A stretch of 42,588 nt of DNA from Odoribacter sp. OttesenSCG-928-L07. Lineage in GTDB: Bacteria; Bacteroidota; Bacteroidia; Bacteroidales; BM520. The translations under genes were made by a program, and so were the position numbers. Positions 1 through 42,588 of the stretch are shown here, in pieces (position 1 is the first letter of the stretch; each line of letters opens with the position of its first letter). Under the pieces are notes generated by a model that was not told the origin of the DNA, did no database searches, and was given only the letters and a program-made list of their open reading frames with translations. The stretch is taken from positions 1 to 42,588 of the forward strand of contig JAJDHA010000009.1 in the NCBI GenBank assembly GCA_030265965.1. Reading direction: 5' to 3'.

Positions 1-3000
1 ACATCAAGTATGTCAGGTAGAGTTTCCGACAACAACGGCTCTTTGCCAGGCGCTACTGTATTAGTAAAACACATTCCTTCAGGTACTACTTATGGTACTG
101 TTACCAATAACGATGGTCGTTACACCATCCAAGGTATGCGTGTTGGTGGTCCTTACACAGTTGAAATTTCGTATGTTGGTTACCATACCACAAAATACGA
201 AAACATTCAACTATACTTAGGTGAAACCTATATTCTAAACATTAAGTTAGTTCAGACCAGTCAAGAGCTTTCGGGGGTTGAGATTTTCGAGTCAAAAACT
301 CTTGCATCAGAAAAAACCGGAGCTTCAATGAACATTGGAACAAAGGCTATTACTGCTTTACCAACAATTACACGTGAGATTTCCGACTTTACACGTTTAA
401 ACCCACAATCAAATGGTAGCGGTAACTTCGCTGGTCGTGACTCTCGTTACAACAACTTCACCGTTGACGGTGCTGCTTTCAACAACAACTTCGGTTTAAG
501 TTCAGGTTTACCTGGCGGCGGCTCACCAATTTCTATTGACGCTCTTGAAGAAATCACTGTAAACGTATCTTCATTCGACATCCGTCAATCAAGTTTTACA
601 GGAGCAAATATCAATGCTGTTACACGTAGCGGTGACAACCAATTCAAAGGCTCTGTTTACACATTCTTACGTCCTTATCTTTTCACCGGAAATCACATTG
701 GTGAAAATGAAGTTGCAGGTGCAAACGACTCTTTCAAACAATTATACGGTGCACGTATCGGTGGACCAATCATTAAAGATAAATTGTTCTTCTTTGTTAG
801 TGGTGAGTATGAAAAAGAAAATGCTCCAAGTACTGAAATGGCATGGAATCCAAGCACAGATGGTGTTGGCGATGCAGGAACATTTACTGCTCGCACAACT
901 GTTGCCGACTTGCAATCTATGAAAGATTTATTACTTGATAGATACGGCTTCAACCCAGGCGAATTCCAAGATCGTGGTAATTTCAAAACTGCAAGTTATA
1001 GAATATTAGCTCGCGTTGATTGGAATATCAACCAAAATCATAAATTAACCATCCGTTATAACGATGTTAAAACTTCAAAAGATATTGCTACTAACGCTAA
1101 TAGCGCTCCAAACCCAAGAGGAGCAGCTCGTAATAGCATCAACTCTATAGCTTTTACAAACTCAAACTATACAATGGATAACATTGTTCGTTCAATTACG
1201 GGTGAATTAAACAGCTTGTTCAGCAGCAAAATTTCTAATAAATTATTATTAAGCTATACACATATTGCTGACAAACGTAGCTCCCCACTCGATGGAACAG
1301 CATTCAACAACTTCCCATTCGTTGATATTTATAAAGATGGTGAACAATATATGACTTTCGGTTATGAGTTGTTTACAAAAAATAATGCTGTTATTAATAA
1401 TGTTGCAAATATTACAGATAACGTTTCTTTCTATTTAGGTAATCATACTGTTACAGCTGGTCTTTCTTTCGATTATTTGTATTTCAAAAATTCTTATTTA
1501 AGATATGCTACAGGATATTACAGATATGCTTCAATGGAAGATTTTATTGCTGATGCAACACCAATGGCTTACGGATTAACATACGGTTACGGCGGAAACG
1601 ATGCTCCTGGTGCTGAATTATCTTTCGGCTTCGGTGCTATCTACGGTCAAGACGAATGGAGTATCAATGATAATTTCAGATTAACATACGGATTACGTGT
1701 TGAATTACCTTTCTATCTTAATAAATTAGAAGATAATCCATCTAATTATAAAGATTATGAATTTGCTGACGGAAGAAAAATTGATCTTGCACAATGGCCG
1801 GGAATGAAACCTTTATTCTCTCCAAGAGTTGGCTTTAACTGGGATATCTTCGGTGACCAAACATTACACCTTCGCGGTGGTTCAGGATTATTCACAGGTA
1901 TGCTTCCTTTTGTATGGTTCACAAACCAACCTACAAATGCCGGAGTACTTCAAAATACTGTTGAACTTGTTGGTGCAAACGTACCTACTGATCTTAAATT
2001 TATGACAAACTATAAAGATGTTGTATCTGCATACCCAAATATTTTCCCGGCAAATCCTGGTGAAGGTTTACCCGGTTCTTTCTGCTTCGTTGACCCAGAA
2101 TTCAAACTTCCTCAAATTTGGAGATCTAACCTCGCTGTTGATTATGAACTTCCTTGGGATATGATTCTTACTCTTGAAGGTGTATTCTCTAAAGACCTTA
2201 ATGTTGTTGTTCAAGAAAACGTAAACGAAGCTGAACCATCTTCTACTATTATTGATGGTAATGGTAATGAACGTGACTCTTGGTACGCTAAAGACGAAAA
2301 TGGTGTTTGGAAATCAAATAACAGAATCAATAAAGAATTCTCTTATGCAATGATGCTAACTAACGCTAAACAAGGTTATCAATACGCTTTAACAGCACAA
2401 CTTGATAAAAAATTCTCTTATGGATTCAACGGATTAGTAGCTTATACTTACACTGTTTCTAAAGACTTAACAACTAACCCAGGCTCTGCAGCTAACTCCG
2501 CATGGTCAAGCAATTCAGATGTTAATAGCTTAAATTCTCCTGAATTAGGTTACTCTAACTTCTCAATTCCTCACCGTGTTGTTGGAGCTTTAACATACAC
2601 AAATGTTAAAAACGGTTTCTCTGTAGGCGTATATTACTCAGGTAATGCTCAAGATCGTTACTCTTACACATATTCTAATGATATGAATGGCGATGGTAAC
2701 TCTTCTGATTTAATGTACATTCCAAAAGATGCAAGCGAAATAACATTCGTTGATGTTAAAAATGCTGATGGCGACATTATTATGTCTGCAGAAGATCAAG
2801 GCAAAGCTTTAATGAACTATATTGATAATGACAAATATTTAAGTCAACATAAAGGTGAATATGCTGGACGTTTCGCATCTGTTGGTCCTTGGTTGAACAG
2901 ATTTGATGCAAAAGTTCTTGTTGACCTTTTGAACTTATTTGGAAATAATCCTGCAAGTAGTCCTTATAAATTAGAATTAAGTTTTGATTTCAAAAACATA

Positions 3001-3234
3001 GGCAACTTATTTAGCAGTACTTTCGGAGCATATCAAACTCATGGCTTAGCAAGTTATAACAACATTCGTTTGTTAACTTTCAAAGGTATGGAAGCTGGTG
3101 GCGACAACCCAACTCCTACTTACCAACTTAATGCTTCAAATATAGAAACATTTGAAAACAATGCTCAATTCAAATCCAACGCTACTATTAGTAACGCTTG
3201 GCAAATTTTAATGGGTATTCGTTTTACTTTCTAA
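1..3234 (+). CDS. TonB-dependent receptor (SusC/RagA-like), 5' truncated by window edge
   Basis: This is an outer-membrane receptor expected to import a large nutrient using TonB energy. The frame is open to the first base, so the ATG at position 10 is an internal methionine. The signal peptide and start lie upstream of the window. About 1,077 residues are visible. The first 85 or so form a carboxypeptidase-regulatory-like domain (the PGATV and DGRYTI stretches are typical). A plug domain follows, with a GRDSRYNNFTVDGA segment and an AVTRSG segment near residues 140-210, and then a long beta-barrel. The protein ends in Phe-Thr-Phe, the aromatic C-terminus usual for outer-membrane barrels. No SusD-like gene follows; the next gene is lepA, after a terminator. 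The substrate cannot be told from sequence. Confidence 0.93.
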   Translation, partial: TSSMSGRVSDNNGSLPGATVLVKHIPSGTTYGTVTNNDGRYTIQGMRVGGPYTVEISYVGYHTTKYENIQLYLGETYILNIKLVQTSQELSGVEIFESKTLASEKTGASMNIGTKAITALPTITREISDFTRLNPQSNGSGNFAGRDSRYNNFTVDGAAFNNNFGLSSGLPGGGSPISIDALEEITVNVSSFDIRQSSFTGANINAVTRSGDNQFKGSVYTFLRPYLFTGNHIGENEVAGANDSFKQLYGARIGGPIIKDKLFFFVSGEYEKENAPSTEMAWNPSTDGVGDAGTFTARTTVADLQSMKDLLLDRYGFNPGEFQDRGNFKTASYRILARVDWNINQNHKLTIRYNDVKTSKDIATNANSAPNPRGAARNSINSIAFTNSNYTMDNIVRSITGELNSLFSSKISNKLLLSYTHIADKRSSPLDGTAFNNFPFVDIYKDGEQYMTFGYELFTKNNAVINNVANITDNVSFYLGNHTVTAGLSFDYLYFKNSYLRYATGYYRYASMEDFIADATPMAYGLTYGYGGNDAPGAELSFGFGAIYGQDEWSINDNFRLTYGLRVELPFYLNKLEDNPSNYKDYEFADGRKIDLAQWPGMKPLFSPRVGFNWDIFGDQTLHLRGGSGLFTGMLPFVWFTNQPTNAGVLQNTVELVGANVPTDLKFMTNYKDVVSAYPNIFPANPGEGLPGSFCFVDPEFKLPQIWRSNLAVDYELPWDMILTLEGVFSKDLNVVVQENVNEAEPSSTIIDGNGNERDSWYAKDENGVWKSNNRINKEFSYAMMLTNAKQGYQYALTAQLDKKFSYGFNGLVAYTYTVSKDLTTNPGSAANSAWSSNSDVNSLNSPELGYSNFSIPHRVVGALTYTNVKNGFSVGVYYSGNAQDRYSYTYSNDMNGDGNSSDLMYIPKDASEITFVDVKNADGDIIMSAEDQGKALMNYIDNDKYLSQHKGEYAGRFASVGPWLNRFDAKVLVDLLNLFGNNPASSPYKLELSFDFKNIGNLFSSTFGAYQTHGLASYNNIRLLTFKGMEAGGDNPTPTYQLNASNIETFENNAQFKSNATISNAWQILMGIRFTF

Positions 3235-3255
3235 TAAAAGAATAACTTCTTAATA

Positions 3256-3290
3256 AAAAAAGCTGTCGATTTTTTTCGACAGCTTTTTTT
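3256..3290 (+). terminator. Rho-independent terminator of the TonB receptor gene
   Basis: A perfect 9-bp stem, AGCTGTCGA (3261-3269) with TCGACAGCT (3276-3284), has a T-only loop. An A run precedes it and a T run follows. It starts 26 bases after the receptor stop codon. The A run on the other side would also let it work on the minus strand. Confidence 0.9.
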
Positions 3291-3427
3291 ATGTCATCTA
3301 TTTACAGCTTTAAAATATTAAAAATATGAACATTAATTATTCTGAAAAAAAACATCTAATTCGTAATTAAGAACAAAATTTCTTGCACAACGCTATATTT
3401 AGTGTTAATATTACAAAAAAAATCATG

Positions 3428-3435
3428 TAACTTTG
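3428..3435 (+). promoter_or_regulatory. Bacteroidota -7 box before lepA
   Basis: TAACTTTG followed by C matches the Bacteroidota -7 consensus TAnnTTTG. It ends only six bases before the lepA ATG at 3442, so the predicted transcription start falls on or next to the start codon. I see no clear -33 TTG at the usual distance. Confidence 0.6.
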
Positions 3436-3441
3436 CAAGCT

Positions 3442-5229
3442 ATGAAAAATATAAGAAATTTTTGCATTATTGCCCATATCGATCACGGAAAGAGTACTTT
3501 AGCAGATAGGCTTCTTGAAATAACAAATACTGTTTCAGGAAAAGATCTCCAAAATCAGACTCTTGACAGTATGGATCTCGAGCGTGAAAGAGGAATTACA
3601 ATAAAAAGTCACGCTATTCAAATGCAATACAAATATAAAGGTGAAGAATACATTTTAAACTTGATTGATACTCCAGGACACGTCGATTTTTCCTACGAAG
3701 TCAGTCGATCTATTGCCGCTTGTGAAGGTGCTTTATTAGTTATTGACGCAACACAAGGCATTCAAGCTCAGACAATATCAAATCTTTATCAAGCAATCGA
3801 TAATGATCTTGTTATTATTCCTGTCATGAATAAAATGGACATGAATAACGCAATGCCTGATGAAGTTGAAGATATGATTATCGATTTAATCGGTTGCGAT
3901 TCTGATGATATTATTCGCGCCAGCGGCAAAACCGGAATGGGTATTGAACAAATTCTCGAAGCTATAATCACCAAAGTTCCTGCCCCTGTCGGCGATCCTG
4001 ATGCTCCACTTCAAATGCTGGTATTCGATTCTGTTTACAATCCTTTTCGCGGAATTATCGCTTATTTTAAAATTGTAAATGGAACCATTAACACTAATGA
4101 TTTCGTTAAGTTTATGAGTACGAAAAAGGAATATCATGCCGACGAAATCGGAGTGCTGAAATTAAAACAGCAACCAATGAAAACAATGAGCGCCGGAAAT
4201 GTTGGATATATTATTTCCGGAATCAAAACTTCTTCAGAAGTAAAAGTCGGCGATACAATAACTCATGTTGATAGACCCTGCGACAAAGCTATCGATGGAT
4301 TTCAAAATGTTAAACCAATGCTTTATGCCGGACTTTATCCTGTGGATGCCGACGACTACGAAGAGTTGAGAGCTTCTTTGGAAAAATTACAACTCAATGA
4401 CGCAAGTTTATTCTATGAACTTGAATCATCGGCAGCTTTAGGTTTTGGTTTCCGCTGCGGATTCTTAGGTCTTCTGCACATGGAAATAATCCAAGAAAGA
4501 CTCGACCGCGAGTTTGATATCGATGTAATTACTACTGTTCCCAACGTTAATTACAAAGCCTATCTAACCGATGGTAACTTCGTTGAAGTTTACAATCCAT
4601 CAGGAATGCCGGAACCAACAAAACTTGACCATGTTGAAGAACCATATATAGTTGCAAATATTATTACAACTCCTGAATTTGTTGGTCCAATTATTAAACT
4701 TTGTTTGGATAAACGTGGTGCGATAAAAAATCAAGTTTATTTGACAGAAACACGTATTGAACTAACTTTTGATATTCCTTTAGGCGAAATTATTTTTGAT
4801 TTTTACGACAAATTAAAAAGTATTTCAAAAGGTTACGCTTCATTCGACTATTACATTTCTGGCTACAGACCTTCTAAGTTGGTTCGTTTAGATATTCTAC
4901 TAAACGGCGAAATGGTTGATGCGCTTTCTTCATTAATTCACGTTGATAACGCATATTCTTTCGGAAGAAGAATTTGTGAAAAATTAAAAGAGTTAATTCC
5001 TCGTCAACAATTTGAAATTGCAATTCAGGCAGCCATTGGCGCAAAAATTATTGCAAGAGAAACAGTTAAAGCTGTACGCAAAGATGTTACTGCTAAATGC
5101 TATGGCGGTGATATTACACGTAAACGTAAGCTTTTAGAGAAACAAAAAGCGGGTAAAAAACGTATGCGTCAAATTGGAAATGTGGAAGTGCCTCAATCGG
5201 CATTCCTTGCAATTCTTAAAGTTGATTAA
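3442..5229 (+). CDS. lepA: Elongation factor 4 (LepA), back-translocating ribosomal GTPase
   Basis: LepA/EF4 is a ribosome-associated GTPase related to EF-G that remodels stalled or mistranslocated elongation complexes. The 595-residue length is normal. The G motifs appear in order: AHIDHGKST (G1), RGITI (G2), DTPGH (G3), NKMD (G4) and a SGKTG stretch (G5). The EF4-specific C-terminal domain ends in an [16 protein letters not shown]-type basic tail. I chose ATG 3442, giving [21 protein letters not shown] three codons upstream would lie inside the promoter box. The next gene starts one base after the stop, so lepA, the glycosyltransferase and hisS probably form one operon. Confidence 0.97.
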
Positions 5230-5230
5230 C

Positions 5231-6397
5231 ATGAAAATATTAGTATTACTTTCAAGAGTCCCCTATCCTATTGAGAAAGGAGATAAACTAAGAGCTTACA
5301 ATTTCATTAAAGAACTTTCCAAGTCTAATGAAATTCACCTCTTTGCTGTTGATGATTGTAATACCAAAACCGAACATATTAATCATTTACAAAAATACAG
5401 CACAAGCATTACAGTTGTTCCAATCTCTCGAATTAGAAAGTATTGGAATGCAGTGAAATCCTTCATCAAAGGGCAACCTCTTCAAGCCGGATACTTCTAC
5501 TCGAGAAATATCAATAAAATATTTCAATCGAAATTAGAAGAAATAAAACCCGATCATATTTTCGGACAACTTATTCGCATTAACGAATACGTAAAAAACA
5601 TAAACATACCAAAAACGATTGATATCCAAGATACAATGTCTTTGAACTTTATGCGTAGCTCTCAACAATTAAAGTTTCCGAAAAATATTTTGTACAAAAT
5701 AGAATCTAATAGATTAAAAAAATACGAAAATAAAATCTTTGACAACTACGACAATAAAATTCTTATATCTGAGTCAGACAGAGAGCATTACCCACATGAA
5801 AATCGTAATGAAATAAAGATTATAACAAATGGTGTCGATTATGATTTCTTTAAACCGATGGAAAGAGGAAAAGATATCGACCTCATTTTCACCGGTAATA
5901 TGAACTATATCCCAAATATTGACGGTTCTTTATTTCTTATCAAAGATATTTTGCCGCTTCTATTAAAAGAAAAACCAGACATTCGTATTATGATTGCCGG
6001 CGCCACTCCTCACAATGACATCAAACAATTAGAATCTGAAAATGTTATTGTTACGGGTTGGGTTGAGGATATTAGAGAATGTTATGCCAGAGCAAAAGTT
6101 TTTATTGCACCGATGCGCATTGGCACCGGACTGCAAAACAAATTATTAGAAGCAATGGCGATGCAAATACCGTCAATAACGACTTCGCTTGCAAACGAAT
6201 CTTTGAAAGCAAAAGCAAATAGAGATATTTTGATTGCAGACAACAAAAATGAATTAGCAAAACATATCCTTTCTTTGCTTAATGATGAAAAAATGGCAAA
6301 GGATTTAGCTATGAATGGCTACAAGTTTGTTAAAGATAATTACGACTGGGCAAAGGCTGGCGAAGATTTGAATAAAATAATTACAAACACAAGATAA
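5231..6397 (+). CDS. Group 1 (GT4-like) glycosyltransferase
   Basis: This is a probable GT-B fold retaining glycosyltransferase of 388 residues, acting in the cytoplasm on a cell-surface glycan. The start [13 protein letters not shown] with KGDKLRAY is the usual N-terminal nucleotide-fold strand and donor loop of this group. The C-terminal half has [13 protein letters not shown], an IAGATP strand and a [15 protein letters not shown] stretch, the glutamate-containing nucleotide-sugar site of GT4 enzymes. ATG 5231 is chosen because it sits one base after the lepA stop. A longer frame from 5174 would run through the end of lepA. hisS follows after 10 bases, so co-transcription is likely. A second enzyme of the same architecture lies at 9017-10201. 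Donor and acceptor are unknown. Confidence 0.85.
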
Positions 6398-6407
6398 ATT
6401 AAACCGT

Positions 6408-7772
6408 ATGAAACCATCAATACCAAAAGGTACAAGAGATTTTTCTCCAGAAATAATGGCAAAAAGAAACTACATTTTTGACACTATTAAAAGTGTATTT
6501 AACTTATATGGTTATCAACCTATTGAAACGCCAGCTATGGAAAATCTTTCTACTTTGCTCGGCAAATACGGTGATGAAGGCGATAAACTTCTTTTCAAAA
6601 TATTAAACTCGGGCGATTATCTCGCAAAAACTGATAAGGAAGACTTTGATAATATTAACTCATTTACCAATAAAATCTCTGAAAAAGGTTTGCGCTACGA
6701 CCTAACTGTTCCGTTTGCACGTTACGTTGTTATGAATCGTAATGACATTGTTTTTCCTTTCAAAAGATATCAGATGCAACCGGTTTGGAGAGCCGACAGA
6801 CCTCAAAAAGGCAGATATAGAGAGTTTTATCAATGTGATGTTGATGTTATCGGTTCAAAAACTCTGCACAATGAGTTTGAAATGATTCTGATGATTAATG
6901 ATGTGTTTAATCTGTTGAATCTTGGCATCACCATTAAAATTAACAACAGAAAGATTCTTAGCGGAATAGCTACATATATCGGTCAAGAAGATAAATTAAT
7001 TGACATTACTGTTGCTATCGACAAAATTGACAAAATAGGCTACGATAATGTTGTTAATGAGCTACTTGAAAAAGGAATTTCTAATGATGGAATCAAAAAG
7101 CTTACTCCAATTTTAAATCTCAAAGGCAATAGTGATGAGAAACTGAATACGTTAGAAGCAATTTTAAAAGATTCCACCGAAGGAATTGCCGGCATTGAAG
7201 AGTTAAAATTCATTTTCGATTTAATAGAGAAACACAATAAAATCTCCAACCTTCGCTGCGAACTTGACCTTACTCTTGCGCGAGGATTAAGCTATTACAC
7301 CGGCGCTATTTTCGAAGTAAAAGCTAATGATGTTTCTATCGGAAGTATTTGTGGCGGCGGCAGATACGACAATCTGACTTCTATCTTTGGATTGGATGAC
7401 ATTTCAGGAGTAGGTGTATCTTTTGGTGCTGAAAGAATTTATGATGTGCTAACAGAACTAAATCTCTTCCCACAAAATAATGCTGAGAGTGCAACTGTCT
7501 TAATATTAAATCTTGGAGAAAAAGAATTTGAATATTGCATTCCACTTGCCAATCTACTTAGAAGTCAGGGAATTAAAACCGAAGTTTATACGGGGAGTGG
7601 CAAAATGAAAAAACAAATGGAATATGCAAATAAGAAGAAAATACCTTTTGTAATTATTGCCGGCGAAACTGAAATTGAACAAAATGTTGTTACAATAAAG
7701 AATATGACAACTGGGGAGCAAGAGAATATGACGTTTGAGGGGAGCTGGGAGTATATTGAAAAGAATAAATGA
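6408..7772 (+). CDS. hisS: Histidine-tRNA ligase
   Basis: This class II aminoacyl-tRNA synthetase charges tRNA-His in the cytoplasm. The 454 residues match the family. The N-terminus [10 protein letters not shown] is diagnostic. Motif 2 is the [19 protein letters not shown] region, the histidine-specific segment is [10 protein letters not shown], and motif 3 is [11 protein letters not shown]. The C-terminal anticodon-binding domain begins at about residue 360. It is the third gene of the lepA operon, 10 bases after the glycosyltransferase. I see no strong terminator between its stop and 7922. Confidence 0.97.
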
Positions 7773-7807
7773 GAGCAAAAGATAAAACAAGAATTAAATC
7801 TTTAGCA

Positions 7808-7891
7808 ATGAGAATACATTTAAACCCAAATAAAGAATATCTGTTCATTTTAAGAGGGAAAAATTCAAAACAGCAAAGGGATTTCCATTAA
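7808..7891 (+). other. Short unassigned ORF (27 codons) between hisS and the DUF1016 gene
   Basis: ATG at 7808 opens a 27-codon frame, MRIHLNPNKEYLFILRG and onward, ending at TAA 7889-7891. The HLNPNKEY start loosely recalls the N-terminus of small ferredoxin-thioredoxin-reductase-like proteins, but no cysteines follow. It may be chance or a decayed fragment. The rest of 7773-7922 shows nothing recognisable. Confidence 0.15.
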
Positions 7892-7922
7892 TTATATTAA
7901 ATTAATTTTACGACAAAAAAAA

Positions 7923-9020
7923 ATGAACAAAAACGAATTACAACACACAAATACAGGATCTGAAAGCATTTTATTTTCAGACATTTCCACAATTATTGAA
8001 AAACGAAAAAACAATGCAATATCAACTGTTAACAATCAAATTGTCTTGATGTTTTGGGAGATTGGTAATCATATTAATTCTGTAATCTTGGGAATGGAAC
8101 GTGCAGAATACGGAAAACGAATTGTTGCGACACTGTCGCAACAATTGACTGAAAAATATGGTAAGAATTTTGAAAAGACAAATCTTAATCGTATGATGCA
8201 ATTTGCAACTCAATTTCCTGATTTCGAAAAACTGTCTACACTTTGGGCACAATTAAGTTGGTCACATATTAGAGAATTATTGCCACTAAAAACTACCGAA
8301 GAAAAACTATATTATGCAGAAGAGGTAAAAAAAGGTTTTTTGGGTGTGAGAGATTTACGACATCTAATTGCCCGAAAAGCATTTTTGCGAAGAGATAATG
8401 CCAACTTACAACTCACGCGACAAAGCAAAATTCCTTTTAATGCATTCAAAGACCCTGTAATTTTAGACACACTTGGACTTAAAGATAATTATTTGGAAGG
8501 AGACCTTGAACAAGCAATCTTACACGATATTGAAAACTTTATTTTAGAATTTGGGGTTGGTTTTACTTTTGCAGCCCGTCAAAAACGTATTTCAATAGAA
8601 AATGATGATTACTACATTGATCTTCTGTTTTATAATAGAGACATTAAACGTTTAATCGCGATAGAATTAAAAATTGGCAAATTTAAACCTGCATACAAAG
8701 GACAAATGGAATTATATCTGAACTGGCTTAATAAATATGATCGACGAGAGGGTGAAGAAGCTCCAATTGGATTGATCCTTTGTACTGATGCTAACAGAAA
8801 GATAGCTGAACTTATGGAACTTGACAAATCAGGTATTGCTGTTGCCGAATATTGGACAAAACTTCCATCTAAGAAACAGTTTGAAAGCAAGATTCAGGAA
8901 ATTATGGTAGAGGCAAAGGAACGTATTGAACGTAGAAAATTGTTCGAGGTTTCTAATATTCAAAAATCTATTAACTATTTTTTAGAAGAAAGCAGTGATG
9001 AATTAGACGATAAAGATTAA
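7923..9020 (+). CDS. DUF1016 / YhcG-type PDDEXK nuclease family protein
   Basis: This protein of 365 residues has an N-terminal DUF1016 (YhcG_N) helical domain at about residues 15-160 (the VLMFWEIGNHI and LSWSHIRELLP segments are typical) and a C-terminal PDDEXK-fold nuclease domain. The putative active site is visible as D233 in YYIDLLFYN and E248-x-K250 in IAIELKIGKF. The family is predicted to cut nucleic acid and often occurs near restriction or other defence genes; its exact role is not settled. Here it stands alone among housekeeping genes. Its stop overlaps the stop of the convergent glycosyltransferase in the sequence TTAA at 9017-9020. I see no clear TAnnTTTG box just upstream. Confidence 0.85.
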   Translation: MNKNELQHTNTGSESILFSDISTIIEKRKNNAISTVNNQIVLMFWEIGNHINSVILGMERAEYGKRIVATLSQQLTEKYGKNFEKTNLNRMMQFATQFPDFEKLSTLWAQLSWSHIRELLPLKTTEEKLYYAEEVKKGFLGVRDLRHLIARKAFLRRDNANLQLTRQSKIPFNAFKDPVILDTLGLKDNYLEGDLEQAILHDIENFILEFGVGFTFAARQKRISIENDDYYIDLLFYNRDIKRLIAIELKIGKFKPAYKGQMELYLNWLNKYDRREGEEAPIGLILCTDANRKIAELMELDKSGIAVAEYWTKLPSKKQFESKIQEIMVEAKERIERRKLFEVSNIQKSINYFLEESSDELDDKD

Positions 9021-10201
9021 ATAAAGAGACCAAGTGTCTTCGAAAACACCCTCCTTATATCATATTTCAAACGAACCGTCTCGCGCGCGTTATTGCTGAT
9101 TGTTTCACAGAGTTGAGCGTCATCAATCACTCTCAGAACTGCGTTGGCAAAATTTTCTGGTGTATCTGCTATGAGAATATCTTTACCATTTTCACAATCA
9201 ATACCTTCAACTCCAATCGAAGTAGAGACAATAACTTTGCCCATTGTCATGGCTTCGATTATCTTTACGCGCATGCCGCTTCCTGAAAGCAAGGGAACAA
9301 TCATTATTTCTTTTGATTTCATAAAGATCTTTGCATCATCAACTTCGCCGACAACTATTACATTATCTTTTTTCATTTGGAGAAATTCATCAGGCATATT
9401 TCTTCCTGCGAGATATAATTTTATATTATGATTCTTTTCATGAATAAAGGGCCATATTTTATCAAGAAAATAATTAATTCCCTCAACATTAGGCATCCAA
9501 TTCATTGCTCCTATGTGAAAAATTGTATTTTTTTCTTCAACAATGTTTTTAGGTTCGATTATAGAATCGATATCAAATCCTACGGGTAAAACTTTAACCG
9601 GAACTTTTGTATGCTGTTTAAAAAAATCAGCGTCAACAGAAGTGATTGCAAATATTTCATCAACTTCATTAATTACCTTTAACTCATAGTTGCGCAAAGT
9701 TCTGTAAACATGTTTTAGTAATATTTTTTTTATGAATTTTGATGAATCATACAATCTTTCCCAAATTTTAAACTCGACATTATGAGCTCTTAAAACTATT
9801 TTTGCATTTGAATTTTGTCTAATAGTTTTAATATACGGCGTCATAAAGATTGATTCCAACATAATAATATCAAATTCATTTTCTATTAAGATTCTTGTTA
9901 ATCTTTCTTCAAAATCTTTCGAAACAAAACGAGTTATATGTGGTGATTTTCCTGTAAAATAAGTTGATAGAAATTGTAATGGACGTACTTTTAAATCGAA
10001 CATTACCGATTCGTAAGCTGTTTTCTTTTTATAATCTTCGGGCAAAGAATCAATTTCGGTGAAATTTTTTTTCGAATTTATCGCAACTACTTTTACATCA
10101 TACCCTAATCGTATTGCTTCTTTAATATTGACATTCATAGCAATACAACCGCCATCGCGTTCAGGATAAGGATTTTTATTACATAGAAACAGTATTCGCA
10201 T
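9017..10201 (-). CDS. Group 1 (GT4-like) glycosyltransferase
   Basis: This 394-residue GT-B glycosyltransferase is probably involved in surface polysaccharide or glycoprotein glycan synthesis. It starts MRILFLCNKNPYPERDGG, a Rossmann strand with the glycine-rich acceptor loop. The C-terminal half has FHIGAMNWMPNVEGI, KLYLAGRNMPDE and a SGSGMRVKIIEAMTMGK stretch that supplies the nucleotide-sugar site. It has the same architecture as the enzyme at 5231-6397. Start 10201 is 18 bases after the stop of the LptF/LptG-type permease gene on the same strand, so the two are probably co-transcribed. Its stop codon overlaps that of the convergent nuclease gene. Confidence 0.85.
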   Translation of the reverse strand: MRILFLCNKNPYPERDGGCIAMNVNIKEAIRLGYDVKVVAINSKKNFTEIDSLPEDYKKKTAYESVMFDLKVRPLQFLSTYFTGKSPHITRFVSKDFEERLTRILIENEFDIIMLESIFMTPYIKTIRQNSNAKIVLRAHNVEFKIWERLYDSSKFIKKILLKHVYRTLRNYELKVINEVDEIFAITSVDADFFKQHTKVPVKVLPVGFDIDSIIEPKNIVEEKNTIFHIGAMNWMPNVEGINYFLDKIWPFIHEKNHNIKLYLAGRNMPDEFLQMKKDNVIVVGEVDDAKIFMKSKEIMIVPLLSGSGMRVKIIEAMTMGKVIVSTSIGVEGIDCENGKDILIADTPENFANAVLRVIDDAQLCETISNNARETVRLKYDIRRVFSKTLGLFI

Positions 10202-10219
10202 AACGATTAAAATTAGAAA

Positions 10220-11671
10220 CTATTTATTTCTATCTTTATTCTTTTTAAAAAGATTAAAAAATTTATTAAAGGATTTCAGCCACGCATCTCTATCTAATAA
10301 AGGTGCGTCTGACGTTGCTTTTGTAGTAAGAAAAATACCGAATGGCATTACAATAATATTTGCTAACCACACACCAAGAAATGGATTAAGTTGCGCTTGC
10401 AAAACAGCTTTTTGACCGGAAGTTAGAATAATATAATACAAAACAAAAATTGCAACCGACAATACCAACGGCAGTCCCAATCCACCTTTTCGAATAATCG
10501 CTCCGAGTGGAGCACCAACAAAAAACATTACAACACAAGCGAATGCCAAAGCGCATCTTCTGTGAAACTCAACTTTATGCTGATTCAATTGATAAACAGT
10601 ATATGTGTAATTTGTTCGTTTAAAAGCTTGTGTTGATTTTACATTACGTGCGTGATCCAGTGCATTTCTAACAATCTTTTGTTGCTCTGCCAAATTATAA
10701 TTATCTAAGAGCGGCATTTTGTAATCACATAAGTTTGAGTAATCATTCGGATATTTTATTGTATCAACAAGATTCATACTCATATATCTATTATTTCGTT
10801 CATCAACAAAAACGCCTAACGAATATTCTTCCGCTCCTGTTAATCGAACAATTTCCTTATTCAACTGATCGAAATTAAAACTTCTATAATGATTTCGTCG
10901 CATATCCTCATCACTTCTGCTCAAATCAAATTGCGACAAGTCGAAAACCAATATTTCTTTTTCAAATTCCACACGTTGGAATGGCATTTTTTCCTTATTA
11001 TCTTTATTATTAGAATCGTCATAATTATAGCCGTCGTATAAAGTCAAAACTAAATTAGCACCATCTTCTGCAACTTCCATAACACCTTTTTCTGCGAAAG
11101 TAACATTATCGTTAATTCCTCTATTATCTTTGTGCTTATAAACCATTACTTCATAAAGAGTTTTATCATCTTTATCTTTTTTATTTGCTCTAATAACGTA
11201 ACCTTCGATATCATTATAAAAAACGCCTTCGGTAAGATTAAAAGCCATTTTCTTTCGTCGGATATCATAAAAAATGGAATCAAATTTTAGGTGTGATTTT
11301 GGCAAAATATCATTACAGAAATAGAAAGAAAACATTGAGAGCCCAACAATAAAAAATATAAGCGGTGTTAAAATCCTCCATAAAGATACGCCTGCACTTT
11401 TAAGTGCAACTAATTCATACCTTTCTCCTAAATTACCAAAAACCATTAATGATGAAAGTAAAACTCCAATCGGCAGAGCCATCGGCACAAAAGTAAGTGC
11501 GGCATAAAACATAAGTTCTGCGATAATATACCATTCTAAACCTTTGCCAACCAACTCATCAACATACACCCAAAAAAATTGCATAAGAAGAATAAAATCT
11601 CCAATTATGAATGTAACTATCAGGGGGCCTACAAAAGATTTTAACAGATATATGTCGAAACGCTTTATCAC
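10220..11671 (-). CDS. LptF/LptG family lipopolysaccharide-export permease
   Basis: This inner-membrane permease of the LPS export ABC transporter family has 483 residues. The N-terminal part has transmembrane segments at about residues 13-35, 52-78 and 100-120, including the FVPMALPIGVLLSS and ERYELVALKSAGVS stretches typical of YjgP/YjgQ. A periplasmic jelly-roll-like region follows, then three C-terminal membrane segments from about 375. The start is GTG at 11671 (MIKRFDIYLLKSF); no in-frame ATG lies nearby. A candidate -7 box on the minus strand lies at 11688-11696, giving a short leader. LptF and LptG cannot be told apart here. The gene is divergent from fabG. Confidence 0.88.
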   Translation of the reverse strand: MIKRFDIYLLKSFVGPLIVTFIIGDFILLMQFFWVYVDELVGKGLEWYIIAELMFYAALTFVPMALPIGVLLSSLMVFGNLGERYELVALKSAGVSLWRILTPLIFFIVGLSMFSFYFCNDILPKSHLKFDSIFYDIRRKKMAFNLTEGVFYNDIEGYVIRANKKDKDDKTLYEVMVYKHKDNRGINDNVTFAEKGVMEVAEDGANLVLTLYDGYNYDDSNNKDNKEKMPFQRVEFEKEILVFDLSQFDLSRSDEDMRRNHYRSFNFDQLNKEIVRLTGAEEYSLGVFVDERNNRYMSMNLVDTIKYPNDYSNLCDYKMPLLDNYNLAEQQKIVRNALDHARNVKSTQAFKRTNYTYTVYQLNQHKVEFHRRCALAFACVVMFFVGAPLGAIIRKGGLGLPLVLSVAIFVLYYIILTSGQKAVLQAQLNPFLGVWLANIIVMPFGIFLTTKATSDAPLLDRDAWLKSFNKFFNLFKKNKDRNK

Positions 11672-11687
11672 TAAACGAATATTTTAT

Positions 11688-11696
11688 GCAAATGTA
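11688..11696 (-). promoter_or_regulatory. -7 box before the LptF/LptG-type gene
   Basis: Read on the minus strand the sequence is TACATTTGC, matching TAnnTTTG. It would give a leader of about 10 bases before GTG 11671. A second match, TACTTTTG, lies at 11709-11716 on the same strand. The 93-base divergent spacer with fabG therefore carries promoters in both directions. Confidence 0.5.
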
Positions 11697-11729
11697 CAGC
11701 TTTCTTCCAAAAGTAACAGCAAAAATCAT

Positions 11730-11738
11730 TACTTTTGC
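11730..11738 (+). promoter_or_regulatory. -7 box before fabG
   Basis: TACTTTTGC matches TAnnTTTG and ends 26 bases before the fabG ATG at 11765. Confidence 0.6.
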
Positions 11739-11764
11739 AGTTTATAAATTGAATTTAAATAAAG

Positions 11765-12511
11765 ATGAAATTATTAGAAAACAAAACTGCAATTATTACC
11801 GGCGGAGCTCGCGGTATTGGCAAGGCAATAGCCATGAAATATGCACAAGAAGGCGCTAATGTCGTATTTATTGATCTGAATTATGACGAAGCAGCAATGG
11901 AAACCGAAAAGGAACTCCAAAGTTTCGGCACAAAATGCAAAGCTTATGCTGGTAATGTTGTTGATAGCGAAGCTATGAATCTTATTATTGAAGATATTAT
12001 CGCTAACTTCGGTAGAATTGATATTCTTGTTAATAATGCAGGAATTACTCGCGATAAACTTCTAATGAGAATGAGCGAAGATGATTGGGATATGGTTATT
12101 AACGTAAACCTTAAATCTGCTTTTATTATGACAAAAGCCGTTCAATCATACATGATTAAACAACGCGAAGGTGTCATTATCAATATGTCATCTGTTGTAG
12201 GTGTTTCGGGAAATGCCGGACAAGCTAATTATTCTGCTTCAAAAGCCGGATTAATAGGTTTCACAAAATCGATTGCAAAAGAACTCGGTTCCAGAAACAT
12301 TCGTTGTAATGCTATAGCTCCTGGGTTTATCGAAACAGTAATGACTAAACAACTTCCGGCTGAAGTAATTGACGACTATCTAAAGAAAATTCCGTTGCGT
12401 AAACCAGGCAAACCTGAAGATGTTGCAAACCTTGCTACTTTCTTAGCGTCAGATATGGCAAATTATATTACAGGACAAGTTATTACCGTTTGTGGCGGAC
12501 TTCAAATTTAA
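11765..12511 (+). CDS. fabG: 3-oxoacyl-[acyl-carrier-protein] reductase (FabG)
   Basis: This short-chain dehydrogenase of 248 residues would reduce 3-oxoacyl-ACP with NADPH in fatty acid elongation. It shows the nucleotide-binding TGGARGIGKA near residue 12, NNAGITRD, the catalytic serine in NMSSVVG and the YSASK catalytic Tyr-Lys pair. IRCNAIAPGFIET and the ITGQVITVCGG end are typical of FabG. Many SDR enzymes look alike, but the overall match to FabG is good. The vWA membrane protein starts 7 bases downstream, so these and aroQ appear to form one operon. Confidence 0.93.
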   Translation: MKLLENKTAIITGGARGIGKAIAMKYAQEGANVVFIDLNYDEAAMETEKELQSFGTKCKAYAGNVVDSEAMNLIIEDIIANFGRIDILVNNAGITRDKLLMRMSEDDWDMVINVNLKSAFIMTKAVQSYMIKQREGVIINMSSVVGVSGNAGQANYSASKAGLIGFTKSIAKELGSRNIRCNAIAPGFIETVMTKQLPAEVIDDYLKKIPLRKPGKPEDVANLATFLASDMANYITGQVITVCGGLQI

Positions 12512-12518
12512 TTTTTGA

Positions 12519-14591
12519 ATGATCAATTTTGAAACATCTCCGATATGGTTGCTCATTTGCGCAATTGCAGCAATATTATGCACCTGCATTCTTTATTGGC
12601 GCAAAAATAACGATTATATCAGTAAAAGATTAAAAACACTGCTTTTCATTCTGAGATGCACGGCATTGTTTTTAATCTTTACGATGTTTCTTAATATTAT
12701 ACTCGTTACAAAGGTTAATATGACTTCGAAACCTGTGCTTATATGCGCAGTTGATAATTCTCGTTCAATAACAGCCGCCAAAGATTCAACTTTGGTAAAA
12801 AACATATTTTCAAACAATTACAACTCAACTTTAAACAAATTAAAAGAAAACTTCACAGTACATTCCTTTTTATTCGGCGAAGAAATAATTGAAAGTGAAA
12901 CACCTGATTTTAAAGATAATTCTACAAATATCTCTTCTTTACTAATGTATGCCAATAGACTTTATGACAAAAATTCTATTGATGCTATGTTACTCATTAC
13001 AGACGGAATTTACACCACCGGATTTAATCCGACTTTAATTGCCGAAGAAAACCCCTATCCTATTTATACCGTTGGGATTGGCGACACCACAAGTATAAAC
13101 GATTATTCGATTGTCAATATTCGTTATAATGATGAAGTTTATATTCAGAGTAATTGCGTTTTCGAAGCAAATATTAGCGCAACAGGATTTAATAAAGAAG
13201 AGCTTGTTCTACAAATATTCGACAACAACAAATTAATTTCCACTAGAAATATCAAGATTGACAACGACATATACCACAGCACTTTAGATATTGTATTTCC
13301 ACCTGAATCACCAGGAAAACATTTTTACAAATTCATTCTTACCGGCAACAAAGATGATGAAATAAAAAACAACAATGAAAAAACTTGTGTCGTAAACGTA
13401 ATCGATACAAAAAAACACATACTAATAATAAGTAAAGGCGCTCATCCCGATATTAATGCTCTAAAACAAGCAATTGAATCATCACAAAACTACACTCATG
13501 AATCTAAGCTAATAGATAAATTAAATCTTTCGGAAATAGATAATTGTGACATAGTTATTTTACATGGGATTCCCGACGGAAGTCCTACATCAAAATTAAT
13601 TATCAACAAATTAAATGGAAACAAACTTCCGTATTTAGTTATTTTCAGTGAACATACAGATATAAATGCTTTTAATCAATTAAATAAAAATCTTAACATT
13701 GAAGCATTTAACGGAAGTTTCGAGGAGGCATATCCGGAATTCAATAATAATTTTTCTGCTTTTAAAATAAGTGAAAGCGAAATCAAAACTTTTTCTAATT
13801 ATTCGCCACTTATTGCGCCTTTCGGAATTTATAATATTCCGCAGCATTCTGAAGTTCTTTTCAATCAGAAAATTAGCAATATAATAACTACACGACCCTT
13901 AATAATAAACGTACAAGATTACAATCATCGCAGCGCATTTATTTTCGGAGAAGGAATTTGGTTGTGGAGAATCAAGAATTATCTTTCCGAAAACAGTCAC
14001 AATTCTTTTGACGCTCTGATAAACAATATTATACAATACTTATCCTTATCTGACATTTTCAAAAAATATCAAGTTTATATTAATGAAGAATATTTTGAAG
14101 GAGAGGAAATTTACATTAATGCGAAACTTTTTAATGATAATTACGAGCTTTACAACACGCCTGATGCGCAGATTATCATAACTCATAAAGAGCAAAACAC
14201 TCAATATCCTTATTATTTTACAAAATCAGATGATAACGGATATACTTTGAATGTTGGTACTTTGCCGGCAGGACAATATTCTTGGCGTTCAACTGCATCA
14301 AGCGAAAACGCTGAAGGTGCATTTTATATCTCTGAAACCAATCCGGAATATGTTAATCTGCAAGCTCAGCATGATATGCTAAAAACCTTATCATCGATTA
14401 CTGGCGGAAAATTTATTGAAATATCAAATAATGACGATATTAATAACATTTTAAAATCAGATATTAGCAGCGGCAAAGAATACAGTTACCTAAAACACAA
14501 TAAAATAAACGATTCTATAATAATTTTCTTTTTAGCTATTGCGCTTTTGGGCGTTGAGTGGTTGCTCAGAAGAAGAGCCGGAATTTATTAA
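12519..14591 (+). CDS. Membrane-anchored von Willebrand factor A-like protein
   Basis: I cannot assign a specific function. The protein has 690 residues. Two N-terminal membrane segments lie at about residues 9-27 and 41-63. A vWA-like domain follows with a MIDAS-type D-x-S-x-S at residues 79-83 (DNSRS) and an LITDG strand at 159-163. The middle part, from IDTKKHILIISKGAHPD onward, resembles the glutamine-amidotransferase-like fold often attached to such proteins. A final membrane segment is followed by a basic RRRAG tail. Large membrane vWA proteins of this layout are common in Bacteroidota and relate loosely to BatA-type proteins. The gene sits between fabG and aroQ, starting 7 bases after fabG and ending one base before the aroQ ATG. 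Confidence 0.7.
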   Translation: MINFETSPIWLLICAIAAILCTCILYWRKNNDYISKRLKTLLFILRCTALFLIFTMFLNIILVTKVNMTSKPVLICAVDNSRSITAAKDSTLVKNIFSNNYNSTLNKLKENFTVHSFLFGEEIIESETPDFKDNSTNISSLLMYANRLYDKNSIDAMLLITDGIYTTGFNPTLIAEENPYPIYTVGIGDTTSINDYSIVNIRYNDEVYIQSNCVFEANISATGFNKEELVLQIFDNNKLISTRNIKIDNDIYHSTLDIVFPPESPGKHFYKFILTGNKDDEIKNNNEKTCVVNVIDTKKHILIISKGAHPDINALKQAIESSQNYTHESKLIDKLNLSEIDNCDIVILHGIPDGSPTSKLIINKLNGNKLPYLVIFSEHTDINAFNQLNKNLNIEAFNGSFEEAYPEFNNNFSAFKISESEIKTFSNYSPLIAPFGIYNIPQHSEVLFNQKISNIITTRPLIINVQDYNHRSAFIFGEGIWLWRIKNYLSENSHNSFDALINNIIQYLSLSDIFKKYQVYINEEYFEGEEIYINAKLFNDNYELYNTPDAQIIITHKEQNTQYPYYFTKSDDNGYTLNVGTLPAGQYSWRSTASSENAEGAFYISETNPEYVNLQAQHDMLKTLSSITGGKFIEISNNDDINNILKSDISSGKEYSYLKHNKINDSIIIFFLAIALLGVEWLLRRRAGIY

Positions 14592-14592
14592 T

Positions 14593-15021
14593 ATGAAAAT
14601 AATCATCATAAACGGACCAAATTTGAATCTACTCGGCAAAAGAGAGCCAGAGGTGTATGGAAAAGAAAATTTTGATTCATACTTTGGAGATTTAATAACC
14701 AAATATAATACTATTGATTTTGATTACTTTCAATCAAACATAGAAGGTGAAATTATCAACAAGTTGCATGAAGTTGGTTTTTCTTATGATGCAATTATCA
14801 TTAATCCCGGAGGATATACTCATACTTCTGTTTCCATTGCTGATGCAATTGCAGCAATAAAAACCCCTGTTATTGAAGTCCATATTTCAAATATATTTAA
14901 TAGGGAAAAATTCCGACAAGAATTGATTACAACGAGATATTGCAAAGGAGCTATTTTCGGTTTCGGATTAGATTCTTATGAACTTGCTGTAAAGTCTTTA
15001 CTGTTGAGTTGCGAGAAATAG
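14593..15021 (+). CDS. aroQ: 3-dehydroquinate dehydratase, type II
   Basis: This enzyme dehydrates 3-dehydroquinate to 3-dehydroshikimate in the shikimate pathway. The 142 residues are normal for the dodecameric type II enzyme. INGPNLNLLGKREPEVYG carries the catalytic tyrosine, INPGGYTHTSVSIADAI and EVHISNIFNREKFR carry the substrate-binding residues and the catalytic histidine. ATG 14593 is chosen because MKIIIINGPNLN is the family start and it lies one base after the vWA gene stop. Its last 46 bases overlap the tail of the convergent glycosyltransferase gene. Confidence 0.95.
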   Translation: MKIIIINGPNLNLLGKREPEVYGKENFDSYFGDLITKYNTIDFDYFQSNIEGEIINKLHEVGFSYDAIIINPGGYTHTSVSIADAIAAIKTPVIEVHISNIFNREKFRQELITTRYCKGAIFGFGLDSYELAVKSLLLSCEK

Positions 15022-16004
15022 CGTCTTTGCCTTATAAAATATCTAAACACTATCGACTTATTATATACCCTACTTACATGCGCATGTGCTGTATTCTTTC
15101 GTTTTGCTTTTATTTCCTTAAAATGTTTAAAGAAATAATAATGCGCACGCGGAACAGTCCAAAATTCTTTAATACCACTATCGAAAAGAAATTTTAGGGA
15201 AGAAGCCAGGTCGAAAAACAATCTTTGAAATAATATCCAATTAATATGCTTACTACTATGATTTTTATAAACCATAGTAAGATTATTTCGCATATTAAGG
15301 TAAGTTTTAAAAGAGGAAGATTTCGGAAGACTTCCACCTCCGACATGTAACACAGAAGAATTTGGACAATATCCTACTTTATATCCTGCATTTTTAAACC
15401 TCCAACAAAGGTCAATTTCCTCCATGTGTGCGAAAAAATCGTCATCAAAGCCGTTTAATTTGTGAAATTCCTTTGCTCTCACAAACAAACAAGCTCCGGT
15501 AGCCCAAAAAATTTCATCAAATTCGTTGTATTGTCCTAAATCCTTTTCTATTGAATTGAAAATTCGTCCTTTACAGAAAGGATAACCAAGTTTATCTATA
15601 AATCCGCCTGCTGCTCCAGCATATTCGAAAGTATCAGGATGATAAAATGAAAGCAATTTTGGTTGGCAAGCAACATAATCTTTATTAGAATCAAGGAACT
15701 CAATTACAGGCGCGATCCAGTTTTCACTGACTTGCACATCAGAATTAAGCAAAATATAATATTCTGCATCAATTTGTTTTAATGCAAGATTATATCCTTT
15801 TGCAAAGCCGAAATTTTCGCTTAATTCAATAGTTTTAACTTGGTGAAAGTTCAGTTTAAGATATTCCAAAGAATTATCAGTGGAGCCGTTATCTGCGACA
15901 TATATATCAGCTACATCAATGCTATATTCTATCACATTAGGAAGAAATTCTTCTAAGAATTTTCTTCCATTCCAATTTAATATTACTACAGCTATTCTTT
16001 TCAA
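14976..16004 (-). CDS. GT2 family glycosyltransferase (rhamnosyltransferase-like)
   Basis: This inverting GT-A glycosyltransferase has 342 residues. It begins MKRIAVVILNWNGRKFLEEF, has YVADNGSTDNS and the YYILLNSDVQVSENW segment with the metal-binding D-x-D-like site, and later DDDFFAHMEEIDLCWRFKNAGYKVGY, the acceptor and catalytic region typical of this subfamily (E-x-D-L-C-W-R). It probably adds a sugar to a surface polysaccharide. The stop lies inside the convergent aroQ gene, so the last 15 codons are antisense to aroQ. The GWxTD-domain gene ends 11 bases upstream of its start on the same strand. Confidence 0.87.
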   Translation of the reverse strand: MKRIAVVILNWNGRKFLEEFLPNVIEYSIDVADIYVADNGSTDNSLEYLKLNFHQVKTIELSENFGFAKGYNLALKQIDAEYYILLNSDVQVSENWIAPVIEFLDSNKDYVACQPKLLSFYHPDTFEYAGAAGGFIDKLGYPFCKGRIFNSIEKDLGQYNEFDEIFWATGACLFVRAKEFHKLNGFDDDFFAHMEEIDLCWRFKNAGYKVGYCPNSSVLHVGGGSLPKSSSFKTYLNMRNNLTMVYKNHSSKHINWILFQRLFFDLASSLKFLFDSGIKEFWTVPRAHYYFFKHFKEIKAKRKNTAHAHVSRVYNKSIVFRYFIRQRRYFSQLNSKDFTASS

Positions 16005-16015
16005 ATTGTATAATA

Positions 16016-17476
16016 TTATCTGGGATCTCTATAATATTCATCAAGCGGCGAGCCCCACATTTCCTCCATACTTTCGTCATCATTAATAATTGGAGAATTT
16101 AGATATAACTCTTGTTGCCATTTTGAATTATACAGCTCACCAATAACATCCGAATGTATTAAATCATAATCTTTTAAAGCAAGATCTAGCGCAGCAAACA
16201 CAAATCTTTTATTGCTTTGTCCCTCAATTTTATAATACTGCCAAATTTCATAAGGTTTTGTAGCAGAAGAAAATCTGTTTTCATGAATATGATTTGGAGG
16301 TCCGTATTGAAGATATACTCGTCCTCTATCAGTATCATAGCCCCTTCGCATTGCGTTTCCGTATGAATTATTAACCTTTTTAACCGCTGCCATATATTCA
16401 TTAAATGACTTCTCCGGCGTTAACTCATTTCGTTCCACCCAAAAATTATATGCAAACTGTTGCAAAATTTCAATATCTGTCACATTATCAATCTTTTTAA
16501 TGAAAGACTGTTCATAATCGCTTGCTTTCGGAACAAAAGATTTGATAATTTCGCGCAAAGTATCCGCATTATTATATTTTGAAACAAATGTATTATTAAT
16601 GATAATATTTGCCAACAAATCTTCATTATAAGATATTTTAGGATTAGATCTTTGGAAGAATTTTTTTGTTGAAATAATATCATATCCATTTTCATCTTTC
16701 AATGTAATTACAAGATAATAATTTCCTGAAGGAAGGTGTTCGATATTTAACGAATTAAACACAGGGAAAACCGATGTAACTGTTGATCTGGTAGTTTTAG
16801 AATAACCACTAATAAATTCCCCCGGCACTTCTCTACTTTCAATTGAAGTAAAAATTGCAACACGCGAGCCCTTTTCTAACAATGTTTCAAGATTATAAAT
16901 TTCGCTATAAAATGTAATATCGTTTTTACTTTCAGGAAACAAAATAGAAAAATAAGGAGTTAGATCATATCCTGATTTTGATAAAGCATTCTTTTGAGTA
17001 GTCTTCTTATAATCATCCACAAAACAAATTGTTGATGAAGCAACCTGATTGTCAGGAATTTCAACAATTATTTTAGTGTTACCTTTTAAAATTTTAGCTG
17101 TATCATTTTTATCTTTAAGTGTTAATTCAAAATCATACTCACCATTATTAAGATAAAGTCGTTGCAAATCAATAATATTAGTCACAATATTCGCAGTATC
17201 ATTAATTGGCATGCTTGTAATATTATATTTTTCGACATCAATTATATCATTATTTTGTTTAAAGAGCATTGTAACTTGGACTTCTGCAACAAATAATCCA
17301 TCGTTATTTTTTACATGAGTTAATTGGTCTTGTGGAATTGAGAGATAAGTTTCAATATAAGGCTCATTATTAGCAGCAAAAGCGCCATAATTAAAGTGAG
17401 CAACAATATTTTGACCGACCAAAGACATAGTAAACAAAGTCAAAATAATTGTAAGTAATATAGATTTTTTATTCAT
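16016..17476 (-). CDS. GWxTD domain-containing protein
   Basis: This is an exported protein of 486 residues with unknown function. Residues 1-21 (MNKKSILLTIILTLFTMSLV and on) look like a signal peptide. The C-terminal part is the GWxTD domain: FWVERNELTP near 345-354, the signature at 379-383, then RGRVYLQYGPPNHI and KPYEIWQYYKI. The signature reads G-Y-D-T-D, with tyrosine in place of the name-giving tryptophan. I chose ATG 17476 rather than the upstream in-frame codon at 17551. The minus-strand -7 box at 17509-17517 lies inside the longer frame, and the shorter protein begins with a proper signal peptide. The domain is common in Bacteroidota but not functionally defined. Confidence 0.85.
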   Translation of the reverse strand: MNKKSILLTIILTLFTMSLVGQNIVAHFNYGAFAANNEPYIETYLSIPQDQLTHVKNNDGLFVAEVQVTMLFKQNNDIIDVEKYNITSMPINDTANIVTNIIDLQRLYLNNGEYDFELTLKDKNDTAKILKGNTKIIVEIPDNQVASSTICFVDDYKKTTQKNALSKSGYDLTPYFSILFPESKNDITFYSEIYNLETLLEKGSRVAIFTSIESREVPGEFISGYSKTTRSTVTSVFPVFNSLNIEHLPSGNYYLVITLKDENGYDIISTKKFFQRSNPKISYNEDLLANIIINNTFVSKYNNADTLREIIKSFVPKASDYEQSFIKKIDNVTDIEILQQFAYNFWVERNELTPEKSFNEYMAAVKKVNNSYGNAMRRGYDTDRGRVYLQYGPPNHIHENRFSSATKPYEIWQYYKIEGQSNKRFVFAALDLALKDYDLIHSDVIGELYNSKWQQELYLNSPIINDDESMEEMWGSPLDEYYRDPR

Positions 17477-17508
17477 AATCGAACAATTTAAAGAATTCAG
17501 TATTAGCT

Positions 17509-17517
17509 GCAAAGTTA
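17509..17517 (-). promoter_or_regulatory. -7 box before the GWxTD gene
   Basis: Read on the minus strand it is TAACTTTGC, matching TAnnTTTG, with a leader of about 25 bases before ATG 17476. It rules against the longer reading frame from 17551. Confidence 0.6.
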
Positions 17518-17579
17518 AGCACAAATCTTTATTGTGCAAATTTTTTTTCATAAAAACGTGTCAATATTAAAAAAAATTG

Positions 17580-17588
17580 TACTTTTGC
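17580..17588 (+). promoter_or_regulatory. -7 box before tRNA-Ser
   Basis: TACTTTTGC matches TAnnTTTG and ends three bases before the mature tRNA 5' end, so transcription probably starts at or just inside the precursor. Confidence 0.6.
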
Positions 17589-17591
17589 AGC

Positions 17592-17676
17592 GGAGAAATG
17601 GCAGAGTGGTCGATTGCGGCAGTCTTGAAAACTGTTGAACTGAGAGGTTCCGGGGGTTCGAATCCCTCTTTCTCCG
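17592..17676 (+). tRNA. tRNA-Ser (anticodon TGA)
   Basis: The 85-base cloverleaf has acceptor stem GGAGAAA paired with TTTCTCC, discriminator G as expected for serine, a long variable arm and the T-loop GTTCGAATC. The anticodon TGA at 17626-17628 reads UCA. CCA is not encoded. Confidence 0.95.
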
Positions 17677-17712
17677 CAGAACAGAAAAGTCAATAGAAGA
17701 CGAAAGTTAGAC

Positions 17713-17746
17713 AAAACCCACAAATTCAACAGTTTGTGGGTTTTTT
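17713..17746 (+). terminator. Rho-independent terminator after tRNA-Ser
   Basis: A 12-bp stem, AAAACCCACAAA (17713-17724) with TTTGTGGGTTTT (17733-17744), is followed by more T residues. It starts 37 bases after the tRNA. Confidence 0.88.
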
Positions 17747-17783
17747 GTTTTTAAATTAACATATCATGAAAAATAATTAAAAG

Positions 17784-17864
17784 ATGAAAATAGAAACTGA
17801 ACGATTGATTCTTCGTCCAATAATCGAAAGTGATGCAGAGGATATTTATGAGTATTCTGAATAA
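17784..17864 (+). pseudogene. N-terminal remnant of a GNAT acetyltransferase
   Basis: A 26-codon frame encodes MKIETERLILRPIIESDAED and then IYEYSE before TAA. This is the hallmark start of RimJ-type GNAT N-acetyltransferases (E-T-E-R-L-x-L-R-P). None of the acetyl-CoA binding core follows in any forward frame I read up to the flavodoxin gene. It therefore looks like a truncated remnant. The rest of the 385-base gap to 18063 holds only the tRNA terminator and the flavodoxin promoter. Confidence 0.65.
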
Positions 17865-18007
17865 TTAAAATTATGGTTTAATCATAGAACATAGTTCAGG
17901 ATCAATGCATCAAATTAGACTATTAATTTTCATTTCTATTATCATTATTGAGCTTGTCAACAAAGCAAATTGAACCTCAAGACAAAATCACATCATTGTT
18001 TTTATTT

Positions 18008-18016
18008 TACCTTTGC
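18008..18016 (+). promoter_or_regulatory. -7 box before the flavodoxin gene
   Basis: TACCTTTGC matches TAnnTTTG and lies 47 bases upstream of ATG 18064. Confidence 0.55.
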
Positions 18017-18063
18017 ATCTAATTATTAAAGTAGATTTAAGTTTAATATTTAAAATATAAATC

Positions 18064-18636
18064 ATGAGTAAAAAACATTTAGTATTAACAGCATTAGCAA
18101 TGATATTTTTATTTCCAAATTGCACAAATGCTCAAACAAAAAAAACAAATAACGAAATGAAAGTTTTAGTCACTTATTTCTCTGCAACAGGTACAACAAA
18201 AGCTGTTGCTGAAAAACTCTCAAAAATTATTAATGCAGATATTTACGAAATCAAACCTGAGATTCCGTACACATCTGCCGATCTTGATTGGCACGACAAA
18301 GAAAGTCGCAGCACTATTGAAATGCAAGACAAGAATTCCCGTCCGGCTATTGCAGACAAAAATGCAAAAATCGAAAATTACGACGTAATATATGTTGGAT
18401 TTCCAATCTGGTGGTATGTTGCACCAACGATTATCAACACATTCTTAGAAAGTTATGATTTTTCGGGAAAGACTGTAATACTTTTTGCAACCTCAGGAGG
18501 CAGTAGTTTTGGAAAAACTGTTGAGAACTTAAAAGGAAGTTGTTCTCCAAAAACAATTATCAAGGAAAGTAAAGTCTTTTTTGGACCTTCGACAGAAAAG
18601 GAAATTGAGGCTTGGGTTAAAAGCATGAAAGATTAA
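18064..18636 (+). CDS. Flavodoxin family protein with N-terminal signal peptide
   Basis: This is a 190-residue flavodoxin-fold protein expected to bind FMN and carry electrons. Residues 1-23 form a hydrophobic signal-like segment ending around PNCTNAQT, so cleavage after Ala or weak lipoprotein processing at Cys20 is possible. The flavodoxin domain starts at about residue 32 with KVLVTYFSATGTTKAVAEKL, the phosphate-binding loop. VGFPIWWYVAPTIINTFLE and FATSGGSSFG are typical of the flavodoxin_4/NAD(P)H-oxidoreductase-like group. Most flavodoxins are cytosolic, so the export signal is notable. An internal ATG at 18157 could give a cytosolic form. The gene appears monocistronic. Confidence 0.85.
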   Translation: MSKKHLVLTALAMIFLFPNCTNAQTKKTNNEMKVLVTYFSATGTTKAVAEKLSKIINADIYEIKPEIPYTSADLDWHDKESRSTIEMQDKNSRPAIADKNAKIENYDVIYVGFPIWWYVAPTIINTFLESYDFSGKTVILFATSGGSSFGKTVENLKGSCSPKTIIKESKVFFGPSTEKEIEAWVKSMKD

Positions 18637-18655
18637 TACATTAGAGAAAAAGTAT

Positions 18656-18664
18656 TATCTTTGC
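18656..18664 (+). promoter_or_regulatory. -7 box of the methyltransferase transcription unit
   Basis: TATCTTTGC matches TAnnTTTG. The expected transcription start is near 18670, where a nine-codon ORF begins, about 185 bases before the methyltransferase ATG. Confidence 0.55.
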
Positions 18665-18669
18665 AGCCT

Positions 18670-18771
18670 ATGTTAAAAACGAATTTGGATATTGTATAAT
18701 AATAACCTTTGCTATTAAGCTCAGGTTATTTCTTTTAATTAATACTCTGGCATATTCCTGCCGGAGTTATT
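18670..18771 (+). promoter_or_regulatory. Structured leader: nine-codon ORF and two hairpins before the methyltransferase
   Basis: ATG 18670 opens MLKTNLDIV, ending at TAA 18697-18699. Hairpin 1 follows at once: AATAACCT (18701-18708) pairs perfectly with AGGTTATT (18723-18730). Hairpin 2 pairs ACTCTGGC (18744-18751) with GCCGGAGT (18760-18767), with one T-G wobble; its base can be extended by AAT (18741-18743) and ATT (18769-18771) across a bulged T. AATAAC of hairpin 1 can instead pair with GTTATT at 18766-18771, so the two structures can compete. T-rich stretches follow both. This resembles an attenuator or cis-regulatory RNA, but I recognise no known family. Confidence 0.4.
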
Positions 18772-18854
18772 TTCATATTTATATATTAGAAAAGCAAGAA
18801 TGGTTGTTGTCAATCATTTAAAACTTTCAATTATTAATTTTTAATTAAAAAACA

Positions 18855-19631
18855 ATGAGTAATAAAAATAAAACAATTCACGAATTCGATTTTAACTTAA
18901 TCTGCGAATATTTTTCAAACGTAGAACGACAAGGACCCGGAAGTCCGGAAACAACAATCAAAGCATTGAGCTTTATTGATAATTTGACTGAAGAATCCTG
19001 CATCGCCGACATAGGTTGCGGCACAGGTGGTCAAACAATGATTTTGGCTCAAAACGCTCCCGGAAAAATTACCGGAATGGATTTATTTCCTGATTTCATC
19101 AATATTTTTAATCGTAATGCTAAGCAACTAAGCTTGCAAAATCGTGTTAAGGGCATAGTTGGTTCTATGACTGACGCTCTTCCTTTCGAAAAAGAATCTT
19201 TAGACCTAATTTGGTCGGAAGGAGCAATCTATAATATTGGTTATGAAAAAGGATTGAATGAATGGAAACAATATCTGAAGACCGGCGCTTACATTGCTGC
19301 GTCGGAAGCATCGTGGTTTACTGATGATCGTCCCGACGAAATTACAGATTTTTGGTTATCCAATTATCCTGAGATTGACACTATACCTAACAAGGTTGCC
19401 CAAATGCAAAATGCAGGTTATATTCCTGTTGCAACATTCATTATTCCTGAAAATTGTTGGACAGAACACTTCTTTGCGCCTTGTCAAAAGGCACAAGTAG
19501 AATTTCTAAAAAAATATCCAGGAAACCAAATAGTAGAAGACCTGATCTTCAATCAACGCCGTGAAGCGGAATTATATGATAAATACAAAGCATTTTACGG
19601 CTATGTGTTTTATATAGGTAAGAAGATTTAA
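18855..19631 (+). CDS. Class I SAM-dependent methyltransferase
   Basis: This 258-residue Rossmann-fold methyltransferase has motif I at residues 51-59 (ADIGCGTGG), an acidic strand-2 end in TGMDLFPDF and the [14 protein letters not shown] motif of the UbiE/Methyltransf_11-like group. The C-terminal half, with [11 protein letters not shown] and [11 protein letters not shown], resembles gut Bacteroides methyltransferases I recall as solved by structural genomics but without an established substrate. Assignment as menaquinone or ubiquinone methylase is not justified. The gene has its own promoter and a long structured leader, suggesting conditional expression. A palindromic repeat follows its stop. 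Confidence 0.85.
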
Positions 19632-19648
19632 ATTTCTGATTTTGTAAA

Positions 19649-19772
19649 AACAGCTGATTTGCACACTGATTACAAGATTGTACTGATGATCATTTATGTT
19701 CTTTTCAATTAACTGATAAAAAAAACTGTGAGTATCTATAAATCTGTGTTATCTGTGTGCAAAACAGCTGTT
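19649..19772. repeat. Imperfect palindromic repeat element, copy 1 (CTGTGT-rich)
   Basis: The left arm 19649-19679 begins AACAGCTGATTTGCACACTG and continues ATTACAAGATT. The right arm 19741-19772, reverse-complemented, begins AACAGCTGTTTTGCACACAG and continues ATAACACAGATT. The arms match at most positions, with about 60 bases between them. The element lies between the convergent methyltransferase and PF04020 genes. A related copy lies at 24392-24500. It looks like a small non-coding dispersed repeat (REP- or MITE-like). Confidence 0.7.
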
Positions 19773-19805
19773 ATTTTAGTGCATTTCTTTAATAAAAAGT
19801 AGCTA

Positions 19806-20144
19806 TTATCTGATTACCCAATTCAACAGACTGCTTACCAAGCTTACAATAATACTGAATAATAACGCCCACCAGAAGTTTTGAACGTGAAAATTACTTC
19901 CTAAAATCCAGCTTGCCAGCATAATAACAAGTGCGTTAATAACAAACATAAATAGTCCTAATGTTAATACTGTAATTGGTAATGATAAAAATTGCAATAT
20001 TGGAGTAACTAATGCATTTAATACTCCTAATACAATTGCAACTAAAATTGCAGAGCCATAACTTTTTACAGCTATTCCTGGCAAAAGCCAAGCAGTAAAA
20101 TATACCGCTACGCTTGATACTAAAATTTGTAAGATAATTCCCAT
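19806..20144 (-). CDS. PF04020 'phage holin family' / YvlD-like small membrane protein
   Basis: This is a 112-residue integral membrane protein with four hydrophobic segments at about residues 4-22, 30-48, 57-79 and 88-109. The central VLGVLNALVTPILQFLSLPITVLTLGLF stretch is the hallmark of the family that databases call mycobacterial-type phage holin or YvlD. No phage genes are near, so a role in lysis is unlikely and the cellular function is unknown. A minus-strand -7 box lies at 20184-20191. Confidence 0.85.
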   Translation of the reverse strand: MGIILQILVSSVAVYFTAWLLPGIAVKSYGSAILVAIVLGVLNALVTPILQFLSLPITVLTLGLFMFVINALVIMLASWILGSNFHVQNFWWALLFSIIVSLVSSLLNWVIR

Positions 20145-20183
20145 AGTAGTAAAGTTTAATTGTTTATAATAATAAAGATTTTA

Positions 20184-20191
20184 CAAAAATA
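20184..20191 (-). promoter_or_regulatory. -7 box before the PF04020 gene
   Basis: Read on the minus strand it is TATTTTTG, matching TAnnTTTG, about 40 bases before ATG 20144. Confidence 0.4.
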
Positions 20192-20226
20192 AAAAAATAT
20201 TGTGTAATGACAAGAAAGATGCTAAA

Positions 20227-21228
20227 TTAAATCTTCATATCTGCAAGCCTATTTCTTTTGTTCAGATAAAGTGATTTATATTGCTTTTTTGTTTTTTCAG
20301 ATAAAAAAGAATTATCAATTAGAGTATCAATCAAAGGATGTCTTGTGGCAAAAATTGCCAATTCGTTTTCAACAATTTTTTCAGGCAATCCTATCAACAA
20401 TCCGAAGGCTTTAAAAGTATATCCTATAACTTTCCATCCTTTAAGAAACTCTTCTCTATTTGTTTTAAATAATCCTTTTGATAATGCAAAATCTGTATCA
20501 TCAACATGTATTCTTGTATTTAACAAATCATAAGCTGGAGTAAGTCGGAAGTCATTTCCTCCTTTATCAATAACTGAGAGGTTTTTTAAATGCGCATCTC
20601 CATTAGAAAACAAAAAATTAAAAAGTATTAAACGATAATACTTTAGAAGTTCGACTCGCCATGCGGGAATAAATAATTTTATCAATTCAGCTACTTCTTC
20701 ATAACTAAAATCATATTTAAAATTAGCACCTGCGTTATCGTAAGTAAGTCCCGCTAAAGAAGCAAAGTCTTCAACCCTATATTTTTTTCCATTAGATGCA
20801 ATATCAAAACGTTTTGTAACATAAGCAATCTCATCATTTTGAAAAAAACACAAGCCGTTTGCTGCTGTTTCAATTTTGAAAACTTGTTCAGCTATTTGCA
20901 TTGTAAGATTTTCATTTGCAGCACATTCCATTGAGTTTTTTATTCCGGATGTTCGGGGTTTCAATATATATGAACCCTTTTTCCCTTCAGGTGTTAATGT
21001 TAACATTTTATTATTTATCACCATAGAATATTTAATTTGAACACCAGAAATTGAAATTCGTTTACTATTCTCAATAAACTTTTCAATATCTTTCTCATTA
21101 TTTTCAACAGATTGATACGGAAGTATATGAGAAACTTTTTGACTATCAAATAGTTTTTTTAAAGCAATTGGGGAATATGTGTTATACCCCTTAGATAATG
21201 TTGAAGGACAATTTATTATCTCAGTCAT
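20227..21228 (-). CDS. hipT: HipT-like serine/threonine kinase toxin (HipA C-terminal family)
   Basis: This is the kinase toxin of a HipBST-type toxin-antitoxin module. HipA/HipT kinases phosphorylate aminoacyl-tRNA synthetases and stop translation; E. coli HipT targets TrpRS, but the target here is unknown. The 333 residues match HipT (about 335) rather than HipA (about 440), because the N-subdomain 1 is missing. RISISGVQIKY holds the Gly-rich loop with a Ser-Ile-Ser motif at residues 59-61, where HipT autophosphorylates. The catalytic NGDAHLKN has D211 and the metal-binding PAYDLLNT has D234, so the kinase looks intact. The missing N-subdomain is encoded by the preceding gene, which overlaps it by ATGA. 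Confidence 0.88.
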   Translation of the reverse strand: MTEIINCPSTLSKGYNTYSPIALKKLFDSQKVSHILPYQSVENNEKDIEKFIENSKRISISGVQIKYSMVINNKMLTLTPEGKKGSYILKPRTSGIKNSMECAANENLTMQIAEQVFKIETAANGLCFFQNDEIAYVTKRFDIASNGKKYRVEDFASLAGLTYDNAGANFKYDFSYEEVAELIKLFIPAWRVELLKYYRLILFNFLFSNGDAHLKNLSVIDKGGNDFRLTPAYDLLNTRIHVDDTDFALSKGLFKTNREEFLKGWKVIGYTFKAFGLLIGLPEKIVENELAIFATRHPLIDTLIDNSFLSEKTKKQYKSLYLNKRNRLADMKI

Positions 21229-21551
21229 ATTGTAATTGGTTTTACGGTTATTGCTCCGATTGTATCATTGTACGCTGTAGCAAGTAAAATTCCAAAATCA
21301 TCCTTTTCATCAATATGTAACGATCTTGCTTGCGTAATTCTATTGTTTCCTTCTGACAGCATATTAAAGAAAAAAGGAAATAAAAATTTGGACTTATATA
21401 CTTGTTGTATTTTAGGAAAAGTTAAACTAATTGCTGGTTTTTCAGAATCAACAAAATATTCATCAAGATATTCAAAGACATATTCTTCGCTACTAATTTC
21501 AGTTAACGTTCCTGCTAATATCTCATTAAAATGTACAGTTGCTTTTCTCAT
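21225..21551 (-). CDS. hipS: HipS-like protein (separate HipA N-subdomain 1), putative antitoxin
   Basis: This 108-residue protein corresponds to the N-subdomain 1 (couple_hipA) of HipA. It starts MRKATVHFNEILAGTLTE and contains ISLTFPKIQQVYKSKFLFPFFFNMLSEG, the region that in HipA reads like LPLRLLPF-type sequence before the kinase. In E. coli HipBST the equivalent HipS, of about 103 residues, is the main antitoxin of HipT, while HipB boosts neutralisation and binds DNA. The gene overlaps hipB and hipT by four bases (ATGA) on each side, suggesting translational coupling and fixed stoichiometry. Confidence 0.85.
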   Translation of the reverse strand: MRKATVHFNEILAGTLTEISSEEYVFEYLDEYFVDSEKPAISLTFPKIQQVYKSKFLFPFFFNMLSEGNNRITQARSLHIDEKDDFGILLATAYNDTIGAITVKPITI

Positions 21552-21778
21552 GGTTTATTTACTAAATTGTTATTAATTTTAATCTTTAAATCCATTTCTA
21601 AACCAAGTGTATCTATTATGTTAGCAATTACAGAGAATGATGGATTAGCCTCTCCTCGCTCAATTTTTGTAAGCGTATTTATTCCAATGTTTGCCAAAGA
21701 TGCAAGTTCCCGTTGTGTTATTGCAAGCTTTTTTCGACGATCTTTTATAATATTTCCGAATTGTTTTTTATTCATCAT
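21548..21778 (-). CDS. hipB: HipB-like XRE family repressor/antitoxin component
   Basis: This 76-residue helix-turn-helix protein has its HTH at about residues 10-62: FGNIIKDRRKKLAITQRELA, then IGINTLTKIERGEANPSFSV. HipB dimers bind palindromic operators and recruit the kinase complex to repress the operon. Two candidate operators, each AATCAC-N8-GTGATT, lie just upstream. Two ATG codons occur in tandem at 21778 and 21775. This is the first gene of the hipB-hipS-hipT operon, with a full promoter (-33 TTTG, 19-base spacer, TAAATTTG) at 21801-21831. Confidence 0.9.
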   Translation of the reverse strand: MMNKKQFGNIIKDRRKKLAITQRELASLANIGINTLTKIERGEANPSFSVIANIIDTLGLEMDLKIKINNNLVNKP

Positions 21779-21800
21779 TACAATATGTTGGGATTTTTTG

Positions 21801-21831
21801 CAAATTTAAGTGTTTTTTTTAATAACACAAA
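21801..21831 (-). promoter_or_regulatory. hipBST promoter with -33 and -7 elements
   Basis: On the minus strand, TTTG (21831-21828) is followed after exactly 19 bases by TAAATTTG (21808-21801) and then C. This is the best full match to the Bacteroidota promoter consensus in the window. Transcription should start about 15 bases before the hipB start codon. Confidence 0.75.
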
Positions 21832-21835
21832 TCAG

Positions 21836-21857
21836 AAATCACGCTATTTTGTGATTT
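21836..21857. promoter_or_regulatory. HipB operator O1 (candidate)
   Basis: AAATCAC, eight bases, GTGATTT: a perfect inverted repeat just upstream of the -33 element of the hipBST promoter. The eight-base gap is the same as in the E. coli HipB operator TATCC-N8-GGATA. Confidence 0.75.
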
Positions 21858-21896
21858 TAGCAAAGAAGACAATATTATATGCAATAAAATTCTTTA

Positions 21897-21918
21897 AAAT
21901 CACAATATAATGTGATTA
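21897..21918. promoter_or_regulatory. HipB operator O2 (candidate)
   Basis: The same half-sites, AATCAC-N8-GTGATT, recur with a different spacer sequence. Its centre is 61 bp from the O1 centre, close to six helical turns, so both sites face the same side of DNA. Confidence 0.72.
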
Positions 21919-21983
21919 ATGTTTTATTTAATAAAACAAAAATTATGTTTTTTCTTTTGTCCAATTTTCAAGTTATTGACACT

Positions 21984-22406
21984 TTATTTTGTTTTATGTT
22001 CACGAAACAATAAATATCCAGTGATAGCCTCAATTATTCCAAAAACAAAATAGAGTGTTGACATAAAATTTAATGGAAAGATATAGAACTGTATGCAAAT
22101 CCATAGCATAAGAATTATCCCACAGCACATTCCTGCAATACTTGCATATTTATTATTCTTTTTTAAAAGATAAAAAGCAATGAAATTTGTCACACCATTA
22201 ACGAAAAGTAAAGCTATTCCAGGAACTAATAAACTTTGGAAGAATATATCAGCAAAAGGTAAAACTTGAAATGCCGGGATTAATCCTTTCATTCCCATAA
22301 TATTTCCAGTTGGAGAAATTACCATCATTGCAGCTCCAAATACAGCACCAATCCCAATAAATAATTCCCAAAAAATTAACCAGTGTTTTAATGTTTTCTC
22401 TTTCAT
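21984..22406 (-). CDS. Small four-helix integral membrane protein, unknown function
   Basis: I do not recognise the family. The protein has 140 residues with four hydrophobic segments at about residues 9-30, 51-78, 86-103 and 112-132, short loops and basic ends (MKEKTLKHW at the start, REHKTK at the end). It follows csaA with an ATGA overlap at 22403-22406, so the two are translated from one message. Confidence 0.75.
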   Translation of the reverse strand: MKEKTLKHWLIFWELFIGIGAVFGAAMMVISPTGNIMGMKGLIPAFQVLPFADIFFQSLLVPGIALLFVNGVTNFIAFYLLKKNNKYASIAGMCCGIILMLWICIQFYIFPLNFMSTLYFVFGIIEAITGYLLFREHKTK

Positions 22407-22750
22407 CCTATTTTTAATCCGTTTTTCACCTTTTTATCGGTAGTTAATAATGTGACTTCATCCTCGTTTACAACACCAAGTATCAAACATTGACTCATAA
22501 AGTTTGCGACCTGCTTTTCAGGAAAATTGACAACAGCAATAATTTGTTTGCCGATTATTTCTTCTGGCGAATAAAGTTTTGTTATTTGTGCCGAACTTTT
22601 ACGTATTCCGAATTCGCCAAAATCGACTGTAATCTTATAGGCAGGTTTTTTCGCTTCTTTAAATGTTTCTGCATACAAAATTGTTCCTACTCTTATTTCA
22701 ACTTTTGAGAAGTCTTCCCAATTGATTAGATTGTTTGTTGTCATATACAT
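22403..22750 (-). CDS. csaA: CsaA-family tRNA-binding protein
   Basis: This 115-residue OB-fold protein matches CsaA, a homodimeric tRNA-binding and chaperone-like protein related to the C-terminal domain of MetRS. It shows FSKVEIRVGTILYAE, YKITVDFGEFGIRKSSAQI, IGKQIIAVVNFPEKQVANFMSQ and LILGV, all family landmarks. The start may be 22750 or the next ATG at 22744. A minus-strand TAATTTTG box at 22770-22777 lies upstream. The stop overlaps the start of the small membrane protein gene. Confidence 0.92.
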   Translation of the reverse strand: MYMTTNNLINWEDFSKVEIRVGTILYAETFKEAKKPAYKITVDFGEFGIRKSSAQITKLYSPEEIIGKQIIAVVNFPEKQVANFMSQCLILGVVNEDEVTLLTTDKKVKNGLKIG

Positions 22751-22769
22751 TTTCGTAATTTTAAGTTTA

Positions 22770-22777
22770 CAAAATTA
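22770..22777 (-). promoter_or_regulatory. -7 box before csaA
   Basis: Read on the minus strand it is TAATTTTG, matching TAnnTTTG, about 20 bases before the csaA start. Confidence 0.4.
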
Positions 22778-22860
22778 ATCATTAATTTCTTTTCACTAAG
22801 GGTTGAAATTTTTTCGCAAAATAATTTTTCATAAAATCACTCATTTTGAGATTTTTTTTG

Positions 22861-22869
22861 TATTTTTGC
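22861..22869 (+). promoter_or_regulatory. -7 box before tRNA-Arg
   Basis: TATTTTTGC matches TAnnTTTG and lies 11 bases before the tRNA 5' end. Confidence 0.6.
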
Positions 22870-22880
22870 AACCTGATTTT

Positions 22881-22958
22881 GGTTCCGTAGCTCAGTTGGA
22901 TTAGAGCAACAGCCTTCTAAGCTGTGGGTCGCGCGTTCGAGCCGCGCCGGAATCACCA
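22881..22958 (+). tRNA. tRNA-Arg (anticodon TCT)
   Basis: The acceptor stem GGTTCCG pairs with CGGAATC (one G-T pair), the discriminator is A and CCA is encoded at 22956-22958. The anticodon loop CTTCTAA gives TCT, which reads AGA and AGG. The T-loop GTTCGAGCC is normal. Confidence 0.95.
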
Positions 22959-22990
22959 AGAGGCTGTCAAAAGGCAGCCTCTATTTTTTT
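22959..22990 (+). terminator. Rho-independent terminator after tRNA-Arg
   Basis: AGAGGCTG (22959-22966) pairs with CAGCCTCT (22975-22982), followed by A and seven T residues. It abuts the CCA end and lies 11 bases before the next gene, which therefore depends on read-through or an unrecognised promoter. Confidence 0.88.
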
Positions 22991-23001
22991 ATAAAGTAAT
23001 C

Positions 23002-23775
23002 ATGACTTCGGAAACCGCATCGTTACTCAACAAGTATTATGATTATTTCGAGAACAAAAGCTTCATCGAAAATGACCCAATTTCCATTCCTCATAAATTT
23101 ACAAAAAAGGAAGATATTGAAATTGCAGGATTTCTGTCTGCAACCATAGCCTGGGGAAATCGCAAAGCAATAATATCAAGCTGCAATAATTTAATGGAAA
23201 GAATGGATAATGCGCCGTATGATTTCATAATCAATGCTTCAAAAAACGATATTTCTTCTATTAACGGATTTTATTACAGAACATTCCAAAACGATGACGT
23301 TTTTTATTTCATTCACTCATTACACAATATTTACAAAAATCACAAAGGACTTGAATATGTATTTTTAGAAGGATATAATTCCTCTAAAACTGAGAGAATA
23401 AAGCACTCTATTTCATACTTTCATAATATATTTTTTGAAAAACAATATCCGCAAAGAGTAACTAAGCATGTTGCAAATCCAGCAAAAGGTTCTGCCGCAA
23501 AACGTATAAATATGTTTTTAAGATGGATGGTACGGTCTAATAATAAAGGTGTCGATTTTGGATTGTGGAAAGATATTTCCACTTCGGAATTAATTATTCC
23601 TTTAGATGTTCATGTTGGAAACACCGCACGCAAACTAAACTTAATTGATTCTAAGTCGAATAACTGGAATACGGCTGAAAATTTAACAAATCAACTTAGA
23701 AAGTTAGATTCGAATGATCCGGTAAAATACGACTTTGCACTTTTTGGTATCAGTAATTCTAAAATCAGCTTATAA
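23002..23775 (+). CDS. TIGR02757 / DUF2400 family protein
   Basis: This 257-residue protein is of the DUF2400 (TIGR02757) family, found widely in Bacteroidota and some Proteobacteria, with no established function. Recognisable parts are the GFLSATIAWGNRKAIISSC segment, the KGSAAKRINMFLRWMVRS region, which resembles a helix-hairpin-helix DNA glycosylase-like fold, and LDVHVGNTARKLNLI. ATG 23002 (MTSETASLLNKYY) is chosen because an upstream extension would run back through tRNA-Arg and its terminator. The phosphopantetheinyl transferase starts at the very next base after the stop. Confidence 0.88.
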   Translation: MTSETASLLNKYYDYFENKSFIENDPISIPHKFTKKEDIEIAGFLSATIAWGNRKAIISSCNNLMERMDNAPYDFIINASKNDISSINGFYYRTFQNDDVFYFIHSLHNIYKNHKGLEYVFLEGYNSSKTERIKHSISYFHNIFFEKQYPQRVTKHVANPAKGSAAKRINMFLRWMVRSNNKGVDFGLWKDISTSELIIPLDVHVGNTARKLNLIDSKSNNWNTAENLTNQLRKLDSNDPVKYDFALFGISNSKISL

Positions 23776-24402
23776 ATGAAAACACCTGATTATCATATAA
23801 TTTTTTCCGAAATCGTTAATCCTAATGATATTTTGAGTTTTCTCACAGATGAAGACATTGAATATATTGACAGAATTTCTAATGAGAAGCTTCGTTCACA
23901 ATCGGCAACGGCAAGATTCTTAATAAGGAAATATTTGAAGGAAAATTTTTCAAATAATTACAAAGAATTTCGTATCGACTTAGAAAGTAACGGTAAGCCA
24001 TTCTTCAGAAACACAGATAGTTTGAGTTTTAGCATCAGCCATTCCGGCGAACAAATTGTAGTTTTACTTTCTAAGTCCAAATGTGGTATTGACATCGAAT
24101 CTGTAAAAAATTACCGAAAAGAAATCGCAAAAAGATTCTTCCACAAAACAGAATTCGAATACTTAGAATCTATTAACGATACTAAAAAACAAGCTGAGGA
24201 ATTTTATAGAATTTGGACTGTTAAAGAAGCTGTTCTTAAACTAACAGGCAAAGGAATTTCAGGAGGATTATCAAGTTTTTATTTGAATGGTAATGGCCAC
24301 ATTATAAGCAAATCGGATATGACAGAAAAAATCTCAGTCATATCCGAAAAGCAAAATATTAATGGAATATTATATTATTATTCAATAGCGTTAGCACACT
24401 GA
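23776..24402 (+). CDS. 4'-phosphopantetheinyl transferase superfamily protein
   Basis: This enzyme of 208 residues would attach the 4'-phosphopantetheine arm of CoA to an acyl or peptidyl carrier protein. It has the Sfp-type layout: FSISHSGEQIVVLL, CGIDIESVKNY with the metal-binding Asp and Glu, and FYRIWTVKEAVLKLTGKGI with the W-x-x-K-E-A-x-x-K motif. The start is immediately after the DUF2400 gene stop. The stop codon TGA and the last two codons (GCA CAC) lie inside the palindromic repeat at 24392-24500, so the repeat appears to have set the C-terminus. An AcpS-type holo-ACP synthase may exist elsewhere. Confidence 0.9.
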   Translation: MKTPDYHIIFSEIVNPNDILSFLTDEDIEYIDRISNEKLRSQSATARFLIRKYLKENFSNNYKEFRIDLESNGKPFFRNTDSLSFSISHSGEQIVVLLSKSKCGIDIESVKNYRKEIAKRFFHKTEFEYLESINDTKKQAEEFYRIWTVKEAVLKLTGKGISGGLSSFYLNGNGHIISKSDMTEKISVISEKQNINGILYYYSIALAH

Positions 24403-24500
24403 TTACACAGATTGCACAGATTTTATTTTTTATTAATAAAATCAAACATACAAAATAATAAATCTGTGAAATCTATTAAATCTGTGTCATCTGCGTGCTA
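24392..24500. repeat. Imperfect palindromic repeat element, copy 2 (CTGTGT-rich)
   Basis: The left arm begins TAGCACACTGATTACACAGA (from 24392). The right arm ends in AATCTGTGTCATCTGCGTGC followed by TA at 24500; reversed and complemented it reads TAGCACGCAGATGACACAGA. It shares the GCACAC-TGATTACA core with copy 1 at 19649-19772. It fills the space between two convergent genes exactly: it holds the stop codon of the left gene and ends one base before the stop of the right gene. Confidence 0.75.
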
Positions 24501-25703
24501 TTACAACATTTCACGAATTGCTTCTGCAAGTCTTTTAACTCCCTCTTCAGCAGTCGCTTTATCCGCATAAGAAAAATTAAGTCGCATAGTATTTCTTCCG
24601 CTTCCATCACAGAAGAAAGTGTATCCTTGAACAAAAGCTACTTTCTTTTCTATTGCTTTGAAGAATAATTCATCCGAATCGATATGTTCCGGCAAAGTTA
24701 CCAAAAGGAATAATCCACCTTCGGGATGAGTCCAACTAACACCTTTTGGAAAATATTTTTCAAAACAACGCAAAATATTATCGCGTTTATCTCTGTATTC
24801 ATCAACAATTTTTCCTATATTCTTAACGAATAAGCCTTTATGTAAATATAATCCCGCAATTTTTTGCAAATAGGCAGACGAGCAAAGGTCGGCTGTTTGT
24901 TTTGCTTGAACAAATTTTTCCAAAACATCTGCGTTTGCAATTATCCATCCTAAACGGAAACCCGGACAAAATGACTTTGAAAAAGTACCCAAAGTAATTA
25001 CCAAACCTTGATCATCCAAAGCATACAACATTGTTTGGGGTTCTCCTTCAAAACGAATTTCACGGTACGGACTATCTTCAACAATTAATATTTGATATTT
25101 TTGTGCAATTGCTATGATTTCTTTTCTGCGAGAAACCGGCATGGTAATACCGGCAGGATTTTGGAAATCAGGAATTAAATAGATGAATTTCGGCGACTTG
25201 CCTTGTTTCTTTAATTCAACAATTTGTTTTTCCAATTCTACTGCATCCATACCGAATTCATCAGGTTTTATACCTATAAATTGAGCGCCATAAACCTTAA
25301 AAGCATTTAATCCACCAAGATAAGATGGCAATTCACAAATGATAATATCGCCCGGATTGATAAAAATTTTTCCAAGCAAATCGAGAGATTGTTGCGAAGC
25401 AGTTGTAATTACAAAATTATCGCGAGTAACATTGCAACCTTCTTCTATATATCTTTTCACAAGCTCATCACGCAAAAGATTATCACCTTCTGTGGTTCCA
25501 TATTGCAATGCTGCTGCACCATCATTCAAAATTACTTCATCGGCAATTTTTCTGATATCATCGTACGGAAAAGATGTTTGAGAAGGCAAACCTCCTGCAA
25601 ACGAAATAATATCAGGTTGTTGTGTTAATTTCAAACACTCACGAATTGCAGAACGTGCCATCCGTTTTGCATCATTCGAAAATAAATTTTCAATATTTAT
25701 CAT
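24501..25703 (-). CDS. PLP-dependent class I/II aminotransferase (LysN / 2-aminoadipate aminotransferase-like)
   Basis: This 400-residue fold-type I aminotransferase resembles the 2-aminoadipate/aromatic aminotransferase subgroup that also forms the C-terminal part of MocR regulators. No DNA-binding domain is present. Landmarks are ISFAGGLPSQTSFP, ITTASQQSLDLLGKI, YLIPDFQNPAGITMP and TLGTFSKSFCPGFRLGW with the PLP-binding lysine. Substrate specificity cannot be fixed. ATG 25703 (MINIENLFSNDAKRMARS) is chosen because the minus-strand box TAACTTTG at 25721-25728 lies inside any longer frame. The gene is divergent from ilvE. Confidence 0.88.
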   Translation of the reverse strand: MINIENLFSNDAKRMARSAIRECLKLTQQPDIISFAGGLPSQTSFPYDDIRKIADEVILNDGAAALQYGTTEGDNLLRDELVKRYIEEGCNVTRDNFVITTASQQSLDLLGKIFINPGDIIICELPSYLGGLNAFKVYGAQFIGIKPDEFGMDAVELEKQIVELKKQGKSPKFIYLIPDFQNPAGITMPVSRRKEIIAIAQKYQILIVEDSPYREIRFEGEPQTMLYALDDQGLVITLGTFSKSFCPGFRLGWIIANADVLEKFVQAKQTADLCSSAYLQKIAGLYLHKGLFVKNIGKIVDEYRDKRDNILRCFEKYFPKGVSWTHPEGGLFLLVTLPEHIDSDELFFKAIEKKVAFVQGYTFFCDGSGRNTMRLNFSYADKATAEEGVKRLAEAIREML

Positions 25704-25720
25704 GATTATAAAATTTTCTA

Positions 25721-25728
25721 CAAAGTTA
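25721..25728 (-). promoter_or_regulatory. -7 box before the LysN-like aminotransferase
   Basis: TAACTTTG on the minus strand matches TAnnTTTG, with a leader of about 12 bases before ATG 25703. Confidence 0.5.
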
Positions 25729-25738
25729 ACAATTATTA

Positions 25739-25782
25739 TTTGAAACAATAGGTATCTTTATTTGAAATAATAGTTATCTTTG
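25739..25782 (+). repeat. Tandem 22-bp direct repeat in the ilvE promoter region
   Basis: TTTGAAACAATAGGTATCTT followed by TA (25739-25760) is repeated as TTTGAAATAATAGTTATCTT followed by TG (25761-25782), with three mismatches. The second copy contains the likely ilvE -7 box TATCTTTG. The pair may be an operator or a duplicated promoter. Confidence 0.7.
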
Positions 25783-25783
25783 C
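25775..25783 (+). promoter_or_regulatory. -7 box before ilvE
   Basis: TATCTTTGC matches TAnnTTTG and gives a leader of about 38-45 bases before ATG 25828. Confidence 0.6.
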
Positions 25784-25827
25784 TCTTTAAACCTAAAAAT
25801 TAAAAAACATTTAAAAATTTATATATC

Positions 25828-26841
25828 ATGAATATTGAATGGGGAAACCTACCTTTTGGTTATTTTAAGACCGATTACAACATCAGATGTTTTTACAAAA
25901 ACGGTCAATGGGGAGAATTAGAAGTCTCTTCTTCGGAATATATTCCTATGCATATGGCTGCTACTGCATTGCACTATGGTCAAGAAGCTTTTGAAGGCAT
26001 GAAAGCGTTCAAAGGTAAAGACGGGCGTATCAGACTTTTCCGTTGGGATGAAAACTGGAAACGTTTGAATAAGTCTGCTGAAGGTATTATGATGCCGGAA
26101 GTTCCAAAAGACATTTTTGAAAAAGCTGTTAAAGAAGTAATTAGACTGAATGAAAAATTTGTTCCGCCTTATGGAACCGGCGCGTCGTTATATTTACGTC
26201 CATTATTAATAGGTACTGGAGCACAAGTTGGTGTTAAACCTGCATCCGAATATTGCTTAATAATCTTTGTTACTCCTGTTGGTCCTTATTTTAAAGCAGG
26301 ATTCAAACCGGTTAAAGTTCAATTAGTAAGAGATTTTGATAGAGCCGCACCTCTTGGTACCGGTAGTATTAAAGTTGGAGGAAACTATGCTGCAAGTTTA
26401 CGCGCTTCTGAAAGAGCACATGCTGAAGGCTATTCTACTGTTCTTTTCTTAGATGCAAAAGAGAAAAAATATATTGATGAAGCAGGTCCTGCTAACTTTT
26501 TCGGAATTAAAGATAATACATATATTACTCCTGAGTCTGTATCCATTTTACCGTCAATAACTAATATGAGTTTGAAGGTTATTGCTGAAGATCTTGGACT
26601 TAAAGTTGAATGTCGTCGTGTTCCTGTTGAGGAACTCAACACATTTGAAGAAGCAGGAGCTTGCGGAACCGCTGCAGTCATTTCTCCAATCGGCGAAATA
26701 TTTGATAGAAGCAATAACACTTCATTTGTTATTAGCAAAGACGGAAATCCAGGTCCTATCAGCACAAAAATGTATGAAAGATTATTAGCAATACAATATG
26801 GTGATTACGAGGATAAACACGGCTGGGTAGACTTTATTTAA
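25828..26841 (+). CDS. ilvE: Branched-chain-amino-acid aminotransferase
   Basis: This fold-type IV PLP aminotransferase of 337 residues interconverts Leu, Ile and Val with their 2-oxo acids using glutamate. Landmarks are ALHYGQEAFEGMKAFKGKDG, LYLRPLLIGTG, the PLP lysine in GTGSIKVGGNYAAS, YIDEAGPANFFGI and FEEAGACGTAAVISPIGEI. The length and the insert pattern fit the eukaryote-like IlvE type common in Bacteroidota. A small acidic protein gene begins 19 bases after the stop and may be co-transcribed. Confidence 0.95.
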   Translation: MNIEWGNLPFGYFKTDYNIRCFYKNGQWGELEVSSSEYIPMHMAATALHYGQEAFEGMKAFKGKDGRIRLFRWDENWKRLNKSAEGIMMPEVPKDIFEKAVKEVIRLNEKFVPPYGTGASLYLRPLLIGTGAQVGVKPASEYCLIIFVTPVGPYFKAGFKPVKVQLVRDFDRAAPLGTGSIKVGGNYAASLRASERAHAEGYSTVLFLDAKEKKYIDEAGPANFFGIKDNTYITPESVSILPSITNMSLKVIAEDLGLKVECRRVPVEELNTFEEAGACGTAAVISPIGEIFDRSNNTSFVISKDGNPGPISTKMYERLLAIQYGDYEDKHGWVDFI

Positions 26842-26860
26842 CAATTATATTTTTATTGAT

Positions 26861-27328
26861 ATGAAAAAATTTGATTATTCATTAACACCAAAAGTTGGAA
26901 TCGGTAACATAAAATTTGGCACAACTCTCGAAGAGGTTATTAAAATTCTTGGAGAAGCCGATGAAATGGAAGAATTTAACGATGAAGACTTTTTTAACAC
27001 AACTCTATTAACGTATTCTGAATTAGAACTTGATTTATTCTTCGAAGGAAGTGATAAGCTCGTTTTTTCTGCAATAGGCGTGGATAATGACGAATCTACA
27101 CTTTATGGAAAGAAAATCTTCGAAATGGATGAAGCTGGTGTGATAAAACTCATGAAAGATAATGGCTTCAAAGAAGTCGATATTAACGTTGATGAAGAAT
27201 ACGACGAAAAATGTGTTTCTTTTGAAGACGCAAATTTCGATTTCTATTTCAATAATGAAGGAAATTTAGTTTCTGTAAACTTCGGAGTATTAGTCTCTGA
27301 AGAAGGAAATATTATTGACTTCGATTAA
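26861..27328 (+). CDS. Small acidic protein of unknown function
   Basis: I do not recognise a family. The 155 residues are strongly acidic, with Asp/Glu runs such as EEFNDEDFF and NVDEEYDEK, no signal peptide and no membrane segment. It has the look of a tandem-half beta/alpha protein: IGNIKFGTTLEEVIKILGEA near the start and NFDFYFNNEGNLVSVNFGV near the end. It lies 19 bases after ilvE on the same strand and ends two bases before the convergent xerD stop. It is probably cytoplasmic. Role unknown. Confidence 0.7.
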   Translation: MKKFDYSLTPKVGIGNIKFGTTLEEVIKILGEADEMEEFNDEDFFNTTLLTYSELELDLFFEGSDKLVFSAIGVDNDESTLYGKKIFEMDEAGVIKLMKDNGFKEVDINVDEEYDEKCVSFEDANFDFYFNNEGNLVSVNFGVLVSEEGNIIDFD

Positions 27329-27330
27329 GA

Positions 27331-28236
27331 TTACAAATCGTTGAGCGGATGATATTTATCGACAACATCTCTTAAATGTTGCTTGTTGATATGTGTGTAA
27401 ATCTCTGTTGTTAATATAGATTCATGCCCTAACATATCTTGCACGATTCTTATATCCGCTCCACGTTGTATCATATGAGTTGCAAAAGAATGTCTAAAAG
27501 TATGCGGACTAATATTCTTCTTTATTCCCGCCTTTTCTGTTAATTCTTTAACGATAATAAATATCATCTCTCGCGACAACTTTCCTCCTCGCCTGTTCAA
27601 AAACAAAATATCTTCCGACTTCTTTGAAGGATTAATGTGCAATCTGTAATTGTCTAAATATATTTCAACTTGTTTTAGTGCTGTTTTACCTAATGGCACC
27701 AACCTCTCCTTATTTCCCTTTCCTTTTACTTTAATAAACATCACTTCTCTATCAATATCCGAAACCCTAAGGTTAATTAATTCTGAAACTCTTAATCCAC
27801 AACCATACAACATTTCAATTATTGCTCTATTTCTTTGACCATTGGGAAGGCTTAAATCAATTGAGTCAATAATTTTATTAACATCTTCAATACTTAAAAC
27901 ATCCGGCAAATGTTTGTCGAGCTGGGGTAAGTCTATCATATCCATAGGACTTTCGGAGATAATTTTTTCCAGCTTTAAATATTTAAAAAAGGAACGCAAA
28001 GACGAGATTATGCGCGATTGCGTAGGTTTACTTTTCTTTTGCTCATTAACATTAATTAAATATTCTGAAATAATATCCGAATTGATTGCTGTAATACTAA
28101 TTTCATTATATTTTTCATCAATAAATTGAAGAAAGAATTTCACATCACGAAGATAACTTTCAATAGTATTATTTGAAAGTGCTCTTTCGATCTTTAAGTA
28201 TGAAGAGTAATTGTTGTGGTATTGTTTAAGGTTCAA
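27331..28236 (-). CDS. xerD: Site-specific tyrosine recombinase XerD
   Basis: XerD with XerC resolves chromosome dimers at dif. The 301 residues and domain order (SAM-like N-terminal core-binding domain about 5-90, catalytic domain about 110-295) are standard. Catalytic residues are visible: R149 in GCGLRVSEL, K173, H245 and R248 in HTFRHSFATH, H271 in LGHESILTT and Y280 in EIYTH. No ATG is available before the conserved KIERALSNNTIESYLRD; the frame starts with TTG at 28236 and a stop lies two codons upstream. This TTG falls in the AACCTTA heptad repeat. Confidence 0.92.
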   Translation of the reverse strand: MNLKQYHNNYSSYLKIERALSNNTIESYLRDVKFFLQFIDEKYNEISITAINSDIISEYLINVNEQKKSKPTQSRIISSLRSFFKYLKLEKIISESPMDMIDLPQLDKHLPDVLSIEDVNKIIDSIDLSLPNGQRNRAIIEMLYGCGLRVSELINLRVSDIDREVMFIKVKGKGNKERLVPLGKTALKQVEIYLDNYRLHINPSKKSEDILFLNRRGGKLSREMIFIIVKELTEKAGIKKNISPHTFRHSFATHMIQRGADIRIVQDMLGHESILTTEIYTHINKQHLRDVVDKYHPLNDL

Positions 28237-28270
28237 TGTTTAAGGTTTGAAGGTTTAAGGTTTAAGGTTT
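28224..28270. repeat. Degenerate heptad repeat (AACCTTA on minus strand)
   Basis: About six and a half tandem copies of a 7-base unit (AACCTTA, with variants AACCTTC and AACATTG) precede and overlap the xerD start. The TTG start codon is part of the AACATTG variant. Confidence 0.75.
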
Positions 28271-28272
28271 AC

Positions 28273-28299
28273 AAAAAAAGGTTGTCGAATGACAACCTT
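28273..28299 (-). terminator. Rho-independent terminator after tRNA-Leu
   Basis: On the minus strand AAGGTTGTC (28299-28291) pairs with GACAACCTT (28286-28278), with a four-base loop and a T run after it. It ends the tRNA-Gly/tRNA-Leu unit before xerD. Confidence 0.88.
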
Positions 28300-28307
28300 C
28301 TCATTAG

Positions 28308-28392
28308 TACCCGGGGTGGGACTTGAACCCACACGCCTGCAATAGGCAAGGGATTTTAAGTCCCTCGTGTCTACCAATTCCACCACCTGGGC
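28308..28392 (-). tRNA. tRNA-Leu (anticodon TAA)
   Basis: The 85-base tRNA has a long variable arm. The anticodon loop CTTAAAA gives TAA, reading UUA and UUG. The discriminator is A and CCA is not encoded. The acceptor stem GCCCAGG faces CCCGGGT, leaving an A-C mismatch at position 5:68; the rest pairs well. Confidence 0.93.
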
Positions 28393-28401
28393 GCCTTTGG
28401 C

Positions 28402-28429
28402 AAAAAAAGTCTCGTTTGAGACTTTTTTT
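28402..28429. terminator. Bidirectional hairpin between tRNA-Gly and tRNA-Leu
   Basis: AAAAAAAGTCTC (28402-28413) pairs with GAGACTTTTTTT (28418-28429) around a four-base loop, giving a T run on either strand. It would terminate tRNA-Gly transcription before tRNA-Leu, or be partly read through, since no clear -7 box precedes tRNA-Leu. Confidence 0.75.
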
Positions 28430-28430
28430 G

Positions 28431-28503
<73 letters not shown>

Positions 28504-28538
28504 AAAAACACCGCAATCCTTGTTTCAGAATTGCGGTG
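28504..28538 (-). terminator. Terminator of the first Asp-box gene, abutting tRNA-Gly
   Basis: On the minus strand CACCGCAAT (28538-28530) pairs with ATTGCGGTG (28517-28509), followed by five T residues. It ends one base before the tRNA-Gly 5' end and overlaps the tRNA promoter box. Confidence 0.75.
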
Positions 28539-28546
28539 CAAAGATA
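28538..28546 (-). promoter_or_regulatory. -7 box of tRNA-Gly, overlapping the upstream terminator
   Basis: TATCTTTGC on the minus strand matches TAnnTTTG. Its last base is shared with the first stem base of the terminator hairpin, so the tRNA transcript should start inside that hairpin. Confidence 0.55.
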
Positions 28547-28601
28547 TTATTTTTTTCTAAATCTACAATGATTTTTTCGAAAAATTTCAAATATTTTTTT
28601 C

Positions 28602-30494
28602 TTATCTAACGATAAGTTTTGTAGATTCTGATGCAGAACCACTATTAGCTACAATTACATAAACACCCGGTTTAAATGATTGAACATCTAAATCAACATT
28701 TCCACCATTATGTTTGAATGATTTTACTACTTGACCAACAGAGTTATAAATATTAACTTGAGCTTCATTATCTAAGTAAATATTTGCATAAGAAGAAGCC
28801 GGATTAGGATAAACTTTCATTTCTAATTCAGAAACTTGATTTTCGTAATCTTTAATACTTATTACATTAACCAAATTAACAGTCATACCATAATAGTAAT
28901 TATCATCTGGATCTGTATCAGCACCTGAACCACTTGACATTGTAATAGTATAAGTATCAGGCATCATATCTTGTTGATAGATAATATTCATTTTCTTTGT
29001 TGAAGTTGCGAATATTTTATTTGACATCCAAGGATATACACATTCGTTAAGAGCATGCAAAGGTCCTTTTGTTAACATTTCAATTTCTGACCATGTTTCA
29101 CCTTCATCTTGAGATGCTCTTGCGAAAATTCTAAAATATTCAAATTCATCAATTTCATAACCTGCTGCAATAGAAATATAAACAATGAAAATAGTATTAC
29201 TTTCATAATCGATAGCTATAGAAGGCATACCAACAATACCGCAGTTGTATGATCCCGGAGCAAATTTTGGATAAACTTCTCCCCAATTGTTTGGATCTGG
29301 ATCAGTAGAAGGAACACCTTCTGCAGTCATAGGAACAACATAACCCATATAATAAGAAGGCATTTCACCTATTGCATCACTGTAGCACCATGTTGAAGCA
29401 TGAATTCCGGCAACAGCAGTTGAATCCAATACAGAATAACTTTCATTCCAATATGCAACACCACCTCTTGCTTTAACGTAAGTACCACCTGTTTCGCTGG
29501 TAAAATTAAATTCATAAGCAATATGCAAGTAACCTTCAGCATCCCATGCGCCAGAAACCCAACGTGGGTAAGTCAGTTGGCTATCAGCAGTAGGTGTTAA
29601 TGAAGCTGCCATTGGATCCGGATGATTGTAGAAAACTGTTCTATTCCAAGAATCACCATCATTATCTGAATAAATAACTTGACCGTCACACCATTCATCA
29701 GCAAGAACAAAAGATAAACGGTTAGGAATATAAGGATGATCCATATCTGTTGTTTCCATAAAATGGAAAGCATTAGATCCAATTTTATTAGCTTGGATAT
29801 AATCTGTACCTACGAATGGAATCTCTATTTCTACCCAAGAGTCACCACCATCATTTGATCTAAAATAAACTACATTTCCATCACTTGTTGAAGTAATAGT
29901 TAATACGTGAATAATATCACGATTTTCACCACTTGTCATAACTGATGGGAAAACATTAGGAGTATCAATAGTTTTTTTCACCCAATTTGTACCTGTTCTA
30001 TTATCAGAAAGATAAACTGTAATACCTGCACCTGCGTGAGCAGCAATAACAACACCATTTTCTCCATAACGAGCTATTGTACTGAAACCTGTTTTTTCAT
30101 CCTCAATTTTACCACCTGATTCATGCCAAGTAGTACCATCATAATATGCATAAGCTGAACCTCTATCAGTATAGTCAGTTTCGAGTGCTTGTGTATATGT
30201 TGCACTAATCCAACCATCTTCCCAAGCAACCATTTGGTTTCTTGCACCTGAATTGGTTTGCCAGTCATAAACAGATTTACCAATGTTTTTTTCGCTAATA
30301 CTACCTACAAAAGTAGGTACAGTTTCTTTTGTAGGAACAAAAGTAGTAGATTCTTCACCGCTAACAGCCTCAAACCCATTCACATAAACTTTTTGTGTTT
30401 GAACCATCTTGTCAGCTACTCTTTGTACTTCTTTTTGAGCTACCATTACGCTCGAAAGAAATAACATAACAATTAATAGTAGATTTCTTTTCAT
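28602..30494 (-). CDS. Secreted Asp-box (BNR) beta-propeller protein with T9SS type A sorting domain (paralog 1)
   Basis: This 630-residue protein is predicted to be secreted or surface-anchored through the type IX system. Residues 1-20 form a signal peptide (MKRNLLLIVMLFLSSVMVAQ). Three Asp-boxes, S-x-D-x-G-x-T/S-W-like, are at residues 213-220 (SNDGGDSW), 276-283 (SDNDGDSW) and 461-468 (SQDEGETW), as in sialidase-type propellers. The last 70 or so residues are a T9SS tail beginning VYPNPASSYANIYLD. I could not confirm sialidase catalytic residues, so enzymatic activity is open; a binding role is equally possible. It is followed by its own terminator and preceded by a TATCTTTGC box. A paralog lies 366 bases upstream. 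Confidence 0.85.
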   Translation of the reverse strand: MKRNLLLIVMLFLSSVMVAQKEVQRVADKMVQTQKVYVNGFEAVSGEESTTFVPTKETVPTFVGSISEKNIGKSVYDWQTNSGARNQMVAWEDGWISATYTQALETDYTDRGSAYAYYDGTTWHESGGKIEDEKTGFSTIARYGENGVVIAAHAGAGITVYLSDNRTGTNWVKKTIDTPNVFPSVMTSGENRDIIHVLTITSTSDGNVVYFRSNDGGDSWVEIEIPFVGTDYIQANKIGSNAFHFMETTDMDHPYIPNRLSFVLADEWCDGQVIYSDNDGDSWNRTVFYNHPDPMAASLTPTADSQLTYPRWVSGAWDAEGYLHIAYEFNFTSETGGTYVKARGGVAYWNESYSVLDSTAVAGIHASTWCYSDAIGEMPSYYMGYVVPMTAEGVPSTDPDPNNWGEVYPKFAPGSYNCGIVGMPSIAIDYESNTIFIVYISIAAGYEIDEFEYFRIFARASQDEGETWSEIEMLTKGPLHALNECVYPWMSNKIFATSTKKMNIIYQQDMMPDTYTITMSSGSGADTDPDDNYYYGMTVNLVNVISIKDYENQVSELEMKVYPNPASSYANIYLDNEAQVNIYNSVGQVVKSFKHNGGNVDLDVQSFKPGVYVIVANSGSASESTKLIVR

Positions 30495-30563
30495 AATTTT
30501 AATTTTTAAATTTGGTTGATAAATTTTGATATTAATGATTATTATTTTATTTATTTTCTATCG

Positions 30564-30572
30564 GCAAAGATA
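30564..30572 (-). promoter_or_regulatory. -7 box before Asp-box paralog 1
   Basis: TATCTTTGC on the minus strand matches TAnnTTTG; the leader to ATG 30494 is about 60-65 bases. Confidence 0.55.
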
Positions 30573-30700
30573 AATTATTTTTTACAACTAAAGCGTTATT
30601 TGAAAAAAAAATTAAGTGGGGTTTTAAGATACTATTAATCTATAATTTTCTATTCACGCTTTGCTCAAAAAAAAATTATTTTTTCAGCATGAAATGTTTA

Positions 30701-30749
30701 AAAACAAAAAGCAAGACAATAATAAAATTAATTTATTACTGTCTTGCTT
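30701..30749 (-). terminator. Rho-independent terminator after Asp-box paralog 2
   Basis: On the minus strand AAGCAAGACA (30749-30740) pairs with TGTCTTGCTT (30718-30709). The A/T-rich loop can extend the stem, and a T-rich tract follows. Confidence 0.82.
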
Positions 30750-30860
30750 AAAAGTAAGTTAAAATATTGGTAATTCTTTTGCTAAGTTAACATATTAATA
30801 AGGTATATCGAAATAAAAATTAAACACATCAAATTAGCAAAATTGTAACTCAAAAATATT

Positions 30861-32750
30861 TTATTTAACAATAAGCTTAATTGATGTAGAGGCTGAGCCA
30901 CTATTAGCAACTACCATATAAACACCCGGTTTAAATGATTGAACATCCATATCAACATTTCCTCCATTATGTTTGAATGATTTTACTGCTTGACCTACTG
31001 AGTTATAAACATTAATTTGAGCTTCATTATCCAAATAAATATTTGCATAAGTAGATGCCGGGTTAGGATAAACATTCATCTCTAATGCAGCAGCTTGACC
31101 TTCGTAATCTTTAACACTATTAAAATCGATAAGATTAACAGTTATACCAAAATAATAGTTATCAAATGCATCTGGATCTTCATCTTGAACATATGATCCC
31201 GGATACATATCTTGTTGATAAATAACATGTAATTTGTTTTTACCGGCAGTTAAAAGTTTATTTGACATGTGTGGATATACACATTCATTAAGCATGTGCA
31301 AAGGACCTTTAGTTAACATTTCAACATCTGACCAAGTTTGACCATAGTCTTGAGATGCTCTTGCAAAGATTCTAAAATAATCCAAATCATCTATAGAAAA
31401 ACCTTCAGCAGAAGAAATGTAAACAACATAAATCATATCAGTATCATAATCTATAGCTATAGAAGGCATACCTACAATACCGCAGTTATATTTACCATGA
31501 TCAAGAAGAGCAGTAGTTCCGGCCCATGTAGAAGGATCTGTATTTACAGGTACACCATTTGCAAGAGGAACTAAGTATCCCATATACTCATTAGGCATTG
31601 GACCTGTAGCATCGGAATAAAACCAACCTGTTGAAAATATACTTTCAATATAAGTGGTATCCATTATTTGCATATCTTCATTCCAGTATGCAACACCACC
31701 TAATCCGGGTTGATATTGTGTTAGACCTGCACCGTCATGATTTGTTCTATTAAACTCATAAGCAACATGTAAATAACCGTCTTTATCCCATGCAGCTGAT
31801 GGCCAACGCGGATACATGTACATATCATAAACTGAAGTAAGTGGGAAAGGGTTCTCAAAGAAAATTGTTCTATTCCAAGAATCACCATCATTATCAGAAT
31901 AGATAACTTGACCGTCAATACCACCATCTGATAAAACAAAAGATAAACGGTTTGGACAATATGGATGATCAGCTGAAGTGGTTTCCATAAAATAATATGA
32001 GTTTGAACCAATAAATTTATCTAATATATAAGCAGGACCAACAAATTCAATTACATGTTCATGCATATCCCATGTTAAACCACCATCCTTAGATCTGTAA
32101 TACAGCAAATTACCACCTTTAATAGTAGTCGCAGCAACATCTTGGTCAACAGCAATAACATGAATAATTTCATTATTTTCACCGCTTGTCATTACTGATG
32201 GCCATGCACCTTCGGTTGTAATTACAACTTCTCTCCAGCTACTTCCTATTCTATCTTCACAAATAGATACGATAATATCTGATCCGCCATGAGCAGCAAT
32301 AACAACACCATTTTCTCCATAACGAGCAATTGAGCCAAAGCCTGTTCTCTGAGTTTCAACTCTACCTTCAGAAGCATGCCAGCTTGTGCCATCATAATAT
32401 GCATAAGCAGAGCCTCTATTTGCATAATTTGCTTCAGATGTTTGTGTAAAAGTAGCACTTACCCAGCCATCTTCCCAAAATACAACTTGGTTTCTTGCAC
32501 TGGAATTTGTTTGCCAGTCATACACAGTTTGTCCGATATTTGTTTCTTTAATACCGTTTTCTTCAATAAAAGTATAACCACCGTTTTTAAAAGGAACAAA
32601 AGTAGCATCACTTTGATTTGTTGGAGTTTCAAAACCGGAAAGTTGGATTTTTGTTGCAGGTTTCACACCATCTTGTCTTGACACCTTATTTTGAGCAACA
32701 AGAGCCCCTGTTAATAAAACCATAACAATTAATAGTAAATTTTTTCTCAT
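30861..32750 (-). CDS. Secreted Asp-box (BNR) beta-propeller protein with T9SS type A sorting domain (paralog 2)
   Basis: This 629-residue protein is collinear with the product of 28602-30494. Both share a signal peptide (MRKNLLLIVMVLLTGALVAQ here), SVYDWQTNS/TVYDWQTNS, DRGSAYAYYDG/NRGSAYAYYDG, the ARYGENGVVIAAH block, YNCGIVGMPSIAIDY and a nearly identical T9SS tail. Asp-boxes are SKDGGLTW, SDNDGDSW and SQDYGQTW. The divergence is greatest in the first 70 residues and in loops. It is transcribed separately, with its own terminator and a TATCTTCGC box at 32809-32817. Function is not established; a surface glycan-related role is suggested only by the propeller type. Confidence 0.85.
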   Translation of the reverse strand: MRKNLLLIVMVLLTGALVAQNKVSRQDGVKPATKIQLSGFETPTNQSDATFVPFKNGGYTFIEENGIKETNIGQTVYDWQTNSSARNQVVFWEDGWVSATFTQTSEANYANRGSAYAYYDGTSWHASEGRVETQRTGFGSIARYGENGVVIAAHGGSDIIVSICEDRIGSSWREVVITTEGAWPSVMTSGENNEIIHVIAVDQDVAATTIKGGNLLYYRSKDGGLTWDMHEHVIEFVGPAYILDKFIGSNSYYFMETTSADHPYCPNRLSFVLSDGGIDGQVIYSDNDGDSWNRTIFFENPFPLTSVYDMYMYPRWPSAAWDKDGYLHVAYEFNRTNHDGAGLTQYQPGLGGVAYWNEDMQIMDTTYIESIFSTGWFYSDATGPMPNEYMGYLVPLANGVPVNTDPSTWAGTTALLDHGKYNCGIVGMPSIAIDYDTDMIYVVYISSAEGFSIDDLDYFRIFARASQDYGQTWSDVEMLTKGPLHMLNECVYPHMSNKLLTAGKNKLHVIYQQDMYPGSYVQDEDPDAFDNYYFGITVNLIDFNSVKDYEGQAAALEMNVYPNPASTYANIYLDNEAQINVYNSVGQAVKSFKHNGGNVDMDVQSFKPGVYMVVANSGSASTSIKLIVK

Positions 32751-32808
32751 AATTTTAATTTTTTAGTTAATAATTTTTTATTAGAATCTTTATTATTTAT
32801 TTCTAAGC

Positions 32809-32817
32809 GCGAAGATA
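32809..32817 (-). promoter_or_regulatory. Variant -7 box before Asp-box paralog 2
   Basis: The minus strand reads TATCTTCGC, differing by one base from the TATCTTTGC box of paralog 1, at a similar distance from the start codon. This could make the two promoters differ in strength. Confidence 0.4.
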
Positions 32818-32898
32818 AAAAAAAATTAATAAAAAAAAAACATTTGGACAATTTATTTTCAAAAACATCATAATAATTATATTCTCGTCAAAATTTGC

Positions 32899-32907
32899 TA
32901 CATTTGC
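32899..32907 (+). promoter_or_regulatory. -7 box before gatE
   Basis: TACATTTGC matches TAnnTTTG, with a leader of about 30 bases before ATG 32944. Confidence 0.6.
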
Positions 32908-32943
32908 AATCTTTAAATAAAAAATTTACAAAAGTTTAGTTTA

Positions 32944-34908
32944 ATGAAGAAAAACTTTGATCCACGAAAAAATTATGAAGCCACAAAAGTAAAGGTGGGG
33001 TATGTTAATCGCAAAGATGCAACCCAAACATTATATGATAAAATGGGCTTTATGTCGGGACTGGAAGTACACCAACAGCTAAAAACTAAGAAAAAATTAT
33101 TTTGCAACTGTCCTGCAGGTATCTATAACGACAACTCACATTTTGATGCAGAAGTTATTCGTCACATGCGCCCAACTCTCAGCGAACTTGGCGAATATGA
33201 CGGCACTGCTCTAATGGAGTTTAAAACGAAAAAAACAATCGTTTACAAATTAAAAAACGAAACTACATGTACTTACGAAATAGATGATACTCCACCCTTC
33301 CCTATCGACAGGGAAGCTTTAGATATTGCTATAGAAATAGCATTTTTATCAAAATTAAATACAGTAGGTGAAGTACATATTACTCGCAAACAATATCTTG
33401 ACGGAAGTATTCCTGCCGGTTCTCAGAGAACTGCAATTATTGGCGTTGATGGTGAAATACCAATAAGTAATAAGAAAATTCGATTAGTTCAATTATGTCT
33501 CGAGGAAGATACTTGTCGAGAAATATCAAATATCGGACATACAAGGGTATTCAAAACCGACCGTTTTGGAATGCCGCTAATTGAAACTGTTACACATCCC
33601 GATATGGTTAATCCTGACGAAGTAAAAGAAGCATGTGATTATATTCGCTTTTTAAATCGTTCAACAAATAAGGTTAGAATAGGTATCGGTTCGGGTCGAC
33701 AAGATGTTAATGTTAGTTGCAAAGGAGGAAATCGAGTCGAAATCAAAGGTGTTTCAAAGACCAAACTTTTACCTGAGCTTACGCATAATGAATGTTTTAG
33801 ACAATGGGCGTTAATACATATTAAGGATATATTAACCAAACGTATCAATGTAAAAAGCTGGAAAATTTCGACTAAGAAGCTAAATTTCTTTGATTACAAC
33901 TTCAGCTATTCCCCTGCAATAGAAGCTAATAACAGAAAAGACAAATTCTACGCTGTTAATCTTCCTGAATTTAAAGGTATTCTATCACATTTTACTCAAC
34001 CAGGAAAGTGTTTTATTAATGAATTATCCGACAGATTAAAAGTTATTGCTTGTATTGAAAAACCAAACATGATAACTTCCGAAGATATTGAAAACACTGA
34101 GGACAGAAAAATATTTACAAAAATAGCAAGTATGTTTAATGCCGGAGAAAATGATGCACAAATTATTTTCTGGGCGCCAAAAGAAGATATAGATACTGCG
34201 ATAAGCACTATTAGCGAAAGATGCAAATTAGCTTTCTTTGAGGTTCCAAAAGAAACCAGAAAATATAACTTAGATGGTACTACTGAGTTTAAGAGAGTTC
34301 TACCAGGTGCAAACAGAATGTACCCTGACACAGATTCTCCACCAATTCCATTAGCTTCGGAACACTTGAAAAATATTCAAGCTAATCTACCATCCGACGT
34401 ATCTGAACGTACTGCACAAATGATTAAGTGGAATATTCCTAAAGATACTTTTACTTATCTGCATGTAAACAATTTATTTCCACTCATTAATAAGATTGCT
34501 AATGAGTTAGCTTATGAACCAAAATTTATTGCCTGTTTTTTAGGTCATCAACTAAAACATATAGAAGGACAATTTAATGCAAGAAAATTAGATTACAACA
34601 AAATTTATCAAATCTTTGAATTTATTAAAAAAAGAAAACTTGATAAAGAAATCGCGTTTAAAATATTGCCTGTTCTATTTGAGCATCCACAAATGGACTT
34701 CGACTCTATACTTGAAAGTATCAATTTTAGAAAGCATAATAATAATGGTATAATATCAAATATTTCTTTTCTAAAAAACAAATACAACGAAATTGGAAAA
34801 ACAAAAACAGATGAGGCAAGGAATAATTGGGTTATGGGACAATTAAATAATATTGCAGTAGGTAATATTTCAATGAATGAATTAAAAAATATTGTAAAAG
34901 GCGTTTAG
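32944..34908 (+). CDS. gatE: Archaeal-type Glu-tRNA(Gln) amidotransferase subunit E
   Basis: GatE is the kinase/amidotransferase subunit that activates the glutamate of misacylated Glu-tRNA(Gln) and amidates it to Gln-tRNA(Gln) with ammonia from GatD. The 654 residues show the GatB/GatE core: GLEVHQQL at 39-46, LFCNCPAG, YLDGSIPAGSQRT near 151-163, DRFGMPLIETVTHPDM, RQDVNVSCKGGNRVEIKGV near 252-270. It also has the GatE-specific region with MYPDTDSPPIPL and the C-terminal YqeY-like tail ending in NELKNIVKG. These distinguish it from bacterial GatB, which is shorter and lacks the AspRS-like insert. gatD follows one base after the stop. GatDE is regarded as an archaeal enzyme, so this looks like an inter-domain transfer. 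Confidence 0.92.
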   Translation: MKKNFDPRKNYEATKVKVGYVNRKDATQTLYDKMGFMSGLEVHQQLKTKKKLFCNCPAGIYNDNSHFDAEVIRHMRPTLSELGEYDGTALMEFKTKKTIVYKLKNETTCTYEIDDTPPFPIDREALDIAIEIAFLSKLNTVGEVHITRKQYLDGSIPAGSQRTAIIGVDGEIPISNKKIRLVQLCLEEDTCREISNIGHTRVFKTDRFGMPLIETVTHPDMVNPDEVKEACDYIRFLNRSTNKVRIGIGSGRQDVNVSCKGGNRVEIKGVSKTKLLPELTHNECFRQWALIHIKDILTKRINVKSWKISTKKLNFFDYNFSYSPAIEANNRKDKFYAVNLPEFKGILSHFTQPGKCFINELSDRLKVIACIEKPNMITSEDIENTEDRKIFTKIASMFNAGENDAQIIFWAPKEDIDTAISTISERCKLAFFEVPKETRKYNLDGTTEFKRVLPGANRMYPDTDSPPIPLASEHLKNIQANLPSDVSERTAQMIKWNIPKDTFTYLHVNNLFPLINKIANELAYEPKFIACFLGHQLKHIEGQFNARKLDYNKIYQIFEFIKKRKLDKEIAFKILPVLFEHPQMDFDSILESINFRKHNNNGIISNISFLKNKYNEIGKTKTDEARNNWVMGQLNNIAVGNISMNELKNIVKGV

Positions 34909-34909
34909 T

Positions 34910-36295
34910 ATGGATAATGAATTTTTTCAAGGATATAGAGGTCAGGCTTTAGAAGTTTTAAAGCAATACAATGTACGGGTTTGGGGGAAAGCAACAATTA
35001 CTACTACTCGCGGCAATTTTGAAGGCACTGTTCTTCCAAGATCTTGTAATGATGATGAAAAACATATTGTTATAAAGATAGAATCGGGATATAATATTGG
35101 TATTGACGTAGAAACAATTACCAACATGAAAGAAACCGGTTATAACAAGGTCAATTTTAAGATACAAGAGAAAGATTTTCCATCTGTACAAGGTTTACCC
35201 ACAGTAAAATTATTTGGAACAGGCGGTACTATCGCATCTCGTTTGGATTATCGTACCGGCGCAGTAATTCCGGCTTTTTCTCCCGGTGAATTATATAGCG
35301 CGGTACCTGAATTAGCAGAAATCTGTAATCTCGAAACTGAAAAAGTATTTGCAGTATTCAGCGAAAACATGGGTCCTACTCATTATATTGCGCTTGCTAA
35401 AGCTATTGCTAAAGAAATTGAGCGCGGAGTTGATGGAATTGTTATCGGACATGGCACCGACACAATGCAACATACAGGCGCCGCCCTAACTTTCATGGTA
35501 CAAAATCCGCCAATTCCTATTATCCTTGTTGGCTCGCAGCGTTCTAGCGACAGACCAAGTTCTGACGCTCCTTTAAATCTTATGCACGCAATGACTGCTG
35601 CCGGTCATGGAGATATTGCTGAAGTAATGGTTTGTATGTACGGCACAACTTCAGATGAATATGGATTGCTACATAAATCAACGAGAGTCAGAAAGATGCA
35701 CTCTTCTTACCGTTCTACATTCAGAACGATTGGCGACACTCCTGTTGCCTCTGTTACAAGAGATGGTGTTACACATATTAAAGAAAATTACAATCCACGC
35801 AGAAAGGACAGAAAAGTAAAGTTACTACCCTATTTCTCCGACAAAGTTACAATGGTTTACTATTATACCGGAATAAAACCGGATGTTATTGATTCGCTTG
35901 TTGATGCCGGTTATAAAGGTATTGTTTTCGTTGGTACAGGATTGGGACACTTAAATAAAGAACTTTATCCCGCTATTGAAAGAGCACACGCAAAAGGTGT
36001 ACACATGTATATGACTTTACAAACTCTTTGGGGATATGTGCAAATGTTTGTATATGATACCGGAAGAGATATTATGGCAAAAGGGGTAATCCCATGTGGA
36101 AATATGCTGCCGGAAGTGGCGTTTATTAAACTTAGTTGGGCATTGGGACAAACTGAAGATCCTGAGGAAGTAAAAAGATTGATGCTTACGCCAATCAATG
36201 ATGAAATTACTGAAAGGGAACCTTACAATGGATACGTTCTATTGCAAGGCGGCGTTCCTGAAGTTGATGATTTTTTGGCTAAAACCAGGAAATAA
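34910..36295 (+). CDS. gatD: Archaeal-type Glu-tRNA(Gln) amidotransferase subunit D
   Basis: GatD is the asparaginase-like glutaminase subunit that supplies ammonia to GatE. It has 461 residues: a GatD-specific N-terminal domain (1-90) with RVWGKATITTTRGNFEGTVLPR, then the asparaginase-like domain. Catalytic elements are T107 in FGTGGTIAS, T183-D184 in IGHGTDTMQHTG and K262 in HKSTRVRKMHSS. The extra N-terminal domain and partnership with GatE exclude plain L-asparaginase. It begins one base after gatE, so the subunits are likely translated in balance. A glycosyltransferase follows 30 bases later. Confidence 0.93.
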   Translation: MDNEFFQGYRGQALEVLKQYNVRVWGKATITTTRGNFEGTVLPRSCNDDEKHIVIKIESGYNIGIDVETITNMKETGYNKVNFKIQEKDFPSVQGLPTVKLFGTGGTIASRLDYRTGAVIPAFSPGELYSAVPELAEICNLETEKVFAVFSENMGPTHYIALAKAIAKEIERGVDGIVIGHGTDTMQHTGAALTFMVQNPPIPIILVGSQRSSDRPSSDAPLNLMHAMTAAGHGDIAEVMVCMYGTTSDEYGLLHKSTRVRKMHSSYRSTFRTIGDTPVASVTRDGVTHIKENYNPRRKDRKVKLLPYFSDKVTMVYYYTGIKPDVIDSLVDAGYKGIVFVGTGLGHLNKELYPAIERAHAKGVHMYMTLQTLWGYVQMFVYDTGRDIMAKGVIPCGNMLPEVAFIKLSWALGQTEDPEEVKRLMLTPINDEITEREPYNGYVLLQGGVPEVDDFLAKTRK

Positions 36296-36325
36296 GGGAG
36301 AAGGGGGTATGGAAAATTGAAGGTT

Positions 36326-37075
36326 ATGTATATATCGGCGGTTATTATTACTAAGAATGAGGAAAGGAACATTGAACGATGTATTAAGTCATTGCTCGAT
36401 GTTGTTGATGAAATTGTTGTTGTAGATTCTTTTTCTACTGACAACACTAAAAATATTTGTTTACAATACGATGTAAAATTCGAATGTAAAGAATGGGCAG
36501 GTTATGCCGAACAAAAGAATTACGCTAATTCTATAGCATCAAATGATATGATTTTATCTATTGACGCTGACGAAGAGCTTTCGGAGGAATTAAAAGAATC
36601 TATTTTAGAAATAAAATCTTCAAACATAGATAATGTTGTTTTCAAATTCAAAAGATTAAACAATTATTGTGGTAAATGGATAAAACACGGCGCATGGTAT
36701 CCCGATACTAAAATCCGCATATTCAACAGGAAAACAACATATTGGAAAGACACCAAAGTTCACGAAATATTAAATTACGGCAATACAAAAGTAATTATGT
36801 TGAAAGGCGATTTATTACACTATCCGTTTCTAACAATTGAAGAACATATTGCGACTGCCAACAAATACTCCACATTACGCGCACAATATAATTTTGAATG
36901 CGGAAAGCGAAAAACTTATTGCTCATTTTTATTAAGCGCAATATCAAAGTTTATTATGGATTTTATTCTTAAAGGAGGATTTTTGGATGGATACTATGGT
37001 TTCACAATATACAAAATTACCGTTTGGGAAAAATATTTGCAATATGCGAAACTGAAAGAATTGAATCACATGTAA
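36326..37075 (+). CDS. GT2 family glycosyltransferase (WaaE/KdtX-like)
   Basis: This 249-residue inverting glycosyltransferase resembles the LPS-core WaaE/KdtX group. It starts ISAVIITKNEERNIERCIKS, has EIVVVDSFSTDNT, LSIDADEELSEELKE with the metal-binding D-x-D and KRLNNYCGKWIKHGAWYPDTKIRIF, typical of the group. ATG 36326 is chosen; a TTG three codons earlier is also in frame. It lies 30 bases after gatD and may be read from the gatE promoter. A GC-rich palindrome follows its stop. Confidence 0.85.
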   Translation: MYISAVIITKNEERNIERCIKSLLDVVDEIVVVDSFSTDNTKNICLQYDVKFECKEWAGYAEQKNYANSIASNDMILSIDADEELSEELKESILEIKSSNIDNVVFKFKRLNNYCGKWIKHGAWYPDTKIRIFNRKTTYWKDTKVHEILNYGNTKVIMLKGDLLHYPFLTIEEHIATANKYSTLRAQYNFECGKRKTYCSFLLSAISKFIMDFILKGGFLDGYYGFTIYKITVWEKYLQYAKLKELNHM

Positions 37076-37076
37076 A

Positions 37077-37129
37077 CACGTAGGCACGCACGGCTACAGC
37101 ACGTGGGCACGCACGGCCGTGCGTGCCTA
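37077..37129. repeat. GC-rich tandem and palindromic repeat between GT2 and gyrB
   Basis: CACGTAGGCACGCACGGC (37077-37094) is repeated 23 bases later as CACGTGGGCACGCACGGC (37100-37117). The second copy runs into its own reverse complement: GGCACGCACGG at 37106-37116 is followed directly by CCGTGCGTGCC at 37117-37127, a perfect 22-bp palindrome. The outer arms TAGGCACGCACGG (37081-37093) and CCGTGCGTGCCTA (37117-37129) can also pair. Base composition is far more GC-rich than its surroundings. It fills most of a convergent junction. Confidence 0.85.
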
Positions 37130-37136
37130 TATCTGA

Positions 37137-39137
<2,001 letters not shown>

Positions 39138-39153
39138 TTATTATAATTAAGCA

Positions 39154-39185
39154 GCAAAATTACAAAAAAATTTGCAATTCTGCAA
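39154..39185 (-). promoter_or_regulatory. gyrB promoter with -33 and -7 elements
   Basis: On the minus strand TTG (39185-39183), a 20-base spacer and TAATTTTG (39162-39155) followed by C. The leader to the gyrB start is about 20 bases. Confidence 0.55.
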
Positions 39186-39214
39186 CTGTTTTTTCAATAA
39201 ACTTTTCAACAATT

Positions 39215-41020
39215 TTATAAAGAAAAAGTCACACCCAACATCACATTTGCCGGATACTCAGGATAGAGTTGGTAAATGTACAATTTGTTATTGTAATGCA
39301 GTAGGTTATTTAGATTTAACCAAAGATCTATTCCTGTTTTTATTTTATAATTACAACTTAATCCGAGGTCATAAACAAGTGGCAAATCTATGGTTTGTGC
39401 ATTAGTTAAATCCGATATAGAAAAAGTAGTAGTTGCATCAATATCTTTTGCTCCGCCTAATAATACTGCTTGCGCACTAAACGAAAGTTTTTTATTCGAC
39501 ATAGTATATTTTGCAAGTGCGTAAACCTCAACAGTAGGTATATTAAATGGATACAAAATTTTATCTGTATTTGCCAATTCAATAATATTATATTTTCCTT
39601 GCAGATTAATCATCAATTTTTCTTTAGCCTCGTATGTAATATCTGCTGAAATAGATATTTTACTTAAATCAACTGTTGTTAACCCAAAGCAGTTGACATT
39701 AGGTATAGAATTAAATACATCAAGAGTTAAAGCTGTAGGTTTCGAATAGAAAACCGGCAAACTATTATATTTAGCATAATTTACTCCTGCCGAAAAATTA
39801 ATAAATTTACCGAACCGTGCGTCAAAAACTCCATAAGCATTATATTGAACATTTGTAACAAATCTAAGATCAGGTCTGACCTTTAAATAATCATGATAAA
39901 AATTTGTTGTCGGTTCCAAATATTTACACATACCATAAAGCGATTTCATATCATTTCTATATGATTCACCTTTAATTCCGATTGTGAAAGCAAATGCTTC
40001 AGGAACAATTGTAGTTTTTATTTCTGCAACAGGATGCAAAGTAATTCTCGGTTTTTTGTCGTGATGATCTTCACTAAAAGTATTAACATTTAGTCCTAAC
40101 TTTAAAGCAAAAGCTCCCAATTGAAACGAATAAGTCGGTTCAAGCGACACAAAATAATTATTGTATGTTTCTTCAAAATATTCAATATCGAAAGTGCTTA
40201 TGTCATAATTTGCCATTAACTTGACATTCAACTCTTCTTTTTTACTTTTCTTAAAAAGCTTTGTATAATAGCTAAAATTTACCGGAAGAGTTATTGAATG
40301 GCTAATAAATCCTTCATTAAATTGAAAGCCCAAATAATTCAATGATATTTTATAGTCAGATTTTTTAGTTTTAATATTTCGCAAACTTAATTCCCCTCCA
40401 TAAGTATTATTTTTAGCAGTCACATCGTTTTTACCAACAATAACATTCTGAAGAATATAACCATCATTAGTAACGCCATAATAATTAAACATATTATGGG
40501 CATAAAAACCTTTAAGTTGCAATTCTTGATTATTGAATTTAACTTTTCCATAAAGGTCGAAATCGGTATTGCTATAGCTATTATTAAAAACATTTTTCAT
40601 TTGACGCCAAGCCGAATTATGTTTAATATGAAATCCGCCGCCAACTTTTTTGTTATCAGAAGAATTAACGTAAATATCTGCGAGTGGTTCAACATTTGAG
40701 CCGAAGCCGAATTTTCCATAGAAGATATGTTTCTTAGCTAATTCGCTTTCTCTTGTCGGGTCAAGCGGGTCTAATCCGAAAGTTTTATGTTTTGTCAAAT
40801 TCGTGCTTGGGGACGACATATTGTAGTTAATTGTTTCTTTTTCCAACTTAATATCAACATATTCAGGATTAACATTTATTTTATTGGCGTCGGAAACAGA
40901 AGGTTCATAAGGCGCCACAACATTAATTTGTTCATCATATTGTGGAGTTTGGGCATATATATTTGTTATTGAAATCACCGACACAATCAGAGTGACAAAA
41001 TATATTTTAAACTTTTTCAT
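39215..41020 (-). CDS. Outer-membrane beta-barrel protein
   Basis: This is a 601-residue predicted outer-membrane barrel of unknown function. Residues 1-24 form a signal peptide (MKKFKIYFVTLIVSVISITN and on to YAQ). A short soluble segment with INVVAPYEPSVSDANKINVNP follows, then from about residue 100 alternating amphipathic strands with aromatic edges to the end. The C-terminus, NVMLGVTFSL, is barrel-like. There is no TonB plug domain. It follows the TPR gene by 21 bases on the same strand; a TPR protein with a barrel of this kind is a recurring pair in Bacteroidota, which suggests an envelope function. Confidence 0.8.
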   Translation of the reverse strand: MKKFKIYFVTLIVSVISITNIYAQTPQYDEQINVVAPYEPSVSDANKINVNPEYVDIKLEKETINYNMSSPSTNLTKHKTFGLDPLDPTRESELAKKHIFYGKFGFGSNVEPLADIYVNSSDNKKVGGGFHIKHNSAWRQMKNVFNNSYSNTDFDLYGKVKFNNQELQLKGFYAHNMFNYYGVTNDGYILQNVIVGKNDVTAKNNTYGGELSLRNIKTKKSDYKISLNYLGFQFNEGFISHSITLPVNFSYYTKLFKKSKKEELNVKLMANYDISTFDIEYFEETYNNYFVSLEPTYSFQLGAFALKLGLNVNTFSEDHHDKKPRITLHPVAEIKTTIVPEAFAFTIGIKGESYRNDMKSLYGMCKYLEPTTNFYHDYLKVRPDLRFVTNVQYNAYGVFDARFGKFINFSAGVNYAKYNSLPVFYSKPTALTLDVFNSIPNVNCFGLTTVDLSKISISADITYEAKEKLMINLQGKYNIIELANTDKILYPFNIPTVEVYALAKYTMSNKKLSFSAQAVLLGGAKDIDATTTFSISDLTNAQTIDLPLVYDLGLSCNYKIKTGIDLWLNLNNLLHYNNKLYIYQLYPEYPANVMLGVTFSL

Positions 41021-41041
41021 TTTTAATCTTCATTATTAATT

Positions 41042-42588
41042 TTAATTCTCAATTGCTTCAAGTTTTGCGCGCGCTTCTTCTTTCAAATCTTCGCCTGCAT
41101 AATTATCAATAATACTTTGATAGGTTTGTTTTGCTTGGAAAACGTTATCAGTTTTAACATAAATATCGCCCAAGAGAATAAATCCGCGAGCTATCCAATA
41201 ATCGTAAATACCGAAGTTATTTATCAGTTCAAAAGTTTCTTCTTCGGCTTTTTTATAATTTGCATTAATATACGAAATAAATGCGCAGAAATATTTTGCT
41301 TCAGCACCGGTTTCGCTTTTATACTTCTCAGCAAGTGCATTAAACGAAGTATAAGCATCATTAAATAGTCCTAAGCCGTATTGAGCCACAGCAATATTTA
41401 ATTCTGCTTCTTCATAAACCTTTTCATCCAAATCTGGGATTGCTCTTACAAGTTTCGCAGCAGGAAGCAGTTTATTATATTCATCCATCTCATTGTAAGA
41501 TCGCATCAGTCCGATATTAGCTTCATTCGCAACATAATCATATTCTGTATTCTTAGCCACATCAGCATAAATTGTTGCTGCGCTACGATAATCTTCATTA
41601 TGGTAATAAATTTTAGCCGATTGCATTTGTGCATTTTCTTTATACAAAGAATTTGGAAAATCTGATGCTGTTTGATAGAATCTCAGAGCATTATCATAAT
41701 CATTTTCCATAAAATAGCATTCACCCAAGTAATAATACACAATTGGAGTAAAAGCTCCGTCTTTAAAATTCACCAGATAATTATTCAACAATTTCTTTGC
41801 CTCAGAATATTTGGCTGCTGCAAACATATTTTGCGCACTTGCAAAATTCATAGAATCGGCTTCCGAGACCGAAACATTAATTTTTGCCGAATTGGTCACA
41901 AAATCCATATATTCATCTACCTTATTTTGTTCAACATAAATATTTTTCAAACTTGCCAGACACTCATTTGCTTCAAGAGTTCCCGGATAAGATATAATAA
42001 TATTTTTAAGATATGAAATTGCTTCGTCATAATCTTTTTCAGCATAATATAGCAGTCCGAGCTTTTGTTTTGATTTTATTGTGTACGGGCTTCTCGGATA
42101 ATCTTTTACTACTTGTTTGTAAGTACTAATTGCATTATCATTTTCATCTAAAAGAGTGTATGTATTAGCCAACTCGTAAACTGCACTACTTCTATAAGTT
42201 GTATTAACAGGCATTTTAATAATTTCTTTCAGTGTACTAATTTTTCCTTTTAGATTTCCTGTAGCCCCGAGCGCTAATGCTTTATAATAATATGCATAAT
42301 CAATACTTCCAACTTTTGAATTTATTGCTTGATCATAAGATTTTATTGCTTGTGCATATTGATTTTGGATAAAATAACAATCTCCTATTCTATTCCAAGC
42401 ATCGCTTAAAATAGTTTTATCCGAATGAGCGCGTGAATTGATAAATTTTCTAAAATGAGTTTCTGCTGAAGAATAATTTTTCAATTTGAAATAACAATAT
42501 CCTAAGGCATAATTTGCATAGTTATATTCTTCATCATCGTAGGCGGCAGGACTTGCAAGAAATTCTTTATAAAGAGGAATTGCGTTAT
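41042..42588 (-). CDS. Tetratricopeptide repeat protein, N-terminus beyond window
   Basis: This protein is made of many TPR motifs (repeated A-x-x-x-Y-x-x-A helix pairs, such as NQYAQAIKSYDQAINSK, ENDYDNALRFYQTASDF and NEDYRSAATIYADVAK). The frame stays open through the last base of the window, so the methionine at 42484 is internal. The visible part has about 515 residues and ends with EARAKLEAIEN. It probably acts in the periplasm or at the envelope. The barrel gene is downstream by 21 bases. Confidence 0.88.
   Translation of the reverse strand, partial: NAIPLYKEFLASPAAYDDEEYNYANYALGYCYFKLKNYSSAETHFRKFINSRAHSDKTILSDAWNRIGDCYFIQNQYAQAIKSYDQAINSKVGSIDYAYYYKALALGATGNLKGKISTLKEIIKMPVNTTYRSSAVYELANTYTLLDENDNAISTYKQVVKDYPRSPYTIKSKQKLGLLYYAEKDYDEAISYLKNIIISYPGTLEANECLASLKNIYVEQNKVDEYMDFVTNSAKINVSVSEADSMNFASAQNMFAAAKYSEAKKLLNNYLVNFKDGAFTPIVYYYLGECYFMENDYDNALRFYQTASDFPNSLYKENAQMQSAKIYYHNEDYRSAATIYADVAKNTEYDYVANEANIGLMRSYNEMDEYNKLLPAAKLVRAIPDLDEKVYEEAELNIAVAQYGLGLFNDAYTSFNALAEKYKSETGAEAKYFCAFISYINANYKKAEEETFELINNFGIYDYWIARGFILLGDIYVKTDNVFQAKQTYQSIIDNYAGEDLKEEARAKLEAIEN

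Follow-up and report, generated by a model that had tools for sequence, protein, structure and literature searches.

The closest described relatives of the locus reported here are the archaeal GatDE amidotransferases, with solved structures from Pyrococcus abyssi (1zq1) and Methanothermobacter thermautotrophicus (2d6f). These have the same two subunit families, domain order and catalytic residues as the bacterial pair, including the GatE fold and a dedicated asparaginase-type glutaminase, and are 33% (GatE) and 44–46% (GatD) identical to it. They differ from it in that bacterial GatD has an extra C-terminal tail, and the bacterial hosts have GlnRS, a bacterial GluRS and a U1-A72 tRNA(Gln). Bacterial GatCAB shares the GatB cradle, the YqeY tail and the predicted Glu-tRNA(Gln) chemistry, but GatE of the present locus contains an AspRS-like insert, and the glutaminase is GatD where that of GatCAB is the GatA amidase. 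According to a 2022 review, and likewise a 2021 review, GatDE is nowadays restricted to archaea, and this archaeal-only distribution enters arguments on LUCA, on archaea never having adopted GlnRS and on how GatDE and archaeal tRNA(Gln) co-evolved (PMC9499178). A survey from 2014, which covered 547 bacterial genera, knew of no bacteria with both routes to Gln-tRNA(Gln) (PMC4206432). Bdellovibrio and Deinococcus, which have GlnRS, AsnRS and GatCAB, resemble the hosts described here in retaining an amidotransferase despite a direct synthetase, but theirs serves Asn-tRNA(Asn) (PMC4206432). No earlier report of a bacterial GatDE was found in the literature searched, to which subscription papers mostly did not belong; automatic annotation has probably already named these bacterial genes, and a prior mention is possible.

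The window, meaning the whole stretch of DNA analysed (42,588 nucleotides), belongs to the metagenome-assembled genome (MAG) of an uncultured member of the Bacteroidales, of which 1.67 Mb is assembled (74% complete). The features of interest are as follows.

32899..32906, + strand: candidate Bacteroidota -7 element TACATTTG, 37 bases upstream of the gatE start codon, identified by consensus alone
32944..34908, + strand: gatE, 654 aa, predicted GatB-like cradle, AspRS-like insert, helical domain and YqeY-like tail (profile, structure and alignment evidence)
34910..36295, + strand: gatD, 461 aa, predicted GatD N-terminal domain and asparaginase-type glutaminase (profile, structure and alignment evidence)
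36224..36292, + strand: conserved C-terminal tail of GatD, codons 439–461, NGY....QGG.PEV..F (alignments)

Both reading frames are intact, lie on the + strand and are separated by 1 base. The original prediction also placed a Bacteroidota-type promoter ahead of the pair. TACATTTG at 32899–32906 fits the -7 element, and inspection of the sequence upstream of gatE showed no clear -33 TTG.

GatE scored above the cut-offs of two NCBI equivalog models, NF003107 (469.5 bits, cut-off 456) and TIGR00134 (413.4 bits, cut-off 319.55). GatB models gave 47–126 bits, far under their cut-offs of 315–680, and GatE is thus not a GatB equivalog; in Pfam, the GatB_N match was stretched across a large insert. 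The closest solved structures were the GatDE complexes of P. abyssi and Methanothermobacter (290 and 284 bits, vs 61 for the best GatB). An AF2 model of GatE (mean pLDDT 79.5, with some poor stretches) gave 1zq1_C and 2d6f_C/D as top Foldseek matches, followed by GatB structures and, weakly, several AspRS. The weak AspRS matches fit the AspRS-like insert that had been proposed, and the proposed YqeY-like tail carries a conserved MG...G motif. Residues E41, H43, E187, E188 and E214, which we take to be the metal- and ATP-site residues of the active site, did not vary among the 41 bacterial and 2 archaeal sequences compared.

GatD gave 496.4 bits against the NCBI equivalog model TIGR02153 (cut-off 324) and 46.0 bits against Pfam GatD_N (PF18195, cut-off 25.7), followed in Pfam by both asparaginase domains; asparaginase profile models gave much lower scores. 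The closest solved structures were again those of P. abyssi and Methanothermobacter GatDE (388 and 386 bits), vs 148 bits for the best asparaginase. A free-standing type I or II asparaginase was rejected on this difference, on the presence of GatD_N and on the adjacent gatE. The extra N-terminal domain noticed at the outset is therefore borne out by PF18195, and T107, T183, D184 and K262, assumed here to be the catalytic Thr-Thr-Asp-Lys set, were invariant in the same 43 sequences. With both proteins above equivalog cut-offs and their catalytic residues kept, the pair is confirmed as a genuine GatDE of archaeal type in the genome of a member of the Bacteroidota. The motif NGY....QGG.PEV..F of bacterial GatD lies past the end of both the archaeal GatD alignments and the TIGR02153 match, in a tail of low AF2 confidence. 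GatD proteins of rumen-type MAGs (L228, L231, L238 and L241) showed 27–30 gap positions relative to the window protein, which suggests an insertion.

Mean identity of bacterial sequences to the two archaeal sequences was 45–47% for GatD and 33–36% for GatE, and the two main Bacteroidota groups were 67% (GatD) and 42% (GatE) identical to one another. Compared with these two archaeal sequences, the bacterial proteins form a subfamily of their own.

That the assembly is metagenomic and the protein families are of archaeal type would fit archaeal contamination or a chimeric contig. Against this, independent genomes of the same genus share the locus order (aminotransferase genes, xerD, tRNA-Leu and tRNA-Gly, gatE, gatD, a glycosyltransferase gene and gyrB), identity to a same-genus copy is 76% for GatE and 86% for GatD vs 30–48% to archaea, the GC3 of gatDE resembles that of neighbouring gyrB, and relatives occur in isolate genomes. 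The synteny test thus ran against a chimera, as the original prediction had held from the flanking genes, and the probability left to one is negligible. The GatDE tree within the family tracks genus and family; because of this and of the locus shared within the genus, the locus is regarded as native. In the window, the xerD gene (27331–28503) lies with tRNA-Leu and tRNA-Gly near gatDE; the loci of the same genus likewise contain an xerD-type gene and the two tRNAs. Just upstream of gatE, at 28602–30494 and 30861–32750 (-), are tandem paralogues of ~630 aa that carry sorting tails for type IX secretion; they were not seen at the corresponding place in same-genus loci L093–L096.

Both genes are under strong purifying selection: dN/dS was 0.005–0.084 in each of the ten comparisons for which dS could be estimated. 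A decaying relic of an older pathway, with no current role, would fit a patchy distribution across the order and redundancy with GlnRS, but is very improbable given these ratios in both genes and catalytic residues that are invariant across the phylum. With dN/dS below 0.09, intact frames and same-genus synteny, the pair is native and probably functional, as had been supposed.

How many other Bacteroidota carry the pair had been left open. GatD scored above its cut-off in 55 of 119 relatives in the order, including every sampled genome of the genus and family, and GatE in 50 of the 119, with partial genes in three more. In a phylum-wide draw, GatE passed its cut-off in 30 of 395 genomes, all but the source genome outside its class; the carriers outside the class fall in at least seven families, usually with GatB there too. 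About half of the sampled order genomes thus have GatDE, as do at least seven families beyond the class; GatDE is no rarity in the order, and the finding is larger than first supposed. A scan of GTDB species contigs confirmed at least 562 relatives. By title, the best 80 of these were nearly all Bacteroidales or Bacteroidetes and included the isolates Marinifilum flexuosum DSM 21950, Labilibaculum euxinus A4, Labilibaculum sp. K2S and Perlabentimonas gracilis. Six records titled Aminicenantes, Chlorobiota, Cloacimonadota or Archangium (L218, L219, L256, L257, L263 and L266) have GatE 55–61% identical to that of the window; their GatE falls inside Bacteroidales diversity, and the records are mislabelled, misbinned or the product of transfer.

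Pairwise distances correlated with those of GluRS at 0.23 for GatE and 0.28 for GatD, and the GlnRS–GluRS control, at 0.36, was not clearly higher; the comparison favours neither vertical nor horizontal spread within the order. Carriage by mobile elements was rejected: phages yielded only asparaginase-like matches at 27–28%, bacterial plasmids yielded no GatDE (the plasmid search gave one haloarchaeal replicon, plus GatB), and none was confirmed in viral contigs.

In all 41 neighbourhoods examined the two genes lie side by side, and 68 of the 80 named gatE loci include gatD. A minority of carriers (L201, L209 and L258; genomes G505, G465 and G469) have gatE with no gatD nearby, or the pair split over contigs. 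A search for a functional partner by gene neighbourhood revealed no other neighbour conserved beyond the genus, and the pair seems for this reason to act alone. In two distant carriers, G439 (glnS-gatE-gatD) and G014, glnS adjoins gatDE, a hint of a shared role.

The lineage had been expected to make Gln-tRNA(Gln) without GlnRS or GatCAB. For GatCAB this holds: GatB is nearly absent from the order, with GatB-like matches in just 7 of 119 genomes, and a GatB profile search found no further match in the source MAG. For GlnRS it is not supported: of the 55 order genomes with GatD, 50 had GlnRS above cut-off (as did 108 of all 119 order genomes), and GlnRS was present, together with GatD, in 7 of 7 other sampled relatives (four species of the same genus and three of the same family). 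GlnRS was likewise found in 26 of 29 GatDE carriers outside the class, in 17 of 18 named carriers, including all cultured ones (Marinifilum flexuosum, Labilibaculum and Perlabentimonas), and in 45 of 50 of a second named set that overlaps the first by one, plus one carrier with an N-interrupted gene. A GlnRS pseudogene in that carrier (G540) was rejected; its glnS is counted as present because the breaks in the gene are runs of N. As most carriers at every level surveyed have GlnRS, coexistence with GatDE is the rule. GlnRS of the same-genus genome G397 looks normal, keeping the equivalents of E. coli Y211 and C229, whose roles we assume for this judgement. Of the three GatDE carriers outside the class in which GlnRS was not found, two (G314 and G287, 99% complete) have GatB-like genes.

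The search of the source genome for glnS and gatB is to be read against this background. Neither gene was found in the assembled 1.67 Mb, and GatD carriers G434, G446 and G474, at 94–99% completeness, also lack GlnRS; both observations would fit GatDE as the sole route to Gln-tRNA(Gln) here, with GlnRS and GatCAB truly missing and a non-discriminating GluRS. However, neither tRNA-Gln nor tRNA-Glu was detected in the MAG, so that the missing GlnRS fits its completeness of 74%; GlnRS occurs in each of the four further species of the genus and in the three of the family; and, by our estimate, 3 misses among 48 carriers at least 90% complete are close to the approximately 2 expected from incompleteness. 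The discriminating type of the Arg in GluRS, described below, speaks against a sole route as well, which we regard as improbable.

Carriers have a single GluRS of bacterial type, and no second GluRS was seen in them. The Arg equivalent to Thermus R358, presumably linked to rejection of tRNA(Gln) and thus favouring discrimination, is kept in carriers and non-carriers alike. The non-discriminating GluRS that had been anticipated is thus not indicated, no such signature having been seen in these proteins. No alignment column of GluRS or GlnRS separated carriers from non-carriers, and adaptation of either enzyme in carriers was rejected.

In all carriers read, tRNA(Gln) has the bacterial U1-A72 form; the source MAG's own gene is absent from the assembly. 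Archaeal GatDE is reported to use tRNA(Gln) with A1:U72 (PMC9499178). Of the host features of the archaeal setting, the absence of GlnRS is not the rule among carriers, a difference that concerns the setting and not the enzyme family, and an A1-U72 tRNA(Gln) was seen in none of those read. Within the order, tRNA(Gln) (L133–L162 and L320–L334) occurs in two forms, one with a 5-nt variable region and a longer D-loop and one with a 4-nt variable region and a shorter D-loop. The 5-nt form was commoner in carriers (23 of 45 vs 9 of 54; Fisher p 4.6e-4, uncorrected for phylogeny), an association taken as suggestive because this form clusters on the tree.

The retained active sites and architecture suggest a Glu-tRNA(Gln) amidotransferase. 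GatD would release ammonia from glutamine, and GatE would use ATP to phosphorylate the glutamate on Glu-tRNA(Gln) and then amidate it to give Gln-tRNA(Gln). The Glu-tRNA(Gln) could come from the single bacterial GluRS or from errors of GlnRS. In these Bacteroidales GatDE would work alongside GlnRS, not in its place, as a second or repair route. What is said here of the substrate, of the direction of transfer, of where the Glu-tRNA(Gln) comes from and of the benefit to the host is what we infer; the substrate is uncertain because tRNA(Gln) of carriers has U1-A72 and GluRS keeps the discriminating-type Arg, and with GlnRS there it is not evident what a second route would gain.

Some weight goes to a repurposed enzyme with a different substrate, for example Asp-tRNA(Asn), for tRNA-dependent asparagine synthesis, or a non-tRNA glutamate: the canonical role is redundant given GlnRS, tRNA(Gln) is without A1:U72, bacterial GatE is just 33–36% identical to archaeal GatE, and GatCAB beside GlnRS and AsnRS provides a precedent (PMC4206432). 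Yet every catalytic residue is kept, as is the tRNA-binding architecture, Glu-tRNA(Gln) is the established substrate of archaeal GatDE, and the occasional linkage is to glnS; we consider repurposing unlikely, though less so than a sole route. Our preferred reading, to which we give a probability of roughly 0.55, is that the pair belongs to a distinct bacterial subfamily and works as a Glu-tRNA(Gln) amidotransferase, present beside GlnRS as a second or repair route. The odds are about even that the hosts own both a direct (GlnRS) and an indirect (GluRS plus GatDE) route, as the first such bacteria known, with a GatDE adapted to U1-A72 tRNA(Gln) and serving perhaps as a conditional pathway or for the repair of Glu-tRNA(Gln).

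The enzyme type itself is known from archaea; what is new is a bacterial GatDE subfamily that coexists with GlnRS. Because carriers are in culture (Marinifilum flexuosum DSM 21950, Labilibaculum and Perlabentimonas), bacterial GatDE is directly testable. A large bacterial branch of GatDE in hosts with GlnRS and a bacterial tRNA(Gln) bears on the arguments concerning LUCA, the uptake of GlnRS and the co-evolution of GatDE with tRNA(Gln).
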